This document shows, piece by piece, positions 1-32,673 of a DNA stretch of 32,673 nt (the first letter of the stretch is position 1; the number at the start of each line of letters is the position of its first letter). A program made the position numbers and the translations under genes. The DNA is taken from IMG/VR virus record IMGVR_UViG_3300042507_000685, positions 1 through 32,673 of that record. One strand, given 5' to 3'. Source of the DNA: a virus. The notes beneath the pieces are model-generated. The model searched no databases. It had not been told where the DNA came from and saw nothing but the letters and a program-made list of their open reading frames with translations.

Positions 1-2
1 GC

Positions 3-461
3 GGCAACACTGGTGCGGTTTCTGCGTCTGTTGGTATCACCACAGGCAACGCAATCGCCATCTTCGACGGCATCTACAACCAAATCCCACAGGCCATCTT
101 GACCAAGACTGACCTCGTAATCTTCTGCGGTTGGGACAACTTCCGTACGTTGCTTGGTGCGTTCAAATCAACCGCTAACGTCCTGTACAACCAAGTTGAC
201 TTGGCTGGCCTTGCGGATGGCGACATTATGTATCCCGGAACAAACGTCCGTGTTATTGCAGTCCCCGGCTTGACTGGAACAAACCGCATCGTTTCTTCGT
301 ACCTCGGTAACTTCTTCTACGGAACCGACTTGTTGTCCGACGAAGAGCAGTTCTCGATTTGGTTCAGCAAAGACAACGATGAAGTACGCTTCCAAGCAGC
401 CTTCAAAGCAGGTGTCCAAATCGCTTACCCCGACTTGGTTGTTGACTTCCGCTTGACCTAA
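3..461 (+). CDS. Major capsid protein, C-terminal part (cut by window edge)
   Basis: The reading frame is open from the first bases and ends at TAA 459-461, so the 5' part lies outside the window. About 152 residues are visible. They form a compact mixed alpha/beta segment with a run reading TKTDLVIFCGWDNFRTLL and a C-terminus ending VVDFRLT, which resembles the end of HK97-fold capsid proteins from Bacteroidota phages. It would build the icosahedral shell. A strong terminator follows at once, as expected for a highly expressed gene. At the other end of the window a prohead protease is followed by the start of another gene, the usual order just before a capsid gene, which supports both the assignment and a circular map. 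Capsid is the best reading, but it rests on context and resemblance rather than a diagnostic motif. Confidence 0.7.
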   Translation, partial: GNTGAVSASVGITTGNAIAIFDGIYNQIPQAILTKTDLVIFCGWDNFRTLLGAFKSTANVLYNQVDLAGLADGDIMYPGTNVRVIAVPGLTGTNRIVSSYLGNFFYGTDLLSDEEQFSIWFSKDNDEVRFQAAFKAGVQIAYPDLVVDFRLT

Positions 462-467
462 TGTGTA

Positions 468-497
468 GGGGGGAGGGAAACCTCCCCCTGCTTTTTG
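468..497 (+). terminator. Intrinsic terminator after the capsid gene
   Basis: Eight G/C-rich pairs (469-476 with 481-488, plus a G-U pair 468/489) close a GAAA tetraloop at 477-480. The stem is followed by GC and five T at 492-496. It lies seven bases past the capsid stop codon and would end or limit transcription before the next gene at 529. Confidence 0.85.
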
Positions 498-528
498 TTC
501 TCTTGAAACTTAAAACCCAAACACACAT

Positions 529-1059
529 ATGTCCTGCTCCTTAACAACTGGCTACGCCCTCGGCTGCCGTGATTCCGTAGGTGGAATCAAAACAATTTAT
601 GTCCAATCCTTCATCCCAACGGGGTCCTGCAATGCCAACCTTTCAGGTGCGGTTACAGGCTTCACGGGGTACGCTTCGGGTGGGTTCTTCGAATATGACT
701 TGACCAAGGCCACTTCGTCTTTGACTGAAACCTTGAACGCAAGCATTGAGAACGGTTCAATCTACTACACCCCCGAAGTAACCTTCACCATCAACAAACT
801 GCAAGTCGCAGTCCGCAACGAACTCCGCTTGCTGGTACGCAACCGAGTCATCGTGATTGTCCAAGACAACAACAACCGCTACTGGTTGTTAGGCTCTGCC
901 AACGGCTTGGAAGCAACCGCTGGAACCGCTGGAACTGGTACTGCCTTCGGGGATAGAAGTGGCTACGAGTTGACGCTTACCGGGATGGAACCCGACCCGA
1001 TGTTCGTAATTGCATCCACAGTCTTTTCACCATCGACTGCACAGATACTCGGCTCGTAG
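529..1059 (+). CDS. Structural protein, probable tail tube protein
   Basis: This 176-residue protein has no signal peptide or membrane segment and is rich in Thr, Gly, Asn and beta-strand patterns. The second half (about residues 85-165) has the pattern of a tail-tube or head-completion beta barrel: a strand pair RNRVIVIVQDNNNRYWLLG, then a Gly/Thr loop, then GYELTLTGMEPDP. Similar short proteins sit beside the capsid gene in many Bacteroidota phages. Its separation from the capsid gene by a terminator suggests separately tuned expression, as is common for abundant virion proteins. A capsid-decorating role is the main alternative. The ATG at 529 follows an A/C-rich leader with no Shine-Dalgarno sequence, like many starts in this window. 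Confidence 0.5.
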   Translation: MSCSLTTGYALGCRDSVGGIKTIYVQSFIPTGSCNANLSGAVTGFTGYASGGFFEYDLTKATSSLTETLNASIENGSIYYTPEVTFTINKLQVAVRNELRLLVRNRVIVIVQDNNNRYWLLGSANGLEATAGTAGTGTAFGDRSGYELTLTGMEPDPMFVIASTVFSPSTAQILGS

Positions 1060-1067
1060 TATCTTTG
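1060..1067 (+). promoter_or_regulatory. Candidate Bacteroidota -7 box (TATCTTTG)
   Basis: TATCTTTG is an exact match to the TAnnTTTG -7 consensus of Bacteroidota primary-sigma promoters. It begins at the last base of the preceding stop codon. No convincing -33 TTTG is visible 19-21 bases upstream. It would serve the glycosyltransferase at 1136, but a terminator hairpin lies between the two. Confidence 0.4.
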
Positions 1068-1095
1068 ACTTAGGTTTTCATCACTGAGGTTTGGG

Positions 1096-1130
1096 AGGGC
1101 AGTCAGCAATGGCTGCCCTTCTTATTTTTA
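1096..1130 (+). terminator. Probable terminator before the glycosyltransferase gene
   Basis: AGGGCAG at 1096-1102 pairs with CTGCCCT at 1113-1119 around a 10-nt loop and is followed by a T-rich run to 1130. It ends the tail-tube-like transcription unit. It also argues against the in-frame alternative start codon at 1091. Confidence 0.6.
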
Positions 1131-1135
1131 CGGCC

Positions 1136-2212
1136 ATGAAGATTTGTATCGTTTACAACGCCCATCCAACCGGGTGCAGTTACTATCGGTTAGAAATGCC
1201 GAACGCATACCTTGGCGACAATTATCCGGAGTTTGATTACGTCTGCGTGGAGAACATCACCACGATTAGCGACGAAGGGTTGAAATCTATTGACCTGTTT
1301 CTGTTCAGCCGGCTTTGGTGTCAGGGAACGATGGAGCAGGTGGAGAATGTCTACAAAGCCCTGACCCAATTCGGGGCCAAAGTCATCCTTGACTTGGACG
1401 ACTACTGGGTCCTTGAAAGCGGCCACATCATGTACCGCCACTATCACCAAACCAAACTCGCAGAGGTCATCCGTAAGCACATCAAATTGGCTGATTGGGT
1501 TACCTGTACCACCGAGCATCTTGCTGCTCGCATACGGCCTTTAAACGCCAATGTGAGCATCTTGCAGAATGAACCCTACGAAGCCTACCAACAATTCATC
1601 CCGAATCCTGACGAAGAACCCGACAAGCACCTCGTGAAGTTCGGTTGGTTCGGAGGTGCGCAGCATGGCGAGGACATGGAGTTGCTTAGGGAAGGGATGC
1701 AGAAGTTACGCTGGGACGCAAACTTGGATGGCAAGTACCGCCTCTATCTTGGAGGGTGGAACGACAACAACCCCGTTTACGAGGGCTACGAGAAAATCAT
1801 AAGCGACCAAGGGAACAACCCGAACTACGGACGCATTCAGGCTGCTGACATCTACTCCTACGTCGGGGGCTACAACTTCGTGAATGTAACCCTTGCACCA
1901 TTGAGGGATACCAAGTTCAACAAACTGAAATCCGAGTTGAAGGTGGTGGAGGCAGGGTGGATGAACAAGGCTATCATTGCAAGCGAAACAATCCCCTACT
2001 CCGACGTAATCAAGCACGGAGAGAACGGATTTCTCGTGCCTTACAACAAGCCCAAGGACTGGTACAAGTACATCAAGCAGTTGATTCTTGACCCCGACCT
2101 TCGCAAAGGCTTGGCTGACAACCTTACACGGGACATTAAAAAGCAGTTCAATGTGGCAGAAACCGCCAAGAAGCGAGCCGAACTATACAGGCAGATTGGG
2201 CGCAAATTGTGA
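1136..2212 (+). CDS. Glycosyltransferase, GT-B type
   Basis: The protein has 358 residues from the ATG at 1136. An earlier in-frame start at 1091 lies inside a terminator stem and gives an unconvincing N-terminus. The chain begins MKICIVYNAHPTGCSYYRLE, typical of the N-terminal Rossmann half of GT-B enzymes, which have the ligand-binding loop after the first strand. The C-terminal half has a KFGWFGGAQHGEDM strand-loop and a Glu-containing acceptor-side segment near VVEAGWMNKAIIASETIPY, followed by HGENGFLV, the usual nucleotide-sugar site of GT4-like enzymes. It would transfer a sugar from a nucleotide donor. Placement among head genes suggests decoration of the virion or host surface, but the acceptor is unknown. 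Confidence 0.75.
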   Translation: MKICIVYNAHPTGCSYYRLEMPNAYLGDNYPEFDYVCVENITTISDEGLKSIDLFLFSRLWCQGTMEQVENVYKALTQFGAKVILDLDDYWVLESGHIMYRHYHQTKLAEVIRKHIKLADWVTCTTEHLAARIRPLNANVSILQNEPYEAYQQFIPNPDEEPDKHLVKFGWFGGAQHGEDMELLREGMQKLRWDANLDGKYRLYLGGWNDNNPVYEGYEKIISDQGNNPNYGRIQAADIYSYVGGYNFVNVTLAPLRDTKFNKLKSELKVVEAGWMNKAIIASETIPYSDVIKHGENGFLVPYNKPKDWYKYIKQLILDPDLRKGLADNLTRDIKKQFNVAETAKKRAELYRQIGRKL

Positions 2213-2228
2213 AATTCGGGGGCATCGC

Positions 2229-2236
2229 ACATTTAC
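2229..2236 (+). promoter_or_regulatory. Recurring ACATTTAC element upstream of a start codon
   Basis: ACATTTAC lies six bases before the ATG at 2243 and is preceded by GGGGGCAT, as at 32034. The same octamer occurs at 6440, 13188, 25971 and 32034, each time just upstream of a gene or leader. It resembles the -7 box with its final G replaced by A. The function is inferred only from position and recurrence. Confidence 0.3.
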
Positions 2237-2242
2237 AAGCAG

Positions 2243-2641
2243 ATGCTTTACCTGAACCCTGACACGACCAACACGATAACCGTTACTTGGACCGAGCGTT
2301 CCAGCGCGGGGAATCGCTACATCTTGCGACTTACGAGCATCGCAAAGAACACGACGACCGATTTCACCCTGCTGAAATCCGCAAACCTGTCATCTTATAC
2401 CAACCGCTATGACCAATTTTCGCTTACCGTGGGGTCGCTTGAAACAGGCTCGTATAAATATGAAGTTTACGATACCAATAGCACGGTTGCCGCTGCTTTG
2501 GCGGTCGTTGAAACGGGCTTGGCTTTTCTACAAACCGCAACGGTAGGCTTCAATACCTACGCCAATTCCATCCAGTACACCGTCTTCGGGGCATCCGATG
2601 AGGGTGTCTTTGATTCCACCTTTGACTCAACTTTTGCCTAA
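2243..2641 (+). CDS. Hypothetical virion-associated protein, beta-rich
   Basis: This 132-residue protein has an immunoglobulin or fibronectin-like look. It alternates strands such as TITVTWTERSSAGNRYILRL with loops, then SYKYEVYD, and ends in an Asp/Phe-rich tail with a short duplication of DSTF. There is no signal peptide or membrane helix. Its stop codon overlaps the next start (TAATG), so the two are translationally coupled, and both sit just upstream of the portal. A role as a head decoration or tail-surface protein fits the fold and position. It is not recognised as any named family. Confidence 0.6.
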   Translation: MLYLNPDTTNTITVTWTERSSAGNRYILRLTSIAKNTTTDFTLLKSANLSSYTNRYDQFSLTVGSLETGSYKYEVYDTNSTVAAALAVVETGLAFLQTATVGFNTYANSIQYTVFGASDEGVFDSTFDSTFA

Positions 2642-3195
2642 TGAGCGTACAAACAAGAAGCGAACTACAAGATAGTGCTGCTACCATTACCAACGAAACC
2701 GCTGCCGGGGCGAACACCGCATCCCGTGTGGGTGGCTTGTTCGACGACCTCGCAGACACCGCAACGCTTGACCGGGAACGGGGCTTTGCGAACCTTTACC
2801 TTGACGAACCCAAGAACTTTACCCCGACGCAAGGGCAGGCCGTTAAGTTGACAACCCCGCTCAAAAACGGTTTACTGTCAACCTACAATTTCACAAGAAC
2901 CACCACCGCCATCACCTACACAGGCACAACGAGTGCAGCCCTTCGCATTGCTACGTCTATGGTCTTTGCACAGGGCAACAACAACCAAATCAAGGTTTAC
3001 ATCGCCAAGAACGGTACACCGATAGACCAGTCAATGACTGACATCACAACGAGCCACACGAACGGCCATGCGGTTTTTACGGAAACCGTCTTGCAAGGTG
3101 CGGTCAACGATGAGTTCACCATCTACATCAATGCCGTAAGCGATGGTGGAAGTATCGCAATTTCAGCCCTTTCATTCACAGTTCACACCCTATGA
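2641..3195 (+). CDS. Hypothetical structural protein, possible jelly-roll fibre domain
   Basis: The N-terminal 45 residues are polar and helical (RSELQDSAATITNETAAGAN), a common attachment region of Bacteroidota phage fibre or tail-tip proteins. The remaining 140 residues have a C1q/TNF-like jelly-roll pattern, with alternating strands and a closing run SIAISALSFTVHTL. It starts in the stop codon of the preceding gene and ends inside the start of the portal gene, so it belongs to a tightly packed structural operon. A trimeric surface fibre or head decoration is the most likely role. The family is not certain. Confidence 0.55.
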   Translation: MSVQTRSELQDSAATITNETAAGANTASRVGGLFDDLADTATLDRERGFANLYLDEPKNFTPTQGQAVKLTTPLKNGLLSTYNFTRTTTAITYTGTTSAALRIATSMVFAQGNNNQIKVYIAKNGTPIDQSMTDITTSHTNGHAVFTETVLQGAVNDEFTIYINAVSDGGSIAISALSFTVHTL

Positions 3196-5312
3196 GCAAG
3201 TCAACGCAGCACTTCACCCAATGGCTTGGGATAGAGCATAAGGTCCCCGTGATGCTGGAGAACAGGTCCGGCAAATACATCACCTACGGCTTTGCCAACG
3301 AATACCCCTACTACCTGCTGGACAATTATCGCAGGAGCAGCAAGCACAACGCTATCGTGAATGGGAAAGTGAACTACATCATGGGCGGTGGATGGCAGGC
3401 AGGGGATGACTTGACCGTGGAGCAAGAGGCCCGGTTCATCAAGTTTTTTGACGGAATGTCCAGCACCGAGGACCTAAACGATATCACGGAGAAACTGGTC
3501 CTTGACTTGGAACTATTCAACGGCTTTGCGGTTGCGGTTACTTGGTCCAAGTTGGGAACGATTGCCAAGATGGAGCATATCCCGTTCGAGAAGATTCGGG
3601 TTGACAAAGAGGAGAAGATGTTTCAGGTGGCGGACTGGTACAACGACGACATGATGCAGTTGTTCCCAAAGGTCGGGGACATCGAGAAAATCCCTGCATT
3701 CGACCCGGAGAATCGCCTCGGAAAGCAGTTGTTTTACTATCGTGTCTACGCAGCAGGCGTGAAGCACTATCCTCTCCCGGAATACATCGGGGGGAACGCT
3801 TGGATTGAGGCAGACGTGCAGGTGGCGAACTTCCACAACAACAACCTCCGCAACAACTTTTGGGGCGGTTACTTGATTAATTTCAACAACGGCATCCCGA
3901 CCCCCGAAGAACAGGGCGACATCGAGCGTCAAATCAAGCGTAAGTTTTCGGGAACGGACAACGCTGGTCGCTTCGTTGTAACCTTCAACGATGAAGCAGC
4001 GAATGCCCCGACACTTGAACCGCTCACTCCGTCCGATATGGATAAACAGTTCGAGGTATTAAACAAATCAATCCAGCAAGAGATATTTATCGCCCACCGT
4101 GTAACCAACCCCATGCTTTTCGGGGTGAAGACCGAAGGCCAATTGGGTGGACGCAACGAATTGGTCGAGGCCTACGAACTATTCAAAGCCACCTACGTCA
4201 ACGACCGGGTCCGCAAAGTGGAGCGGATGATTAACTACCTCGGCTCGTTCAACGGAGTCGAAGGGATGGAACTTATCCCTGTAGAACCCATTACCGAGCG
4301 ACTAAGCGAACAAGCCCTGTTGCAGATAATGACCCAAGACGAACTGCGTGAGAAAGCAGGTCTGCAACCCTTGGAGAAACCTGCCGACGTTGTGGGACCT
4401 AACCCCCAACCCGATGAGCAACCGCAAGCCGTGGAAGCCTTGCAGAGCAACGACAACATCAAGAAATTATCGGGCCGTGAGTATCAAAACCTGATGCGAA
4501 TCGTCAGGCAGTATATGCAGGACAAAATCACCTTGGAGATGGCTCGGACGATGCTATCAGCCGGCTTCGGCTTGTCAGCCCAAGAGATTGACACGATGCT
4601 GGGCGTTCAGTCCCAAGAGTTCAGCGAACCGACTTGGGGCCAAGAAGACGACGAAGATTACGGATGGGGCGAGGAAGAATTTAAGGTCTTGGAAGTGGTT
4701 GCAAGCAAGTTCGGATGCCATGCAGACGACTACCATGTCATGCACTCCAAGCCAATGCGTTTTGACACCAACATCGACGAAAACATCCGCTTGGCCTTTG
4801 CCGAACTGGGCGAGGAAGAGATTGAACTTGACAAGAAGATTGAAGCCTACCGCAAAAAGAACCGGGATGCAAGCGTTGAAGAAATGGCAAAGGAGTTCGG
4901 AGTCAGCAAAGCCAAGGTCGCCAAGCGTGTCGCCTACCTAATCACCAAGGACCGCTATCCTATCAGCCGGGCGGTGGACAAGATTGCCGAGCAGAACCTT
5001 CCCAAGAACGTCAAGGAAGTTGCCGAGCCGGTCTTGGAAGTCCGCTACAAGTACGCATGGGCCACGGGTTTCAGCAACAAGGACAAGCGGTCAAGCCGTG
5101 AGTTCTGCAAGGTCATGTTGGACTTGGCCGGGCAGGGCAAGGTTTACACCCGTGAGGACATCGACGGGATTTCTGCGATAATGGGCTACTCCGTTTGGAA
5201 TCGCAGAGGCGGTTGGTATCACACGCCCAGCGGAGTGAACAGGCCCCAATGTCGCCATGTATGGGAGCAGCAGTTGGTAATCCGTAAAGGCAATAAAATC
5301 AGCAAGGCATGA
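3192..5312 (+). CDS. Portal protein with extended minor-head-like C-terminus
   Basis: The protein has 706 residues, well above the 400-500 typical for portals. Residues 1 to about 400 match the portal pattern: an N-terminal strand-rich region, HIPFEKIRVDKE, a long helical crown region, and MLFGVKTEGQLGGRNELVEA, the segment near the tunnel loop in PBSX-like portals. After an acidic linker (about 470-500) comes a small helix-turn-helix-like segment (EEMAKEFGVSKAKVAKRV, about 560-580). The end reads GGWYHTPSGVNRPQCRHVWE, which resembles the Cys/His C-terminus of Mu gpF/SPP1 gp7 minor head proteins. The portal forms the dodecameric DNA gate in the capsid. A portal fused to a minor-head tail is inferred. 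Portal and terminase genes are about 16 kb apart, unlike the common adjacent order. Confidence 0.85.
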   Translation: MSKSTQHFTQWLGIEHKVPVMLENRSGKYITYGFANEYPYYLLDNYRRSSKHNAIVNGKVNYIMGGGWQAGDDLTVEQEARFIKFFDGMSSTEDLNDITEKLVLDLELFNGFAVAVTWSKLGTIAKMEHIPFEKIRVDKEEKMFQVADWYNDDMMQLFPKVGDIEKIPAFDPENRLGKQLFYYRVYAAGVKHYPLPEYIGGNAWIEADVQVANFHNNNLRNNFWGGYLINFNNGIPTPEEQGDIERQIKRKFSGTDNAGRFVVTFNDEAANAPTLEPLTPSDMDKQFEVLNKSIQQEIFIAHRVTNPMLFGVKTEGQLGGRNELVEAYELFKATYVNDRVRKVERMINYLGSFNGVEGMELIPVEPITERLSEQALLQIMTQDELREKAGLQPLEKPADVVGPNPQPDEQPQAVEALQSNDNIKKLSGREYQNLMRIVRQYMQDKITLEMARTMLSAGFGLSAQEIDTMLGVQSQEFSEPTWGQEDDEDYGWGEEEFKVLEVVASKFGCHADDYHVMHSKPMRFDTNIDENIRLAFAELGEEEIELDKKIEAYRKKNRDASVEEMAKEFGVSKAKVAKRVAYLITKDRYPISRAVDKIAEQNLPKNVKEVAEPVLEVRYKYAWATGFSNKDKRSSREFCKVMLDLAGQGKVYTREDIDGISAIMGYSVWNRRGGWYHTPSGVNRPQCRHVWEQQLVIRKGNKISKA

Positions 5313-5890
5313 AGGCACTATTCATAAGCGAAGAAACGCTGCTCGACAACTCAATCATAAACGAGAACGTATCCTACACCCAGATACGTCCTACGGTTGT
5401 CAAGGTCCAAGAGATGCGGATTCAGCCCATCGTTGGCTCTGCGTTGTACGGGGAACTCGTTACGCAGGTGGTCAGCGGTTCAACGTCTGCACTCAACCAA
5501 ACGCTGCTGGAGGATTACATCCAGCCGGCTATGATTCAATGGCTTTACTACGAGTTGCCGATGGTCCTTGCGTTCAAATACATGAACAAGGGGATGGTTC
5601 GCAGAACGAGCGAAGAATCAAGCCAAATGAGCATGGAAGAAATCACCCGGCTGACCGATAAAGTGAAGAACGATGCCGAGTGGTATTCCGAACGCATTAC
5701 CCGCTACCTGATGGAGAACCGCAATTCCTATCCGCTCTGGAACTCGCCTCCTTCTGCTTTGGATACCATCTACCCGAACGCTACGAACTACCGAACCGGG
5801 ATGGTCTTGGACCGCAACAGGAGGATGGGAATCAGCAACTTGGACTACCCCTACCCTTACGGACAATTTGGGGCTTGTAATGACTGCTAA
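5309..5890 (+). CDS. Head-tail connector protein, DUF6712-like
   Basis: This 193-residue, mostly helical protein starts inside the portal stop codon (ATGA overlap). The N-terminal half (SYTQIRPTVVKVQEMRIQPI, then IQPAMIQWLYYELPMVLAFK) resembles the DUF6712 connector proteins common in Bacteroidota phages. These occupy the place of gp6/gp15-type adaptors that sit under the portal. The C-terminal part ends in a Tyr/Pro-rich stretch and CNDC. The position directly after the portal strongly supports a neck adaptor role. Confidence 0.65.
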   Translation: MKALFISEETLLDNSIINENVSYTQIRPTVVKVQEMRIQPIVGSALYGELVTQVVSGSTSALNQTLLEDYIQPAMIQWLYYELPMVLAFKYMNKGMVRRTSEESSQMSMEEITRLTDKVKNDAEWYSERITRYLMENRNSYPLWNSPPSALDTIYPNATNYRTGMVLDRNRRMGISNLDYPYPYGQFGACNDC

Positions 5891-5932
5891 CGATGGGCGC
5901 ACATAAAAAAAACATACTGAAACTGCAGACTT

Positions 5933-6436
5933 ATGTCATGGATAAAAATCAAGCAAGCCCTGCTGGACCTTGCAAATGCTCATCCTCAGGTCAACTCCTT
6001 CGGGACGGGCGACCCTCTTGCGGTAGGCACGGACAACACCATCAACCTGCGAACCCCAAGCCGTGAGCGTATCGTCTATCCGCTTGTGTTTGCGGACGTT
6101 CAGTCTGCAAGTACTGACGCTGGTACTTTGGACCTTGTGGTCGGTGTCTATTTTAGCGACCGGGTGGAGTCCATCAAGCCGATGGGTGGAGTGGTTTCGG
6201 GCAGCCCTACGCTGGGTTGGCAGGACAATGAGGACGAGGTCCTAAGCGACCAACTGCAGGTAGCACAGGACTTCATATCAGCCCTCACAAACGACCCGAA
6301 CGAGGACTGGACCCTATCGTCAAGCGTATCGCTTACCCGCTTCGTAGAGAGCCGGGACGACCGCACGGCAGGGTGGCAGGCGACGATGACCTTTGAAATC
6401 CCTTACGGCCATTCGGTTTGTGAAATTCCAGTCTAA
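5933..6436 (+). CDS. Neck or tail-completion protein (hypothetical)
   Basis: This 167-residue protein begins MSWIKIKQALLDLANAHPQV, a helix, followed by alternating strands (YPLVFADVQ, LDLVVGVYFSDRV) and a helix DQLQVAQDFISALTND, and closes with TMTFEIPYGHSVCEI. Such an alpha/beta protein of about 160 residues after the connector fits a tail terminator or head-tail stopper. The gene order (portal, adaptor, this gene) supports that. No family-specific residue is recognised. The start ATG is preceded by a 42-base A-rich gap. Confidence 0.5.
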   Translation: MSWIKIKQALLDLANAHPQVNSFGTGDPLAVGTDNTINLRTPSRERIVYPLVFADVQSASTDAGTLDLVVGVYFSDRVESIKPMGGVVSGSPTLGWQDNEDEVLSDQLQVAQDFISALTNDPNEDWTLSSSVSLTRFVESRDDRTAGWQATMTFEIPYGHSVCEIPV

Positions 6437-6437
6437 T

Positions 6438-6457
6438 CTACATTTACAATTAAACGC
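6438..6457 (+). repeat. 20-nt exact direct repeat, copy 1
   Basis: CTACATTTACAATTAAACGC occurs here and again, identically, at 13186-13205. This copy lies just 5' of the ATG at 6464. The TACATTTA core is one base from the TAnnTTTG promoter box, so a shared promoter or transcript-start element is likely. Confidence 0.7.
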
Positions 6458-6463
6458 TAAAAA

Positions 6464-6739
6464 ATGCCTACACCCATATTGCAACAAATGCTCGGACAGG
6501 GCGGTACGATGGAGTTTATCAATGGAACCGTTACTGGAAAGAACTACGACTTCCTTGTAGTCAACACCGCTGCGACCTTCACAACTTTAACAGGAACTGG
6601 AAGCGAGAACCTGCTAACCGCTTACAACTTTTCGGGGGCCTCTATTTCCGCTGGCATCGTGATAAGCGGTCGCAACGGTGGCAAGATTACTGCGGTAACT
6701 CCAAGCGTCGGTTCGGTTATCGGTTTCACATTCCTGTAA
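6464..6739 (+). CDS. Small structural protein (hypothetical)
   Basis: The 91-residue product is rich in Thr, Gly and Ser with short beta strands (FLVVNTAATFTTLTGTG, ISAGIVISGRNGGKITAV). It has no signal peptide or membrane segment. It follows the neck gene and begins the tail-fibre group, right after a repeated promoter-like element. Small beta proteins of this kind are often spike bases or fibre attachment proteins in Bacteroidota phages, but the function here is not recognised. Confidence 0.55.
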   Translation: MPTPILQQMLGQGGTMEFINGTVTGKNYDFLVVNTAATFTTLTGTGSENLLTAYNFSGASISAGIVISGRNGGKITAVTPSVGSVIGFTFL

Positions 6740-6742
6740 GCA

Positions 6743-7042
6743 ATGCTGATAGGTTACGGCTACGGCTATCCAACAAACCAACTGCTTGGCGGTGGCAATC
6801 CTTTTTGGCTTGCTTTCAACCAACGTGCAGACGCTGACGGGGCTTTGCCTGCCGAGGCTGCGGTCAATGGTTGCCTCCAAACCCGATTCCTTAACTCCTT
6901 CCAATCCTACGCTTTCTTCGTCTTTTATTCTAACTCTTGGCAGCCGTTCATGCAACGGGCGAATACCGACTCGGCTGACGCTGCGGAGGTCGCCTTCATC
7001 AACTGCCTCGAAGTCCGAATGTACAATCTCTTAAACGCATAG
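6743..7042 (+). CDS. Tail-tip associated protein with two RADADGA-type repeats
   Basis: The 99-residue protein carries two copies of a motif of about 32 residues, at about 21-52 and 63-95. Copy one reads FNQRADADGA...NGCLQTRF and copy two reads FMQRANTDSAD...NCLEVRM. A third copy, FNDRADADGATSREDACYGCL, is at the N-terminus of the large tail protein at 27807. Sharing a small motif between two virion genes suggests a contact or oligomerisation module in the tail tip. The gene begins three bases after the previous stop codon. Confidence 0.6.
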   Translation: MLIGYGYGYPTNQLLGGGNPFWLAFNQRADADGALPAEAAVNGCLQTRFLNSFQSYAFFVFYSNSWQPFMQRANTDSADAAEVAFINCLEVRMYNLLNA

Positions 7043-7045
7043 CAG

Positions 7046-8356
7046 ATGCCTGCAAGCCCATCACTACTTATTGTCCCTGCCCGCTTTAAGACGGGGAAAC
7101 TCTACACCCAAATCGCTACGACTTCGGCTGGGGTTGTTCTCGGTTCATCGGGGGACTTTAACGTAACCCGTGCGACTACTGCGACCCGATTCAATTCGGC
7201 TGGCTTGATTGAGAGCGTTGCAAGCGGTGTGCCTCGCTTGGATTACTTTACGAGCGGTGGAACGGCTGGCTGCCCTGCGTTGCTCGTGGAGCCGAGTGCT
7301 GCCAACGGAATCCTTAACTCGGAGGATACTGCAACAAATTGGGTTTTGGGCGCAAGCCTGTCGGGAACTTATGAGAACGTTATTGGTGTGAGCGGTAACA
7401 ACTTGACCGTGGCGGTAAGTGGTTCGAGCATTGGCGTAGATGGTGGTGTTTTGCGAAGGACTCCCAATAACGTAGCCCTCGCAAGTGGCAGCACCTACAC
7501 GATTTCATTTTTATTAAAGAAAACAGGGTCACACACGATTGGCGGATATTATGCAGTCATAACTGGCGGAGCAGCAGGCGACCTTGGAGGAGTATTTGAT
7601 GTAAGCGGTTCTTTTAGCAGCGGTCAACTTTTTGTTTATACAGGCGCAACAAACCGAATACGCAGGGTTGAACAATGGGGAACGGATGTTTATCGCTGCT
7701 CCGAAACCTTCACGATGACGGCAAGTGGAACGCTGACTCAATTAGGATTAGCACCAACTGCTGCAGTGAACACTGGAGCGCATCCAGCAGTCGGTCTTGG
7801 CATCGCCTTCGCTGCACCGCAAATCGAACTCGGTGAAATACCGACATCGTTCATCCCCACAACCACCGCAGCGGTAACTCGCAACGCAGACGTGATAAAC
7901 CTATCAGGTGCAGTCAGCGGATGCATCGGGCAGACCGAGGGGACGATTTACACGGAGTTTGAATACAAGACCAACGCATCGGAAAGGCGGTTGATTGCTT
8001 TAAGCAATGGTACGACTTCGGACAGGATTATGGTTTGGTCATTAAGCAATGTTTTATACGCACAAGTTGAGGGTAACTCAATAATATTGGCAAACCCGAT
8101 AACGGAAGGTTATCATAAGTTGGCTTTCGCTTATCAGCAAAACGGAGTGAGCGGTACTTTGTTCGCAAGTTTGGATGGAGGCGCAGTAGTATCAGGAACA
8201 AGTGCGGATTTCCCTGCATCTTTGACCGACATAAACATCGGGAAAACCGAGGCAACCGCAACATCTAATTTCTTTTGGAATGCCCGCATCCGCTCTGCTG
8301 CCCTCTACACCGCTCGCTTAACCAACGCTGAACTCGCTGCCCTTACAACCCTCTAA
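7046..8356 (+). CDS. Tail fibre or receptor-binding protein with C-terminal LamG-like domain
   Basis: This 436-residue protein has no membrane segment and a high Thr/Ser/Gly/Ala content. The middle (about 150-275) has a carbohydrate-binding-like beta sandwich: GSTYTISFLLKKTG, then later IGLGIAFAAPQIELGEIPTSF, a signature of phage fibre modules. The C-terminal 150 residues (YTEFEYKT, RIMVWSLSNVLYAQVEG, YHKLAFAYQQNG, LFASLDGG, INIGKTE, ARIRSAALYTARLTNAEL) are a concanavalin/LamG-like lectin domain. The closing LYTARLTNAELAALT is typical of that fold in phage tail proteins. It probably binds host surface glycans. The lysis genes follow directly. Confidence 0.7.
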   Translation: MPASPSLLIVPARFKTGKLYTQIATTSAGVVLGSSGDFNVTRATTATRFNSAGLIESVASGVPRLDYFTSGGTAGCPALLVEPSAANGILNSEDTATNWVLGASLSGTYENVIGVSGNNLTVAVSGSSIGVDGGVLRRTPNNVALASGSTYTISFLLKKTGSHTIGGYYAVITGGAAGDLGGVFDVSGSFSSGQLFVYTGATNRIRRVEQWGTDVYRCSETFTMTASGTLTQLGLAPTAAVNTGAHPAVGLGIAFAAPQIELGEIPTSFIPTTTAAVTRNADVINLSGAVSGCIGQTEGTIYTEFEYKTNASERRLIALSNGTTSDRIMVWSLSNVLYAQVEGNSIILANPITEGYHKLAFAYQQNGVSGTLFASLDGGAVVSGTSADFPASLTDINIGKTEATATSNFFWNARIRSAALYTARLTNAELAALTTL

Positions 8357-8358
8357 CA

Positions 8359-8661
8359 ATGGCCTGTTTCCGTAAACTCTCGTTCCCATCTGCAAGCATC
8401 GCAGACCAAGTCCTCGCCAAATTGGACCCAATGGATAGCGTTGTAATCCTCGGCCACCTTTGCGAGCAAGCCGACAAGGAAGGCAACTGCGTCAAGGTAC
8501 GCAAGGAGTTCAGCGTTGACGTGCTATTCCACGCAGACGAACCGAGCGAACTCGCAGCCGCCTACGTCATTTGGCCTCGCCCTTGCGGAGTCCACGCCTT
8601 TGCAGGTTGGGAGGCACAATACGAAGCAGACTACAACGCCAACAAACCCAAGAGCAAATGA
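8359..8661 (+). CDS. Hypothetical protein between tail fibre and holin-like gene
   Basis: The 100-residue protein has three or four cysteines (MACF, HLCEQADKEGNC, PRPCGV) and a soluble composition. It starts two bases after the fibre stop codon and overlaps the holin-like start (ATGA). A segment VKVRKEFSVDVLFHADEPSE looks like a short beta hairpin. I do not recognise it. The context places it either as a fibre partner or as the first gene of the lysis group. Confidence 0.6.
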   Translation: MACFRKLSFPSASIADQVLAKLDPMDSVVILGHLCEQADKEGNCVKVRKEFSVDVLFHADEPSELAAAYVIWPRPCGVHAFAGWEAQYEADYNANKPKSK

Positions 8662-8876
8662 GATTATTCCGCAAACGCAATCCCGAAACCCCAAAACTCC
8701 CTTTTATGAAATCAGCAGTCATCGCACTACTTCGCCACCTTCTCACATTCATCGGTGGAACCCTTGTCGCCAAAGGCATCATCGATGCAGCCACTCTCAC
8801 CGAAATCATCGGTTCCGTATTGACCTTGCTTTCAGTAGGTTGGATGGCCTTGGATAAAACAAAGGGTAAGGAGTGA
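8658..8876 (+). CDS. Holin-like small membrane protein
   Basis: The ATG at 8658 overlaps the stop codon of the preceding gene (ATGA), giving 72 residues. A basic N-terminus (MRLFRKRNPE) is followed by hydrophobic segments at about 26-40 and 45-63 (LTFIGGTLVAKGIIDAATL, EIIGSVLTLLSVGWMAL) and a charged tail KTKGKE. This architecture, with a Gly-rich turn between two segments, is that of small phage holins that permeabilise the inner membrane. The adjacent membrane coiled-coil gene and a nearby amidase support the lysis role. Confidence 0.65.
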   Translation: MRLFRKRNPETPKLPFMKSAVIALLRHLLTFIGGTLVAKGIIDAATLTEIIGSVLTLLSVGWMALDKTKGKE

Positions 8877-9148
8877 ACCTAATCGAAACCACCATCGTCG
8901 GGAGCGTTGCAGCAATCGTCGGTGGAGCGGTCGCTTGGTTTACCAAGGGCCGTGTCGAATCGGACTCCCTGCAAGTCAGGCAAGCCCAAGCGGTCCTCGC
9001 TATGTGGCAGGCTACCAGCGAGTCACAAAACAAGGAATTAACACAACTTCGTAATGAGGTCGTAAGTTTGCGTCAGCGGTTAGAGGAAATGGAACACACC
9101 ATCCACTCCCTCCAAGCCGAGAATGCCAAACTTAAAAACCTCGTATGA
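8873..9148 (+). CDS. Membrane-anchored coiled-coil protein, spanin- or Rz-like candidate
   Basis: The start is GTG at 8873, overlapping the holin-like stop codon. The 91-residue product has one N-terminal membrane segment (about 5-22, TIVGSVAAIVGGAVAWF) and then a long heptad-patterned coil (about 35-90, LTQLRNEVVSLRQRLEEMEH). This is the layout of an inner-membrane spanin (Rz) subunit. No outer-membrane lipoprotein partner is seen nested or adjacent; the only lipoprotein candidate, at 15629, is far away. It could instead be a holin regulator. Confidence 0.5.
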   Translation: MNLIETTIVGSVAAIVGGAVAWFTKGRVESDSLQVRQAQAVLAMWQATSESQNKELTQLRNEVVSLRQRLEEMEHTIHSLQAENAKLKNLV

Positions 9149-10035
9149 AAGTAACCAAGCATTCCAAAAACGTCCACGCCATCGAGTGCGGACGGACCCA
9201 AGAATTTCTTCTGCTCTCCGACCTGCACTGGGACAACCCCAAGTGCGACGGGGCCTTGTTAACCAACCACCTCGAAGAAGCAAGACGCAGGGGTGCGAAA
9301 GTCCTCGTAAATGGGGACTTTTTTTGTTTGATGCAAGGCAAGGGCGACCCTCGCAGGAGCAAGGACGACATCCGACCCGAACACAACAACGGGCGATACC
9401 TTGACTCCATCGTTGACACGGCAGTCGAATGGTTCCGACCCTATGCCGACCTCCTGCTGGTCCTTGGCTACGGCAACCACGAAACGAGCATCATCCAACA
9501 CCAAGAAACGGATATCCTCCTTCGCTTTGCCACAATCCTCAACCACACCTGCAAGACCGACATTCAAGTCGGGGGCTATGGCGGGGTGCTTGACTTCAAG
9601 ATGATTTACGACCCGGACCATCGCTGCAACTTCATTATGCACTACTATCACGGCTCCGGGGGTGGTGGACCCGTAACCAAGGGAGTCATCCAAGACCAAC
9701 GCATCCTTGCGAGCATTGAAGGCTACGACTGCACTTGGCAGGGCCACGTTCACGAACTATACTATCACCAAAACATCGTCAACCGCTATGTGCGTACGAC
9801 TCACCAAATCTTGCAGAAACCTGTTCACCAAGTCCGCACGGCAACGTACAAAGAAGAATGGGCCGACGGGTACATGGGCTTTCACGTTGAGCGTGGAAGA
9901 GGCCCGAAGCCTTTGGGCGGATATTGGATGACCCTCGAAGCAGGCAGGTTTGTAGGCAAGGACCGAAGAGGTCCCGAATTACAAGTCTTTGCTTCCTTCG
10001 CCCCCTGCGACAGGTTCTACACCGCTGGCAGTTAG
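9145..10035 (+). CDS. Calcineurin-like metallophosphoesterase
   Basis: The 296-residue protein carries the metal-binding motifs in order: SDLHWD (D26, H28), NGDFF (G57-D58), GYGNHE (N111, H112), a His-rich MHYYHG strand, and QGHVHE (H201, H203). These ligate two metals in the phosphoesterase fold. The substrate is unknown and could be nucleic acid ends, nucleotides or phosphoproteins. It begins in the stop codon of the coiled-coil gene. It runs 57 bases into the convergent amidase gene, so their 3' ends are antisense to each other. No C-terminal partner domain such as an SbcD cap is seen. Confidence 0.85.
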   Translation: MKVTKHSKNVHAIECGRTQEFLLLSDLHWDNPKCDGALLTNHLEEARRRGAKVLVNGDFFCLMQGKGDPRRSKDDIRPEHNNGRYLDSIVDTAVEWFRPYADLLLVLGYGNHETSIIQHQETDILLRFATILNHTCKTDIQVGGYGGVLDFKMIYDPDHRCNFIMHYYHGSGGGGPVTKGVIQDQRILASIEGYDCTWQGHVHELYYHQNIVNRYVRTTHQILQKPVHQVRTATYKEEWADGYMGFHVERGRGPKPLGGYWMTLEAGRFVGKDRRGPELQVFASFAPCDRFYTAGS

Positions 10036-10431
10036 GTACAGGTAGCCGTACTCTTTTTCAGCGTTGAACTGGGGACAGGCCTTCGTAACGCCCGGAAAGT
10101 CCCTGTGTCCGCATATCCTTGCGGTAGGGTACTTTTTAAGCCAATCAAGCAACACCACGGCAATCGCTTGACGCTGGCCGATAGAACGGTCATCTTTGTC
10201 TTTGCCTCCGATATAACTCACGTGGAGGCTCGTAGCGTTATGCCCCTGCACCCCGTTGGTGATGGCACTATCAGGAGCCAAGACCGTTACGTTCCCGGTT
10301 GAATCAATTATCCGATGGTAGCCGACCGACTTCCATCCGAGGGCCTCCTTCCAATGCTTGCGGATGCTGGCGATGGTCGTATGCTTCGGGGTAGCCGTAC
10401 AATGGACGACGAGGTGGGTGATGGTTCTCAT
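9979..10431 (-). CDS. N-acetylmuramoyl-L-alanine amidase, T7-lysozyme type (endolysin)
   Basis: The minus-strand gene encodes 150 residues from the ATG at 10431-10429. It keeps the T7 lysozyme residue set: zinc ligands H10 (VVHCTA), H109 (CGHRDFPG) and C119 (KACPQF), with Y38 (VGYHRI) and K117 as the catalytic Tyr and Lys. It would cut the amide bond between N-acetylmuramic acid and L-Ala in peptidoglycan. There is no signal peptide, so release depends on the holin. Its start overlaps the stop codon of the upstream minus-strand gene by four bases. Its last 57 bases overlap the phosphoesterase gene on the other strand. T7 lysozyme also inhibits its polymerase; there is no sign of that function here. 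Confidence 0.92.
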   Translation of the reverse strand: MRTITHLVVHCTATPKHTTIASIRKHWKEALGWKSVGYHRIIDSTGNVTVLAPDSAITNGVQGHNATSLHVSYIGGKDKDDRSIGQRQAIAVVLLDWLKKYPTARICGHRDFPGVTKACPQFNAEKEYGYLYLTASGVEPVAGGEGSKDL

Positions 10432-10685
10432 TCTTCGGGGTTTAGTTTGTGAAAATAGTTGACCGCAACAGGGTCGGCAACATCGGGACCGCTGGATAGG
10501 TGGACCTCCTTGGTTCCCTGCCATTGAGCCATGGCCGGGTCGTAGCCTAACAACTCGCAGGCTTTCCGGTATTCGAGCAGGAGGGCGTGGTTTCCTTCCA
10601 AATCAGCGTTGTCGATGGCTATCATCAGCCGTTCCAAGGCGTTTGTCAGGGCCTTGGCAGGTCGGAGGGAGTGGTATTCGGGCAT
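10428..10685 (-). CDS. Hypothetical protein cotranscribed with the amidase
   Basis: The 85-residue, mostly helical product (ALTNALERLMIAIDNADLEG, ALLLEYRKACELLGYDPAMA) has a polar C-terminus ending KLNPEE. It is the first gene behind a promoter-like sequence on this strand and overlaps the amidase start by four bases. It could therefore regulate lysis or simply share its transcript. No domain is recognised. Confidence 0.65.
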   Translation of the reverse strand: MPEYHSLRPAKALTNALERLMIAIDNADLEGNHALLLEYRKACELLGYDPAMAQWQGTKEVHLSSGPDVADPVAVNYFHKLNPEE

Positions 10686-10699
10686 GGGTTAGGTTTGTA

Positions 10700-10730
10700 C
10701 AAATGTAGATAAATCCCCCCAAATCGCAAT
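10700..10730 (-). promoter_or_regulatory. Bacteroidota-type promoter for the minus-strand lysis operon
   Basis: On the minus strand, ATTG at 10730-10727 is followed after 19 bases by TACATTTG at 10707-10700. This fits the -33/-7 pair (TTTG, N19-21, TAnnTTTG) except for one base of the -33 element. The first start codon lies 15 bases downstream, at 10685. This is the best two-box promoter match in the window. Confidence 0.65.
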
Positions 10731-10828
10731 AAAACGGGGGATGAATAATTTTTTTGCTACGAGGCGGCGCAAATTAGAAAAAGTTGCTTTATTATTGTGT
10801 TACTAACCAACCACTAAACCTCAAAACC

Positions 10829-11050
10829 ATGATTAACAACACACTCCCCCAAAACGTTCGTGAATTTCACCTTGACCTTTGCGATGTTGAATCCACGGCA
10901 GATGCTTTCGCTTATGCGCTTAAAATGATGCGCTCTTTGAAGCAGGGCTGCATTAGTAACGAACAGTATGATTTGCTTGCTGGCAGTTTGCAGTTGCATT
11001 GCCAACGTGAAGATATTAGAACTAAAAACGAACTTGCCTCATTGTTCTAA
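10829..11050 (+). CDS. Small early protein (hypothetical)
   Basis: The ATG at 10829 follows the 19-nt leader element ACTAAACCTCAAAACCATG, which recurs exactly at 11223, so it is preferred over the upstream in-frame ATG at 10784. The product has 73 residues and is helical and acidic/polar (VREFHLDLCDVESTADAFAY, LKMMRSLKQGCISNEQYDLL). It is the first gene of the rightward early operon. The 143-base gap before it (10686-10828) is AT-rich and holds the minus-strand promoter. Function not recognised. Confidence 0.6.
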   Translation: MINNTLPQNVREFHLDLCDVESTADAFAYALKMMRSLKQGCISNEQYDLLAGSLQLHCQREDIRTKNELASLF

Positions 11051-11061
11051 CCAACCGAGGG

Positions 11062-11088
11062 GTGCGACTCGCCAACGCACATTCTTTA
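11062..11088 (+). terminator. Weak hairpin between early genes
   Basis: GTGCG at 11062-11066 pairs with CGCAC at 11076-11080 around a 9-nt loop, followed by ATTCTTT. The stem is short and the T run is interrupted, so it would at most attenuate transcription into the next gene. Confidence 0.3.
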
Positions 11089-11107
11089 AACCTCAAACCT
11101 CAAACCC

Positions 11108-11227
11108 ATGAACCACGAAACCCAAGCCAAACTCAAAGCAGCCCTCGCAACGGGCTACATCCTGCTGACCGCCTGCCTCGGCATCGCCTTCTTCAGCAGA
11201 TTCATCTTCGCACTCATCACCAACTAA
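11108..11227 (+). CDS. Small single-pass membrane protein, 39 residues
   Basis: The ATG at 11108 follows a leader with the doubled unit AAACCTC ending in CCCATG, like neighbouring starts. Residues 1-10 are polar (MNHETQAKLK). Residues 13-36 form one hydrophobic helix (LATGYILLTACLGIAFF). The stop codon TAA at 11225 directly abuts the leader of the next gene. It may act at the inner membrane early in infection. Function unknown; the leader and clean membrane helix are the evidence that it is real. Confidence 0.5.
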   Translation: MNHETQAKLKAALATGYILLTACLGIAFFSRFIFALITN

Positions 11228-11238
11228 ACCTCAAAACC

Positions 11239-11796
11239 ATGCACAAATTCAAGACCACCAACATCAAAGGCAAGGACTACGTTGAAGTCAACCAACGCCT
11301 CCTGTACTTTCGCAACGAACCGGCCTACGCTGGCTGGTCGTTGGAATCCGAACTCATTGACCTGCAACCCGACCGCTGCTGCGTCCGTGCAGTTGTCCGG
11401 GACAACGAAGGCCGCATCCGTGCTACGGGCCACGCCTCCGAGGACCGGACTTCCAGTATGATCAACAAGACCTCCTACGTCGAGAACTGCGAAACCTCCG
11501 CTTGGGGCCGTGCCTTGGCCTGTATCGGTATCGGTATTGAAACAAGCATCGCATCGTCCAACGAGGTGCAGATGGCTATCGCCCAGCAGAACCTTGGGGA
11601 CCTCAACGACAAACTCGGACTGGTCCCTTCCTACGACGAACTAACCACCGCAACGCTAAAGGCCGACTTCCTCGCATTGCTTGACAAACTCCCAAAGGAG
11701 CAACAGGCGAAGTTTATGAAGGACATCGACCACATGACCCCTGCACGATTTGAGAAAGGCATCCAATTCATCCAAAACCAACTTGCAAAGCCATGA
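11239..11796 (+). CDS. Putative ssDNA-annealing or recombination protein (Rad52-superfamily-like)
   Basis: The 185-residue protein starts at the ATG behind the recurring leader; upstream in-frame codons lie in the previous gene and are rejected. It opens GKDYVEVNQRLLYFRNEP and continues with strands and RIRATGHASED, then TSYVENCETSAWGRALACIG. That last Glu-x-x-x-Thr/Ser-x-x-x-GRAL helix is typical of a widespread phage family next to replication genes, often linked to DdrA/Rad52-like annealing proteins. The C-terminal 60 residues are helical and charged. The early-operon position fits recombination-coupled replication. The family link comes from memory of the motif and needs a profile search. 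Confidence 0.5.
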   Translation: MHKFKTTNIKGKDYVEVNQRLLYFRNEPAYAGWSLESELIDLQPDRCCVRAVVRDNEGRIRATGHASEDRTSSMINKTSYVENCETSAWGRALACIGIGIETSIASSNEVQMAIAQQNLGDLNDKLGLVPSYDELTTATLKADFLALLDKLPKEQQAKFMKDIDHMTPARFEKGIQFIQNQLAKP

Positions 11797-12014
11797 ACCT
11801 ACTTGAAAAAATAAATGCCGAGCAGTTTAAGAAACTACTTGAGTACAAAGAGAAAAACCCAAGAGAAGGAGAAGCCCTCGTTAAATTGTTGATTCAAAAC
11901 GACTACGTCAGTCAATTAAAGATTTGCGATGCAGTTGACCTTTGTGTTGTATTGAATTGCGCTGACCTTAATGCTTTTGGCTTTCTTTTCGATTCTTTCA
12001 AATCCAAGCCATGA
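11793..12014 (+). CDS. Hypothetical early protein
   Basis: This 73-residue protein overlaps both neighbours by four bases (ATGA at each end). It is helical: MNLLEKINAEQFKKLLEYKE, then EGEALVKLLIQNDYVSQLK, then a hydrophobic VDLCVVLNCADLNAFGFLF and a Lys-rich end. It is more AT-rich than the genes on either side, so it may be a later insertion. No domain recognised. Confidence 0.6.
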   Translation: MNLLEKINAEQFKKLLEYKEKNPREGEALVKLLIQNDYVSQLKICDAVDLCVVLNCADLNAFGFLFDSFKSKP

Positions 12015-12460
12015 CCTACCCAACCCTCATCACCATCCCCAAGAGCGACATCTGCAAGGCAGAAATCGCCCAAATCGCCCAGCAACTGACCGACCGAATC
12101 AATGACGGAGAGGTCAACCCCATCGAGGCCCACATCAAACTGAAGGCCATCGTCAAGGCTTTGGAAGCCACCATCAAGGCCACCGAGCAGACCGTAGCCG
12201 ACGAAGCCTCCAAGCACGGCAAGACCTTCCAAGCCTTTGGTGCAGAGATAACCCTCAAGGAAGGGAGCCTGACCCCGAACTACGAGGAAGACGAAGTGTA
12301 TGCCGACCTCAAAGCCCAACTCAAAGCGAGGGAGGAAGTGCTGAAGATGGCGTTCAGGCAAGCAGGCAAGACCGCTATCTTTGACGAATCCACGGGCGAG
12401 CAGGTTCCAGTATGTTCAGCCAAGGCCACCAAAGCGTCCATAGCCGTATCTTTTAAATAA
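12011..12460 (+). CDS. Hypothetical coiled-coil protein of the replication region
   Basis: The 149-residue protein has a helical N-terminal two-thirds (ICKAEIAQIAQQLTDRINDG, KLKAIVKALEATIKATEQTV), a short beta hairpin FQAFGAEITLKEGSLTPNY, and a second helix (LKAQLKAREEVLKMAFRQAG). Proteins of this shape sit next to annealing proteins in many Bacteroidota phages. A nuclease-inhibitor or single-strand-binding accessory role is possible but unproven. It starts in the stop codon of the previous gene. Confidence 0.6.
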   Translation: MTYPTLITIPKSDICKAEIAQIAQQLTDRINDGEVNPIEAHIKLKAIVKALEATIKATEQTVADEASKHGKTFQAFGAEITLKEGSLTPNYEEDEVYADLKAQLKAREEVLKMAFRQAGKTAIFDESTGEQVPVCSAKATKASIAVSFK

Positions 12461-12467
12461 CCACAAA

Positions 12468-12740
12468 ATGGAACTATACAATTTTGATAATCAAATCGCA
12501 TATTGCGAAGCCATGGGCCTTTCTAAATGTTTTGAGGCTTATGCAAAAAACTGCTCATCCGAGGAAATTATGCTAATCGGATTTAACAAAAATAGCGGTA
12601 ATGTTTATATTGCCCTTGAAAACGGGGTTACAATTTGCAGTATGCTTGGCCGTGATGTCAGTTACATTTGTCATAGCAATGAGGACGAAGAATTGTTTTT
12701 TGCGTCTTACGAGGAAACATTAAATTGTTTGCAACAATGA
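12468..12740 (+). CDS. Hypothetical AT-rich early protein
   Basis: The 90-residue product has four or five cysteines and strand-like segments (EEIMLIGFNKNSGNVYIALE, GVTICSMLGRDVSYICHS), ending in an acidic helix. Its base composition is visibly lower in G+C than the flanking genes, which suggests separate acquisition. It follows the previous stop codon by seven bases and overlaps the next start codon by four. Function not recognised. Confidence 0.55.
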   Translation: MELYNFDNQIAYCEAMGLSKCFEAYAKNCSSEEIMLIGFNKNSGNVYIALENGVTICSMLGRDVSYICHSNEDEELFFASYEETLNCLQQ

Positions 12741-12940
12741 AAAGAGTCGTCAACACCATCAAGGCTTTGCGGTTATTGTCGCAGAAGCCTCTAAGGGCCT
12801 CTCAGTTGCAAGATATTCTTGGAACGAGCAAAGGGGCCACCTACCGAATCATAAGGGATTTACGGGCCTCAGGAGAGGTCGTAGAGAAAACCCTTTGCAC
12901 TTACTCAATTAAACCCAAAAACCAAAACCAAGAATCATGA
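12737..12940 (+). CDS. Small winged-helix DNA-binding protein
   Basis: From the ATG at 12737, which overlaps the upstream stop codon, the product has 67 residues. It contains a helix-turn-helix: helix KTLRLLSQ-type start (NTIKALRLLSQKPLRASQLQ), turn and recognition helix (DILGTSKGATYRIIRDLRAS), then a beta wing (GEVVEKTLCTYSIK). This matches the IclR/MarR-like winged-helix layout. It probably regulates phage or host transcription. The next gene overlaps its stop codon by four bases. Confidence 0.6.
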   Translation: MKRVVNTIKALRLLSQKPLRASQLQDILGTSKGATYRIIRDLRASGEVVEKTLCTYSIKPKNQNQES

Positions 12941-13167
12941 GTTACACCCCCCAACCCAACACCTTCACCCTCTTCGTCAATGATAAGGGCGACAACCCGA
13001 AACGCCCGGATTACCGAGGCGATGCGGTCCTTCCTGACGGGACCAAGATGAAACTCTCCTGCTGGCTCAAAGAAGCAGCCAACGGAAAGAAGTTTTTGTC
13101 AGGTAAAATGGAGCCGATGCAAGAGCAAGAAAATTCACAAAAACAAGGCTCGGACCTGCCGTTTTAG
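12937..13167 (+). CDS. Small protein with SSB-like C-terminal tip
   Basis: The 76-residue protein has an OB-like or DUF736-like strand pattern: FTLFVNDKGDNPKRPDYRG, then AVLPDGTKMKLSCWLKEA, then GKKFLSGKMEPM. The tail is Gln/Asn/Ser-rich and ends DLPF. A C-terminal D-L-P-F after a flexible tail is the classic protein-interaction tip of bacterial SSB, which recruits replication and repair enzymes. It may be a miniature single-strand-binding protein or a mimic that competes for SSB partners. It lies directly upstream of the initiator and helicase genes. Confidence 0.5.
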   Translation: MSYTPQPNTFTLFVNDKGDNPKRPDYRGDAVLPDGTKMKLSCWLKEAANGKKFLSGKMEPMQEQENSQKQGSDLPF

Positions 13168-13169
13168 TG

Positions 13170-13177
13170 TAAATTTG
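13170..13177 (+). promoter_or_regulatory. Candidate -7 box (TAAATTTG) for the initiator operon
   Basis: TAAATTTG is an exact TAnnTTTG match three bases after the preceding stop codon. No good -33 element is seen at the right spacing. A transcript starting about seven bases downstream would carry the three-hairpin leader at 13210-13301 before the initiator ORF. Confidence 0.45.
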
Positions 13178-13185
13178 CAGGCGTA

Positions 13186-13205
13186 CTACATTTACAATTA
13201 AACGC
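13186..13205 (+). repeat. 20-nt exact direct repeat, copy 2
   Basis: This is identical to 6438-6457 (CTACATTTACAATTAAACGC). Here it lies at the 5' end of the structured leader of the initiator gene. Two exact copies ahead of unrelated genes suggest a shared promoter or regulator site. Confidence 0.7.
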
Positions 13206-13209
13206 ATCC

Positions 13210-13301
13210 GCTTGAATTCCGGCCAAGCAGGTGTTAGATAAAAGGGTTCCTCCACTTAACCCTGCCCTCAACTGCCGGAATCAGTTGGGGGCTTTTTTTT
13301 T
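13210..13301 (+). promoter_or_regulatory. Structured leader with intrinsic terminator: possible transcription attenuator
   Basis: Three successive hairpins can form, each with a 9-nt loop. Hairpin 1 pairs 13210-13214 with 13224-13228. Hairpin 2 pairs 13243-13248 with 13258-13263. Hairpin 3 pairs 13264-13273 with 13283-13292 (ten pairs, one G-U) and is followed by nine T at 13293-13301, an intrinsic terminator. Eight bases of loop 1 (13216-13223, ATTCCGGC) are complementary to eight bases of loop 3 (13274-13281). The loops could therefore kiss, or the arms could pair at long range and disrupt the terminator. An alternative pairing 13227-13231 with 13261-13265 would also break hairpin 3. The terminator ends three bases before the initiator ATG. 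Confidence 0.65.
13264..13301 (+). terminator. Intrinsic terminator 3 nt upstream of the initiator start codon
   Basis: A 10-bp stem (GCCCTCAACT with AGTTGGGGGC) with a 9-nt loop is followed by T9. It could simply end the upstream early operon. However, no promoter fits between it and the ATG at 13305, so downstream expression must pass through it or arise elsewhere. Confidence 0.75.
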
Positions 13302-13304
13302 ACC

Positions 13305-14045
13305 ATGGAAAATAGTTGGTACAAACACTCCCCAAGCGATTGGCTCGCAGGTCGAATCAGTCGCAAATCCTTTGAAGTCCAAGGGGCCTTCATCCACATT
13401 TGTCAACTCTACTGGGTCAAGCACGGGCAGTTTACCGCCCATCAAGCAAGCCTTGAGATAGGCAAAGACCTCCTTGAAAAACTGATTGAGTCCGAAATAA
13501 TCAAGACCGAAGGCGAAGAAATCCGCATCGACTTCCTTGATTTGCAGATGGAGGACCTGAACAGATTAAGCGAAAGAAGGAGGGAGGCAGGTCGTAAAGG
13601 AGGCGAAGTAAAGGTCCAAGCAAGTGTTAAGCAAACGGAAGCAAGTGCTAAGCAAACCGAAGCAAGTGCTAAGCAAAACCAAGCAAGTGCTAAGCAAACG
13701 GAAGCAGATAAGATAAGATTAGATAAGATAAGAGAAGAAGAGATAACAAACAAAGAAGAGATAAAGAACACTTGTGCAATCTTTGACCAATTCTGGGCTA
13801 TCTATCCACGCAAGACCGGGAAGCAGGCAGCGTCAAAGTCCTTTGCAAAGTTGTCCAATTCCGACCAACAGGAAGCCATCAACAACATCTCAAGGCTCTA
13901 CTCTCAAACCCCCGTGCAGTTTGTCCCTCATGCCGCCACCTACCTCAACGGCAAACGCTGGGAGGACCAAGCCATCCAACGAACACCTAACTTCGCCCAC
14001 TCAAACCTAACCTCCGATGATAAACAACTACCAATCTTCCGCTGA
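13305..14045 (+). CDS. Replication initiator / helicase loader, lambda O-like
   Basis: The 246-residue protein begins with a winged-helix-like DNA-binding region (about 1-90: SPSDWLAGRISRKSFEVQGA, a helix-rich middle, IIKTEGEEIRIDF). A charged linker then carries four 7-residue repeats of the EASAKQT type and a Lys/Arg/Glu-rich stretch (about 105-155). The C-terminal domain (about 155-215: FDQFWAIYPRKTGKQAASKS, FVPHAATYLNGKRWED) matches the C-terminal module of phage O/DnaD-like loaders that contact the helicase. It would melt the origin and load the DnaB-type helicase, whose gene overlaps it by 29 bases. The repeat-encoding DNA is probably the origin itself. No Shine-Dalgarno sequence is present; the start follows the terminator run. 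Confidence 0.75.
   Translation: MENSWYKHSPSDWLAGRISRKSFEVQGAFIHICQLYWVKHGQFTAHQASLEIGKDLLEKLIESEIIKTEGEEIRIDFLDLQMEDLNRLSERRREAGRKGGEVKVQASVKQTEASAKQTEASAKQNQASAKQTEADKIRLDKIREEEITNKEEIKNTCAIFDQFWAIYPRKTGKQAASKSFAKLSNSDQQEAINNISRLYSQTPVQFVPHAATYLNGKRWEDQAIQRTPNFAHSNLTSDDKQLPIFR
13620..13766 (+). repeat. Iteron-like repeats plus AT-rich tract: candidate replication origin
   Basis: Four 21-bp direct repeats run without gaps at 13620-13640, 13641-13661, 13662-13682 and 13683-13703 (core GCAAGTGCTAAGCAAA). A purine-rich, AT-rich tract of GATAAGATAAGA-type units follows to about 13766. Tandem initiator sites beside an easily melted tract, inside the initiator gene, is the layout of the lambda origin within gene O. 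The repeats also encode a clean 7-residue peptide repeat, so a purely protein-level role is the alternative. Confidence 0.6.
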
Positions 14046-15285
14046 ACGAAAGTTACTCGGCTGCCTTATGGACAAGTTCGTAAACCGAACCATCCTTCTA
14101 ACCCAAATCCCGGAACGCCTATTCACAGGCAACAACGTCCTCCTGTACCGGGCTATCGAGTCCCTCCACAAAGCAGAGCGAGAGATTGACATCGTAACCG
14201 TGTACAAGTACCTTGCCGACCAAGGCCAAGCCCATGTCCTGCTCGAAGGTATCGACCCAGACGCAGGGATGGTTAGCAACTGGAAGACCTACGCATCCGA
14301 CCTGCACGACCTTTGGAAAGAAAGGGAGGAAGCGAGGATTATGGAAGAACTGGCCCATGACCGAGACATCCCCAAAGCCTTCCAACGCTATCAATCCATC
14401 CAAGCCGTTGAGTCCAACGCCTCCGAAACCTCGGCCCATGAACTTGCCAAGGACTTCCTCGTCAACATGAACGAGGTCCGGGAAGGCAGACGCAAGGACC
14501 AAATCTACCCGACCTTTATTCGGACCCTTGACAACATCTGCACCGGGTTCAAGCCGTCCGAGTTCATCCTCGTAGGTGGTCGTCCTGCGATGGGCAAGAC
14601 CTTGCTCGCTCTCCAAATAGCGATGAATCAAGCCATGACCGAAATCCCCGTCGTGTTCTTCACGATGGAGATGTCAGCAGACCAACTGACCCAGCGGATG
14701 CTTTCCAACCTCGGAACGATGGACGGGGCGGCATTCCTAAAGCCCGACGAGCGAATCACCACGGAGCAGTTCCTGACCTTATCGCAAAAGGCTGACCAAC
14801 TCAAAGGCAAGCCTCTCTACATCGTGGACCTGCACCAAGCAAACCTCGACCGCATCGAGGGGGAGATAGCGAAACTAAAGGCCAAGTTTGGAATCGTTGG
14901 TTTTTACCTCGACTACCTGCAACTTGTAGAACCCGCCAAGATTGACAAGCCCAAGCCCAAGATTGAGCAGATGACCAATATATCTAAGCAACTTAAAGCA
15001 ATCTGCAAACGGCAAAAGGTATTCGGGGTCGTGGTTTCTTCGCTCTCACGGGCAACCGAAGGCAGGGCAGACCATCGGCCCATCATGTCCGACCTTCGGG
15101 AAACGGGGCAACTGGAGTTCGATGCCGATAAAATTACCTTCGTGTACCGCCCCTACGAACACGACGATAACGCAGAGCAGGACCTCATGGAAGTCATCTT
15201 CCGAAAGAACCGGAACGGTAGCCTTGGCATCGCACAAGTTCAATGCCAACTTCCATACACCAAAGCAAACGAATATCCGCTATGA
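14017..15285 (+). CDS. dnaB: Replicative DNA helicase, DnaB family
   Basis: The 422-residue protein has the DnaB layout. The N-terminal helical domain (about 1-110) opens SSAERKLLGCLMD. The linker follows, then the RecA-like domain with Walker A GGRPAMGKT (about 187-195), a MEMS segment (FFTMEMSADQLTQRMLS), Walker B YLDYLQLVEP (about 298), a DnaB H3-like SKQLKAICKRQKV helix, then SDLRETGQLEFDADKI and an arginine-finger region FRKNRNGSLG. It unwinds the fork 5' to 3' as a hexamer. The start overlaps the initiator gene by 29 bases, coupling loader and helicase. The length is close to the bacterial norm. Confidence 0.95.
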   Translation: MINNYQSSAERKLLGCLMDKFVNRTILLTQIPERLFTGNNVLLYRAIESLHKAEREIDIVTVYKYLADQGQAHVLLEGIDPDAGMVSNWKTYASDLHDLWKEREEARIMEELAHDRDIPKAFQRYQSIQAVESNASETSAHELAKDFLVNMNEVREGRRKDQIYPTFIRTLDNICTGFKPSEFILVGGRPAMGKTLLALQIAMNQAMTEIPVVFFTMEMSADQLTQRMLSNLGTMDGAAFLKPDERITTEQFLTLSQKADQLKGKPLYIVDLHQANLDRIEGEIAKLKAKFGIVGFYLDYLQLVEPAKIDKPKPKIEQMTNISKQLKAICKRQKVFGVVVSSLSRATEGRADHRPIMSDLRETGQLEFDADKITFVYRPYEHDDNAEQDLMEVIFRKNRNGSLGIAQVQCQLPYTKANEYPL

Positions 15286-15611
15286 CCCCCGAATACACTC
15301 TCCAAGCCGCCTGCGTCAAGTTGTTCAAACTCTTGAAGCCCCACGAAGAAGGGCGGTTGTTTCTGAACCTCAATAACCCCCGAAGCCGAACGAACGGTCA
15401 TTTTCTCAAAGGCATCGGCCTGACCGCTGGGGTTGCAGACATGACCTATCTCTCCGACAAAGGGGCCATCTTCTTGGAGTTCAAGGCCGAGAAAGGCAAG
15501 CAGTCCCTCTCGCAGAAGTGGTGGCAGGGAGTGGTCCAAGAGGCAGGGTACAGGTACGAGGTCATCAGGAGCATTGAGGATTTTCAGCGAGTGGTCGCAA
15601 GTGTTGAATAG
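15282..15611 (+). CDS. VRR-NUC domain nuclease
   Basis: The ATG at 15282 overlaps the helicase stop codon, giving 109 residues. The core has a PD-(D/E)XK-like catalytic set: GVADMTYL with D53, FLEFKAEKGKQS with E66-x-K68, and Q74, followed by a helix with WWQGVVQEAG. This is the small VRR-NUC type found in phages, which cuts branched or flap DNA structures. It would process recombination or replication intermediates. The location directly after the helicase supports that. Confidence 0.85.
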   Translation: MTPEYTLQAACVKLFKLLKPHEEGRLFLNLNNPRSRTNGHFLKGIGLTAGVADMTYLSDKGAIFLEFKAEKGKQSLSQKWWQGVVQEAGYRYEVIRSIEDFQRVVASVE

Positions 15612-15616
15612 GTGTG

Positions 15617-15624
15617 TATATTTG
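15617..15624 (+). promoter_or_regulatory. Candidate -7 box (TATATTTG) at the lipoprotein gene
   Basis: This is an exact TAnnTTTG match just after the nuclease stop codon and only four bases before the ATG at 15629. A start of transcription a few bases downstream would make the mRNA nearly leaderless. No -33 box at the right spacing is visible. Confidence 0.35.
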
Positions 15625-15628
15625 TTCC

Positions 15629-15820
15629 ATGGCCCGACTGCTACTGCTGCTCCTGCTGACCGCTTGCACCAACGACCGCCCTTGGAAGGTGATTGAGGTG
15701 CGGGATAAGGGTAACGCCTGCGAGTATGTCATATCCCGTAGCAACGGCTTCGGGCCGCAAGTCAAAACCCTGACCGATTCGTGTGGTGCGTACAAACTAT
15801 TTCAAACCTTAAGCCTATGA
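15629..15820 (+). CDS. Small lipoprotein
   Basis: The 63-residue product has a signal sequence MARLLLLLLLTAC with a lipobox (L-T-A-C, Cys13). Lipidation and anchoring in a membrane are expected. The mature part is small (WKVIEVRDKGNACEYVISRS, then two more Cys) and may hold a disulfide. The Asp after the +1 Cys is not directly at +2 (the sequence is C-T-N-D). Phage lipoproteins often mediate superinfection exclusion or act as outer spanins. Here it is far from the lysis genes, so exclusion or surface modification is the better guess. Confidence 0.6.
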   Translation: MARLLLLLLLTACTNDRPWKVIEVRDKGNACEYVISRSNGFGPQVKTLTDSCGAYKLFQTLSL

Positions 15821-16059
15821 AACCAGAAATTGAAAACCTAAAAGCACAGATGAGAGGTGTCAAGCTTGACTTCTACCAAAAAGGGTTGGCACTTGATGAA
15901 TTTTACAAATTAATTGATTATGTAACTGAACTTGAAAAATTGAGCCAACCGCTTGTTAGCAGTTCGGTTTGCACTTGCAGAAATGCCGAAACGGAAAGGG
16001 ATTCATTATTCCCAGTATTTTGCACGAATTGCAAGGCTTATGTGCAAACTGACCGCTAA
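15817..16059 (+). CDS. Hypothetical protein with C-terminal zinc-ribbon-like cysteines
   Basis: The ATG at 15817 overlaps the lipoprotein stop codon, giving 80 residues. The N-terminal 45 are a helical, AT-rich-coded region (EIENLKAQMRGVKLDFYQKG, FYKLIDYVTELEKL). The rest contains C-T-C, then F-C-T-N-C after 18 residues, a plausible zinc-binding pair. It may be a small nucleic-acid or protein-binding factor. Not recognised as a named family. Confidence 0.55.
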   Translation: MKPEIENLKAQMRGVKLDFYQKGLALDEFYKLIDYVTELEKLSQPLVSSSVCTCRNAETERDSLFPVFCTNCKAYVQTDR

Positions 16060-16080
16060 CTCGCTTATTTGTGAACCAAT

Positions 16081-16135
16081 CGTCAGCCTCTGGTCTTACC
16101 AAACCTCCCCCAGCGTCAGCCTATAACCTTACCAA
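16081..16135 (+). repeat. Spaced direct repeat in the gap before 16151
   Basis: CGTCAGCCT (16081, 16114) followed at the same 14-base offset by CTTACCAA (16095, 16128) occurs twice with a 33-base period. The copies lie in the 91-base gap 16060-16150, which otherwise holds only a C/A-rich leader. They could be a paired operator. Confidence 0.5.
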
Positions 16136-16150
16136 CCAAACCCCAAACCC

Positions 16151-16402
16151 ATGAAAACCATGACACCAAAAGAAAAAGCAGAAGATTTATTTACAACGTT
16201 TAGATACGCACTATCTCATAAAGATGCACCACTAGGAATGTACAAGGATAATATGGCTATTCAATGTGCTTTGATAGCAGTTGAAGAAATATTAAATAAT
16301 AATTGCGGAAGCCATACAGATGGATCAAATGCAACTAACTCTGAAATCTATTGCGATGAATATTTTTGGAATGATGTCAAGTCGGAGTTGCAGTCTTTGT
16401 AA
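16151..16402 (+). CDS. Hypothetical AT-rich early protein
   Basis: The 83-residue product is helical and acidic (PKEKAEDLFTTFRYALSHKD, IQCALIAVEEILNNN), ending DEYFWNDVKSELQSL. The gene is much more AT-rich than its neighbours (19 of 60 bases are G/C at 16261-16320), so it is probably a recent arrival. The ATG at 16151 follows an A/C-rich leader repeated exactly before the next gene; an in-frame ATG at 16160 is possible. Function unknown. Confidence 0.55.
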   Translation: MKTMTPKEKAEDLFTTFRYALSHKDAPLGMYKDNMAIQCALIAVEEILNNNCGSHTDGSNATNSEIYCDEYFWNDVKSELQSL

Positions 16403-16419
16403 TGATAAACCCCAAACCC

Positions 16420-16572
16420 ATGAAAACCACACCAACCGATTTCCGACGCTGGCAGATTCACATCCGCAAGGAGTGCGTCAACTGCAACCGGCCCGACAAA
16501 TCCGAAACCATCAAGGCTTGGTCCGTCAACTGGACCCTGCTCGGTCGAATCCTCCAAGCCAAAAACGCTTAG
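16420..16572 (+). CDS. Small basic protein with CxxC, 50 residues
   Basis: The ATG at 16420 lies behind the same 23-base leader-start element as 16151 (AAACCCCAAACCC, then ATGAAAACCA). The product is basic and aromatic, with RRWQIHIRKECVNCNRPDKS and then TIKAWSVNWTLLGRILQAK. The C-V-N-C pair could bind a metal. Its leader and high G+C coding make it likely to be real despite its size. Function unknown. Confidence 0.5.
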   Translation: MKTTPTDFRRWQIHIRKECVNCNRPDKSETIKAWSVNWTLLGRILQAKNA

Positions 16573-16574
16573 TC

Positions 16575-16754
16575 ATGGAATGGGTAAAATGCTTGGACCG
16601 AATGCCAAAACGTTACGAGCCAGTCCTGATATTCACGACCGACATGAATCAAGCCTACGCATGGCTCGGCGATGGCCGATGGTACTACGAGCATCAAACT
16701 TGGTTCCTGACCGAAGTAAGTCACTGGATGCCCCTACCCCCTAACCCGTTCTAA
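16575..16754 (+). CDS. DUF551-like small protein
   Basis: The 59-residue protein begins MEWVKCLDRMPKRYEPVLIF and ends VSHWMPLPPNPF. These are the two ends of the DUF551 family (W-hydrophobic...RLP...VLV and V-T/S-HWMPLP), common in phage early regions. The role of the family is unknown. It follows the previous stop codon by two bases. Confidence 0.75.
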   Translation: MEWVKCLDRMPKRYEPVLIFTTDMNQAYAWLGDGRWYYEHQTWFLTEVSHWMPLPPNPF

Positions 16755-16755
16755 C

Positions 16756-17055
16756 ATGGACCTAATATCACGCACCATTCTCGGCTATACCGCAGAGGTT
16801 GTCGGAGTCAGCCCGGATGACATCTTGAGCGAAGTCAAGACTCAAGAACTGGTCCTTGCTCGCAGCATTTTCGCCGACATCGCCTACTCCGAGTACCTCT
16901 ACACCTACTGCCAAATTGGTCGAATCATCAAGAGGAACCACGCAACGGTCATGCACAACCTTGAAATCCTTGCCAAAAACATGAGAGCAAGGCCCGACAT
17001 TAAATTTCTTCGTACACAAGTTTTGAACAGGACACGAGATTTTTTGCAACATTAG
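16756..17055 (+). CDS. Standalone DnaA domain-IV-like DNA-binding protein
   Basis: The 99-residue protein resembles the C-terminal helix-turn-helix domain of DnaA: VVGVSPDDILSEVKTQELVL, ARSIFADIAYSEYLYTY, then QIGRIIKRNHATVMHNLE, where GRxxx(R)xHATVxH is the DnaA-box recognition signature. There is no AAA+ domain. Such stand-alone domains may bind DnaA boxes or repress host or phage promoters. It starts one base after the preceding stop codon, and a sigma-like gene follows. Confidence 0.7.
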   Translation: MDLISRTILGYTAEVVGVSPDDILSEVKTQELVLARSIFADIAYSEYLYTYCQIGRIIKRNHATVMHNLEILAKNMRARPDIKFLRTQVLNRTRDFLQH

Positions 17056-17076
17056 CGAGAACCCCCTCCATCTTTG
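17043..17076 (+). promoter_or_regulatory. Candidate promoter before the sigma-like gene
   Basis: TTTG at 17043-17046 is followed 22 bases later by CATCTTTG at 17069-17076. This is near the -33/-7 pattern, with one -7 mismatch and spacing one base over the usual range. The GTG start of the sigma-like gene follows at 17082. Confidence 0.4.
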
Positions 17077-17081
17077 CGTGA

Positions 17082-17630
17082 GTGAACGCAGAGAGCATCG
17101 TCCTTGACCTTTATCGCAGCGGAGAAATCCGTAAGGCTTGCCTCACGATTACGGGGGGCAATCCTCTTTGGAAGGACCTCGAACAAGAGGTCGTCCTAAT
17201 TCTGCTGGAGAAGGACCCCGACAAAATCACAAAGATGCAGGTCCAAGGCTACCTGCGCTTCTACATCGTTCGTTTGATAATGAACCTGTACCGGGGCAAC
17301 AACAACCAATTTGCGAAGAAGTACCGACACCACGACGAGCGGGTCGAAGTGGACCCCGAAACCCAAGAAGAAGGCAAAGACTACGACTCCCTGCTTGACG
17401 ACCTTTGGGCCATTGCCCAGCAAGAGATGGACTCTTGGGCCAAGGATGGGGCCTTCCCGTACGACAAAGAACTGCTGAACCTGCTCATGCAGACGGGGAA
17501 CATGAAGGCGATGAGCCGGGAAACGGGCATCCCGTACAGGTCAATAATCTACTCCATAGAACAGGCCAAGGCCAAAATCAAAACCGCAATTGAGTCCAAT
17601 GGATATACTGGTCTATCCCATCCTGATTAG
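17082..17630 (+). CDS. Sigma-70-like RNA polymerase sigma factor (putative late regulator)
   Basis: The GTG start at 17082 gives 182 residues. The first half has region-2-like helices (LWKDLEQEVVLILLEKDPDK, VQGYLRFYIVRLIMNLYRGN). The second half ends with region-4-like DNA-binding helices: LLMQTGNMKAMSRETGIPYR, SIIYSIEQAKAKIKTAI. An acidic linker sits between. It would redirect host polymerase to phage promoters. The position at the end of the early region fits late-gene control. The next gene starts 32 bases before its end. Confidence 0.65.
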   Translation: MNAESIVLDLYRSGEIRKACLTITGGNPLWKDLEQEVVLILLEKDPDKITKMQVQGYLRFYIVRLIMNLYRGNNNQFAKKYRHHDERVEVDPETQEEGKDYDSLLDDLWAIAQQEMDSWAKDGAFPYDKELLNLLMQTGNMKAMSRETGIPYRSIIYSIEQAKAKIKTAIESNGYTGLSHPD

Positions 17631-17850
17631 CGCCTTAGCGACCCTTGCGGTCGTGGAGTTCCGGGTGCTGCCGGGATGGTTCTACGCTTTGCCATTCGCC
17701 AAGCGGAAGCCGTTTTCCTGCATGACCTGCTTTGGTTTTTGGCTTGGGGTGTTGCTGACCCTGCCGACCTGCCAATGGTACTTGGCTCCTATCCTCGGCC
17801 TTGCCTCATCTGCCACCGCAATTATCATTCGGGAATGGACCTTCAAATGA
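17599..17850 (+). CDS. Small polytopic membrane protein
   Basis: The ATG at 17599 (a TTG at 17590 is an alternative) gives 83 residues with three hydrophobic segments, at about 5-20, 44-57 and 62-78. A cytoplasmic-type basic loop FAKRKPFSCMTCFGFWLG carries a C-x-x-C between the first two. The gene overlaps the sigma-like gene by 32 bases. It may act at the host inner membrane, for example as an exclusion protein. Function unknown. Confidence 0.6.
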   Translation: MDILVYPILISALATLAVVEFRVLPGWFYALPFAKRKPFSCMTCFGFWLGVLLTLPTCQWYLAPILGLASSATAIIIREWTFK

Positions 17851-18116
17851 CCAACGACCAATTCATCGTTGCCCAAAAGCATCGCAAGTACTGGGATCAA
17901 TACATCGCCTCCCTGACGATGCGACTACCACCCGATGCCGTTGGGGAACTGCAAGCCATCCTGACCGCTCACGGGCGACCCCCCACAAACTGGTGGTGTG
18001 CGGACTGCGTAAAATCGGCTCTCCAATACATTTACCTGCAAGCGGACTTGTTCCTCGAAGTGAACCAAAACACCATAACCTACCCCCTGAATGCCCCTGC
18101 CAATCCCAAACAATAA
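17847..18116 (+). CDS. Hypothetical protein with WWCADC motif
   Basis: From the ATG at 17847 (ATGA overlap with the previous stop codon) the product has 89 residues. It is helical with an aromatic W-W-C-A-D-C-V centre (about 48-54), a possible metal-binding or redox pair, and a Pro/Asn-rich end. Its last 26 bases overlap the next gene. Not recognised. Confidence 0.6.
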   Translation: MTNDQFIVAQKHRKYWDQYIASLTMRLPPDAVGELQAILTAHGRPPTNWWCADCVKSALQYIYLQADLFLEVNQNTITYPLNAPANPKQ

Positions 18117-18561
18117 CGAGTCAAGAGAAGGATTTATCGGTCGTTGTATGTCCAACAACGAGGCCAATGCGGAGTTTCCCGATACGGCTCAACGGCTTGC
18201 GGTTTGCGGCTCAACGTGGGAGAATCACAAGAGGCGGCAGTTCGAGTCATACTCCGACTACGGCCAAGAGATTCGGGCCAATGCAAAGAGGGGGATTGAA
18301 CTCAACGAGCGGAACGGGAACAAGTGTGCGACGCAGACGGGCAAGGTCAGGGCGCAGCAGTTAGCCAGCGGGGAAGCCATCTCGGTCGAAACCATCAAGC
18401 GGATGCACTCCTACCTGTCAAGGGCTGAAACCTACTACGACAACGCTGACGACACCTCGGACTGCGGTTACATCTCCTACCTCCTTTGGGGTGGCAAGTC
18501 GGCTCTCTCTTGGTCAAGAAATAAACTCCGAGAACTTGGGGAACTTGAAGGCGAAGGATGA
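18091..18561 (+). CDS. Hypothetical phage protein of two conserved-looking segments
   Basis: The 156-residue protein begins with a segment found at the ends of several phage head proteins (NESREGFIGRCMSNNEANAE, then AQRLAVCGSTWENHK). A second segment follows: KRGIELNERNGNKCATQTGK, VRAQQLASGEAISVETIKRM, HSYLSRAETYYDN, CGYISYLLWGGKSALSWSRN. The second part resembles a domain often fused to or near head morphogenesis proteins. Here both parts stand alone in the early/middle region. Its role is not known. Confidence 0.6.
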   Translation: MPLPIPNNNESREGFIGRCMSNNEANAEFPDTAQRLAVCGSTWENHKRRQFESYSDYGQEIRANAKRGIELNERNGNKCATQTGKVRAQQLASGEAISVETIKRMHSYLSRAETYYDNADDTSDCGYISYLLWGGKSALSWSRNKLRELGELEGEG

Positions 18562-18583
18562 CGAAGCCCAAGTGCAGGCTCGG

Positions 18584-18724
18584 ATGGACTCGCTGATGAT
18601 GGTCATAACGACCCTCTGCGACTGCATCGGAGCGGTGGACGATTCTAACTCCCCGAATGCATTTGCCGTGAAGATGAAGATAGTGGACAAGATTGACGAA
18701 CTGATTGATAAAATCGAATACTGA
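18584..18724 (+). CDS. Small hypothetical protein, start uncertain
   Basis: The reading frame is open from upstream of 18491 to the stop codon at 18722-18724. The ATG at 18584 gives 46 residues, a helical chain with KMKIVDKIDELIDKIEY at the end. Earlier options are GTG 18572 and ATG 18491, the latter overlapping the preceding gene by 71 bases. The stop codon overlaps the next start (TGATG). Function unknown. Confidence 0.4.
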   Translation: MDSLMMVITTLCDCIGAVDDSNSPNAFAVKMKIVDKIDELIDKIEY

Positions 18725-19341
18725 TGAGTGGATTTCAAAAAAGGAAAACTTATTATACGGGGGTTGTTTATGAGTGGAACCTACCGACGGGCAGTACCTG
18801 CCCTTTCGCTAAGGAATGCAAAGTTACTGTAAATAGACAAACAGGTAAATTTGACATAAAAAGAGGGCAGTATAAGTGCTACGCTGCAAGCGCAGAAAGG
18901 TTCCCGGGCGTTAGGGAATCAAGATGGAAAAACTTTGAAACGGCCTTAGCAGGAATTAAGCCAATAATACCAAAGAACTGTAAGGCCGTGCGTATTCATA
19001 TGAGCGGGGATTTCTTCAATCAAGATTATTTTGATATGTGGTTGTCAATATGTAGGGAAAATCCAAGCGTTGAGTTTTGGGCCTACACGAAGTCCCTTAA
19101 TTATTGGGTAAAAAGAATTAACGAAATACCTTCAAACTTGGTTTTAACGGCAAGTTATGGTGGAAGTTTAGACCACCTTATAGGTGAACACAAATTAAAG
19201 AACGTAAAAATATACAAGAGCCAAGAACTGGTTGAAGATAATCGGCCCGTAGATGTTAATGATGACTACGCAAGAACTCCAAATATTAATTTTGCGCTCA
19301 TTGATAACAACTTAATTTCAAAACAAAAGCAAGCAAAATGA
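18724..19341 (+). CDS. Gp88-like protein
   Basis: The 205-residue protein has the pattern of the phage gene-product-88 family. It has early cysteines TCPFAKEC (C26, C32) and YKCYAAS (C52), then RFPGVRESRWKNFE, KAVRIHMSGDFFNQDYFDMW, FWAYTKSLNYWVKRINEIP and LVLTASYGGSLDHLI. The conserved Cys, His and Asp suggest a metal site. The biochemical role is unknown. It opens a block with ParB-like, glycosyltransferase and TET/JBP-like genes, so it may take part in DNA modification. The gene is AT-rich compared with upstream genes. Confidence 0.7.
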   Translation: MSGFQKRKTYYTGVVYEWNLPTGSTCPFAKECKVTVNRQTGKFDIKRGQYKCYAASAERFPGVRESRWKNFETALAGIKPIIPKNCKAVRIHMSGDFFNQDYFDMWLSICRENPSVEFWAYTKSLNYWVKRINEIPSNLVLTASYGGSLDHLIGEHKLKNVKIYKSQELVEDNRPVDVNDDYARTPNINFALIDNNLISKQKQAK

Positions 19342-19907
19342 AACGAGTACCCATAGGCACAATCAAGAACAACCCGAACAACCCGAGGGTTATTAAAGAC
19401 GACAAGTTCAAGAAACTCGTGCAGTCCATTAAAGACCTACCCGAAATGGCCGAGGTTCGTCCCGTTGTGGTCAATACCGATATGGTCGTGCTTGGAGGTA
19501 ACATGAGGCTCAAAGCCATGCGTGAGGCTGGATGGAAGGACGTGCCGATTCATGTTGTAGACTGGGACGAGGACAAGCAAAGGCAGTTCATTATCAAAGA
19601 CAACGTAAGCGGGGGAGAGTGGGATTGGGAGATGCTGGCAAACCAATGGGATGAATTAGAACTGCAGGAATGGGGACTTGACGTTTGGAAAGCCCCGGCA
19701 GAGGTTGACTACTCAATCTTGGATGAAGATGATTTAAGCGACCAAATTGACGGCATGGCATCAAACGTAATGAAGGCTATTCAAATTGAATTTGAACCCG
19801 AACATTACGAGCAGGCCTTTGAGTTGGTTAAGTTTTGGAGGCAGCAAAAACTTTACATTGGTGGCTTCTTGATGGAAAAACTTAAAGAAGAAAGGGAAAA
19901 ACTGTGA
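19338..19907 (+). CDS. ParB-like N-terminal domain protein
   Basis: The 189-residue protein starts with RVPIGTIKNNPNNPRVIKDD and contains PVVVNTDMVVLGGNMRLKAM, the ParB/sulfiredoxin-fold core where G-G-N-x-R replaces the usual G-x-R-R nucleotide motif. Then comes WDEDKQRQFIIKDNVSGGEW. Such ParB domains often pair with DNA methyltransferases or base-modifying enzymes in phages. Here no methyltransferase follows. It instead lies between a gp88-like gene and the TET-type pair. A role as DNA-binding or NTP-dependent helper for base modification is inferred. Confidence 0.8.
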   Translation: MKRVPIGTIKNNPNNPRVIKDDKFKKLVQSIKDLPEMAEVRPVVVNTDMVVLGGNMRLKAMREAGWKDVPIHVVDWDEDKQRQFIIKDNVSGGEWDWEMLANQWDELELQEWGLDVWKAPAEVDYSILDEDDLSDQIDGMASNVMKAIQIEFEPEHYEQAFELVKFWRQQKLYIGGFLMEKLKEEREKL

Positions 19908-20617
19908 GGTGTCTCGCTTTTATACCAAGCAAAGGGAGGCCCGACAACATAGCAAAAAATGTCGAACCTTTTATGCAAAGGCTTGGCATTGATTACAGGA
20001 TATTTGTAGAGCCACAAGAAAAGGATATGTATAAGTTCAAGAACGTAATTGCCCTTGAACAAAACAACCAAGGGTTAGGATACTCAACCAAGTTTGCGAA
20101 AAAATATGCAGAAGAGAACGGGTATGACTTGGTTTTTAGGATTGACGATGACGTAAAAGGAATTGGGAAAATAGAGAAAGACTTAGACAAGATTGTTAAA
20201 TCTTTTGGCATTCCAAAGGTAGGAGCCGTTGTTTTTCCTTATGACTTTGAATGGTACGCAAAGTCCGAAAAACTATTCTCAAAAAAGAACAAACGCTGCC
20301 AAACTTGCTATATAATTAGGACGAACCTTTTTAGGCCGGAATGCAGCATAAGCACTTTTGACGATTTTTACCAATATTTACTGCTCCGAAATGACGGCTA
20401 TGACACGCTTTTTTGTTCAAGGCATCTTATTGAGTGCGCCCCGGTAGGCAAAGGTAAAGGCGGTCTACAAGCGTTTGACCGTTCGGAAATGGCACTAAGG
20501 GAAATAAACATCTTTAAAAGCATCGACCCGACCATTGATGTTGTTTCAAAGCCCGATAAACCTTGGAAGTTTGAACCAAAATTCACAGACCGCAAATATA
20601 AAAGCAGCAAAATATGA
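19904..20617 (+). CDS. GT-A glycosyltransferase, TET-associated (TAGT)-like
   Basis: The start is GTG at 19904, overlapping the ParB-like stop codon, giving 237 residues. The start CLAFIPSKGRPDNIAKN with VEPQEKDMYK and NNQGLGYS, and the metal-binding FRIDDDVKGI (D81-D83), fit the GT-A fold and the TAGT pattern seen beside phage TET/JBP genes. It would attach a sugar to an oxidised base in DNA. The next gene, a TET/JBP-like dioxygenase, overlaps its stop codon. A glycan-decorating enzyme is the alternative, but the neighbour favours DNA. Confidence 0.7.
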   Translation: MRCLAFIPSKGRPDNIAKNVEPFMQRLGIDYRIFVEPQEKDMYKFKNVIALEQNNQGLGYSTKFAKKYAEENGYDLVFRIDDDVKGIGKIEKDLDKIVKSFGIPKVGAVVFPYDFEWYAKSEKLFSKKNKRCQTCYIIRTNLFRPECSISTFDDFYQYLLLRNDGYDTLFCSRHLIECAPVGKGKGGLQAFDRSEMALREINIFKSIDPTIDVVSKPDKPWKFEPKFTDRKYKSSKI

Positions 20618-21372
20618 AAAGGATTGACCTTATTCAAGTTCAGCACTCTATAAAGATTGGAGACGATTGCCCGTATATTGAGCCAAATGTAACTGAGGAC
20701 TGCGTTCTTTATTCCGAAGGAGAGGCAATAGGCTTTTACTTGACAAAGATGCCCGAGAAAATGTGCAAACTTGCCGACTTGGCAAACCACGAATTACAAT
20801 CAAAAAGGGTGCCAAAGCAAGGAACCAAAAGGTCCGAAAGCGCAGGTGGTATAGTTCAGGAGTCTTGCATTATTGGGAGCGTTCCACCCAAACCACACAT
20901 GAAAAGACCCTACGCAAGTATAAGCAGCGTCCATCAAGTAGAGTCGGCCAAAACCTTTATTAAGGCCATGCTTCTTTTAGCCAGCGAAAGCGAGGGATTA
21001 ATAAAGCAAATCCTGCCACATCAATATGAAAGGCAGTTGGAGTTATTTCAAGGAGTGCCAAAAAAATGGAGATTTGCAAATCTTTTTACAAGTTCTATTT
21101 CAAACTTTAATATATCGGCTCAATTTCATAGGGATGGAGGCAACATAGTTGGGGCCGTGAATGTGATAATCTGCAAGAAGCACAACTCCAAAGGAGGCGA
21201 CCTGCATATTCCTGACTACGGAGCAACCGTCGGCCAGCAGGATAACTCGATTTTAGTGTACCCGGCTTGGAGGAATGTTCACGGGGTTACGCCTATCATT
21301 CCAACCCATGAGGGAGGCTATCGGAATAGCCTTGTTTTTTACCCTTTAAAAGCCTTTGTAGGACTTCAATAA
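20614..21372 (+). CDS. TET/JBP-family 2-oxoglutarate/Fe(II) dioxygenase-like
   Basis: The 252-residue protein carries the double-stranded beta-helix iron site in its C-terminal part: FHRDGG (H172, D174), NVHGVTP (H223) and a 2-oxoglutarate-binding Arg in YRNSLVFYPL (R237). Between them, GAVNVIICKKHNSKGGDLHI and the preceding strands fit TET/JBP rather than general dioxygenases. It would oxidise 5-methylcytosine or thymine in DNA to a hydroxymethyl base, which the adjacent glycosyltransferase could then modify. The N-terminal about 100 residues are not recognised. It is AT-rich like the rest of this block. Confidence 0.75.
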   Translation: MKRIDLIQVQHSIKIGDDCPYIEPNVTEDCVLYSEGEAIGFYLTKMPEKMCKLADLANHELQSKRVPKQGTKRSESAGGIVQESCIIGSVPPKPHMKRPYASISSVHQVESAKTFIKAMLLLASESEGLIKQILPHQYERQLELFQGVPKKWRFANLFTSSISNFNISAQFHRDGGNIVGAVNVIICKKHNSKGGDLHIPDYGATVGQQDNSILVYPAWRNVHGVTPIIPTHEGGYRNSLVFYPLKAFVGLQ

Positions 21373-21388
21373 CTTCGGAGGAACATCG

Positions 21389-21820
21389 GTGCCAACCCAA
21401 GAAAAACAACCGCATGGTGGCTCTCTAACGAGGCCAAATAAGGGGGAGACAATGAACCCTAACGGTCGCCCCAAGAACCTTGAGAATTTGTTGCACGACC
21501 ACTTCCTTGCTGAGCATAATCTTCGGCTCACGAAAGGGCAGGCACAGGCCATGATTCAAGTCATTCTCGGTAAAACCAAAAACGAATTGATTGAGATGGC
21601 AAACAATAACGACCTTCCTTTTTGGGTTGCATTAATTGCCAAGAAGGCAAATCGAGATTGGGAGAAGGGCAGCATCCATATTCTTGACGTTTTGTTTGAC
21701 CGGGTTTACGGAAAACCAAAAGAAGAGGTTGTTCAAGTAATCCACGAAAGGCCTATTTTTACAGGCATCAATCTCGATGTTCAAGGAAACGAAAGCACAG
21801 GCGAAGATAGCCAACCTTAA
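21389..21820 (+). CDS. terS: Terminase small subunit (putative)
   Basis: The 143-residue product from GTG 21389 has a GGAGGA six bases upstream, one of the few Shine-Dalgarno-like sites here. The ATG at 21452 (122 residues) is the alternative. After a polar N-terminus comes NPNGRPKNLENLLHDHF, then LTKGQAQAMIQVILGKTKNE, a helical DNA-binding type domain, then LFDRVYGKPKEEV. This resembles small terminase-like proteins that begin with N-P-N-G-R-P. It would recognise the packaging site. The immediate overlap with the large subunit supports the call. Confidence 0.6.
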   Translation: MPTQEKQPHGGSLTRPNKGETMNPNGRPKNLENLLHDHFLAEHNLRLTKGQAQAMIQVILGKTKNELIEMANNNDLPFWVALIAKKANRDWEKGSIHILDVLFDRVYGKPKEEVVQVIHERPIFTGINLDVQGNESTGEDSQP

Positions 21821-22952
21821 CAAAAGGGTCAGGGTTATTCAAGGAGGCACGTCTTCATCCAAGACTTTCAGCATTATCCCTTTGCTGATAACCTACGCGA
21901 TTGATAATCCAAACTCCGAGATAAGCATCGTTTCCGAAAGCATCCCTCATCTTCGAAGAGGTGCGATGCGTGATTTCATTAAAATAATGGAATGGACTTC
22001 AAATTACAACCCGGACAACTGGAACAAAAGCAGTTTTACTTATCTTTTTAATAGCGGTTCATTTATTGAGTTTTTTAGCGTTACCGAAGAATCAAAACTT
22101 CGAGGCGCAAGGCGTGATATTCTTTTTGTGAACGAGGCAAACAATGTGCCTTGGGAGGCCTTTCATCAACTATCAATTCGCACCAAAAAGTTCATTTACA
22201 TTGACTATAACCCAACTGCGGAGTTTTGGGCGCATACTGAATTGGTTGGAAAAAATGATACCGATTTTGTTATTTTAACCTACAAGGACAATGATGCCCT
22301 TGACCCTGCCATCATCCGAGAGATTGAGAAAGCCAAGACCAAAGCCGAAACGTCAGCCTATTGGGCGAACTGGTGGAAGGTCTATGGCCTTGGTCAAGTC
22401 GGGACGCTTCAGGGTGCGATATACGAGGACTTCGAGGTGGTGGAGGGTATCGATGTCAGCCGTGCGAAATTCGTCGCCTTAGGGCTTGACTGGGGCTTTA
22501 GCAACGACCCAACGGCCTTGGTCGCTATCTACCGCCAAGGGGACTGCCTACTCATTCAGGAACTGCTCTACTCCACGGGCCTGACCAACCAAGACATCGC
22601 AGACAAGTTGCGGTCGCTCGGCATTACAAGGGCTTGGGAGATAGTGGCGGACTCGGCAGAACCGAAGAGCATCGAGGAAATCTACCGACTTGGATTCAAT
22701 ATCAAGCCAGCGGAGAAAGGCCCCGATTCGGTCAGGAACGGGATAGACATCTTGAAACGCTTTAAATTGCAGGTAACCAAGGACTCGACCAACCTCATCA
22801 AGGAATTGCGGTCCTACACTTGGGCTACGGATAAGGAGGGCAAGAACACGGGGGTTCCAATTGACTCCTTCAACCACGCCTGCGATGCGATGCGGTATGT
22901 GGCACTCAACAAGTTAAGAGTAAGCAACTCAGGGAAGTACGTTGTTGTTTAA
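21777..22952 (+). CDS. terL: Terminase large subunit, PBSX-like
   Basis: The 391-residue protein has the ATPase motifs Walker A GGTSSSKT (about 23-30) and Walker B ILFVNEAN (N119, E120), and a coupling-type segment. The RNase-H-like nuclease has GLDWGF (D238), ADSAEPKS and PIDSFNHACDAMRY, the three acidic clusters. It pumps and cuts DNA during packaging. Base composition changes sharply near 22290, between the ATPase and nuclease parts, a sign of recombination within the gene. It overlaps terS by 44 bases. Confidence 0.95.
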   Translation: MFKETKAQAKIANLNKRVRVIQGGTSSSKTFSIIPLLITYAIDNPNSEISIVSESIPHLRRGAMRDFIKIMEWTSNYNPDNWNKSSFTYLFNSGSFIEFFSVTEESKLRGARRDILFVNEANNVPWEAFHQLSIRTKKFIYIDYNPTAEFWAHTELVGKNDTDFVILTYKDNDALDPAIIREIEKAKTKAETSAYWANWWKVYGLGQVGTLQGAIYEDFEVVEGIDVSRAKFVALGLDWGFSNDPTALVAIYRQGDCLLIQELLYSTGLTNQDIADKLRSLGITRAWEIVADSAEPKSIEEIYRLGFNIKPAEKGPDSVRNGIDILKRFKLQVTKDSTNLIKELRSYTWATDKEGKNTGVPIDSFNHACDAMRYVALNKLRVSNSGKYVVV

Positions 22953-22957
22953 CTTTG
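22950..22957 (+). promoter_or_regulatory. Candidate -7 box (TAACTTTG)
   Basis: This exact TAnnTTTG match begins at the terL stop codon and lies four bases before the small membrane ORF at 22962. No -33 box is seen at proper spacing. It could give the glycosyltransferase group its own start of transcription. Confidence 0.4.
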
Positions 22958-22961
22958 AGGC

Positions 22962-23063
22962 ATGAACACCGAACGCATCATCGACCTGCTAATCGAAATC
23001 GGCAAGACGATTGCAGCCGTTTTCTTCATCCTCACTTTACTGACCCTCCTTTGGACCCTATGA
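22962..23063 (+). CDS. Small single-pass membrane peptide, 33 residues
   Basis: The ATG at 22962 follows a -7-like box, and its stop codon overlaps the next start (ATGA). The peptide is MNTERIIDLLIEIGKTIAAV followed by a hydrophobic helix FFILTLLTLLWTL. It might recruit the following glycosyltransferases to the membrane. The tight coupling makes it plausible; the function is unknown. Confidence 0.45.
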   Translation: MNTERIIDLLIEIGKTIAAVFFILTLLTLLWTL

Positions 23064-23713
23064 AAGTCATTCATTATTACCACATTTACTGCGGAGGGAA
23101 TTGGCAGTTAATCCTCAACCAGCACATGATGGCGGTCTGCAACTATGGCCTCATCAATGTCTTGGACGAAATCCGTGTGGGCATCGTCGGTCCACCCGAA
23201 CAACGCAAGGCGGTCAAGGAGGTGCTGGAAGGCTCGATGGTGGCTGATAAGGTCAAGGTCGTTGTTACCCGAACCAACGCTTGGGAGCAGGCGACGCTTA
23301 CCGAGATGTACCGGGCAAGTCAGGAAGAGGAAGCCGTGTACCTGTACGCCCACACCAAGGCGGTGAGCGACCCATCCCTTGTCAAGCAACTTTGGGGCAG
23401 GTCCATGCTATTTTTCAACGTGGTCGCTTGGGAGCGGTCCATGCAAATGCTGGAGCAGGTCGATGCCGTAGGATGTCATTGGATTACCAAGGAGCAGTTC
23501 CCACACATGGCCGATGCCAACAACCCCGACGGCTATCCCTACTTTGCCGGCAACTTTTGGTGGGCCAAGTCGAGCCACATCAAGGAACTGGGCGAACCGG
23601 TACGGGAACAACGATACCAAGCGGAGCATTGGATTGGCAAGAAACCCGACACCAAGGTCTTTGACACCAACCCCGGCTGGCCTTCGCCTGAAAAATTCGT
23701 TGTAACTTTTTGA
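23060..23713 (+). CDS. Glycosyltransferase-like protein
   Basis: From the ATG at 23060 the product has 217 residues. It has VIHYYHIYCGGNWQLILNQH at the start, a Rossmann-like strand pattern, YLYAHTKAVSDPS, LWGRSMLFFNVVAWERSM, and DAVGCHWIT...YFAGNFWWAKSSHI. The FAGNFWWAKSSHI segment and the WxRxM helix are seen in capsule and O-antigen-type transferases. Donor and acceptor are unknown. It sits between a membrane peptide and a second transferase. Confidence 0.6.
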   Translation: MKVIHYYHIYCGGNWQLILNQHMMAVCNYGLINVLDEIRVGIVGPPEQRKAVKEVLEGSMVADKVKVVVTRTNAWEQATLTEMYRASQEEEAVYLYAHTKAVSDPSLVKQLWGRSMLFFNVVAWERSMQMLEQVDAVGCHWITKEQFPHMADANNPDGYPYFAGNFWWAKSSHIKELGEPVREQRYQAEHWIGKKPDTKVFDTNPGWPSPEKFVVTF

Positions 23714-23715
23714 GC

Positions 23716-24450
23716 ATGAAACTACTCGCAAACATCGCCTACCACCACAACCCCGAAAGGATACCAAACCTCATCCGGGTAATCGAGGCTATCAAGTCCT
23801 ACCCGGTGCAGGCGGACATATTCGTGGACACCAACGACCCCGAAGTCGTGGGGCTGCTTGCGGACCAACCCGTAACGGTTCACGCTCACACGCAACTCTC
23901 GCACCCTTGGATGCTGACTGCAGTACACCGCACACGAATCAAGGAAACCTACAAGTACTTTGACTGGGTGGCCTACTTTGAGGACGACATGATGCTGCCC
24001 AAGGAAGGCTTTGTCAACTTCACGGAACGGTTCGATTCGATGTTTGCCGATGGCTTGTACCCATCCTTCACCCGCATTGAAACCTACGACGACAAGGAAG
24101 GCGAATGCACTCCTGACGTGAACGAGGTTCTGCCCAGTTCGGTGTGGTGTCAGTACAACGGCAAGGACTATGTGAGCCTGCCGTTCTTCATCAACTACCA
24201 CGCTTTTTGGATGTTCAGCACCAAGAGGCTCAAGGAGGTGTTGACCCGTAATCCGGGCGAACTTGACCATATCCCGAACAATGGCCTTTACAGGGAGAGC
24301 CTTGCCTCCTTCCCGATTTGGTCATTGAATCTAAAACCGATGCTGGAATTTACGGAGCAGGGCGAACTTGCGGACCATTGCAAGGTCTTTCACTTGACCA
24401 ACAACTACAAGCACGGAAGCACCAACATTAAAACCCTCTTCAAGCGATGA
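23716..24450 (+). CDS. Glycosyltransferase, GT-A type
   Basis: The ATG at 23716 is preferred over TTG 23710. The product has 244 residues with ANIAYHHNPERIPNLIRVIE at the start, DIFVDTNDPEV, then the metal-binding acidic motif YFEDDMMLPKEGF (about 91-103). FINYHAFWMFSTKRLKEVL and a His-rich end KVFHLTNNYKHGS follow. This is a GT-A layout. The methyltransferase gene overlaps its stop codon, so the pair may build and cap a glycan. Confidence 0.7.
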   Translation: MKLLANIAYHHNPERIPNLIRVIEAIKSYPVQADIFVDTNDPEVVGLLADQPVTVHAHTQLSHPWMLTAVHRTRIKETYKYFDWVAYFEDDMMLPKEGFVNFTERFDSMFADGLYPSFTRIETYDDKEGECTPDVNEVLPSSVWCQYNGKDYVSLPFFINYHAFWMFSTKRLKEVLTRNPGELDHIPNNGLYRESLASFPIWSLNLKPMLEFTEQGELADHCKVFHLTNNYKHGSTNIKTLFKR

Positions 24451-24980
24451 AACAACTCGACGCTCTACGCAACACCCCACGGATGTACTTCCTGCCCATC
24501 GACTACCATTCGGGCAACAACCGGGTAGACGGCCTCATTGACCTTTGCCAAAAGTACCTCAAGCCCACGGACAAGTGCGTGGAGGTCGGTTCCTTTTCGG
24601 GGGTGAGCAGTCAGGTCATTGCTCTGCATTGCGGAGAACTGCATTGCGTTGATACTTGGGACTTCGGTGGCACGATGCCAGCCGAGCAGATGTTCGACCT
24701 GATGCACCTAAACTACCCCAACATCGCTAAGGTCAAGATGACCAGCATCGAAGCATCCAAGCAATATGCCGATGGCTCCCTTGATTTTGTGTACGTTGAC
24801 GCTGACCATTCCTACGCCTCGGTCGTTGCAGACATCAACGCTTGGAAACCCAAGGTCAAGCAGGGCGGTTACATTGCAGGACACGACTCGTATATGCCCG
24901 AAGTCTTGAAGGCGGTTATGGACTGCCTCGGTGAACCCTTGCAATACTTCACCGACACCTCTTGGATTGTCAAGTTATGA
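24447..24980 (+). CDS. Class I SAM-dependent methyltransferase, small-molecule or glycan type
   Basis: The 177-residue protein has the SAM-binding loop CVEVGSFSGVSS (about 46-57), acidic HCVDTWDF, and FVYVDADHSYASVVADI typical of the Methyltransf_24 family. There is no Pro-Cys motif of cytosine-C5 enzymes and no N-P-P-Y of amino-methyltransferases, so it is probably not the missing DNA methyltransferase. It probably methylates a sugar added by the preceding glycosyltransferases. Confidence 0.8.
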   Translation: MKQLDALRNTPRMYFLPIDYHSGNNRVDGLIDLCQKYLKPTDKCVEVGSFSGVSSQVIALHCGELHCVDTWDFGGTMPAEQMFDLMHLNYPNIAKVKMTSIEASKQYADGSLDFVYVDADHSYASVVADINAWKPKVKQGGYIAGHDSYMPEVLKAVMDCLGEPLQYFTDTSWIVKL

Positions 24981-25546
24981 AACTCCAAGACCTCACCATC
25001 GACCAGTTCCAACGCATCGGGGCCATTGAGTTCAGCAGCGTGCTGGGAGATTACGACAAGCGTGCAGGAGTCGTCGCAATCGTTGAGGGGGTGGATATAT
25101 CACTTGTCCGAGAAATGTCCGCCAAGAGCGTCCTAAAACGTTACAAGGCCATTATCAGCGAGTGGAACGCATTGCCTGCATTGGGGTACAAGCGAAAGTT
25201 CAAAGCCGGGGGCAAGTGGTGGATACCAACGGTCTTCACGGATGAACTCACGGCCGGGCAGTTGATTGAATTAATGGACGCAAACACGACGGACGAGAAG
25301 CAACTCCTGCAGAACCTCCACCGAATCATGGCAACCTTGTGCAGGGAAGGCGGTCTATTCGGATTCTTCCCGAAAAAGTACGACGGGGCTGCCCATGCAG
25401 AACGGGCCGAACTGATGAAGAAACACGCCAAGGTGGGCGACGTTTGGGGGGTTGTCAGTTTTTTTTTGCTAAGTTCCGAACCCTACTTGAAAGTTTTGAG
25501 CGACTATTCCAAGCACCTGATGACGAAGGCCGAGGGGCTGACGTAA
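24977..25546 (+). CDS. Tail assembly chaperone, short form (gpG-like)
   Basis: From the ATG at 24977, which overlaps the methyltransferase stop codon, the product has 189 residues. It is helical with ISLVREMSAKSVLKRYKAII, DELTAGQLIELMDANTTDEK and a charged C-terminus. It would chaperone the tape-measure protein during tail assembly. A T9 tract at 25459-25467 lies in its last third, and an overlapping frame continues to 25722. Two nested products from one start, as in lambda G/GT, are the expected reading. Confidence 0.65.
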   Translation: MKLQDLTIDQFQRIGAIEFSSVLGDYDKRAGVVAIVEGVDISLVREMSAKSVLKRYKAIISEWNALPALGYKRKFKAGGKWWIPTVFTDELTAGQLIELMDANTTDEKQLLQNLHRIMATLCREGGLFGFFPKKYDGAAHAERAELMKKHAKVGDVWGVVSFFLLSSEPYLKVLSDYSKHLMTKAEGLT

Positions 25547-25722
25547 GCCCTTTGGCCGGCTACGGTTGGCTCATGGTCGTTTGGAGGATGGCTAACAAGG
25601 ACGTTCTCAAATTCGATGCCATCTTCGCAATGAAGGCGGTGGAGTTCCTGAACTATGCGCTCTTGATTCACGATATTTTGGAAGCGGAGAGGATGGAGGC
25701 GGAGCGGGCAAGAAGAAAGTAG
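24977..25722 (+). CDS. Tail assembly chaperone, -1 frameshift fusion (gpGT-like)
   Basis: A -1 shift on the T9 tract joins about 164 residues of the short form to 84 residues of the overlapping frame. That frame reads AKFRTLLESFERLFQAPDDE, then WRMANKDVLKFDAIFAMKAV, then ILEAERMEAERARRK. The frame lacks a convincing start of its own, and its helical, acidic/basic end fits a T domain. The fusion would be about 248 residues. The tape-measure gene lies downstream at 30179. Frameshifting is inferred, not shown. Confidence 0.6.
25459..25468 (+). promoter_or_regulatory. Slippery sequence for -1 ribosomal frameshifting
   Basis: Nine T followed by G. In the zero frame the codons are AGT TTT TTT TTG, so T-TTT-TTT (25459-25465) and T-TTT-TTG (25462-25468) both fit the X-XXY-YYZ rule. 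After slipping one base back, GCT AAG TTC continues the long downstream frame. No strong downstream hairpin was identified by eye. Confidence 0.65.
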
Positions 25723-25730
25723 TATATTTG
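25723..25730 (+). promoter_or_regulatory. -7 box (TATATTTG) for the tRNA genes
   Basis: This exact TAnnTTTG match lies directly after the GT stop codon and four bases before the tRNA acceptor stem at 25735, so transcripts would begin close to the mature 5' end. A -33 TTTG at normal spacing is not seen. Confidence 0.5.
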
Positions 25731-25734
25731 CATC

Positions 25735-25824
25735 AGTCAGGTGGTGGAATTGGTTAGACCGTCCCCTCCCTTAAGTGTAAGGGGGAGACCGAAAGGTATA
25801 CAGGTTCGAATCCTGTCCTGACTA
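25735..25824 (+). tRNA. Class II tRNA-like gene with abnormal anticodon arm (possibly Leu, UAA)
   Basis: The acceptor arms AGTCAGG (25735-25741) and CCTGACT (25817-25823) pair fully, with discriminator A25824 and no encoded CCA. The T arm ACAGG-TTCGAAT-CCTGT is standard, and the variable arm ACC-GAAA-GGT makes it class II. The D region GGTGGAATTGGTTAGACC is Leu-like. The anticodon region (about 25761-25785) does not make a 5-bp stem with a 7-nt loop. The best stems leave about a 12-nt loop that contains TTAAG. The isotype is therefore uncertain and the gene may be defective. Confidence 0.6.
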
Positions 25825-25879
25825 CGAGGTGGGTTGGAGGTGACTTCCCGCAAAGCCTAAGTATGGAACCTTCATTTAT

Positions 25880-25952
25880 AGTCAGGTGGCGCAACGGTTA
25901 GCGCAAGATGCTTATACCATCGAGGTTACAGGTTCGATTCCTGTCTTGACTA
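25880..25952 (+). tRNA. tRNA-Ile, anticodon UAU
   Basis: The 73-nt cloverleaf is as follows. Acceptor AGTCAGG pairs with CTTGACT (one G-U). D stem GCGC/GCGC. Anticodon arm GATG-CTTATAC-CATC with U33, anticodon TAT (reads AUA) and A37. Variable loop AGGTT. T arm ACAGG-TTCGATT-CCTGT. Discriminator A, no CCA encoded. AUA is rare in G+C-balanced genomes, so the phage may supplement it. Acceptor and T arms nearly match the preceding tRNA. Confidence 0.85.
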
Positions 25953-25970
25953 CACATTCCAGCACGGGGG

Positions 25971-25978
25971 ACATTTAC
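25971..25978 (+). promoter_or_regulatory. Recurring ACATTTAC element before the ATG at 25983
   Basis: ACATTTAC is preceded by GGGGG and lies four bases before the start codon, as at 2229 and 32034. It is possibly a promoter-like element for the tail genes. Confidence 0.3.
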
Positions 25979-25982
25979 CCAC

Positions 25983-26630
25983 ATGGAAACAACCATCCTC
26001 GCCAATGGCAAGCCCGTAGGCAAGTTCGGCAGCGGTTCGATGAAGGGCATCGACGAAACCGCTTTGGAGGGGATTGGTTCAGTCGTCGGCCCCAAAGGTG
26101 GAGGCAAGTCTCCAACCCACGATGTGCTGGTCAAGTGGATTGAACGGGTCATTGAACTTGCGAAGAAGAACCTCGAAGCAGCCAACGCAAATGCAGGGGG
26201 AACGCTATCGGCATCCATCGCACCCGAAGACATCGAACTATCCGCAAAGCAAATCGTGGTGGCTATCATGGCGAACCCCTATTGGAAGTACGTGGACCAA
26301 GGGGTGCGAGGCAAGTCCTCAAGCGCAAAGGCTCCGAGGTCGCCATTCCAATACAAGGACAAAATTCCACCACCCCAAGCCATTGCCGACTGGATTGCAA
26401 ATAAGGGCATTCCTGTCGTTCCGACTTATTCACGCAAACTCAAGCGAATGCGGACAAAGCAGGAGCAAGGATTGGTCGATGGCAGGTCTATTGCCTTTGG
26501 CATTCGTGAGCGAGGCACAAGGGCCACGAACTTCATGTCTAACGCCCTATCCCCCGAAATGATAGACGTTTTGGTGAACACAATCGCTGAAACCCTTGGC
26601 AAATCCATAAGCGTAGCAACCAAACTATAA
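25983..26630 (+). CDS. Tail completion / HK97 gp10-like protein
   Basis: The 215-residue protein has a helix VKWIERVIELAKKNLEAANA, then PYWKYVDQGVRGKSSSAKAP and FQYKDKIPPPQAIADWIANK. It ends with a segment SIAFGIRERGTRATNFMSNA. The YxxYVDxGVRG...G(T)xAT/FMxxA pattern is that of HK97-gp10-type neck or tail completion proteins. It would help join the tail to the head. It follows the tRNA genes directly. Confidence 0.65.
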   Translation: METTILANGKPVGKFGSGSMKGIDETALEGIGSVVGPKGGGKSPTHDVLVKWIERVIELAKKNLEAANANAGGTLSASIAPEDIELSAKQIVVAIMANPYWKYVDQGVRGKSSSAKAPRSPFQYKDKIPPPQAIADWIANKGIPVVPTYSRKLKRMRTKQEQGLVDGRSIAFGIRERGTRATNFMSNALSPEMIDVLVNTIAETLGKSISVATKL

Positions 26631-26631
26631 A

Positions 26632-27810
26632 ATGGCAGTAACAGTCCTTTCAGGGTCGCCTCTCGTAGCAACCCCCGTGTATAACAAGATGCTTTTCAAG
26701 GTCAGCGGTTCGCTGATTGCTCAACCGAACTACCGCTACGTCTGCGATGTCAAGAACCCAGCAGGGACGACCCTTGCACGGCTCAAGTGCGACAAACTGC
26801 CCAGCACCAACTTCGGCTTCTTTGACGTTGCCAAGGTTGTGGAAACGCTGATTGCACCCACCAAGCCATCGCTGACCCAAACGGGCTTCGTGGACCATGC
26901 CGGGTATTATTCGGGGTACAGGCTCGACTTCATGGAGGAATACGGCAACACCCCAGCCGTGCAAACAGGGACCGTTACCACCGTCAGCGGGGTCATGGCA
27001 TTTGCGGGGAACTTGGAGCAGTTGGAGTTTCAAGATTGGAACCTTAATCCTTACTTCCGAATCAATCAAACATTCAACTTAGTTAAGCCACTGACAACAC
27101 CATCGGCCTTCACCGTGTACCGTGGAGGCAAGGCTTGGCTCGCTATCAATGCCACGAAATTCAGTACCGTGTCCCTGAATGACACATGGCTCGTTTCGGG
27201 CCGTGTCGCATATAAGGGAGTTGATTACGACATAGCCGTAAACCCAAGCCTTTCAGGTACAACGGATTTCAATATCCAACGCTTCGGGTGCGGACCTGCA
27301 CAACTATCGGGAACCATCGCAGCACTAAGCGGAGCCGTTGAGGGGGATTCGTACACGGTTAGATTCTTTGCATCAACCGGCAACGCATCAACAATAACCA
27401 CCTTCACCTTCGGACCCTGCGAGCGATTCAACTCCATCCCAGTTCACTTCCAAAACAAGTACGGAGGCATTGACTCCTACACCTTTACACTCAAGAACCG
27501 CAAGAGGGCCAACATTACCCGGCAGACCTTCGGCTATAACTCGGATGTTTATGCGACCACGACCTACGACAAGGTGTGGGCAGGTGAGTTCGATTACGTT
27601 TACGCACTCAACTCGGACTGGCTGACCGATGCAGAATCCGCTTGGCTGATTGAGATGGTTCGCTCCGGTCAGGTATGGCTTGAATTGGATGGGCAACTCG
27701 TTGAAGCAATTGTGAACGCTAATACTTACCAATTCACGACTCGCAGGAACGACCGCCTTACGCAGTTGCAGGTCGAGGTTGCAGTTGCTTACAAGAACAA
27801 CATCCTATGA
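26632..27810 (+). CDS. Tail structural protein (hypothetical)
   Basis: The 392-residue protein is beta-rich with no membrane segment. Segments include VAKVVETLIAPTKPSLTQTG, GYRLDFMEEYGNTP, FGPCERFNSIPVHFQNKYGG, and SYTFTLKNRKRANITRQTFG. The end TYQFTTRRNDRLTQLQVEVA has the look of a tail-tip or distal-tail protein. The start lies one base after the previous stop codon and the gene overlaps the next start by four bases. The large tail protein and tape measure follow, so tail tip or baseplate is the likely role. Confidence 0.55.
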   Translation: MAVTVLSGSPLVATPVYNKMLFKVSGSLIAQPNYRYVCDVKNPAGTTLARLKCDKLPSTNFGFFDVAKVVETLIAPTKPSLTQTGFVDHAGYYSGYRLDFMEEYGNTPAVQTGTVTTVSGVMAFAGNLEQLEFQDWNLNPYFRINQTFNLVKPLTTPSAFTVYRGGKAWLAINATKFSTVSLNDTWLVSGRVAYKGVDYDIAVNPSLSGTTDFNIQRFGCGPAQLSGTIAALSGAVEGDSYTVRFFASTGNASTITTFTFGPCERFNSIPVHFQNKYGGIDSYTFTLKNRKRANITRQTFGYNSDVYATTTYDKVWAGEFDYVYALNSDWLTDAESAWLIEMVRSGQVWLELDGQLVEAIVNANTYQFTTRRNDRLTQLQVEVAVAYKNNIL

Positions 27811-30179
27811 GCGTTACGCTGATTGCCTACCCGACCGCTGACTACACCACCGACTTGCAGGCTTGGAATGCGTTCAACGACCGAGCCGATGCCGATGGTG
27901 CTACGAGCAGAGAGGACGCTTGCTACGGCTGCCTGTTCTCAACCTTTGCGACCCTTTACGACCAACCCGAACTCGCTTATGTCCTTGACACCATGGGGGA
28001 AATCGACATCGCCCTGACCTATTCCATATCCGACATTGAGGACGTAACCAAGCAGCGAGGCAGTTTCAGCAAGACGATTCAGTTACCCAATACGCCCACC
28101 AACAGGGAGTGCTTTGGCTACGCTTACAACATTCAGTCCTTCGTGGGTGGATTCCAACCCAACAAGCGCATTCGTGCAGCGATGTGGGAGGATGGGGTGC
28201 AGATATTCAGCGGAGTGTTGCAACTCCTGTCCATGGCTAAAATTAAGGGACAGGTAACCTACGAAGTCGGTCTATTCACGGATAACGTGAGCCTGTTCAA
28301 AGCCATTGAGGGCAATATGCTCGTCAACACGGCAGGCGTTACAGGGATGAACCACGTCCCTAATTCGGGCCACGTTTCAGGGACTTGGACGGCAAGCGGT
28401 ACGGCTTCGAGCGGTTACGTTTACGGCTTGGTGGATTCAGCAGGGTTCAACGACGTGCAGTCCTTAGGGAACTTTGACGTTCCTTGGTGGAGGCTCGGTC
28501 CTTCCATCTACGTCAAGAAATTAGTGGACCTCATCTTTACCGAGGCAGGATTCCGCTATTCATCCAACTTCTTCAACTCTGCGACCTTCGGCAAACTGGT
28601 CATCCCGTATGCAAACGGCTTGATGGCGACCAACCTGTCGGGGTCCAATATCTTCGCCCAAGCAACGGGTTCGGTCAGCGCATCACTCGCAGGGCCAGCC
28701 ATCAACTTTGAGTTCAGCAGGGACAACGTATCGCCCTTTTACGACAATAGCGGTTATTGGGTCGCATCATCCAGCACCTTCGTTGCTCCAGCCGTTCCGA
28801 CTCGTTGGAACATCAACCTGTCCTACGTGGTCAGCGGTGTAACCTTCGGGCTTGATGGCGTTGCAGGAGGGGACTTTACGGTATTTAACACGGCCACAAG
28901 TTCAACGCTTGCCTTAGTTGGAACGGTTGACCTTACCCGGTCAAGTTATCCGCTATCGGGGAATGTTTACTTTGAAAACGTAACCATCCCTGCAAATGCG
29001 GTCGTCAAGTTTAGGTACGATGAAGTGGAGGGGGCCACGTCCATAACGTTCAAATCAGGAGGCACGTTGCAGATGATTTGCCTTGAAAACCCTCAAAGCA
29101 TCGGGACGCTTGACATAAGGACCGCCCTGCCGGCTGACGTGAAGCAGAGCGACCTGTTGGAGGACTTGCAGAAGATGTTTAACCTCCAGTTCATGCCGGA
29201 CCCACAAGACCCGAAGTTGCTATACATCGAGCCTTGGGTGGATTTCTACTCCAGCGGTTCGGTTGACTGGTCGCAGAAGGCAGACGAGAATCAGGAGCAG
29301 GTCCTGACCAATGGCGACCCGAACGCCTATACCAACGTCATCTTCAAGTACAAGGACATGGGCGACTATCTGTCCAAAACGTACAAGCAGTCCTATCCGC
29401 TTGCACGGGAAGGGTACGGAGGCCGAATCTTCAACACGGGCAACTTTTACGGCAAAGGCGACAAGATTGTAGAAACCATTGCTGGAACGCTTATCCCTGC
29501 ATCGTTCACGACCGACAAAATCGTGGGCAGGACTTGGGACTTGGAGGGAACCTTCACGAGTGGAAGCATCAAGGCCCTGCAAACAGGTTACCGCTTGGCT
29601 CAATACAACCTCATCACGCCACCGACCGAATGGCGTTATCAGTACGGGGTAACAGGCACGACTGGCATTCCTTTGGCCGTTCCTCAAACACGGCTGCCAT
29701 TCATTAGCCACATTGACAACCCCTATGCCCCAACGATGGACTTGGCCTTTGGTCAGCCTCGGACGGTCTTCTACAACGCAGTCAACGCATCGGGCAGTTT
29801 TATCAACTACACAAACAACAACCTTTACAACAAGTATTGGCTCAATTACATCAACGAAACCGTGTCAAGCGAGGCGTTGCAGTTGGAATTGACGATGATG
29901 ATTAACGCAGCAGATGTTTATCAACTTGACTTCCGCAAGCCGATTTACTATGGAGGCATCCGCTGGCGATTGCTTGAAGTGCGAGATTACTTGGTTGGGC
30001 AGCAGAAGCCTTGTCGGGTAACGCTCCGAAGGATTCTAAACCTCGCTGAATTTGCACCGACATCAACGACACCGATAGCGAATGACCCATCCGCAAGGTA
30101 CAATGGACCTATCGACCCCGACCCCGTTGACCCCGGCTACGAACCACCCATCAACCCTGAATTACCAACCCCCGGATAA
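27807..30179 (+). CDS. Large tail tip / distal tail-like protein
   Basis: The 790-residue protein begins with one RADADGA-type motif (about 18-47: FNDRADADGATSREDACYGC). A Dit-like region follows (about 68-165: ISDIEDVTKQRGSFSKTIQL, PNTPTNRECFGYAY, QIFSGVLQLLSMAKIKGQVT). The middle has beta-sandwich and hub-like parts (SIYVKKLVDLIFTEAGFRYS, DLLEDLQKMFNLQFMPDPQD, LYIEPWVDFYSSGSVDWSQK). A Pro-rich tail closes it. It probably forms the tail tip that opens on adsorption. The stop codon overlaps the tape-measure start. Confidence 0.65.
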   Translation: MSVTLIAYPTADYTTDLQAWNAFNDRADADGATSREDACYGCLFSTFATLYDQPELAYVLDTMGEIDIALTYSISDIEDVTKQRGSFSKTIQLPNTPTNRECFGYAYNIQSFVGGFQPNKRIRAAMWEDGVQIFSGVLQLLSMAKIKGQVTYEVGLFTDNVSLFKAIEGNMLVNTAGVTGMNHVPNSGHVSGTWTASGTASSGYVYGLVDSAGFNDVQSLGNFDVPWWRLGPSIYVKKLVDLIFTEAGFRYSSNFFNSATFGKLVIPYANGLMATNLSGSNIFAQATGSVSASLAGPAINFEFSRDNVSPFYDNSGYWVASSSTFVAPAVPTRWNINLSYVVSGVTFGLDGVAGGDFTVFNTATSSTLALVGTVDLTRSSYPLSGNVYFENVTIPANAVVKFRYDEVEGATSITFKSGGTLQMICLENPQSIGTLDIRTALPADVKQSDLLEDLQKMFNLQFMPDPQDPKLLYIEPWVDFYSSGSVDWSQKADENQEQVLTNGDPNAYTNVIFKYKDMGDYLSKTYKQSYPLAREGYGGRIFNTGNFYGKGDKIVETIAGTLIPASFTTDKIVGRTWDLEGTFTSGSIKALQTGYRLAQYNLITPPTEWRYQYGVTGTTGIPLAVPQTRLPFISHIDNPYAPTMDLAFGQPRTVFYNAVNASGSFINYTNNNLYNKYWLNYINETVSSEALQLELTMMINAADVYQLDFRKPIYYGGIRWRLLEVRDYLVGQQKPCRVTLRRILNLAEFAPTSTTPIANDPSARYNGPIDPDPVDPGYEPPINPELPTPG

Positions 30180-32032
30180 TGGCAGACGTAAACAAAGAAA
30201 TTGCAATCAAGGTAACCGCTACTGATGCGAGCGGTCCAGCACTTCAATCACTTGAGGATAAACTGAATGCTGCGAAGAAGCGGATGATTGAACTTGCCGT
30301 TGCCGGCAAGCAAAACACCGAGGAGTTCATAAGGCTTCAGCAAGAGGCAGGAGAGTTCAAGCGAACCATTGAAGGCGTTGAGCAGTCCGTTGATTCGGTC
30401 GCAAAGTCAGGAACGCAAGGGATGCAGTTGTTCTCGGAGGCTTTGACCGCAGTAACCGCAGGGTTCACGATTGCGACGAGTATGTCTGCCTTGTATGGCG
30501 AAGAGAATGAGGACCTTCAAAAAACAATGATGAAGGTTCAAGCGTCTATGGCTTTGCTTCAAAGCATACAGGCCTTGCTTGCCATTACGACTAAGACGAG
30601 TGCCGTAGCAACTACCGCTAACAGGATTGCCTTGGCCCTTTACGACAAGACTGTCAAAGGGACGACCATAAGCCTCAAAGGTTTCAAGGCCGCACTTGCT
30701 GCAACAGGCATCGGGCTGATTGCCGTTGCTGCGGGACTTGCCTACACCAACTGGGAAAAGTTGCGAGAATTGCTCGGATTACCACCGAACAACACAAAGG
30801 CTATTGCTGCCTTGGAGCGAGAAATTGCTTTGATGGAGGCAAATGGGGCCATGATTGAATCCATTGAGGCCAAGAAGGTTGAGTTAATCAAACTGCAAGC
30901 CCAAGAGATGAAGGGGCAAGAAAAGTTGAACAAACTCAACGAGATTGGCATCATAACCGCTCAAGCACAAGTAAGGGCGAAGCAAGCACAAATTGCAACC
31001 CAAGAAAAAGCCATTGCTACATCTGAGCGTGAACTTGAGGTGCTGCAATCCCAATACGTTAAAGGTGAAGAAAATGCAACGGCACAAATCGAACTCGCTC
31101 AAAAGATTTATGCTGAAAATGAAAGGCTATACCAACAAAGGAGATTGCTCGCACAAAGCCAGCAAGAACTCGACCAACTTGAGATAGACGAGAAGAACCG
31201 AAAGGCTGAGATTTTATCAAACTTGGACTCGCAGTTGCAGGAAGATGCGAGGAAAGACTATGATGTCAGGAATCAATTAGCGGAAGAACAGTTTAGAGAT
31301 GAGATAGATAAAGCAAAAACCAAGGGAATCTTACTTGAATCCCAACTTGAAGAAGAGCGAGTTCAAAGGTTGGCAGCAGCCAAGTTAGCCCTCGGAGATA
31401 CCGAAGCGTACCTCACGATGGAGAAGGACATCAATGCAAGGTTTGATGCAGCAAAGGTCAATCAAAAGCAACTGACCGAAGAAGAGATATCAAGGATTGA
31501 ACGTGAACGCAGGCAACAGGACTTGCAGATGGCCTCAAATGCCATTGGTGCGCTTGGCGATTTACTGACCGCTGGCTTGGGCCAATCCGAGAAAGACCAA
31601 AGAAAAGCCTTTGAGATAAACAAGAAGGCCAGCATAGGTCAAGCCCTTATCAATACCTTCATGGCCGTAACCGCTGCCCTGACTGCTGGAGGGAACCCGA
31701 TTAAACTTGCAACGGGCCGTCAGTTTGTTGACGCAGGTATCGCTCTTGCAGCAGGGTTAGCACAGGTTGCGAAAATCAGCAAGACGCAGTTCCAAGGGAG
31801 TTCAGCAAGCGGAGGCGGTGGTGCGTTGACTGCCGGGGGCGGTGGAGGTGGAGAGGCTGCTCCTGCATCAATCTTTGCCAACCCTCAAACAACTATGCTT
31901 GGAACCGATGGTGCTGCAATGGGCCAAGGCCAAGGTTCATCACCGATGCGAGCCTATGTGGTCGAGAGGGACATCACCCAAAGCACTCGGAGGGTTCGGA
32001 GGTTGGAGGAATTTGCAACTTTGGGGGCATAG
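30179..32032 (+). CDS. Tape measure protein (short)
   Basis: The 617-residue protein starts VNKEIAIKVTATDASGPALQ, a usual tape-measure N-terminus. A helical part (SLEDKLNAAKKRMIELAVAG) comes next, then a hydrophobic, membrane-like region (about 85-200: ALTAVTAGFTIATSMSALYG, AALAATGIGLIAVAAGLAYT). A long coiled coil (about 210-450) and a Gly-rich stretch (about 540-565) follow. It sets tail length and may enter the host envelope. At this length the tail would be short for a siphophage. The G/GT chaperone upstream supports the call. Confidence 0.8.
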   Translation: MADVNKEIAIKVTATDASGPALQSLEDKLNAAKKRMIELAVAGKQNTEEFIRLQQEAGEFKRTIEGVEQSVDSVAKSGTQGMQLFSEALTAVTAGFTIATSMSALYGEENEDLQKTMMKVQASMALLQSIQALLAITTKTSAVATTANRIALALYDKTVKGTTISLKGFKAALAATGIGLIAVAAGLAYTNWEKLRELLGLPPNNTKAIAALEREIALMEANGAMIESIEAKKVELIKLQAQEMKGQEKLNKLNEIGIITAQAQVRAKQAQIATQEKAIATSERELEVLQSQYVKGEENATAQIELAQKIYAENERLYQQRRLLAQSQQELDQLEIDEKNRKAEILSNLDSQLQEDARKDYDVRNQLAEEQFRDEIDKAKTKGILLESQLEEERVQRLAAAKLALGDTEAYLTMEKDINARFDAAKVNQKQLTEEEISRIERERRQQDLQMASNAIGALGDLLTAGLGQSEKDQRKAFEINKKASIGQALINTFMAVTAALTAGGNPIKLATGRQFVDAGIALAAGLAQVAKISKTQFQGSSASGGGGALTAGGGGGGEAAPASIFANPQTTMLGTDGAAMGQGQGSSPMRAYVVERDITQSTRRVRRLEEFATLGA

Positions 32033-32033
32033 G

Positions 32034-32041
32034 ACATTTAC
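32034..32041 (+). promoter_or_regulatory. Recurring ACATTTAC element before the protease gene
   Basis: ACATTTAC is preceded by GGGGGCATAGG and lies four bases before the ATG at 32046. It is closely similar in sequence and position to the element at 2229. Possible promoter or start-region element. Confidence 0.3.
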
Positions 32042-32045
32042 CACT

Positions 32046-32639
32046 ATGGAACTGCCAATATACCGAATGACCGTTGACGAGGTCGATGAAGGGGTTCAAT
32101 TCGTGGCCCTTACCGATATGCCAGCGATTGAACGGCCATTCCAAGCCTTCGCAAAGACACCACAAAAGTTCACCGAAACAGGCGAACGCAGGGTCCTGAC
32201 TGGCCCTCTCATGCTTGCAGACACTCCCATCTTTCGAAAGGACGAAACTTATGGCGAGTACTACGTCGTCTTTGACAAAGCAACCATCCGCAAGATAGTC
32301 CAAAAGTATTTCAAGCAGGGAAATCAGCACAACGTCAATGCTTACCACAATGCCGAACTGGATGGCGTGTTCATGTTCGAGTCCTACATCACCGACTCCG
32401 AGCGAGGTATCATGCCACCCAAGGGCTACGAGGACACCCCCGATGGCTCTTGGTTCGGGTCCTTCAAGGTCGAGAACGACGAGGTGTGGGAGAACCGCAA
32501 CCTGTTCCGGGGTTTCTCCGTTGAGGGCCTCTTCGGGATGGACAAGACCGAATCCGAACTGGAGGTCGCACTCGCTGGCTTGGCCGATGAACTTACCGCT
32601 TTTTTGCAACAATTAACCCCCACCTACAAATCCCACTAA
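32046..32639 (+). CDS. Prohead protease, XkdF-like
   Basis: From the ATG at 32046 (197 residues) the product reads VQFVALTDMPAIERPFQAFA, then RRVLTGPLMLADTPIFRKDE, HNVNAYHNAELDGVFMFESY, GSWFGSFKVENDEVWENRNL and FRGFSVEGLFG. This is the pattern of XkdF-type serine protease domains: the T-G-P-L/ADTPI-R motif, a candidate catalytic His in NAYHNAE, and the G-FSVEG segment. It would cut the scaffold and capsid during maturation. The next gene starts two bases after its stop codon. Confidence 0.8.
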   Translation: MELPIYRMTVDEVDEGVQFVALTDMPAIERPFQAFAKTPQKFTETGERRVLTGPLMLADTPIFRKDETYGEYYVVFDKATIRKIVQKYFKQGNQHNVNAYHNAELDGVFMFESYITDSERGIMPPKGYEDTPDGSWFGSFKVENDEVWENRNLFRGFSVEGLFGMDKTESELEVALAGLADELTAFLQQLTPTYKSH

Positions 32640-32641
32640 CT

Positions 32642-32673
32642 ATGAATCTCAAAAACGCAATCGAATCCCTGCG
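32642..32673 (+). CDS. Start of a head gene, scaffold or capsid (cut by window edge)
   Basis: The ATG at 32642 follows the protease stop codon by two bases and is open to the window end (MNLKNAIESL). A scaffold protein or the capsid itself is the expected next gene. The capsid end at the left edge of the window fits a circular arrangement. Only ten codons are visible, so the identity is inferred from order alone. Confidence 0.4.
   Translation, partial: MNLKNAIESL

Follow-up and report, generated by a model that had tools for sequence, protein, structure and literature searches.

The locus considered here raises the question of how two overlapping reading frames are joined at a run of nine T, whether by the ribosome or by RNA polymerase, and what the joined product may do for the phage. 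The window is the whole stretch of viral DNA that was analysed, 32,673 nucleotides long (positions 1 to 32,673 of IMG/VR record IMGVR_UViG_3300042507_000685). Frameshifting in G/GT genes is a textbook case of ribosomal recoding; in this class G binds the tape measure protein and T binds the tail tube, neither protein is present in the virion, and a balanced ratio is needed. An initial annotation of the window read the tract as a programmed ribosomal -1 frameshift site in a gene of this kind, and remarked in passing that polymerase slippage might also be permitted. The features to which the argument refers are listed below.

24977..25546, + strand: G open reading frame, putative short form of a tail assembly chaperone (189 aa, 21.2 kDa)
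25457..25468, + strand: slip site AGTTTTTTTTTG, the longest invariant run of the close-relative alignment
25468..25722, + strand: -1-frame T extension of 84 aa and a stop codon (dN/dS ~0.01 in frame -1; T-domain alignment of 79 representatives)
25469..25546, + strand: overlap coding in both frames (G tail and T extension), with constraint on both
25983..26630, + strand: next gene of the tail module, phrog_29822 (function not assigned), with the same PHROG in the same place in the divergent family L318
30179..32032, + strand: candidate tape measure protein, 617 aa (phrog_1506 'tail length tape measure', E 6e-4; phrog_21917, E 1e-8)

Nine T occupy positions 25459-25467 and are followed by G25468. 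In the frame of the ATG at 24977 the site reads AGT TTT TTT TTG and contains two heptamers in frame, U_UUU_UUU (25459-25465) and U_UUU_UUG (25462-25468). Past the slip site the 0 frame continues as a tail of 26 codons to the TAA at 25544-25546. The -1 frame is already open upstream of the tract, reads ...SFF/F AKFRTLLE... across the junction and closes with the TAG at 25720-25722; both the tract and the 84-residue extension had been described correctly in the initial annotation. The T extension carries the T-domain motif GYGW...DVLKFD...EFLN, and a GT fusion through T9 is computed to have 248 aa and 28.2 kDa. The peptide VGDVWGVVSFFLLSSEPYLK is predicted for the G product and the junction peptide VGDVWGVVSFFFAK for GT made via U10 or via a slip at U_UUU_UUU, while VGDVWGVVSFFLAK is predicted only from a ribosomal slip at U_UUU_UUG. 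The T9 alone is unremarkable, with two found in the window against 1.9 expected. As chance alone would give about two T9 runs in a stretch of this length, the case depends on conservation. The second T9 of the window (13293-13301) is intergenic and lies just ahead of an ORF that starts at 13305.

An IMG/VR protein search returned 423 encoded relatives, part of which were fetched. The T9 is kept in all 246 intact relatives fetched, whose G identity is 78-100%, and the 12 bases of AGTTTTTTTTTG are the longest invariant stretch in the 746-nt gene alignment of 149 unique sequences. Both Phe codons at the slip site are TTT in 149/149, whereas TTC predominates at the remaining conserved Phe positions of G. 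Codon-position variability in the close relatives follows frame 0 up to the tract and frame -1 beyond it. Based on counts of synonymous and non-synonymous differences among the 149 unique relatives, dN/dS was ~0.04 for G in frame 0 and ~0.01 for the T-only part in frame -1, with values above 3 in wrong or control frames; in the overlap it was ~0.31 for the 0 frame and ~0.38 for the -1 frame. Since purifying selection acts in both frames, it appears that both make protein and that selection also preserves the 26 codons of the G tail. The 0-frame stop is found 82-88 nt past the tract in 236 of 238 relatives. The conservation of the T run, which had been suggested as a check on the initial reading, was thus seen throughout, and relatives without both the run and the second frame were looked for but not encountered. 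That the frame transition at T9 is real and functional seems almost certain.

Two relatives deserve mention on their own account. L271, the sole deviant of the window lineage, has T7 with several indels around it, at a site ~240 bases past a GGKWWIP match at 8892; it comes from an early metagenome dataset, and its deviation is probably a sequencing error. In the close relative L088 (G gene from ~4703) a deletion after the tract puts the T domain in the G frame and the -1 frame closes early, which may be a natural fusion or a chimeric assembly.

Explanations that do without a shift during gene expression account poorly for these observations. The T part could be made with no frameshift, from an internal start such as the ATG at 25573 whose use is translationally coupled to termination of G; nearly all close relatives do have an ATG at +114 from the tract, and the T ORF starts close to the G stop. 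However, the -1 frame is constrained from the tract on, including the overlap and the nine codons that separate the 0-frame stop from the first ATG of the -1 frame (25573), for which dN/dS is ~0.03, and the conservation of T9 would be left unexplained. Because -1-frame stops lie directly at the tract in 7 of 238 relatives and the pre-ATG codons are constrained, a separate T gene is very unlikely, and the earlier remark that the extension has no sensible start codon of its own holds. Similarly improbable is a contingency locus, at which DNA replication slippage to T8 or T10 would toggle G and GT in the population. Homopolymers of about nine can be phase variable, but neither a T8 nor a T10 allele occurs in the 246 intact close relatives; the lone deviant is the indel-ridden L271 (T7), and the lone T8 sits at a contig end. 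As homopolymers are error prone in sequencing, the tract might also be a sequencing or assembly error in what is truly one continuous G-T ORF. This can be given almost no credence, since T9 recurs in hundreds of metagenome assemblies made independently of one another, and the part of the 0 frame past the site is constrained, with its stop at 82-88 nt in 236/238.

The genes around the site bear on the function of the product. G/GT genes are marked by a short ORF to which a conserved extension in a second frame is linked through a slip site close to the end of that ORF, and this arrangement is present here. Tape-measure PHROGs are found in the equivalent downstream gene of five other families (L318, L340, L299, L412 and L428), and in divergent families the order is recurrent: G-T, a protein of ~160-230 aa, one of ~330-430 aa, one of ~620-930 aa and a tape-measure-like protein, with one extra gene within that order in some of them. 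The recurrent gene order and the two-product architecture support a role in tail assembly as a chaperone. The initial annotation had placed the gene upstream of the tape-measure gene; it does belong to the tail module, but the two genes do not adjoin, as two tRNAs and three genes intervene. These tRNA genes, tRNA-Leu(TAA) at 25735-25825 and tRNA-Ile(TAT) at 25880-25953, follow the T extension and precede the next tail gene, and none of nine relatives scanned has any tRNA gene; the UUG codon at the slip site is one that tRNA-Leu(UAA) could decode. A Methyltransf_24 methyltransferase gene (24447-24980) is located just 5' of G, after the terminase and ahead of the tail module, and a DUF6712 protein (5309-5890, E 1.8e-21) is encoded immediately past the portal gene.

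Neither profile nor fold searches matched G or T to a known tail chaperone. In Pfam and NCBIfam there was no match for G/T, and in PHROGs there were only weak ones of unassigned function. AlphaFold models were of low confidence (pLDDT 54 for G and 66 for T), too poor for fold assignment, and BFVD gave few weak full-length matches (best E 1.4e-3), all of them unnamed proteins of uncultured phages. The terminase of the window is closest to those of Flavobacterium and Bacteroides phages, and therefore a Bacteroidota host is likely.

Judged from its sequence relationships, the G/T protein is a member of a large, mostly uncultured phage superfamily, across which the median pairwise identity of G is 28%. 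The superfamily was sampled without selection for T runs, using search patterns that exclude the tract. The motif LTAGQ[FY]ID, ~70 codons 5' of the tract, gave at least 75 loci, most of which are matched by the HMM of the window family. In 11 representative families so matched (E 1e-18 to 1e-5), exactly nine T occur at the FF motif and the T domain (W-G-W ... E-F-L-N) is in the -1 frame in 11/11. Among the matches listed, each of the 62 motif loci with a T run of at least seven at the site is T9; their codon phases are divided 41, 15 and 6, and their -1 extensions are of 86-110 codons. Five further loci of this set end before the site, and in L322 the site is T6C. Two independent scans with T-domain motifs gave, among the matches listed, T9 in 12/12 loci and in 94/101 loci, the latter scan also including five T7, one T8 and one T6C; in this second scan T is in the -1 frame relative to G in all 99 loci with G located. 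Altogether, 309 of the 318 superfamily sites located are T9 among the matches listed.

When the pooled loci were clustered at 50% identity, at least 44 families were obtained: among the matches listed, 38 have T9 only (18, 16 and 4 by codon phase), one is mixed T9/T7, two are T7, two are T6C and one is T8. In a tree built from 80 representatives, at least 8 phase changes fall among the T9 rows, and at least 6 changes separate T9 from not-T9. The T9 loci span 29% to 63% GC and the tract is kept even at 63%. All of the T6, T7 and T8 exceptions keep a U_UUU_UUY heptamer in frame. The T6C that replaces T9 (U_UUU_UUC) is seen in two divergent families, L322 and L372/L380, and the -1-frame extension of L322 is without the WGW motif. 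No G homologs were found by tblastn in INPHARED or by a search of the genome_contigs collection, and the superfamily was not detected by HMM in eight cultured Bacteroidota phages, most of which were picked for a window-like terminase.

The length of the tract, more than its position relative to the codons, appears to be what is conserved. At every site T_TTT_TTY is in frame at the FF motif, and the extra T's of T9 are placed around this heptamer as 0+2, 1+1 or 2+0. Extra T's to its left plus those to its right total two in 39 of 45 cases, with no case above two. With the right sides shuffled, a sum of two was reached in 16.6 cases on average and in 30 at most over 20,000 shuffles, none of which attained the observed 39 (0/20,000), in a test that ignores kinship. 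Since the phase changes repeatedly on the tree, the left/right pairing is not one inherited state. The residues round FF differ completely between phases: FF stands between L/V/I and C/Y/S/W in phase 1, between G/A/S/T/D/N/C and L or F in phase 2, and between F and any residue in phase 0; in T6/T7 lineages the residue after FF is V, M, Q, T or L. The protein sequence has thus followed the tract, its flanking residues changing to fit nine T.

A homopolymer of about nine T at the frame transition, conserved by length and independent of phase, has the features of the slippage class. Conservation confined to the heptamer, a feature of the ribosomal class, does not apply, as two further T's are held in compensating positions. 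Therefore, the exact nine and the free phase fit polymerase slippage better, and ribosomal frameshifting that depends on the heptamer only predicts neither. Other T9 runs near these genes number only 2 in 582 kb of coding sequence, and in the T-run census of the surrounding genes the counts were too small for T9 avoidance to be demonstrable. Fast closure of the third frame was considered as a sign of polymerase slippage and discarded, being equally present in non-T9 lineages.

In vivo, the slippage-prone homopolymer is nine A or T, and the hybrid within RNA polymerase is 9-10 bp (PMC1088944, PMC5009743). T7 RNA polymerase slips on tracts that are far shorter (PMC6149199). We hold with moderate confidence that the window carries a G/GT-type chaperone gene whose long form results from a slip at a tract of exactly nine T, the slipping enzyme most likely being the RNA polymerase of the host. 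In the scheme that we infer, with RNA polymerase as the slipping enzyme, a mixture of transcripts, a chaperone function and a role for the ratio of products, the RNA:DNA hybrid of 9-10 bp would consist entirely of rU:dA on T9, which would allow the RNA to realign, and a slip of the polymerase would leave a minor share of the mRNAs with U10. From the U9 mRNA, G (189 aa) would be made by ordinary translation, while on the U10 mRNA the -1 frame would be entered and GT (248 aa) made, the U10:U9 ratio fixing the G:GT ratio. The tasks would be divided as in lambda: G, like the G portion of GT, would cover the tape measure protein, and recruitment of the tail tube subunit would fall to the T domain. 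In the minority lineages with T7, T8 or T6C, ribosomal -1 slippage probably takes place at the remaining U_UUU_UUY heptamer, since the heptamer is kept and the run is short for usual slippage. A broader proposal, that across the superfamily the G:GT ratio is set by the host polymerase at a hybrid-length T9 and not by the ribosome, with phases that slid and a few lineages that fell back on U_UUU_UUY, seems somewhat likely.

The main alternative is that of the initial annotation, in which lambda-like ribosomal -1 frameshifting occurs at U_UUU_UUU or U_UUU_UUG and the extra T's enhance the slip somehow. We consider it possible but doubtful. An in-frame heptamer is present in every T9 (necessarily) and in all T6, T7 and T8 exceptions, and most G/GT genes of long-tailed phages use ribosomal frameshifting (PMC5009743). 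However, tandem tRNA slippage needs no two extra T's in 0+2, 1+1 or 2+0, and U_UUU_UUU is weak in E. coli compared with A_AAA_AAG (PMC5009743). Stimulators do not help the ribosomal case either, as neither 3' structure nor a consistent SD-like element was found. In T9 lineages no excess of 3' RNA structure was detected (mean z about +0.2, n=72) and an SD-like motif occurs in 12.5%, and at most offsets tried the region just 3' of the window tract ranks within the 5-12% of the late region that have the least structure. In the small sample of non-T9 lineages the mean z is about -0.9 (one window size) and an SD-like motif is seen in 3/8, so that a difference in stimulators between T9 and non-T9 lineages is only suggestive. 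Individual candidates were also rejected: a strong hairpin of the window, ~60 nt downstream, is beyond the usual spacing for a stem-loop or pseudoknot and relatives fold weakly there; the upstream G run, as an SD element, is broken by synonymous changes in relatives. A reading of T9 as a terminator tail was rejected as well, as no + strand stem precedes the tract.

The direction of the shift suits the ribosome. It is -1 in every case with both frames located, as programmed ribosomal frameshifting predicts; Antonov et al. (2013) took an invariant frame direction as a sign of ribosomal frameshifting (PMC3711429), and the variation in direction that their heuristic associates with slippage is not seen here. 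A bias of the polymerase towards addition of one U would give the same invariant -1 direction, and a mixed polymerase/ribosome mechanism is possible. Since the frame direction is always -1, T9 is described as working like programmed transcriptional slippage and not as a proven member of that class. Overall, the frame transition at T9 and the G/GT architecture of the initial annotation stand; the ribosome is possible as the slipping machine, though not the best fit to the exact nine, the sliding phase and the lack of stimulators. Its aside on polymerase slippage looks like the better reading, nine T being the published threshold (PMC1088944, PMC5009743).

G/GT frameshifting and slippage at nine A or T are each already known. 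In the literature searched, in which subscription journals were thinly covered, we found no previous description of a tail chaperone with T9 or with polymerase slippage, nor of a T9 kept in length and free in phase across ~40 tail chaperone families; a slippage site of this kind was not encountered there in any other phage tail gene either. If polymerase slippage holds for most phages of the superfamily, one regulatory need would be met by two different machines, and the switches between T9 and T7 or T6C in one gene family would be natural pairs for studying the replacement of a mechanism. L419 and L394, for example, are matched T9 and T7 members of one family. A total homopolymer length that is kept while the phase is free may then serve as a signature, readable from sequence only, of polymerase slippage versus ribosomal frameshifting. 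In these phages standard gene calling would separate G from T or miss the fusion.

Among known systems, G/GT of lambda (also of HK97-type and other long-tailed phages) shares with the window a short ORF with a -1 extension, a tail-module position ahead of the tape measure gene, and a slip near the end of the short ORF, with the long form presumably a minority product here. It differs in its GGGAAAG-type site, where the window has T9, and in that the length and not the codon phase is conserved here; there is no detectable sequence or profile similarity, and three genes lie before the tape measure gene in the window. Escherichia phage 9g also has a U-rich slip site in its tail chaperone gene, CCCUUUUUUU, with a reported -2 frameshift that was proposed to be ribosomal (PMC4276943); unlike the present site it is C3U7, leads to the -2 frame and belongs to an E. 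coli phage. Transcriptional slippage at nine or more A or T (Thermus dnaX, IS transposases, Shigella mxiE/spa, Citrobacter tssM) resembles the window in the homopolymer of nine, in that RNA stimulators are not needed and in that one gene gives two protein forms; the coding-strand T run, the phage tail gene and the invariant direction set the present case apart. A further parallel is dnaX, for which ribosomal frameshifting is used in E. coli and polymerase slippage in Thermus. Whereas the alternation here is read from sequence and falls within one phage gene superfamily, in both cases homologous genes appear to use either mechanism, with T9 in most lineages here and a U_UUU_UUY heptamer in a minority.
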